Virus record (IMG/VR): IMGVR_UViG_3300046467_000682
Coordinates: 1 to 20,358 of that record
Reading direction: 5' to 3' (one strand)
From: a virus
DNA length: 20,358 bases
Position numbers and translations under genes: made by a program. Under the pieces are notes generated by a model, which worked only from the letters and a program-made list of their open reading frames with translations, made no database searches and was not told the DNA's origin. Every line of letters starts with the position of its first letter. Position 1 is the first letter of the stretch. This document shows, piece after piece, positions 1 to 20,358 of the stretch.

Positions 1-173
1 GATTGCTCTGCTATTGCAAACGCCAAGAAAGAAGGTAAGTAATTTAATACATTACTAACTGATACTTTCTTATTTACTGGAGTTCCAGAAGGATCATCAA
101 TCACATGAAGTAAATCATCTGCTGCAATCCCTGTGCTTAAATCCGTAAGCGCGGTTATTTTTTTATCTGCCAT
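1..173 (-). CDS. Phage structural or fibre protein, N-terminal fragment
   Basis: The reading frame starts at an ATG (173-171) and runs off the left edge, giving 57 complete codons. It begins [20 protein letters not shown] and continues with a [19 protein letters not shown] stretch. From memory this N-terminal pattern (ITALTDL, then [13 protein letters not shown]) is common at the start of structural and tail-fibre-like proteins of marine T4-type phages, so a virion role is likely. A good ribosome binding site (AAGAGGAAA) lies 5 nt upstream of the ATG. It is the next gene after gp6 on the same strand, separated by a terminator hairpin, so it may have its own promoter; I see no TATAAATA in the 77-nt gap. 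The full length and C-terminal domains are not visible, so the exact product cannot be named. Confidence 0.7.
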
Positions 174-200
174 TTTAGTTTCCTCTTAAATAAGCATTGT

Positions 201-218
201 TAAAACCCCTTTCGGGGG
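201..218 (-). terminator. Rho-independent terminator after gp6
   Basis: Read leftward, the sequence is CCCCCGAAAGGGGTTTTA: a 4-5 bp G:C stem with a GAAA-type loop followed by a T-run. It lies 33 nt beyond the gp6 stop codon, where the baseplate operon should end. The stem is short but purely G:C in an AT-rich genome. Confidence 0.75.
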
Positions 219-225
219 ATCCTAC

Positions 226-243
226 TCCATGCATATACATGGA
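226..243. repeat. Small inverted repeat beside the gp6 terminator
   Basis: TCCATG (226-231) and CATGGA (238-243) form a 6-bp stem around CATATA. It lies between the gp6 stop and the G:C terminator hairpin. It may help the terminator or protect the mRNA end; no function can be assigned from sequence alone. Confidence 0.4.
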
Positions 244-250
244 TCATAGT

Positions 251-2119
251 TTAGGAGTAACTAGAAGAAGTTGTATAACCTACTCCAGCACTCGTTTCAC
301 CACTGGCAACCGTATCTGCTACACCCGTAACAGAGATTTCGTTTGCTGTGATATCCAATAGTTGATTCCTAGCTGATATTACATCATTTGAACTAGGAGT
401 AACCGTGAATTCTATTGTACTAGCTGTACCGCTAGTTGAAGTAAATGTCAAAGAATTAATTGACACTTTACCTGTTGAATATATTATTGTTCCAGCTGTA
501 TTATCTTTATATACTCTTGTTGAACCTGATAATGAATATCGTCTGATATTACCTTCACCATCATCATCAAAGAAATATTCTGTAGATGCATCACCTGAAA
601 CAAAAAAACCTGTTGTTGTTAAAATTCCACCACCAGCTGTATTGTGTCCTGAATGTGGATTGTATAAAGCATTTCCAAATGTTAATGATATAGACGATGC
701 CGTTCCATCTATTGTAGCTGTATAATCTTTTTTTAATTTAATAGTTGTTATATTAGAAAGAACTGATGTTTCAACTGAATCTATTTTAGTTGATAATTGT
801 GAATGTCTAAACAATGTATCAAATCCTGAAAGTTCATTATTATCATAAGATATAATAGCAGCCTTAATTAATGTTTCTAAAGCTGATTTAGTTTGAGATG
901 TTTTTGTCGGATCATATTTAAAATTACTTGTAATAAGTACTTGTAATATTTCAGCATCAATTATTTCTGGTCTGACTGTTAGAATACTTAATTTACTTAA
1001 ATCAGTTTTTAATGCAGTCTTTTCAGCTGTAGTTAAATTGTTTGAATATTGAGAAGGCTTAATAGCTACAAAAACTTTACCGTAAGATATAGGGTCATGA
1101 TCTTCACCACCCCATACAGATATTGAATCTGCTCCTGGATATAAGTCTTGTAATTTTGCTTTGTAATCTTGAACTGTAACTAATCTGTTTTGTGAAGTAT
1201 AAAACTTACTAGCAGAGAATTTGATTTGGTCTGGTGTCTCAATGTCTTTACCACCTGATGCACTTACTGTATTTGTCATTGTTACATCAGAGTTTCCTTG
1301 AATAGATGTAGCCATTGAAAAAATACCAGCTCCATTTGCATGTGTACTATCTGTTACTAAATAAGAAATAGAAATTTCATCACTATCTTTAGGCTCTTTA
1401 CCAATTATACCATCTCCGAAATATACTTCAAATAATCCTTCATCATTTTCTTGTAAATAAAATACAGTTGATGTTGTTGATATGTTTGTAAGATCACCCG
1501 CCTTTGTCCAAGCTGATACTGTATTATTTGAGGTTATATTAATTGTAATTGTTGAAGTATCAATATTAGGATTCAATAATGGAAATCTTTGATTTGTTAC
1601 TTGACTACTGTATCTATATACATCAGTTGTTAATTTTCCTTGATAAACATTTAAATCATCAAATCTAAATGTACCACTTGTTGGTGTAATTGTTTTATTG
1701 TCTAATGATATAAATGTATATGATGTTCCGTCAAAAATTGTTGTGAATTCGTGACCACGACTAAGTGTTAAACTGTTTGGAGTTTCACCAGCTATTGATG
1801 GACTATTAACTGTTAAATCAAATATAGCTTTAGATGCTGTTCTTGATGAAGGTGTATATCCTAATTCTTTAGCTCTTGACACTACGTTCTTTCTGATTTG
1901 TGCTGTGTCTAAAAACATTTCAGATGCAACCATGTTTGCATTGAATGCTGAGGTGTGAGCTGAGTATGCCAACAAGTCTGTAAGGATTGCTAAGTTAGAA
2001 CCTTCGAAATCATAGTCTTTTAAAAGTGTTTGTCCTTTTAAATATTCTTTTAGACTTGATGATACTTGATCAAAATCTAAATCTGTTATATTAATGTTTG
2101 AACTTTTTATTGTTGCCAT
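251..2119 (-). CDS. gp6: Baseplate wedge protein gp6 (baseplate J-like)
   Basis: The 622-residue protein is close to the length of T4 gp6 (660 aa). The N-terminus has the pattern I associate with this family: an early ITDLDFDQV segment, LKDYDFEGSNLAILTDLLAY at residues 35-54, and then NANMVASEMFLDTAQIRKN and ARELGYTPSSR-like text. gp6 dimers form the inner ring of the baseplate wedge and tie the wedges together around the hub. The Ser/Thr/Gly-rich C-terminal third (about residues 480-622) looks beta-rich and is less conserved. The start overlaps the gp25 stop by one base (TAATG-type junction), so translation is probably coupled to gp25. A terminator follows. The assignment rests on sequence pattern plus the gp25-gp6 order, which matches other T4-like phages. 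Confidence 0.9.
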   Translation of the reverse strand: MATIKSSNINITDLDFDQVSSSLKEYLKGQTLLKDYDFEGSNLAILTDLLAYSAHTSAFNANMVASEMFLDTAQIRKNVVSRAKELGYTPSSRTASKAIFDLTVNSPSIAGETPNSLTLSRGHEFTTIFDGTSYTFISLDNKTITPTSGTFRFDDLNVYQGKLTTDVYRYSSQVTNQRFPLLNPNIDTSTITINITSNNTVSAWTKAGDLTNISTTSTVFYLQENDEGLFEVYFGDGIIGKEPKDSDEISISYLVTDSTHANGAGIFSMATSIQGNSDVTMTNTVSASGGKDIETPDQIKFSASKFYTSQNRLVTVQDYKAKLQDLYPGADSISVWGGEDHDPISYGKVFVAIKPSQYSNNLTTAEKTALKTDLSKLSILTVRPEIIDAEILQVLITSNFKYDPTKTSQTKSALETLIKAAIISYDNNELSGFDTLFRHSQLSTKIDSVETSVLSNITTIKLKKDYTATIDGTASSISLTFGNALYNPHSGHNTAGGGILTTTGFFVSGDASTEYFFDDDGEGNIRRYSLSGSTRVYKDNTAGTIIYSTGKVSINSLTFTSTSGTASTIEFTVTPSSNDVISARNQLLDITANEISVTGVADTVASGETSAGVGYTTSSSYS

Positions 2120-2532
2120 TATCTTACTCTCTCTAATGTTAAGTCTAATTCGTGGGGTCGTGGATCATTATGAACAGTAAAAAACATAGATACATTAAGT
2201 GAATTACCTATTGTACTTGCGGCTACATCAGTCACAGTAACTCGCGATTCATATTTATTTATTAAACTTTTAATATCTTCTTCTAAAATAATACTATCTG
2301 TAGTATCTAATTCAAATAACATACCCCTAAGGTCAACACCTAAACTTGGTTTAAATGGTCTTTCATAATTGTTTGTACTTATTAAATTTCTAACTGATCT
2401 TTTAATTGCATTAAAATCTGTTTTCAATACAACATCTTTACTTTGTGGGTGTAATGTCATATTAATATCAATATCTGTAAACCATCTTCGAGATACTCTA
2501 CTTGATTTATTTTTACTATTAAATTGAGCCAT
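2119..2532 (-). CDS. gp25: Baseplate wedge protein gp25
   Basis: The 137 residues match the size of T4 gp25 (132 aa) and of the related T6SS TssE family. The core RRWFTDIDINMTLHPQSKDV (residues 15-34), KTDFNAIKRSVRNLI (38-52) and RPFKPSLGVDLRGMLFE (59-75) follows the gp25 pattern, including the FxDID start and the R-P-F-x-P-x-x-G motif. gp25 joins the wedge core bundle to the first sheath ring and primes sheath assembly. The gene abuts gp6 downstream (one-base overlap). There is no Shine-Dalgarno before the ATG; instead a T4-type late promoter element TATAAATA ends 5 nt upstream, so transcription could begin at the ATG itself. This suggests a separate late leaderless transcript for gp25-gp6, besides read-through from gp48. 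Confidence 0.92.
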   Translation of the reverse strand: MAQFNSKNKSSRVSRRWFTDIDINMTLHPQSKDVVLKTDFNAIKRSVRNLISTNNYERPFKPSLGVDLRGMLFELDTTDSIILEEDIKSLINKYESRVTVTDVAASTIGNSLNVSMFFTVHNDPRPHELDLTLERVR

Positions 2533-2537
2533 ACTAC

Positions 2538-2545
2538 TATTTATA
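2538..2545 (-). promoter_or_regulatory. T4-type late promoter (TATAAATA) abutting gp25
   Basis: Leftward TATAAATA is followed by GTAGT and then the gp25 ATG. T4 late promoters place this octamer at about -13 to -6, which would put +1 on the A of the ATG. The element and spacing are nearly identical to those before iscU. It lies in the 17-nt gap between gp5 and gp25. Confidence 0.65.
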
Positions 2546-2549
2546 TCAT

Positions 2550-3812
2550 TTAACTAGGTTTATTTGTCTCGGATCCTGTTTCTGTGTGAGTATGTTCAGA
2601 AAGTTTAACTTCTTTTCCAGTAATCTCATCAACAGCCGTGATAGTTGAATCATTTGTTTGTTCACCTGTAATCCAAACTGTTCCATCAACTTTCAAATTG
2701 GTTGTCATAAAAGTATTAGGTGCTGTCCATGTAGCATCTTCTTTTGATATTATATCAGTTTTACCAAGAGTATTTACTACAGTATTACCTGTTGTGTTAA
2801 TAAAAGTATCTTTCTTTGTGAAAACATTTATAACTCCATCAACATTTACATTTACATTACCTGTAATTGTTACCCAATCATCAGCTGCTACAACTGTGTA
2901 TTTATTTTTAGTAATTTTATCTACTCTATTTCCGTCTTTATCTATTTCTATTCTTGTACCAGACTTATGATATAAATGTATTCTTTCATAATCTGGTGTA
3001 TCATCTACTTCAATTATATGTCCTGATTCAGATTCATGTACCCAATTAAATGGATATTTTGGTTTTAAATATGTTGTCGTGTCTCTAAGTGGTTTCTCCC
3101 CTTGAATATTTAATAAAGAATCATCATCATCAGTTGCACCTTCTCCTATAGATAATGTTTCTTCATCAACATTTAAAATAGGATATATCTTAGCTACAGG
3201 ATTATAATTTGTTGTTGCATAGTCTGTAGCACGTGCTAATAGATTAACATCAGAACCTGAGATATAAGATTCCTTAGGGTATATCTCACCTTTCGTTTCA
3301 CCTTTTTTTCTAGGAGATTTATCTAATGCTAGTGTTAATCCATAATTTCTGTTTATATGTTTTGGATTTTTTCCATCAGGAGTTCCTTCATAAGAAGCTT
3401 CAGAATCCAATCGAGGATCATTAAATCCATCTGTTGTTTTTCTTAATATTTTTTGAAAATTTCTATTTCCTTTCTCATCAAGCTTTTCATCTATTCTATA
3501 ATAGTTTTGTGGAGTTCCAATAAATGAACCCATAACAACAGGGTCTTGTAATTGTTCTGCATCTCGGTAAAATCCTACTATTGTAGAACCTTCTACTAAA
3601 CTATGTGTTGTTGTACCCAAGCCTGATAAAGAGGGTGAAGTAGTTGGCATCATTACATCTGACCAAGGTAGATCAGGAGTAGCAATTAATTGTTTATCGT
3701 GTGTATGATTACCATAAATTCTTACACGAACTCTATTTAAAAATAAAGGATCATTTCTATCTTCTACAATTCCTGTAAACCAAATCAAACCTTCTTTACC
3801 TTGAAATTTCAT
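2550..3812 (-). CDS. gp5: Baseplate central spike gp5, without lysozyme domain
   Basis: This 420-residue protein starts with the gp5/VgrG OB-fold pattern: WFTGIVEDRNDPLFLNRVRV (residues 11-30), then PWSDVMMPTTSP and GSTIVGFYRDAEQLQDPVVMG. T4 gp5 (575 aa) carries a T4-lysozyme domain after the OB fold. Here the chain goes straight into a linker and then a beta-helix-like region with short repeating V/N/G strands (about residues 310-350, e.g. TGNVNVNVDGVINVFTKK). The last 18 residues contain HTH (His407, His409), like the HxH iron-binding tip of other phage spikes. The protein should form the trimeric spike below the tube and pierce the outer membrane. Loss of lysozyme means the cell wall must be breached by another protein. 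The start overlaps the gp27-like stop by one base. Confidence 0.85.
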   Translation of the reverse strand: MKFQGKEGLIWFTGIVEDRNDPLFLNRVRVRIYGNHTHDKQLIATPDLPWSDVMMPTTSPSLSGLGTTTHSLVEGSTIVGFYRDAEQLQDPVVMGSFIGTPQNYYRIDEKLDEKGNRNFQKILRKTTDGFNDPRLDSEASYEGTPDGKNPKHINRNYGLTLALDKSPRKKGETKGEIYPKESYISGSDVNLLARATDYATTNYNPVAKIYPILNVDEETLSIGEGATDDDDSLLNIQGEKPLRDTTTYLKPKYPFNWVHESESGHIIEVDDTPDYERIHLYHKSGTRIEIDKDGNRVDKITKNKYTVVAADDWVTITGNVNVNVDGVINVFTKKDTFINTTGNTVVNTLGKTDIISKEDATWTAPNTFMTTNLKVDGTVWITGEQTNDSTITAVDEITGKEVKLSEHTHTETGSETNKPS

Positions 3813-5272
3813 TATAAAGATTCTCCATATTCTATTCCTGTAGTTTCAATATTAGAAAGAACAGAATCTTTAATACACTTAATATTTAAATTACATTCGT
3901 TTGGAGTTATATTCCACATAACTTCAGTTATGAGATGTTTACCATTATAAAATTTTGGTTTTACTTCATCTTCTCCCGCTCTTGCTGCAGGAATATCTAA
4001 ATTAATAACTTGACCAACCGATATATCTGTTCTTGCTGATAAAACACAATTAATACTATAATATTCTAATAATTGTGATGCAGCTGCTCTAAACTGTTTT
4101 GCACCCATGTGTACAAAATGATTTGCTTGGACAATCTTATCAGTTTCATCATTTATAAAAGATGAATCACTAGTTAAAATTGTATAGGCATCAGGATAGT
4201 CACCAATTCCTTTTCCTTCTTCAGTTCCTATAATAGAAACATCTCCATCAGTTGCCGCCGATCCTATGTGTGTTATCTCTGGTTGAGTTCTTACAAATGG
4301 GTGTGGGTCTAAAGCTTGTCCTGCACCACCAAAAAACTTTTCTAAAAAACTATATGTTTTTTCAATATAGAATTTATAAGTGTTATCTATTGTTATTTGT
4401 TTAGAACCAAATAACCCATTAACTATTCCTTGAAAAACATCAGCTTGTGAACCTATTTCATATCCAAGTATTCTTCTTCCTGAACCTATTACATCTGTAG
4501 AAGCATCAGTAGGTATATTTTTAGTATTCTCTGCAGCTGCTGCTTGTGAATATGTAAAAGGTCTACCTCCTGCATAATCTACTTTCATCATACTATCTAA
4601 AGATTGAATTCTAAAACCACCATTAGCAGTTTGATAAAAGAAAAATGAATCTTGTAATCCACTTGATGAATCAAGACCTTGAGCTTGAGCACACAACCAA
4701 TTCATAGTATAATTAACACTCCAATTAGGAATAACTACATGATAATTATCACCTTGAGATTTCTCTCTTACTTCAAAGAAAGCTTCAAGTTTTTTATCTT
4801 TAACTTCGTTAGCTATTCCTAAATGATCTTCACCCAATAATGCTGCAATGTCAGTCATTGAACCTCTAAGGGCTTGACTTACTCTAGTTCTTCTTGATTG
4901 TAAAAATTGTGGTGCACAAAAACTTAATTGATAAATTTGACTACTTTCATCAATTCTTTTTACATTTGATATTTTATAAATTCTAAAAATTTGATCAATC
5001 AAATCTTCTTCTTCAGTTTCATCATCAACACCTGAAGGTTGTTTGAATCTTATTCTAAGAGACTCTTGACCAAATAGTTTTGCGTTTTCTAAAAGGTTAA
5101 TAGAATCACCTATGATTAATTCACCCATTAGAAAATTTTGATCTATTGCTTCATAGATATTACATTCTACTAATAAATCTCTAATATCAAAGCCATCGCC
5201 TTCGTTATTTACTATTGTTAAAACTTCTAGCTCATAACTACTAGGATTTGAGCTATCTACACCTGTTGCCAT
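3812..5272 (-). CDS. gp27: Baseplate hub protein, gp27-like
   Basis: The protein has 486 residues, somewhat longer than T4 gp27 (391 aa). The N-terminal half (SSYELEVLTIVN, then GFDIRDLLVECNIYEAID and NFLMGELIIGDSINLLEN) has the beta-rich character expected of the first barrel domain of gp27/VgrG-type hub proteins. Position supports the call: it sits directly upstream of gp5, its partner in the (gp27)3(gp5)3 hub, and downstream of gp53. The C-terminal portion contains SVGQVINLDIPAA and ends with a LNIKCIKDSVLSNI segment; segments like these are common in hub proteins that bind the tube and carry the spike. The start is two bases from the gp53 stop, with a GAGAAA ribosome site. I recognise the family less directly than gp25 or gp53, so the number assignment leans on gene order. 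Confidence 0.75.
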   Translation of the reverse strand: MATGVDSSNPSSYELEVLTIVNNEGDGFDIRDLLVECNIYEAIDQNFLMGELIIGDSINLLENAKLFGQESLRIRFKQPSGVDDETEEEDLIDQIFRIYKISNVKRIDESSQIYQLSFCAPQFLQSRRTRVSQALRGSMTDIAALLGEDHLGIANEVKDKKLEAFFEVREKSQGDNYHVVIPNWSVNYTMNWLCAQAQGLDSSSGLQDSFFFYQTANGGFRIQSLDSMMKVDYAGGRPFTYSQAAAAENTKNIPTDASTDVIGSGRRILGYEIGSQADVFQGIVNGLFGSKQITIDNTYKFYIEKTYSFLEKFFGGAGQALDPHPFVRTQPEITHIGSAATDGDVSIIGTEEGKGIGDYPDAYTILTSDSSFINDETDKIVQANHFVHMGAKQFRAAASQLLEYYSINCVLSARTDISVGQVINLDIPAARAGEDEVKPKFYNGKHLITEVMWNITPNECNLNIKCIKDSVLSNIETTGIEYGESL

Positions 5273-5274
5273 AA

Positions 5275-6015
5275 TTAATTTCTCACTAAACTAACAAATT
5301 CTTGTACTACTCTATCAACATATTTTGGTTCAATATATCTAATTACATGCTTATCTTCGTTTAACTCTCTTTCATAATCTAAATTAGTTACAGGGGTATT
5401 ACCTGTAGCTACTGTTGTTTTGAGATTATTTGAATCAGTATAATGATGAATAGCATTTTGTTCATCTACAACAGAGGATATTGTAAAACTCTTTTCTGAA
5501 TCAGCACCTGTTGCTGTACTGTTAGTTGTAAATGTTCCTAACACACTATTTAATGTTATTCTATTATGTGTTGGGTTTACATCAGTTACAAATCCATATA
5601 CTGATGATGATTGAGAAACCTTTTCTCCTAATGTAAATTTACTTGATTCTTCGTTTACATGATCGTATGAAACTATATCTGTTGATGAAGAAGCTTCTAA
5701 ACAAGTACCTGAATATTTTCTATCCATGTATTTAAGAAAAAGTTGATTTGATTTTGGCCAATCATTAAAGTCTTGTAAGTTCTCATTAACTAAAAAGAAC
5801 AACCAATATAATGTGCCATCACCATAAAGTTTTGATGCTACAACATCAGGTCTTTCACCTTCTGTAATTCTATAATAATTATATCCTGTAATACCGTCTT
5901 GTAAATAACTCCATGTAGATACTTTGCGAAATAAATCTTTTGCTTTAAAATACTTACCATCACTTTTAAAATCATATTGAATACTGGGAATATGTTTAAA
6001 AAATCCTTTTGCCAT
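5275..6015 (-). CDS. gp53: Baseplate wedge protein gp53
   Basis: The 246-residue product is longer than T4 gp53 (196 aa) but starts with the characteristic block FFKHIPSIQYDF (residues 5-16), then a LysM-like segment YYRITEGERPDVVASKLYGD and GTLYWLFFLVNENLQDFNDW (about 47-86). gp53 clamps adjacent wedges together around the hub during the last step of wedge assembly. The extra length lies in a Ser/Thr-rich insert (about residues 105-205) with short beta-prone stretches, before a conserved-looking C-terminus (KHVIRYIEPKYVDRVVQEF). The start codon overlaps the gp48 stop by one base, so translation is probably coupled. The order gp48-gp53-gp27-gp5-gp25-gp6 is a coherent baseplate operon. Confidence 0.9.
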   Translation of the reverse strand: MAKGFFKHIPSIQYDFKSDGKYFKAKDLFRKVSTWSYLQDGITGYNYYRITEGERPDVVASKLYGDGTLYWLFFLVNENLQDFNDWPKSNQLFLKYMDRKYSGTCLEASSSTDIVSYDHVNEESSKFTLGEKVSQSSSVYGFVTDVNPTHNRITLNSVLGTFTTNSTATGADSEKSFTISSVVDEQNAIHHYTDSNNLKTTVATGNTPVTNLDYERELNEDKHVIRYIEPKYVDRVVQEFVSLVRN

Positions 6016-7178
6016 TAGTCTGAATCCTCAGTTTCTTCTACAGGATTATCTTTTTTTATTTGTGCTAGTTCTGCTGATACAGAATTAGAAACGGCACTAA
6101 ATTTTCTTTCGTCTTGTGTTTGTTCTCTTGCATTACTACCTGTATTAGCAAACGCAGAAACTCCACCTCCATATTTCTTTCTATCTAATGTAGATGTTTC
6201 TACAAACTCTAAAGTCAGAGTAATTGCAGCTGGTGCACCGTCAATCATGTGTGTAAATCCTTGGCCACCTGTCCAATCAACATTAACTCCTGTAAGAACA
6301 GATACTAATGGATAATCTATATAATCTTTAAACGGCCCATGAAATCTAATAGCCCACTCATTAGGGAATGTATATATTCTATCATTGCCTCCTGTTGTAC
6401 CAGGAAGTGCTGATAATCTAAATGCATGAATCATTTCTTTTATTACTGATGATTCTTTTGATGATGTAGGTCTCAACGTAAAATTATAAGAAAAAGTTCT
6501 AAACATCACACCTTTAAATAATTGAAACTTTAATGGATTAACTGTCTTACCCATAGACTGTTTTATTATGTCTCCACCTGGTGCACCACCTATAAGAAGT
6601 TGACCCAATTCTGCCGAATCAGTTCCCGCTCCTGTTGAATCCATCCAGCCGGAAATAAGTCCTTCGATCATTCCTTTCTCTGCTTCTCCATACTCTATAG
6701 TCATATTATCTGTTAAAGCATCTGGAACATAAAGAAATATATCATATTTCTTTTCACCAGCTTTATCTTTTACATTTCTTTCTAAAGATCGGAAGTGAAT
6801 ATAATTTGTTAAATTTCCACCTTCTCCTTTTTCATTTGCAAAGTTTTCAGGGAATTGAAGTTTTATACCAGAATCTGGAGATGCATCGGATCTACCACCC
6901 ATTGCATCATTAAGAACTTTTGCTCTTGCTTCTCTATTTTTTCCTTTCATATCCATTACTTGAGATGATATCTCAGGAATGTTTGATGTTCTAATACCTG
7001 TAGCTCCAGTCAATAAGTCACCTAAACCATCTGCAATTCTTTGATCAAAAGTATTTGAAACAGCAGACATACTACCTAACTTACCTTTTAATTGTGAACC
7101 TATTGCGTTAGCATCACCTGATACGGAACCTACATAATTAGACAAGGTACCTTTTGCTTTTTTAAATAAATTTCCCAT
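6015..7178 (-). CDS. gp48: Baseplate tail-tube cap protein, gp48-like
   Basis: I place the start at ATG 7178-7176 (387 aa) because AAAGAGAA precedes it and the protein then begins MGNLFKKAKGTL. A longer in-frame start at 7286 would add 36 hydrophobic residues, cross the promoter and overlap gp4 completely. The C-terminal half has the tube-protein fold pattern of gp48/gp54/gp19: FKGVMFRTFSYNFTLRPTSS, then IKEMIHAFRLSALPG, and a final ITLTLEFVETSTLDRKKYG block. gp48 caps the hub and starts tube polymerisation together with gp54. It is the first gene of the leftward baseplate operon. T4 gp48 is 364 aa. gp54 is the alternative, but a separate tube-fold protein at 8934-9539 better fits that slot. 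Confidence 0.78.
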   Translation of the reverse strand: MGNLFKKAKGTLSNYVGSVSGDANAIGSQLKGKLGSMSAVSNTFDQRIADGLGDLLTGATGIRTSNIPEISSQVMDMKGKNREARAKVLNDAMGGRSDASPDSGIKLQFPENFANEKGEGGNLTNYIHFRSLERNVKDKAGEKKYDIFLYVPDALTDNMTIEYGEAEKGMIEGLISGWMDSTGAGTDSAELGQLLIGGAPGGDIIKQSMGKTVNPLKFQLFKGVMFRTFSYNFTLRPTSSKESSVIKEMIHAFRLSALPGTTGGNDRIYTFPNEWAIRFHGPFKDYIDYPLVSVLTGVNVDWTGGQGFTHMIDGAPAAITLTLEFVETSTLDRKKYGGGVSAFANTGSNAREQTQDERKFSAVSNSVSAELAQIKKDNPVEETEDSD

Positions 7179-7216
7179 AAATTGTTCTCTTTGTGTAATA
7201 TATACTATATAGTAGT

Positions 7217-7224
7217 TATTTATG
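7217..7224 (-). promoter_or_regulatory. T4-type late promoter for the leftward baseplate operon
   Basis: Leftward CATAAATA followed by ACTACT lies in the divergent gap between gp48 and gp4. The predicted +1 near 7211 gives a leader of about 33 nt with a ribosome site before the gp48 ATG. It overlaps the gp4 start codon on the other strand. Confidence 0.6.
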
Positions 7225-7677
7225 TCATATAAAGGAAAGTTTAAAGCAAAGAATCCAAATAAGTACAAAGGTAATCCTACAAACATTATTTATCGTAGTT
7301 TATTAGAGCGGAGATTCATGGTGTATCTGGATAATACTTCTTCTGTACTAAAATGGAGTTCTGAAGAAATTGTGGTACCGTATGTTTCACCACTGGATAG
7401 GAGAGTGCACCGATATTTTCCTGACTTCTATATGAAGTATCGAAACGTAAAAGGCGTGATAGTAGAAACTCTTATAGAGGTAAAACCTTCTAAACAAACT
7501 AAACCACCGGATCCTAAAAGAAAATTAACTAAAACAGGTAGAACTTCTAAAAGATATTTAAAGGAAGTTAATACTTATATCATTAATGATGCAAAATGGA
7601 AACAGGCCATTAAATTTTGTGACGAAAGAAGTTGGAATTGGAGAATTGTTACAGAAAAGGATATTAACATCTATTAA
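7222..7677 (+). CDS. gp4: Head completion protein gp4 (PD-(D/E)XK-type fold)
   Basis: The 151-residue product matches T4 gp4 (150 aa) in length and opening pattern: basic MSYKGKFKAKNPNKYKGNPT, then IIYRSLLERRFMVYLD. Residues Glu29, Pro67-Asp68 (YFPDFY) and Glu86-x-Lys88 (LIEVKP) form a PD-(D/E)XK nuclease-like signature, which fits the TnsA-like relation of this family. In T4, gp4 (also listed as 50/65) acts with gp2 to finish the DNA-filled head before tail joining. The start is fixed by the conserved N-terminus, but no Shine-Dalgarno is visible before it, and the ATG sits inside the opposite-strand late promoter. I see no clear rightward promoter, so how it is transcribed is open. Confidence 0.88.
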   Translation: MSYKGKFKAKNPNKYKGNPTNIIYRSLLERRFMVYLDNTSSVLKWSSEEIVVPYVSPLDRRVHRYFPDFYMKYRNVKGVIVETLIEVKPSKQTKPPDPKRKLTKTGRTSKRYLKEVNTYIINDAKWKQAIKFCDERSWNWRIVTEKDINIY

Positions 7678-7681
7678 CTGA

Positions 7682-7689
7682 TATAAATA
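7682..7689 (+). promoter_or_regulatory. T4-type late promoter upstream of the porin-like gene
   Basis: TATAAATAC begins 4 nt after the gp4 stop. The predicted +1 near 7696 gives a leader of about 48 nt before ATG 7744, which has a clear GGAG site. This points to late expression of the porin-like gene and probably the genes after it. Confidence 0.7.
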
Positions 7690-7743
7690 CATAGATACAT
7701 TATGAATTATATAATGTAATTGTTAATAATAAACGGAGAAAAA

Positions 7744-8343
7744 ATGAAAAAATTATTAATCTTATTAACTAGTGTGTTGATGTCCACATCAATATTTGCT
7801 TTAGACAGCACATATAATGTCACATCTGATTATCATTGGAGAGGTGTTTCCCAAACAGACGGAAACGCAGCTATACAAGTTGGTGTCGAACATGAACGCA
7901 ATGGATTTTATGGAGGTCTTTGGACTTCTAATGTTGATTTTAATGATGATACAAATATTGAATACGACCTATATGGTGGTTATTCAGGAGGATTTAAATC
8001 TTTATCGTATGATGTAGGGTATATAGCTTACAAATATGATGGAAGTACTGATCTAGATTTTGAAGAAAGATATATCTCTTTGGGTTATGGTCCTTTGACT
8101 GTTGGCCACAATAGAGATGAAGATAATGGATTAGAATATAACTACGCTGATGTATCGTTAGGGTTTATACCTGTTGTTGATGTTTCTTTACATTACGGAG
8201 AATATGATGGACATGATGATAAAAGTATTCTCATAGAGTATGGCTTACCACACAACTTAACATTGGGAGTTGTATTTAATGATGGACCACTTTCAGAAGT
8301 TAAAAATGATTCATTCGTGATTTCATTATCTAGTGTATTTTAG
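7744..8343 (+). CDS. TorF / Gcw_chp-like outer-membrane porin
   Basis: I chose ATG 7744 because CGGAGAA lies 5 nt upstream and the protein then opens with a clean signal peptide (MKKLLILLTSVLMSTSIFA, cut after Ala19). An ATG at 7720 lacks a site and would bury it. The mature 180 residues show the pattern of the TorF-family putative porins (CHP02001, Gcw_chp): SDYHWRGVSQTD (28-39), GLWTSNVDF (58-66), EYDLYGGYSG (73-82), and alternating beta strands. It ends SLSSVF, with the terminal phenylalanine used as the Bam recognition signal. It should be exported by Sec and inserted into the host outer membrane. This is a bacterial family set in a phage structural block behind a late promoter. Its role (nutrient entry, masking receptors, or aiding lysis) is unknown. 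Confidence 0.8.
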   Translation: MKKLLILLTSVLMSTSIFALDSTYNVTSDYHWRGVSQTDGNAAIQVGVEHERNGFYGGLWTSNVDFNDDTNIEYDLYGGYSGGFKSLSYDVGYIAYKYDGSTDLDFEERYISLGYGPLTVGHNRDEDNGLEYNYADVSLGFIPVVDVSLHYGEYDGHDDKSILIEYGLPHNLTLGVVFNDGPLSEVKNDSFVISLSSVF

Positions 8344-8355
8344 GAATTAATACTT

Positions 8356-8934
8356 GTGGCTGGAAGATTATTTGACAGATTGGAACAAGAAGCCTTTCGT
8401 GCTGGTGTACCAGCTCGAACTAAAGAATCTATGGAATGGTTTAGGAATAGAGTTAAAGGTATTAAAGTTTCTCGTAAAGGAATGATAGGTGAAGGACCTA
8501 CTAGGTCTAGACAAGTATATGGGAGTATGTATAATTTTCAATATGATCCAAAGTTGAAAGGAGTCTTACCTTATTATGACAGATTTCCGTTATGTATTCC
8601 GGTACAAAAAGCACCTAAAGGATTTCATGGTCTTAACTTACATTATTTACACCCAAGAATAAGAGCACGATTCTTAGATACTTTATTCGACACAGTAAAT
8701 AATACAAACTTCGATAAAACAACAAGAATGCGAATGACTTATAATTTAATAAAATCTAGTACTAGAATGAAATGGTTTAAACCTTGTTTTAAACATTATT
8801 TAAGTAGTAATATACAATCAAAGTTATTATTAATTGAACCAGCTGATTGGGAGATAGCAATATTTTTACCAACTGATTCATTTAGAAAAGTAGCAAAAGA
8901 GTCTGTCTGGAAAGAAAGTAGGAAAATGGTATAA
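8356..8934 (+). CDS. Conserved marine T4-like phage protein, unknown role
   Basis: The 192-residue protein starts at a GTG (8356), 10 nt after an AGGA site; the frame has no better start. It opens MAGRLFDRLEQEAFRAGVPA, then RTKESMEWFRNRVK and later FPLCIPVQKAPKGFHGLNLHYL. I recall the same architecture (R-T-K-x-S-x-x-W-F near the N-terminus, a YY-x-x-FP-L-x-x-P segment, and G-x-N-L-H-Y) from conserved proteins of T4-like cyanophages and pelagiphages, usually unnamed or called structural. It is basic and has no signal peptide or membrane segment. It sits between the porin gene and a tube-like protein, and its stop overlaps the next start (TAATG). A virion or assembly role is likely but unproven. 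Confidence 0.75.
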   Translation: MAGRLFDRLEQEAFRAGVPARTKESMEWFRNRVKGIKVSRKGMIGEGPTRSRQVYGSMYNFQYDPKLKGVLPYYDRFPLCIPVQKAPKGFHGLNLHYLHPRIRARFLDTLFDTVNNTNFDKTTRMRMTYNLIKSSTRMKWFKPCFKHYLSSNIQSKLLLIEPADWEIAIFLPTDSFRKVAKESVWKESRKMV

Positions 8935-9539
8935 TGCATATAAACAGATTTATGGGATCCCACATTGACGATATGGCTCGTCAAGATAGATTTACAGTAG
9001 AAATTCATGGCCCTAAAGGTATAAGAAGTAGGGGTATTAGATGTACAAATATTGAACTGCCGGGTAAACAAATCATTACTCAAGAATTTTCAGAGTATGG
9101 TGGTGGGCCAATGCGTAAATATCCTTCAAAGGTTGATTACGGTGGAGGAGCAGTATCTCTAACATTTATGATGGATACAACATTTGAAGATAAACAAAAG
9201 ATAGAATTATGGCAAACTTATATATATGATGAAGCATATGGATTTCAATATCCAGAAGATTATTGGGGTGAAGTAAAAATTATACAAGAAGGTAGAGATG
9301 GTAATGCTATATATGAAGTAGTCTTACATGAGGCTTGGCCACAGAGTATAGATGCTCAATCATTAGATTCATCTGCATCAAGTACAATACAAACCTTTTC
9401 AGCTTCATTTGCATTTAGAACATGGTCATCTAGTTATGAAAACTCGCCTTCTGGACTACTAGGTGGATTATTTAAGAAATTTAGTAGAAAAATTAAAACA
9501 AAAGCTTCTAGTAAAATAGAAGGTAAAATATTTGGATAA
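8934..9539 (+). CDS. gp54: Tail-tube-fold protein, probably gp54/gp19-type
   Basis: The 201 residues fit the gp19-like tube fold: DRFTVEIHGPKGIRSRGIRC (residues 18-37), NIELPGKQI (39-47), GGAVSLTFMMDTTFEDKQKI, LWQTYIYDEAYGFQYPEDYW, EVVLHEAWPQSIDAQSL and FSASFAFRTWSS. The order Cys-x-x-x-x-LPG, W-Q-x-x-I, then HEAWP and a terminal aromatic strand is typical of T4-like tube, tube-initiator and cap proteins. Its basic C-terminal tail (GGLFKKFSRKIKTK) is extra. Gene order (near gp4, gp26 and gp29) favours the baseplate tube initiator gp54 over the major tube gp19, though T4 gp54 is longer (320 aa). The start overlaps the previous stop; Met7 (ATG 8952) is an alternative start. The stop overlaps a late promoter for gp26. 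Confidence 0.65.
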   Translation: MHINRFMGSHIDDMARQDRFTVEIHGPKGIRSRGIRCTNIELPGKQIITQEFSEYGGGPMRKYPSKVDYGGGAVSLTFMMDTTFEDKQKIELWQTYIYDEAYGFQYPEDYWGEVKIIQEGRDGNAIYEVVLHEAWPQSIDAQSLDSSASSTIQTFSASFAFRTWSSSYENSPSGLLGGLFKKFSRKIKTKASSKIEGKIFG

Positions 9540-9542
9540 ATA
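9535..9542 (+). promoter_or_regulatory. T4-type late promoter for gp26
   Basis: GATAAATA overlaps the stop codon of the tube-like gene. The predicted +1 near 9549 gives a leader of about 22 nt with TTGAGGA before the gp26 ATG at 9571. Confidence 0.55.
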
Positions 9543-9570
9543 ATAATATATAATAATTGAGGAATAAATT

Positions 9571-10293
9571 ATGGCGTTACCAAAATTAGAGGCAGCTCGT
9601 TTTTCAACAGAGTTACCGATAAGCAAAAAGAAAGTTGAATATAGACCATTTCTTGTTAGAGAACAAAAAATTCTTTTACAAGCATTAGAAGGAGAAGATG
9701 TTAAAAATATAACTAATTCTTTATATGATTTAATAAAAGCATGTGTATACAATATAGATGAAACAGAATTAGAACATATACCTATGACTGATTTAGAATG
9801 GTTATTTGTACAAATAAGGATTCAATCAGCAGGTGAAACCGCTGATCTATTGTTTCCTTGTGATTGTAGTGAAGAAGCTAAAACAGCAGTTACTATTGAT
9901 TTAAGAAATTGTAAAGTGACAGAAAATAAAGCTAATCCAACTATTGAATTAACAAAAGATGTAGGACTAACATTAACTTACCCTAGTCTTAAGCATGTTT
10001 CAGAAAATTTAAAAGGAGATGGTGATAGGTTGGCCAATCCTAGTGAAATGTTTGACATGGTAGCTAGTTGTATAGCAACAGTATGGGAAGGTGAAGAAGT
10101 TCATACAAGAGATGATTTCTCTAAAAAAGAATTACTTGAGTTTTTAGATACATTAGATACAGAACAGTTTGACAAAGTTCAAGGATTCTTTGCTGATATG
10201 CCTAGGTTAATTCAAAAAATTGAATTCACTTGTGGAGAGTGTGAAAAACATCATGAGAGAGAATTAGAAGGAATTTCAGATTTTTTCGCATAA
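9571..10293 (+). CDS. gp26: Baseplate hub assembly protein gp26
   Basis: The 240-residue product resembles T4 gp26 (208 aa; T4 baseplate family): KKKVEYRPFLVREQKILLQA (residues 19-38), then LYDLIKACVYN, MTDLEWLFVQIRIQSAGET, and a C-terminal FTCGECEKHHEREL. The pairs Cys97-x-Cys99 and Cys221-x-x-Cys224 could bind one zinc ion; this is inference. gp26 is needed for hub assembly in T4 and may act as a chaperone rather than a major virion part. GAGGA precedes the ATG. The frame ends DFFA at 10293, and six T residues just before the stop form a slippery heptamer. A -1 shift there would add 60 residues (see separate entries), analogous to the G/GT tail-assembly chaperones encoded before tape-measure genes in other tailed phages. 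Confidence 0.88.
   Translation: MALPKLEAARFSTELPISKKKVEYRPFLVREQKILLQALEGEDVKNITNSLYDLIKACVYNIDETELEHIPMTDLEWLFVQIRIQSAGETADLLFPCDCSEEAKTAVTIDLRNCKVTENKANPTIELTKDVGLTLTYPSLKHVSENLKGDGDRLANPSEMFDMVASCIATVWEGEEVHTRDDFSKKELLEFLDTLDTEQFDKVQGFFADMPRLIQKIEFTCGECEKHHERELEGISDFFA
10281..10287 (+). promoter_or_regulatory. Probable programmed -1 ribosomal frameshift site
   Basis: In the gp26 frame the sequence reads GAT TTT TTC GCA TAA, so T TTT TTC fits the X-XXY-YYZ slippery heptamer. It lies two codons before the stop. The -1 frame is open from 10257 to 10469 with no stop. A small TTTC/GAAA hairpin (10297-10308) starts 9 nt downstream, a usual spacing for a stimulatory element, although it is weak. 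Confidence 0.65.
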
Positions 10294-10469
10294 CCCTTTC
10301 ACATGAAACCCTGTATAATTATATGCAGACCAATTTCGCACTAATGCAACATCATAAATATAGTTTAACAGAATTAGATAATATGGTACCATGGGAAAGG
10401 GAAGTTTATGTAAAACTTCTTGTTAAACATTTAGAAGAAGAAGAAAGACGTAATAAACAAAGGAGATAA
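10287..10469 (+). CDS. -1 frame extension of gp26 (frameshift domain)
   Basis: From codon CGC at 10287 the -1 frame encodes 60 residues, RITLSHETLYNYMQTNFALM continuing through HHKYSLTELDNMVPWEREVY to a Lys/Glu/Arg-rich end. A separate 48-codon gene could start at ATG 10323, but no Shine-Dalgarno precedes it (CTGTATAATTAT). The residues before that ATG (LSHETLYNYM) read as protein continuous with what follows. The core 'MQHHxYSLTE...MxPWERExYV' is a pattern I recall from the same position in other T4-like marine phages. Joining it to gp26 by frameshift would give a 299-residue product. Such long and short pairs are known for the chaperones that coat tape-measure proteins; gp29 lies 1.5 kb downstream. 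Expression as a stand-alone 48-residue protein remains possible. Confidence 0.7.
   Translation, partial: RITLSHETLYNYMQTNFALMQHHKYSLTELDNMVPWEREVYVKLLVKHLEEEERRNKQRR
10353..10360 (+). promoter_or_regulatory. Possible late promoter before the holin-like gene
   Basis: CATAAATATAG matches the gp48 promoter octamer (CATAAATA) but lies inside the gp26 extension. It would give a leader of about 105 nt before ATG 10471. In this AT-rich genome a chance match is quite possible. Confidence 0.3.
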
Positions 10470-10470
10470 A

Positions 10471-10845
10471 ATGTCAGACGAAAGACAAAATTATAACGAA
10501 AGAAATCAAGTACAAATTGATCTCGCAGAATACGAAGCTAAGAATGCACAGATAGGAGCTCTTAAGGACGAAATCCAAAAAATGAAGGATGCCAATGGTC
10601 CTAATACAACCGGATGGTTGTGGTTAGCACCTGAATACTTTTCAAGATGGAGAATATTCCCTAGAGGGTTTATAACAATGTATATCTACTTGCTATTTGA
10701 ATCAGCTAACTGGTTCATGGCATTAGAAGATCCAACAGTTGCACAGTCAGGTTTAATATCTGTACTAGTCGGTGCTGGAGCTGCATGGTTTGGTTTGTAT
10801 GTTAATTCAACATCAACACAACATGAAGTAGTAGCTAAAGATTAA
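10471..10845 (+). CDS. Two-TM membrane protein, holin candidate
   Basis: The 124-residue protein has a soluble, coiled-coil-like N-terminus (residues 1-42, rich in Glu/Lys/Gln), then a basic-aromatic segment FSRWRIFPRGF (57-67) and two membrane spans, about 67-85 (ITMYIYLLFESANWFMAL) and 93-112 (GLISVLVGAGAAWFGLYVNS), followed by a short tail. The small-residue-rich second span (G-A-G-A-A-W-F-G) and overall size suit a holin or holin-like pore. I recall similar proteins in T4-like marine phages annotated as holins or unnamed. A strong ribosome site (AAAGGAGATAAA) precedes the start. The stop overlaps the start of the DUF481-like gene (TAATG), which couples it to two further envelope proteins. 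No endolysin is visible next to it. Confidence 0.6.
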   Translation: MSDERQNYNERNQVQIDLAEYEAKNAQIGALKDEIQKMKDANGPNTTGWLWLAPEYFSRWRIFPRGFITMYIYLLFESANWFMALEDPTVAQSGLISVLVGAGAAWFGLYVNSTSTQHEVVAKD

Positions 10846-11510
10846 TGAATAAAAAACTTTTAAGCTTGGTCTTACTAGGCCTATTATTTATATCACCTAC
10901 TGTTAATTCAGCTGGGCAGGCAGACTTTAGCGGTAAACTTGATAGTGGTGATTTATCTATTAATACAAGTATAGATTATAGTTGGCCAGCTGGAAAATTT
11001 GAAAGAGATATTGAATTTGATTATCGTTATAAAGATGAAGATGAAATAGTAACTACGAACAAAGGTTTAATAGCATTCAAACAAAGATTCGAATTCAAAC
11101 CAAAACATTATACATTCGGATTAGTTAGATATGATTATAATGAATTCAGACCTATTACTTATAGACGCCAAGTTAATATAGGTTGGGGATATAAAATTCT
11201 AAGAACTGAAAAGATTAAAATGAGTAATGAGTTTGCTGTAGGTTATTTAAATTCAGAAATGAACTTAGGTTCTAATTCAGTAAATGAAGTTCTTTTCAGA
11301 AACAGTCTATGGTTCTTTTACAAAGTAGCTCCTAAATTAAATTTTACAAATAAGTTTCTCTATGAAGCTTCTGATATTCCATTAATCAGAAATGAAACAG
11401 CATTCAATTATCTACTAACAGATAAAATTAAAATCAGTCTTAAAAATGTTTATACAGAAGATCCAGATAATAGTAACTTCTTATCTGTTAATGTAGGATA
11501 TATTTTCTAG
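10845..11510 (+). CDS. Outer-membrane beta-barrel, DUF481-like
   Basis: The 221-residue product has an N-terminal signal peptide (KK, then LLSLVLLGLLFISPTVNSA, cut near residue 23). The rest alternates polar and aromatic residues in strands separated by short turns: INTSIDYSWPAGKFERDIEF, KQRFEFKPKHYTFGLVRYDY, RQVNIGWGYKI, EFAVGYLNSEM and others, ending FLSVNVGYIF with a C-terminal phenylalanine. This layout and the GWGYKI / R-N-x-L-W-F-F / LTDKIKISLKNVYT blocks resemble DUF481 (YdiY-type) outer-membrane proteins of Proteobacteria. It should fold into the host outer membrane through Sec and Bam. Its start overlaps the holin-like stop, and the MscS-like gene follows after 8 nt with an AGGAGA site, so the three form one envelope cassette. 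Its function in infection is unknown. Confidence 0.68.
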   Translation: MNKKLLSLVLLGLLFISPTVNSAGQADFSGKLDSGDLSINTSIDYSWPAGKFERDIEFDYRYKDEDEIVTTNKGLIAFKQRFEFKPKHYTFGLVRYDYNEFRPITYRRQVNIGWGYKILRTEKIKMSNEFAVGYLNSEMNLGSNSVNEVLFRNSLWFFYKVAPKLNFTNKFLYEASDIPLIRNETAFNYLLTDKIKISLKNVYTEDPDNSNFLSVNVGYIF

Positions 11511-11518
11511 GAGACAAC

Positions 11519-11929
11519 ATGCCACCAATAGAACTTAGTCAATTTTATGTAGAGTTTGCAGGGTTTATATTAACCCTCATAGTAGCTCTTGCAATGAGAG
11601 ATTGGGCCACATCTTTAATTAAAGGATTAAAGTTCAAAATGAACAGGGCCTTTTCAGAAGGAGATAAAGTTATTCTTGATGGTTGTCCCGCTTTGATTGT
11701 AAAGATCGGTATGAGCGAAACTGTCTTTGGTGTCTATGGTAAAGAAGGATACACATGGAGATATGTACCTAATGAAAGAATAGCTTTTCTTAAATTAGAA
11801 AAAATTGTTGATCCTGATTTACATAAAGATAGTGATGAAGAAAAAGCTCAAAAAATAATCGACCAAATGCAAGACTCGAACATAAATACTAATAGTAAGG
11901 AAATTGAAAAAATCAAGAATGGTAAATAA
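11519..11929 (+). CDS. Minimal MscS-like membrane protein
   Basis: The 136 residues contain one membrane span (about residues 9-27, FYVEFAGFILTLIVALAMR) followed by an amphipathic segment and a small beta domain: AFSEGDKVIL (44-53), ALIVKIGMSETVFGVYGKEG, then TWRYVPNERIAFLKLEKI (79-96). This matches the pore helix plus beta domain of MscS-family channels (F-x-x-G-D-x-V at the domain start, I/V-x-x-I-x-x-x-x-T, and V-P-N-x-x-I/L near the end). It lacks the first two MscS helices and the C-terminal vestibule; instead it ends in a charged tail (about 100-136). It may form a small inner-membrane channel, modify host MscS, or act in lysis. AGGAGA precedes the ATG. It is the third envelope gene in a row and sits two bases before gp29. 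Confidence 0.7.
   Translation: MPPIELSQFYVEFAGFILTLIVALAMRDWATSLIKGLKFKMNRAFSEGDKVILDGCPALIVKIGMSETVFGVYGKEGYTWRYVPNERIAFLKLEKIVDPDLHKDSDEEKAQKIIDQMQDSNINTNSKEIEKIKNGK
11881..11888 (+). promoter_or_regulatory. Possible late promoter for gp29
   Basis: CATAAATACTA lies inside the end of the MscS-like gene and would place +1 near 11894, about 38 nt before the gp29 ATG. The octamer equals that before gp48. Only motif and spacing support it. Confidence 0.35.
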
Positions 11930-11931
11930 CA

Positions 11932-13755
11932 ATGGCTGAAAAAGAAAACTTAAAAGATAGTTTAGATACTGTTAGCAAAAGAATTATTGACAAAGTTAAA
12001 GATGTTCAAAAAGACAATACTAATTCTTTAGGTAAAAAATTTACAGATGGTTTTAACAATACTGTTGATGCTTTGAAAAAGAATGCTGACATTCTTGGAA
12101 ATCTTAAAAGTAATTTCAGTAGCGATATGGGTAAACTGTCAGTTGCCTTCGCCCCCCTTACAGCTATTCCAGGAGTTGAAACTGCACTAGGTCTTATGAA
12201 AAGTGTACTGTCTGCCATTGCTTTAAAAAGTTTATTCTTTCTCAAAAAATTATTCATCGCAGAAGAAAGACATTTAATGTGGCAAAAGATGAAACTTAAA
12301 TGGCAAAAAACAAAGGATAGAGCTGGAAAATTAAAAGAAAGTGGCGCTGGAATAATTAAGGCCGTAATGAAAAACCCAAAGGGAGCATTGGGTTTAGCTA
12401 TAGGTGGAATATTAACAGCTATAATAGTATTCTTTAAAGGATTTGCATCTGGATTTACAGATGGTTTATCTAAACTATTAAAGTTTTTAAAACTAGATAA
12501 ACTCTCTAAATATTTTAAAGGTAAGTCAGTTAAAATGGCTACAAGCATGACTGGTAGTATTACTAAATTCATGACTAAATTTGTTAAGTTCTTTAAACCA
12601 ATCGCTGGATTAACTACAAAGCTACAGCCTGTGATAAAAGCCGTTAGTGGAATAATGAAAGGTATTGGTAAGTTCGGTAGAATACTAGGTAGATTATTCT
12701 GGCCAATTCAAGTAATTATGGGACTTTGGGAAACTGTTAAAGGTGCTATGGCAGGATTCTCTAAATTTAAAGATCAAGGATTCTTAGCTGGTATTTTAGG
12801 TGGTCTTTTGGGGGCTGTATCAGGATTAGTTAAATTCGTTATAGGTTGGCCATTAGATTTACTTAAATCTGCTGTTACTTGGATAGGTGAAAAAATGGGA
12901 TTCGATATGAGTTTCTTAAAAGGATTTTCATTCCAAGATTTGATCGGTGATTTTTATGATAATTTAACACAAGGAATTATAGATGGCTTTAATGCTATAG
13001 CTGAATGGTTTAAAGGATTACCAGATAAAGCTAGATCAGCTGTTGGAGCAATGGGAAGTTGGTTTTCAAATTTACCAGAACAATTTATGAATTGGATTAA
13101 AGGAGCAGTAAGAGCCATACTACCTGATCCTGAAAGTGACAGTTGGTTTGGTTGGGCCGCATCTAAAGTAATTCCTGATGGAATATACAAATGGGCTGAA
13201 TATGGTAAAGAACCAGAAAAAGAAACTAAGGCTGCAGGTGAAGAAGTAGCAGAAACAAAAGGAACATCAAAAGCCTATGAAGGAGTTTTCAAGGATTCAG
13301 GAACAGCTGCGGGTGGAAAAGATGAATATTTTGATGCAGACGGTAATAAAATTACTGACCCAGCTACAATAGCAAAAATGAAAAAAGACACTGCGTGGAT
13401 GGATAAACCTGATAGTGACTTCTGGAATGACAATGATGATGATTGGGATGATGTGAGTCCAAATGCTAAAACTACAGGTGGTACAACAGTTACAGGTGGT
13501 GGTGTTACAATTAGTAGATCAAACTTTGATGCGGCCGCTCCACGAACAGCAGCAGAAATAGCTGAAACTAAAAGAATAGATGCTGAAATGAAAGCAACTG
13601 AAGATGAACTTATGAGAGAGATTGCTGCAGATAAAAAACCGATTATGATTGATCAATCGGTAAAATCAGTTAATACTCAAAAGAAACAAGTGGTCGTATT
13701 AAAAACAAGACCAGTAGATCAAAACACTGCTCAATATGGTATGAAAATTGGTTAA
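11932..13755 (+). CDS. gp29: Tail tape-measure / baseplate hub protein gp29
   Basis: The 607-residue length is close to T4 gp29 (590 aa). Features fit a tape measure: a helical, Lys-rich N-terminus (residues 1-75), long amphipathic helices with tryptophan and lysine, and several Gly/Ala/Phe hydrophobic stretches (about 155-185, GALGLAIGGILTAIIVFFKG, and about 285-318, AGILGGLLGAVSGLVKFVIG) that could enter the host inner membrane on ejection. An acidic, Asp-rich stretch around 500-512 (DNDDDWDDV) and a Thr/Gly-rich part precede a basic C-terminus. In T4, gp29 sits in the tube, sets tail length and helps DNA pass into the cell. It is the last gene of the rightward block and converges on gp32. 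No strong Shine-Dalgarno precedes its ATG, which lies two bases after the MscS-like stop. Confidence 0.82.
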   Translation: MAEKENLKDSLDTVSKRIIDKVKDVQKDNTNSLGKKFTDGFNNTVDALKKNADILGNLKSNFSSDMGKLSVAFAPLTAIPGVETALGLMKSVLSAIALKSLFFLKKLFIAEERHLMWQKMKLKWQKTKDRAGKLKESGAGIIKAVMKNPKGALGLAIGGILTAIIVFFKGFASGFTDGLSKLLKFLKLDKLSKYFKGKSVKMATSMTGSITKFMTKFVKFFKPIAGLTTKLQPVIKAVSGIMKGIGKFGRILGRLFWPIQVIMGLWETVKGAMAGFSKFKDQGFLAGILGGLLGAVSGLVKFVIGWPLDLLKSAVTWIGEKMGFDMSFLKGFSFQDLIGDFYDNLTQGIIDGFNAIAEWFKGLPDKARSAVGAMGSWFSNLPEQFMNWIKGAVRAILPDPESDSWFGWAASKVIPDGIYKWAEYGKEPEKETKAAGEEVAETKGTSKAYEGVFKDSGTAAGGKDEYFDADGNKITDPATIAKMKKDTAWMDKPDSDFWNDNDDDWDDVSPNAKTTGGTTVTGGGVTISRSNFDAAAPRTAAEIAETKRIDAEMKATEDELMREIAADKKPIMIDQSVKSVNTQKKQVVVLKTRPVDQNTAQYGMKIG

Positions 13756-13756
13756 A

Positions 13757-13925
13757 GTGTAGAACTGGCCCCTTGCTCCCGCCGTTACTACGATATCTCC
13801 TGCCGCATAGATACCTTTCCGCTTTTGATATTAAGAATCCCCATTCTTAAAAGTCCCTTCACTTTATGAATAAAGTGATACTGTAGACTGACACGATGCC
13901 TACTTACCCGTATTCCTAGTTAGGT
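13757..13925 (-). ncRNA. Candidate structured noncoding RNA between gp29 and gp32
   Basis: This gap between convergent genes has no convincing protein but much base-pairing. Perfect hairpins are CACTTTAT/ATAAAGTG (13860-13877) and TTAAGAAT-CCCC-ATTCTTAA (13831-13850). Further stems are 13792-13798 with 13809-13815 (7 pairs, one a G-U pair only when read leftward), 13759-13765 with 13784-13791 (7 pairs and a bulge, closing a GGC/GCC stem), and a weak GTAG/CTAC at 13883-13903. The part at 13761-13820 is 33/60 G+C, far above its surroundings. A TATAAATA late promoter (13938-13931) points leftward into it, with +1 near 13925. No T-run ends it on either strand, so they are not plain terminators. 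The 3' end is undefined and may run antisense into gp29. Alternatives: a 3' UTR element or a decayed gene piece. Confidence 0.5.
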
Positions 13926-13946
13926 ATTATTATTTATAATCCTAAC
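13919..13946. repeat. Inverted repeat enclosing a late promoter element
   Basis: GTTAGG (13919-13924) pairs with CCTAAC (13941-13946), and the inner ATTAT pairs with ATAAT around TATTT, with one bulged base: 11 pairs in all. It begins 9 nt after the gp32 stop, where it could stabilise the gp32 mRNA end. It also contains the TATAAATA element on the leftward strand. Confidence 0.6.
13931..13938 (-). promoter_or_regulatory. Leftward T4-type late promoter in the gp29-gp32 gap
   Basis: An exact TATAAATA, reading leftward, lies 17 nt past the gp32 stop, with no coding gene downstream of it on that strand. Transcription from near 13925 would produce the structured segment and then antisense gp29 RNA. 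It sits in the stem-loop at 13919-13946. Confidence 0.5.
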
Positions 13947-13954
13947 GAACTTAC

Positions 13955-14863
13955 TTAAGCGTCTTGAGCAAGTTTTTCAAAATAAGATAATGAATTATCT
14001 TCTTTATTATTACTTGCAGCTACTTGAGCTGGATTATCACTCCATGGTTGTTCATCAGCTGTAGCTACACTACCTACCGAATTATCTTCGGCAATCGTTT
14101 CCGCTGTTGCTGTTGAAACACCATCAAAGCTTAACCCTAGTACTCGTTCCATCTTCTCTTTCAATTCGTCATAAGACTTGAATTGATCTGGAGCTATTAA
14201 CTCTGCGAGAGAATGTTGTTTGTTGTAGACGGACTCAAGTTCAGAATCATCTTCCGACAAAGGAGCCGGAGCTGAGAATTCTGATTTATCATAATTCCAA
14301 TAGCCATCTACTTTTCTGACTTTAAGTTTAAAGTCAGCACCTTCCCACAAATCAAATGGATTGAGTGGATTTTCATCTTCGAATTGAGGTTGCATTACGT
14401 CTTTGACTTTCTCAAAGATTTTTTTACCGAAACGATAAAGCATTACTTTACCTTCAAATTCAGGATGTTTAGGATCTGAAACAACTAGAACATTAGCAAC
14501 ATAGTGTAACCTACGTTTTTGTTTTCTAGCTATATCTTTATTAGCTTCTTCACCAGTGTTCCATAATGTAGTATTATGTTCACTAACTGGATCAGCTTTT
14601 CCTAGTGTTGTTAAAGACTTTTCAATAAACCAACCACCTGGTCCTTGGAACCCATGATCCCAATATTGGATCCATGGAAGTTCTTCTCCGTTGGCTGCTG
14701 GTAAGAAACGAAGGACTGCGTAACCATTACCTGATTTATCAAGTTCTGGTTTCCAGTATCTATCGTCTGAAAAGTTTTTTGTTGAAGCTTCCGAGTCTTT
14801 TTCGAGGGCGGATTGAAGCTTATCAAACCCACTCTTATTACGTTTTAATTCATTAAATGACAT
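13955..14863 (-). CDS. gp32: Single-stranded DNA-binding protein gp32, zinc-less
   Basis: The 302 residues match T4 gp32 (301 aa). Clear blocks are the basic N-terminus (ELKRNKSGFDKL), GNGYAVLRFLPAANGEELPW (residues 45-64), DHGFQGPGGWFIE (69-81), YVANVLVVSDPKHPEFEGKV and MLYRFGKKIFEKV. It coats ssDNA and organises T4 replication and recombination. T4 gp32 binds zinc through His64, Cys77, Cys87 and Cys90. Here the histidine remains (His70) but the cysteine positions read Ser83, Asp91 and Ser94 (DPVSEH), and the protein has no cysteine at all, so it should fold without zinc. The C-terminus is Asp/Glu/Ser-rich, as needed for partner binding. A good site (TAGGAGATAAT) precedes the ATG. It is the last gene of the leftward block, three genes from its partner gp59. 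Confidence 0.95.
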   Translation of the reverse strand: MSFNELKRNKSGFDKLQSALEKDSEASTKNFSDDRYWKPELDKSGNGYAVLRFLPAANGEELPWIQYWDHGFQGPGGWFIEKSLTTLGKADPVSEHNTTLWNTGEEANKDIARKQKRRLHYVANVLVVSDPKHPEFEGKVMLYRFGKKIFEKVKDVMQPQFEDENPLNPFDLWEGADFKLKVRKVDGYWNYDKSEFSAPAPLSEDDSELESVYNKQHSLAELIAPDQFKSYDELKEKMERVLGLSFDGVSTATAETIAEDNSVGSVATADEQPWSDNPAQVAASNNKEDNSLSYFEKLAQDA

Positions 14864-14909
14864 ATTATCTCCTAGTATTGCATTGTATTTTTATTAAACT
14901 GTTTTAAAC

Positions 14910-15632
14910 TTATTTAAAACTATCGTATTTTAAAGGATATTTTTTCAACCCTTTATATATATTATACTGGCACTCTGCGAATCGGTCAAGGACTTTTTTT
15001 ATTTGAGCCTCCTGAGTTCCTGACATACTGTTAGGATCATCAGTACCAACTCTTAAACGCGAGGTTTCTTTTTCTCGCATATAATTTTGAGTACCAGCAT
15101 ATATATTTTGATAAGTATCAGACTTAAAGTTCCATATTGAATCGAACCCTATAAGACCAATTTCATCAAAATTCATTAGAGAGGCCTGAAGCATTGCTTG
15201 GGATCCACAAAAAAAGTTTACCCCAAACTCTGGGTTATCTTCTGTCCCTCTCATATTCTGTATTTTCCATAAAGGATCACAACCTATTACATGAACTTGT
15301 TTAGAACCTGTATGTTCATTACCGAATACTTGTATATATTTATGGTTATTAGGATTTGATTCTTCAATCGCAAATCCTTGTTCACGCAAAGGTTCAATAA
15401 TTATATCTTTAAAATCTATTGGAACAGGTGACCAATCTGGAAAGATACAATTATGTTCTTTAGGATATTCTGTTGCACATATCTCTTTTATAACTCCTGC
15501 GTCTCCTGATACTAAATAATCAGGTTTAAAATCTCTATGTATTGCATTACAACCAAAAGTTGTTCCTTCAAGTTTATTTAATTTAACTTGTTTTCTAGAA
15601 GGACCATTACCTATAATAAATGCTACAGCCAT
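14910..15632 (-). CDS. Unknown protein with GNGPS nucleotide-binding-like start
   Basis: I do not recognise this 240-residue protein with certainty. It starts AVAFIIGNGPSRKQVKLNKL, then FGCNAIHRDFKPDYLVSGDA (residues 26-45). This 'hydrophobic-GNGPS...G-x-N-x-I...PDYLV..D' order resembles DUF115/MptE-like and some sialyltransferase-like proteins, which use a Rossmann-type fold to bind a nucleotide or sugar-nucleotide. Later it has VHVIGCDPLW, NFFCGSQAMLQASLMNFDEI and GLIGFDSIW, again sheet-helix alternation. No membrane segment is seen. Its start overlaps the end of gp59 by 10 bases with AAAGGAAT before the ATG, and it is followed by gp32 after 46 nt, so it is expressed with the replication proteins. 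A sugar- or base-modifying role is possible but only inference. Confidence 0.6.
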   Translation of the reverse strand: MAVAFIIGNGPSRKQVKLNKLEGTTFGCNAIHRDFKPDYLVSGDAGVIKEICATEYPKEHNCIFPDWSPVPIDFKDIIIEPLREQGFAIEESNPNNHKYIQVFGNEHTGSKQVHVIGCDPLWKIQNMRGTEDNPEFGVNFFCGSQAMLQASLMNFDEIGLIGFDSIWNFKSDTYQNIYAGTQNYMREKETSRLRVGTDDPNSMSGTQEAQIKKVLDRFAECQYNIYKGLKKYPLKYDSFK

Positions 15633-16216
15633 ATTCCTTTTAATATTGTTTGTAATTTTTTATGTTCTAATTCTAAGAAAGGAGCTAAGCTATCTAATCT
15701 CTTTCTTTCTTTTGGCCAAATAAAATCTTCTGATATCATTGTATTATAATCATTAAAGATATTAAATATTTTATCAGCTGCTATAATAGTCTGAGCAGTG
15801 ATTCTCCCACCTAGATATTCTCTTAATATATTAGAATGTTGTCCGTCTTTAATACCTATACATATATCTATATGTTTATACTTATCAAATAAATATCTCA
15901 TATCTTCTGTAATGGCATATGTTAATTTTTGTTTTATCTTTTTAAATTCTTTATAGTTTTGATCACATTCCATGTCTAATAAATTCTTAACATAAAATTT
16001 ACCTCTAGAAAGATTCGCTACATAAAAATCTAATAATTCTATATGATACTTTCTAGCTAACTTCGCAAAATGATATTTGTCCTTTCTCTTGAGAAAGGTT
16101 TCTAATTTAACTGATGTCTTTCCTGCATACTTAAAATAATCATAACTGTCTGTATTAAAATGATTGTTTACAGCTAAGTATAAACAGTAGGCGTCGTATC
16201 CTTCTCTACTTGTCAT
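15623..16216 (-). CDS. gp59: gp59 helicase loader
   Basis: The core SREGYDAYCLYLAVNNHFNT, then DYFKYAGKTSVKLETFLKRK and DKYHFAKLARKY, parallels T4 gp59 (217 aa), which loads gp41 helicase onto gp32-coated ssDNA. I place the start at ATG 16216 (197 aa), one base after the bS21 stop, because T4 gp59 begins just before the same GY-x-x-Y-x-L-Y segment. An earlier ATG (16327) would add 37 residues that overlap bS21 entirely in another frame. No strong ribosome site lies near 16216 (an AGGA is about 15 nt away), so translation is probably coupled to bS21. The C-terminal half has an ISEDFIWPKERKRLDSL block matching the expected helical domain. It shares an operon with gp32, its partner. Confidence 0.85.
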   Translation of the reverse strand: MTSREGYDAYCLYLAVNNHFNTDSYDYFKYAGKTSVKLETFLKRKDKYHFAKLARKYHIELLDFYVANLSRGKFYVKNLLDMECDQNYKEFKKIKQKLTYAITEDMRYLFDKYKHIDICIGIKDGQHSNILREYLGGRITAQTIIAADKIFNIFNDYNTMISEDFIWPKERKRLDSLAPFLELEHKKLQTILKGIWL

Positions 16217-16217
16217 T

Positions 16218-16490
16218 TTAATAAAATCTTGTCCTTCGTGTTGACAGCTGATCTCCTTCCCATCTAATTTCTTCTCTACGAATAGCTTCTTTCTTTTTTC
16301 TTTGTCTTTTCTGTGCAGGCTTCTCATAGTATTCCCGCTTTCTTAATTCTTGAACAGTACCGGCGCGTTCAACTTTCTTTTTGAACTTTCGTAACATTTG
16401 ATCAAATGATAAAGGTCTAGGTTTGTTCTTATCGAATTTTTTATTAAAGTGTTTTCTTTGTTGGTAGGGTTTTTGTTGTTGTGGTCTCAT
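16218..16490 (-). CDS. rpsU: Phage-encoded ribosomal protein bS21
   Basis: The 90-residue, very basic protein contains the bS21 core: RPLSFDQMLRKFKKKVERAG (residues 25-44), QELRKREYYEKPAQKRQRKK (48-67) and a C-terminal RRTRFY (85-90). E. coli bS21 has the same order (F-D-x-A-L-R-R-F-K-R...K-A-G...RRREFYEKP...RRTRLY) in 71 residues. The first 24 residues are an added Gln/Lys-rich extension. bS21 sits near the mRNA exit of the 30S subunit and helps start translation; phage copies could replace the host protein and favour phage mRNAs. bS21 genes are known in some marine phages, including Pelagibacter viruses. No Shine-Dalgarno precedes the ATG; the leader is an AT-rich ACAAT repeat. It lies between gp33 and gp59. 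Confidence 0.92.
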   Translation of the reverse strand: MRPQQQKPYQQRKHFNKKFDKNKPRPLSFDQMLRKFKKKVERAGTVQELRKREYYEKPAQKRQRKKKEAIRREEIRWEGDQLSTRRTRFY

Positions 16491-16527
16491 ATTATATTAT
16501 TGTATTGTATTGTATTATTGTATTTTA
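16491..16527. repeat. AT-only low-complexity leader of bS21
   Basis: The gap between gp33 and bS21 is almost entirely A/T. Read leftward it holds repeated ACAAT / ATACA units and TATAAT-like hexamers (one at 16532-16527), but no purine-rich ribosome site. A promoter giving a leader of about 30 nt is possible. A similar but shorter TATTGCATTGTATTTTT tract lies upstream of gp32. Confidence 0.5.
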
Positions 16528-16746
16528 TTATATCGGTAATTTTGCGTGTGACTCCTTTAAAAATCTTAAGCCAATAGCTTCGGCTTTAATTTTTTCTTTT
16601 AATGGGGGTGTGACTAATCCTTTAACTGAATCAGGTTCTAAATGATTTTCTTGACAGAAATATATTATTGCATCTATATAAGTTAATTTCTTTTCTATTA
16701 CTAATTCTTCTACAGATGTAGTAAACTTCTTTTTAGTTAAGATCAT
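16528..16746 (-). CDS. gp33: Late transcription co-activator, gp33-like
   Basis: The 72-residue protein reads FTTSVEELVIEKKLTYIDAI, then IYFCQENHLEPDSVKGLVTP, LKEKIKAEAIGL and a C-terminal AKLPI. The order 'hydrophobic-E-x-x-V-x-E-K-x-x-x-Y-x-DA-x-x-x-x-C-E-E...E-P-x-S-V-x-x-L-V...L-K-E-K-I-x-x-E-A' is what I recall for proteins annotated as gp33 in T4-like cyanophages. T4 gp33 (112 aa) bridges host RNA polymerase and the gp45 clamp at late promoters, which fits the TATAAATA sites in this window. A near-consensus sigma-70 promoter lies directly upstream, with the -10 only 6 nt from the ATG. No Shine-Dalgarno is present, so the message may be leaderless. The short length makes the family call less certain. 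Confidence 0.65.
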   Translation of the reverse strand: MILTKKKFTTSVEELVIEKKLTYIDAIIYFCQENHLEPDSVKGLVTPPLKEKIKAEAIGLRFLKESHAKLPI

Positions 16747-16752
16747 ATATCT

Positions 16753-16780
16753 ATTATAACAGCATTCGCTGATTTGTCAA
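16753..16780 (-). promoter_or_regulatory. Near-consensus sigma-70 promoter for gp33, bS21 and gp59
   Basis: Leftward TTGACA (16780-16775), a 16-nt spacer and TATAAT (16758-16753) match both consensus hexamers exactly. The predicted +1 falls on or next to the gp33 ATG (16746). The -35 overlaps the iscU stop codon. It should work with unmodified host polymerase, hence early or middle in infection. Confidence 0.85.
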
Positions 16781-17178
16781 GGTTTGTTCCTTTTGTCCCA
16801 CTCTGCAACTGCTTTAACAATAGCTTCTTCTGCAAGTACGCTGCAATGTAGTTTAATGGGTGGTAGTTCTAATGCCGTAGCAATTTGTTTATCGGTTATT
16901 TGTTTTGCTTCTGTAATAGTTTTACCTATCAACATATCTACAAACAAACTAGATGATGCGATGGCTGAACCACAACCATATGTTTTGAATTTAACATCTT
17001 CAATAACATCATCATCTGTTAATTTCAGATCAAGTTTCATTACATCACCACAAGCAGGCGCTCCAACCATTCCACTAACTACATTTGGGTCATTGGGGTC
17101 GAATCGTCCTACTCCATGTGCTGATGGATTGTTAAGAACACTTTGAAATCTGTCTACTACTTGTTTACTATATGCCAT
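16777..17178 (-). CDS. iscU: Iron-sulfur cluster scaffold IscU
   Basis: The 133 residues align along their whole length with bacterial IscU (E. coli 128 aa): MAYSKQVVDRF, SGMVGAPACGDVMKL (residues 35-49), DVKFKTYGCGSAIASSSLFV (61-80), LELPPIKLHCSVLAEEA (103-119). Cluster ligands Cys43, Asp45, Cys69, His111 and Cys112 are all present (E. coli Cys37, Asp39, Cys63, His105, Cys106), as is the HscA-binding LPPxK motif (105-109). A 6-residue insertion lies near residues 13-20. IscU accepts sulfur from IscS and builds [2Fe-2S]/[4Fe-4S] clusters. No iscS, hscAB or fdx is here, so the phage protein should use host partners. TATAAATA ends 5 nt before the ATG with no Shine-Dalgarno, predicting late, leaderless expression. 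The stop overlaps the gp33 promoter. Confidence 0.95.
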   Translation of the reverse strand: MAYSKQVVDRFQSVLNNPSAHGVGRFDPNDPNVVSGMVGAPACGDVMKLDLKLTDDDVIEDVKFKTYGCGSAIASSSLFVDMLIGKTITEAKQITDKQIATALELPPIKLHCSVLAEEAIVKAVAEWDKRNKP

Positions 17179-17183
17179 ACTTG

Positions 17184-17191
17184 TATTTATA
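17184..17191 (-). promoter_or_regulatory. T4-type late promoter abutting iscU
   Basis: Leftward TATAAATA, then CAAGT and the iscU ATG. The element overlaps the exonuclease stop codon. Layout and bases match the gp25 promoter (TATAAATA-N2-AGT-ATGGC in both), so +1 is predicted on the ATG. Confidence 0.65.
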
Positions 17192-17858
17192 ATCCATGTT
17201 CTTCTCGATACTGTTGTCTTAGTTCCATAAATTGATCAATCCATCTATGTGGCTCTTCAACAAATAATTGTGATTGACCTGTTTCTTCTACAGCTACAAT
17301 AGTCACTATTCTTTCTATTGGTACATCATACATTTCTTCAAACATTTTAGCATATGCTGTTTCCTGCATGAAGTATCCTTTGATCTTACTAGGTGTCTTA
17401 GGTTTAGTACTTGTCTTAAAATCAATTACAGACACCTTCCCTGCGAACTCTGCTATACAGTCAACTCTACCAGCTATTTCTAATTCGTTACTATACATAG
17501 AACCTTCTAACATATAGATATCTCCTAGTTTAGATGTTATATCCTTTGTTTGATTAAACATCATTAAGTCTAATGGAGTAGCTTTTTTTAATCTTTCTTC
17601 TGTAAGTTTATTGTTTAAAAAATCTTCTTGAAGATAATGATATCTTGTTCCACGGAGAGAAGCCTTTCTTGAAATCTTATTAGCTTTTTCTTCACCAACA
17701 GACTTCTTCCATTTAGCCAACCATACTCTATTCATCATACCTGTAACTGTTGTTACAGAGGGATAATGTTTACCTTCTGGTGTTGTATAATATCTCTTTC
17801 CGTTTATATTTTCTGTGGGTAATGAAACGGACTCGTACCCTTCTAAATGATTAAACAT
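17187..17858 (-). CDS. PD-(D/E)XK exonuclease, MGME1/RecB-like
   Basis: The 223-residue protein shows the RecB/MGME1-type nuclease order: YPSVTTVTG (residues 32-40), SLRGTRYHYLQEDF (67-80; His74, Glu78), ELEIAGRVDCIAEFAG (125-140; Asp133), VSVIDFKTSTKPK (142-154; Asp146-x-Lys148) and QETAYAKMFEE (165-175; motif IV Gln/Tyr). The text GxVDCIAEF-x-G-K-x-x-VIDFKTS is close to mitochondrial MGME1. This family degrades single-stranded DNA ends; in marine T4-like phages such nucleases are thought to serve recombination or host DNA breakdown. The start overlaps the previous gene's stop (AATAAATAATG). It precedes iscU by 8 nt. No exonuclease of this type is part of the T4 core set, so it is an accessory DNA gene. 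Confidence 0.85.
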   Translation of the reverse strand: MFNHLEGYESVSLPTENINGKRYYTTPEGKHYPSVTTVTGMMNRVWLAKWKKSVGEEKANKISRKASLRGTRYHYLQEDFLNNKLTEERLKKATPLDLMMFNQTKDITSKLGDIYMLEGSMYSNELEIAGRVDCIAEFAGKVSVIDFKTSTKPKTPSKIKGYFMQETAYAKMFEEMYDVPIERIVTIVAVEETGQSQLFVEEPHRWIDQFMELRQQYREEHGL

Positions 17859-18154
17859 TATTTATTTTTATCCTTATGTTTTTTATAAATTGCATCTGTT
17901 TTTACTTGTTTTGCTGTTCTTCTATTGTGTTGTTTATCTACAGCACTACCTGGATGGCCTTCACCAACCTTTTGTAATACTTCTTTAAACCCACCTAACT
18001 TTCCTGTACTAACTCTAGCTCCACTTACTATATTGGGTGCTTGAATTATTTGTTTCAAATTGTGAATCTTTTTATATTCTTGCATTTCTCCAAAAGACAT
18101 AAACACTTCATGTTGTTCACCTGTCTCTATATCTTCTAATGTATAAGTTGGCAT
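17858..18154 (-). CDS. FmdB-like small phage protein, cysteine-free
   Basis: The 98 residues start MPTYTLEDIETGEQHEVFMS, and continue with QAPNIVSGARVS (39-50) and GGFKEVLQKVGEGHPGSAV (54-72). The MPTYxxxxxxTGE...F-M-S opening recalls FmdB-type zinc-ribbon proteins, and the I-x-A-P-x-I-V then GFKEVL-x-K-x-x-x-x-H-P block is one I remember from conserved proteins of T4-like cyanophages. The paired cysteines of true FmdB proteins are missing, so zinc binding is not expected. The C-terminus is Lys-rich. It overlaps neighbours by one base at each end (TAATG-type junctions). Function unknown. Confidence 0.6.
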   Translation of the reverse strand: MPTYTLEDIETGEQHEVFMSFGEMQEYKKIHNLKQIIQAPNIVSGARVSTGKLGGFKEVLQKVGEGHPGSAVDKQHNRRTAKQVKTDAIYKKHKDKNK

Positions 18155-18519
18155 TACTCTTTAAACTCTATTTCTTCAAATTCCATTTCACCATCAGCTC
18201 CGATCTTAACCCACTTCTCTCCTTCTTGAAATCTATAACCAGGTTGAGGTGGTTGTGAAAAGTTCTTTGTCTTTGGTCTTGAATCTAAAACATCAGGAAT
18301 TTTATCCATCTTTTCTTGAATCTTATCTTGAGTTTCTAAATCAGTTTTCTTTAATCTATCTGAAAGTTCTGAATATATTTCTTTCTCTTTTTTTAATTCT
18401 TCTTGAGCATGAGTTCTATCGCCAATCAATTCTGATATTCTCTTATGAGCATTACTTAATTGACGTTGCATATCTTTCACATTATTTTTAAGTACTTGTA
18501 TATCTGCTTCTAAAGTCAT
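18154..18519 (-). CDS. Coiled-coil protein of unknown function
   Basis: I do not recognise this 121-residue protein. Residues 1-70 form a clear heptad-type coiled coil (LEADIQVLKNNVKDMQRQLS, then KRISELIGDRTHAQEELKKE). The C-terminal part is different: PPQPGYRFQEGEKWVKIGAD, a Pro/Gly/aromatic stretch, then an acidic end (EFEEIEFKE). The shape suggests a small oligomer with a binding tail. It overlaps the previous gene by 4 bases (ATGA) and the next by one base, so it belongs to a tightly coupled run of small genes. Confidence 0.6.
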   Translation of the reverse strand: MTLEADIQVLKNNVKDMQRQLSNAHKRISELIGDRTHAQEELKKEKEIYSELSDRLKKTDLETQDKIQEKMDKIPDVLDSRPKTKNFSQPPQPGYRFQEGEKWVKIGADGEMEFEEIEFKE

Positions 18520-18809
18520 TTTGGTTTCCTATCTTTTTCTGGCCTTCTATCTAAAAATAATTTTATAACACGCTGTTCTCCTTCAGTAAAATCAGATACT
18601 CTTTTAGGTCCCCATACTGTTCCTACTCTAACACACTTGTTAGCAGTATTACAATATAAGTTCCATTCTTCATCATGCATTTGTGATTTATGAATTTTAT
18701 CTTCTGTTTCTTTATAGATTTCTCTCCCTAGTTCAGCAAAAAACATTTCTGCTGGACTCGGATCATATAATCCTCTAGGTCTACCCCGATACATTTCATT
18801 CCTTCTCAT
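18516..18809 (-). CDS. Unknown small phage protein
   Basis: The 97-residue frame is not recognised. It reads YRGRPRGLYDPSPAEMFFAE (residues 7-26), then LYCNTANKCVRVGTVWGPKR (51-70; two cysteines) and VIKLFLDRRPEKDRKPK. Two starts are possible: ATG 18809 with AAGGAAG just upstream, overlapping the previous gene by 14 bases, or ATG 18794 with AAGGA 5 nt upstream, just after that gene's TGA. The second would give 92 residues. No membrane segment or known motif is seen. Confidence 0.55.
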   Translation of the reverse strand: MRRNEMYRGRPRGLYDPSPAEMFFAELGREIYKETEDKIHKSQMHDEEWNLYCNTANKCVRVGTVWGPKRVSDFTEGEQRVIKLFLDRRPEKDRKPK

Positions 18810-19245
18810 TATCTTCCTTATTTTTTAATTTTAATTTTTGTGTTAAATCTAGAACATTGTCAGGAACTTTTCCACTATAGATATCTTTCCCTTCCTGTTC
18901 TGCTGTATCATCAGCCGCATTGTCAACTACGAGTTCTCCTAAGTCTCCAACACCCGCTAATGAAATCTGTAATAAATCTTTACCGAGTAATTCGGCTGCT
19001 ATATTCCCTGTAGGAGAATTTAAGATTAAACTATCTAATCCATCTCCGTTCTTAAAATAACTGTCTATCATTAAAGCGAATTGAACCGCTGTTTTATAAA
19101 TTTCGTGATCTGGCCAAGACATTTCTCTATTGATAGTATCTCCATCTTCTGCAAATACTATTGATACTGTCTTATCAAACTTTAAATGAATGATTGCATC
19201 ACCTTCTATTATATCAATTTTAAAACTTCTTTTTTTATTTTTCAT
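18796..19245 (-). CDS. Unknown acidic small phage protein
   Basis: The 149-residue protein is not recognised. It has a basic start (MKNKKRSFKIDIIEGDAIIH), a beta-like N-terminal part (residues 7-45), a central helical region (YKTAVQFALMIDSYFKNGDG) and an acidic, disordered-looking end (about 108-149, including NAADDTAEQEGKD). It overlaps the upstream gene by 11 bases (ATGAAAAATAA) and lacks a strong ribosome site of its own, so translation is probably coupled. No signal peptide or membrane segment. Confidence 0.55.
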   Translation of the reverse strand: MKNKKRSFKIDIIEGDAIIHLKFDKTVSIVFAEDGDTINREMSWPDHEIYKTAVQFALMIDSYFKNGDGLDSLILNSPTGNIAAELLGKDLLQISLAGVGDLGELVVDNAADDTAEQEGKDIYSGKVPDNVLDLTQKLKLKNKEDNEKE

Positions 19246-19483
19246 TTAATCTTTCTTTAATTGCTTGCTCAATTCTTACATGCTTCATAAATTCACCAAA
19301 TCCCGTATCGTCAAAATACGGAACTTCCATTCCATTTGAATTTTTGTATTTGTGTTGTCTAAGATATTTGAGCATATATCTACTTCCTTCGCCTTCCCCC
19401 TTTCTCCAGGAATGACGGATCGCTACTAATATAAGTAGTATGTAACAAAGTCCTTGAATAAGACTAATTGATATTTCGCTCAT
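19235..19483 (-). CDS. Small single-pass membrane protein, unknown
   Basis: The 82-residue protein has one N-terminal hydrophobic span (about residues 4-22, ISISLIQGLCYILLILVAIR) followed by a basic cytoplasmic-type segment (HSWRKGEGEGSRYMLKYLRQ) and a helical tail (FMKHVRIEQAIKERLNEK). The positive residues after the span suggest the C-terminus stays in the cytoplasm. No family is recognised. A TATAAT lies 8 nt before the ATG, and no Shine-Dalgarno is seen. Confidence 0.55.
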   Translation of the reverse strand: MSEISISLIQGLCYILLILVAIRHSWRKGEGEGSRYMLKYLRQHKYKNSNGMEVPYFDDTGFGEFMKHVRIEQAIKERLNEK

Positions 19484-19491
19484 TATGTATC

Positions 19492-19497
19492 ATTATA
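19492..19497 (-). promoter_or_regulatory. Possible -10 element before the small membrane protein
   Basis: Leftward TATATAAT sits 8 nt before ATG 19483; TTGTAT lies 18 nt upstream but matches the -35 consensus poorly. A G:C-rich CCGCGG palindrome (within 19509-19517) lies between, rare in this AT-rich sequence. Support is motif only. Confidence 0.3.
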
Positions 19498-19526
19498 TAT
19501 AAAGTGTACCCGCGGATACAAGTTTT

Positions 19527-19949
19527 TTATTTTGTTCTTGTAACTTTTTGTATTCTGTCAATTTGTGATGTTATGATAGCCTTTCTATTAGGCCAATAGA
19601 TATATTCTTTTTCTTCATTCTTCATTAAGTTTTGAAGTAGAGGAAGAATAAGTTTCTCACATTCTAATAATCTATCTTTATAATCCAATTCTTTTTTAGT
19701 ATCAATTGCTACTAGATTGTCTTTATGATCGTCAAGTTCACCTAGTGCATTACTAATTAATTTCTGTAGTAAATCAACTTTAGAGTCTAGAGTTTCTATT
19801 TGTGCTGAGTTAGCTTGTCCTGCATTTGATGCTGCAACAGCCTTTAACTGTTCTGCTACTTCTTCACCAATACCAGCTTGCTCGCCAGTCTTAGTTACAA
19901 GTTCTTCTTGATCAACTGCTGTAAAACCAAAATCATTTATATCAGGCAT
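19527..19949 (-). CDS. Conserved T4-like phage protein with YIYWPNR motif
   Basis: The 140 residues are mainly helical. An acidic N-terminus (MPDINDFGFTAVDQEELVTK) leads to an Ala/Gln-rich coiled region (about 30-90), and the end reads NEEKEYIYWPNRKAIITSQI followed by DRIQKV. The 'K-E-Y-I-Y-W-P-N-R' block near the C-terminus is one I recall from small conserved proteins of T4-like marine phages, but I know no proven function. It overlaps the upstream gene by 8 bases. No signal peptide or membrane span is present. Confidence 0.6.
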   Translation of the reverse strand: MPDINDFGFTAVDQEELVTKTGEQAGIGEEVAEQLKAVAASNAGQANSAQIETLDSKVDLLQKLISNALGELDDHKDNLVAIDTKKELDYKDRLLECEKLILPLLQNLMKNEEKEYIYWPNRKAIITSQIDRIQKVTRTK

Positions 19950-20172
19950 TTTCTTTTACTCTCTTTACTATTTTAATTCCTCGCCTAGTTAATTCGTTTC
20001 TTATTTTCTGTTTAACTTTAGGTTTAGTATTATCTTTATTTAATTCCTCAAACAATTCTTTTTGAGAAATTGCTTTAATATAATAGTGTTCAGCTTCCCA
20101 ACGATTTGTTGGTCTACCAGTTTCAGGATTCTTAATCCATCTTTTTCCACTTTCTCTTAATTTAGTTGGCAT
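19942..20172 (-). CDS. Unknown small basic phage protein
   Basis: The 76-residue Lys/Arg-rich protein opens MPTKLRESGKRWIKNPETGR, then WEAEHYYIKAISQKELFEEL and a basic end (RRGIKIVKRVKENA). The start follows an imperfect site; an ATG 5 nt upstream (20177) is in another frame. The charge suggests nucleic-acid or protein contact, but no family is recognised. It is the first gene after a terminator-like hairpin, so it should have its own promoter; none is obvious in the 51-nt gap. Confidence 0.55.
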   Translation of the reverse strand: MPTKLRESGKRWIKNPETGRPTNRWEAEHYYIKAISQKELFEELNKDNTKPKVKQKIRNELTRRGIKIVKRVKENA

Positions 20173-20180
20173 GTCATTTT

Positions 20181-20211
20181 TTCTATAGATAGAAAGGGGA
20201 ATTACTTCCCC
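20181..20211 (-). terminator. Terminator-like double hairpin
   Basis: Read leftward after the partial right-hand gene, a 7-bp stem built on GGGGAA/TTCCCC with a GTAA loop (20211-20196) is followed by TTTCTATC. A second perfect 6-bp inverted repeat, TTCTAT/ATAGAA (20181-20194), comes next and then a run of T/A. The first hairpin fits a rho-independent terminator with a poor T-tract. Confidence 0.6.
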
Positions 20212-20223
20212 TAACTAATTAGC

Positions 20224-20358
20224 TTATTCGTCAGAGTCAGTTTCTACAGCTGGTTCATCATTAACAACTGGTGCTTCAACAGCGGCCGGAGCCTCTGCAT
20301 CACCTTGTTGTTCACGAATCTCAGCTAAGAAGGTTTCTCTTAAACGACCAACCCCAGC
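20224..20358 (-). CDS. C-terminal fragment of an unknown phage gene
   Basis: Forty-four sense codons and a stop are visible: AGVGRLRETFLAEIREQQGD followed by an Ala/Pro/Val/Glu tail (EAPAAVEAPVVNDEPAVETD) and SDE. The acidic, Pro-Ala-rich end looks like a flexible tail. The gene continues past the right edge, so its product cannot be named. Its stop is followed by a terminator-like hairpin, so it ends an operon. Confidence 0.6.
   Translation of the reverse strand, partial: AGVGRLRETFLAEIREQQGDAEAPAAVEAPVVNDEPAVETDSDE

Follow-up and report, generated by a model that had tools for sequence, protein, structure and literature searches.

Comparative evidence for a previously undescribed structured RNA downstream of gp32 in uncultured marine T4-like phages

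The DNA following the gene of the single-stranded DNA-binding protein gp32 in a T4-like marine phage almost certainly encodes a previously undescribed, conserved structured RNA, which would be read on the gp32 strand and folded into four covarying stem-loops, P1 to P4. In the alignments, invariant segments rich in purines and in G connect these stem-loops. The analyzed stretch, referred to as the window, comprises the 20,358 bases of the IMG/VR record IMGVR_UViG_3300046467_000682. The initial annotation had placed a candidate RNA in a gap between convergent genes, and a gap of about 200 bases is indeed delimited by the stop codons of two convergent ORFs at positions 13755 and 13955. The main features of this region are the following.

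11932–13755, plus strand: convergent 607-amino acid ORF of structural type, termed gp29 in the initial annotation; its stop codon abuts the 3′ end of the RNA
13756–13925, minus strand: structured noncoding RNA of about 170 nt, as predicted from alignments A1–A3 and covariation
13931–13938, minus strand: TATAAATA, putative late-type promoter of the RNA, with an expected start at about 13925
13955–14863, minus strand: gp32 ssDNA-binding protein (Pfam gp32, 3.4e-43), always directly upstream of the RNA
16218–16490, minus strand: bS21-like ribosomal protein gene (Pfam S21, 4.2e-15), upstream on the same strand and co-occurring with the RNA

The 5′ end of the RNA is derived from the promoter spacing and the 3′ end from the point at which conservation stops. 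Upstream of gp32, the minus strand carries a 240-amino acid ORF, a gp59-like helicase loader, and the bS21 gene. The 607-amino acid convergent ORF has no Pfam match; therefore, the name gp29 is that of the initial annotation only and stays unconfirmed. Within the 3′ end of this ORF, about 95 nt beyond the end of the RNA, a weak terminator-like hairpin (13661–13638, minus strand) is found, which could terminate a longer leftward transcript. Elsewhere in the window, a protein with a TnsA-like endonuclease N-terminal domain is encoded at 7222–7677 on the plus strand (Pfam, 3.9e-22). Its gene overlaps the long start of the divergent ORF 6015–7286, the true start of which is probably located further in.

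Several properties that had been ascribed to the gap were reproduced. The G+C content of 33/60 at positions 13761–13820 is reached by only 15 of the 20,299 60-mers of the window, the two perfect 8-bp hairpins are found on the minus strand at 13878–13859 and 13850–13831, and the G-U pair that is formed only in the leftward transcript is seen in the stem 13815–13809/13798–13792. The exact promoter match pointing leftward into the gap is TATAAATA at 13938–13931 on the minus strand. This octamer occurs five times in the window versus 4.7 times expected by chance; four of the five copies are intergenic and correctly oriented. The z-score of the folding energy is −2.4 for the whole gap of 199 nt and only −0.63 for the 172-nt RNA itself, the minimum free energy of which is ordinary, so that the folding energy of one sequence is a poor indicator here and constitutes weak evidence. 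Since the folding z-scores are weak and the octamer count is at chance level, it was the comparison with relatives that had to decide.

A search of IMG/VR with the gp32 protein yielded 80 loci, and in nearly all of them the DNA after gp32 is clearly related to the gap of the window. Because searching via gp32 alone would introduce a bias, searches of the collection with RNA patterns were added, which returned at least 120 stretches for a group B pattern and 44 for a group A pattern. The relatives fall into three groups, namely, A, to which the window belongs, C, and the more distant group B. According to a profile search of all sequences collected, the RNA is present in at least 253 loci, a number that includes repeats of the same contigs; distinct RNA sequences from IMG/VR contigs amount, among the matches listed, to at least about 120 (39 of group A, 7 of group C, and 74 of group B). 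Conservation in relatives and occurrence on other viral contigs, which had been proposed as a check of the candidate, are thereby established. In the gp32 tree, all carriers are found in one clade with full support. A covariance model built from group B only was applied to 32 sources, among which were the window, loci of groups A and C, and four RNA-less gp32 loci; it gave 12 matches, all of full length and at the homologous place and strand. It scores members of groups A and C weakly (best E 0.016), and the 11.5 bits of the window lie below the 12.3 bits of an unrelated chance match. Homology between groups A and B is therefore based on common position, element order, and motifs.

From its 5′ end, the RNA is predicted to contain the elements listed below, all on the minus strand.

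13903–13910: 5′ linker CGGGUAAG; the GGG ahead of P1 recurs in all three groups
13883–13903: P1 hairpin with conserved GUGUC in its loop; 5 of 6 pairs show changes on both sides in group A
13859–13878: P2a hairpin UCACUUUAUUCAUAAAGUGA, found in group A only and variable in sequence
13831–13850: P2 hairpin UUAAGAAUGGGGAUUCUUAA with a conserved AUGGGG loop
13815–13822: purine-rich linker GCGGAAAG, which is G[AC]GGAAAG in group A and UAAGGGNAAG-like in group B
13792–13815: P3 hairpin, loop with conserved GCGG; 7 of 7 pairs covary in group B
13759–13791: P4 hairpin (GCGGG..GGGGC), in which GC/GC pairs enclose GGG..GGG, followed by the 3′ tail CACUUU

Covariation, which had likewise been proposed as a check, is the evidence on which this structure is built. 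The same hairpins are obtained in groups A and B when RNAalifold is applied to plain MAFFT alignments. In the group B core, changes on both sides are seen in 17 of 21 pairs, and 96.9% of the cells are paired versus 75% in shuffled alignments, none of 500 shuffles being as good; when the partner is offset by one to three columns, the pairing falls to 37–47%. For group A, changes on both sides are found in 13 of 28 pairs, with 98.1% of the cells paired and, again, none of 500 shuffles as good. A tree-aware test, which employs our own tree-based null modelled on R-scape and covers all column pairs, returned eight pairs at E ≤ 0.05 in group B, every one of them inside P2, P3, or P4; in group A alone, which is less diverged and for which the test is underpowered, one pair fell below E 0.05. 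P1 of group B was assessed by swapping its arms among sequences; stems of at least seven pairs are formed in 60% of the cases with the own arm and in 14% with the swapped one. Thus, compensatory changes go beyond what column composition and relatedness would produce, as would be expected of a structured noncoding RNA gene. On the leftward strand, G-U cells outnumber A-C cells by 63 to 3 in alignment A1 (group A) and by 57 to 3 in alignment A3 (group B), from which it follows that the RNA would be read leftward in the window. As an individual deviation, the P4 loop of one locus (L050:4895–5111) is enlarged by a self-complementary sequence inserted after the conserved GGG and before GGGG; hence, this loop tolerates extension.

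Noncoding RNAs of phages are already known as a broad class; the present family appears to be new, with no known relative. The initial annotation had not recognised a known RNA family in it. At the gathering threshold, Rfam 15 has no match anywhere in the window, and by E-value the best matches of the segment are chance ones (E 0.65 and 2); nothing at E ≤ 1 is found in eight relatives from all three groups. Neither a tRNA nor a tmRNA was detected. BLASTN searches of the RNAs of the window and of groups A, B, and C against 50,697 phage records returned short chance matches only, the group B model found nothing in the four isolate genomes HTVC008M, Mosig, Melnitz, and P-TIM68, and all 13 pattern matches in 257 Gb of cellular genomes from 84,980 species score as chance. 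Among open-licence papers, including the literature on pelagimyophages, phage bS21, and marine structured RNAs, none was found that describes the RNA. By-eye likenesses of P4 to helix 45 of 16S rRNA and of the linker to RNase P RNA were vague, had no support from Rfam, and were dropped. Taken with the conservation and covariation, these searches bear out the initial proposal that the gap encodes a structured RNA not described before and preceded by a late promoter pointing leftward.

The RNA may be compared with several named systems. Like it, manA (RF01745) and wcaG (RF01761) are structured RNAs that comparative genomics revealed in marine metagenomes and in T4-like cyanophages (PMC2864571); they are, however, located upstream of metabolic genes, in the 5′ UTR, and match Rfam models, whereas the present RNA lies 3′ of gp32 and matches neither of their models. 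CfrI of cyanophage S-PM2 is also a noncoding RNA of a T4-like marine phage, with about 225 nt (PMC2984593), but it runs antisense to psbA and to a gene for a homing endonuclease, while the RNA described here is situated in a gap, with a conserved part that overlaps no gene. The L17 downstream element (RF01708) is likewise structured, positioned 3′ of a gene, and assigned to a strand by its G-U pairs (PMC2864571); it follows ribosomal protein L17 genes in Firmicutes and differs in sequence and structure. The OLE RNA, finally, is a structured bacterial noncoding RNA that is bound by bS21 (PMC12054373), a partnership that is only putative in the present case. It is about 600 nt long, occurs in Bacillota, and carries a mimic of the anti-SD (CCUCCU) in its P6; the window RNA has no similarity to it and contains no CCUCC, and none of its relatives searched matches the OLE family in Rfam.

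Concerning expression, TATAAATA is exact in 33 of 33 group A sequences and in all of group C, in a spacer that is otherwise variable, and it is absent from all 55 group B sequences. The octamer thus occupies a fixed upstream place in A and C, as in a T4-type late unit, and does not do so in B; therefore, independent expression of the RNA would not be general. In the group A loci, 241 of 286 copies lie outside ORFs, far above the expectation from a non-ORF share of 13%, about 100 of these non-ORF copies being the RNA promoter itself. T4-like cyanophages use the same late promoter, the consensus of which is TATAAATA in T4 and NATAAATA in S-PM2 (PMC2984593). Because of its conservation in A and C, its enrichment outside ORFs, and its use in T4-like cyanophages, transcription from TATAAATA is likely in the lineage of the window, and a leftward late transcript is very probably made there. 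The octamer preceding the RNA in A and C is identical to that of T4 late promoters; here it is predicted to drive a noncoding RNA. The late promoters of pelagimyophages had earlier been reported as not satisfactorily predictable (PMC7029224).

Two further observations relate to this octamer. In group C (L042–L051), an inverted repeat of 8–10 bp flanks TATAAATA, around which a gp32 read-through transcript could fold; as a feature of the whole family, this element (P0) was dropped, since it is convincing only in that group. Moreover, TATAAATA is often positioned exactly 5 nt ahead of an ATG (9 cases in A, 19 in B, and 33 in RNA-less loci; in the window at 2533–2549 and 17179–17191, both on the minus strand). 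Together with start sites of the T4 type, this would mean nearly leaderless late mRNAs; the spacing may also stem from one or two homologous genes.

It has to be considered whether the RNA is independent at all. Its strongest rival is a 3′-UTR element of gp32, that is, a fold at the end of the gp32 mRNA through which termination, stability, or translation of this mRNA would be controlled by retroregulation, with no role beyond it. In 220 of 223 loci, gp32 is found directly upstream of the RNA, and the remainder are three truncated contigs; in group B the RNA begins a few nucleotides past the gp32 stop codon without TATAAATA. An intrinsic terminator is found within 160 nt of gp32 in 49 of 85 distinct RNA-less relatives and in none of 116 carriers; hence, the RNA has taken the place of the terminator, and transcription coming from gp32 must run into it. 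In the RNA-less loci (L076–L080 and others; also L081, L082, and L084), an ordinary hairpin with a T run occupies the place of the RNA. The RNA itself is no intrinsic terminator of gp32, as a G+C-rich perfect stem followed by a T run is seen in none of the 116 carriers, the tail after P4 being short and only U-rich. Against a mere 3′-UTR element stands the late promoter that is retained after gp32 and ahead of the RNA in groups A and C and from which a gp32-free transcript is predicted; moreover, four conserved hairpins with invariant loops are more than a terminator or an exonuclease block requires. We regard an independent RNA acting in trans as reasonably probable and the 3′-UTR element as comparatively unlikely.

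The downstream context bears on the remaining alternatives. The RNA is followed by the convergent ORF in group A, by bS21 within 22–62 nt in most of group B, and by other genes elsewhere, and it is kept while this context varies. A cis-acting leader of bS21, as in ribosomal protein autoregulation, would agree with the arrangement in most group B contigs; it is nevertheless improbable, because bS21 is located upstream in groups A and C, where the convergent ORF or another gene lies downstream of the RNA, and because some members of group B have a gene between the RNA and bS21. The RNA thus lies in the 5′ UTR of bS21 in most of B and not in A or C. An element acting at the DNA level, such as a replication origin or a recombination or packaging site folding as single-stranded DNA, could be imagined next to replication genes like gp32 and the gp59-like gene, but the wobble bias towards one strand and the conserved, inward-pointing promoter favour an RNA and render it very improbable. 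Still less credible is an antisense regulator of the convergent ORF, an idea that had been raised for gp29. A leftward transcript running past 13756 would be antisense to the 3′ end of this ORF; however, the conserved part stops at the stop codon of the ORF, most carriers have no detectable homologue downstream, and relatives with other downstream genes keep the RNA. A screen for antisense targets, in which duplexes with 28 gene starts were evaluated, gave a single outlier; its start codon is doubtful and lies within an overlapping gene, and this candidate was rejected. Finally, the probability of a decayed or small protein gene is negligible. Individual group B sequences do have one open frame, and in some sequences several frames are open, but the group B lengths, divided by three, leave each of the possible remainders about equally often. 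In group A, any given frame is open along the RNA in at most 1 of 33 sequences. Changes that preserve base pairs dominate. The earlier view that the gap holds no convincing ORF is thus confirmed, and a decayed gene, named there as a possible refutation, is not borne out.

Every sufficiently long carrier contig has a bS21 gene within about 3 kb of the RNA; in groups A and C this gene precedes gp32 by 1.6 kb, and in group B it follows closely behind the RNA. Of the distinct gp32 ends whose flanks are complete, 69 carry the RNA together with bS21, 33 have neither, and none has only one; apparent exceptions are contigs ending 0–15 nt after gp32. In the RNA-less phages HTVC008M, Mosig, and Melnitz, bS21 is located elsewhere in the genome, far from gp32, and no RNA was found near bS21 genes situated away from gp32. 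Since all carriers belong to one gp32 clade, the link counts as one origin and one rearrangement, so that the co-occurrence is suggestive of a functional connection and does not prove it.

An independent late noncoding RNA working as a ribonucleoprotein (RNP), perhaps with the phage bS21, is the reading favoured overall, and its probability as a whole is evenly poised. It is strongly suggested that in groups A and C the RNA would be made late as a transcript of its own, starting from TATAAATA (13938–13931) at about 13925 and running to about 13756, while in group B, where the octamer is lacking, it would ride on a gp32 transcript continuing towards bS21. The RNA would then act in trans as a folded RNP, the G-rich loops of which would bind a protein partner. 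The most likely partner would be the bS21 of the phage itself or a 30S subunit carrying it; bS21 is favoured because its gene co-occurs with the RNA in two arrangements, because bS21 binds the OLE RNA, and because phage bS21 is expressed late (PMC9723584). As the anti-SD mimic of OLE is absent, the mode of binding would differ. An involvement of bS21 is possible, if on balance unlikely, and we consider more tentatively still that a late RNP might guide, store, or titrate bS21, or act on the 30S subunit carrying it, in favour of phage mRNAs. Binding would couple the supply or the activity of bS21 to late phage translation.

The RNA adds a family to those of abundant ocean viruses. It belongs to a clade of uncultured marine T4-like phages, for which no cultured members were found, and it suggests, as far as can be predicted from sequence, that the conserved late promoters of these phages can serve noncoding RNAs. 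Lying near a viral gene for a ribosomal protein, it may have a part in the control that the virus exerts over protein synthesis of the host. If the link to bS21 is true, the RNA would provide a testable handle on why many phages carry bS21 and on how late translation is redirected.
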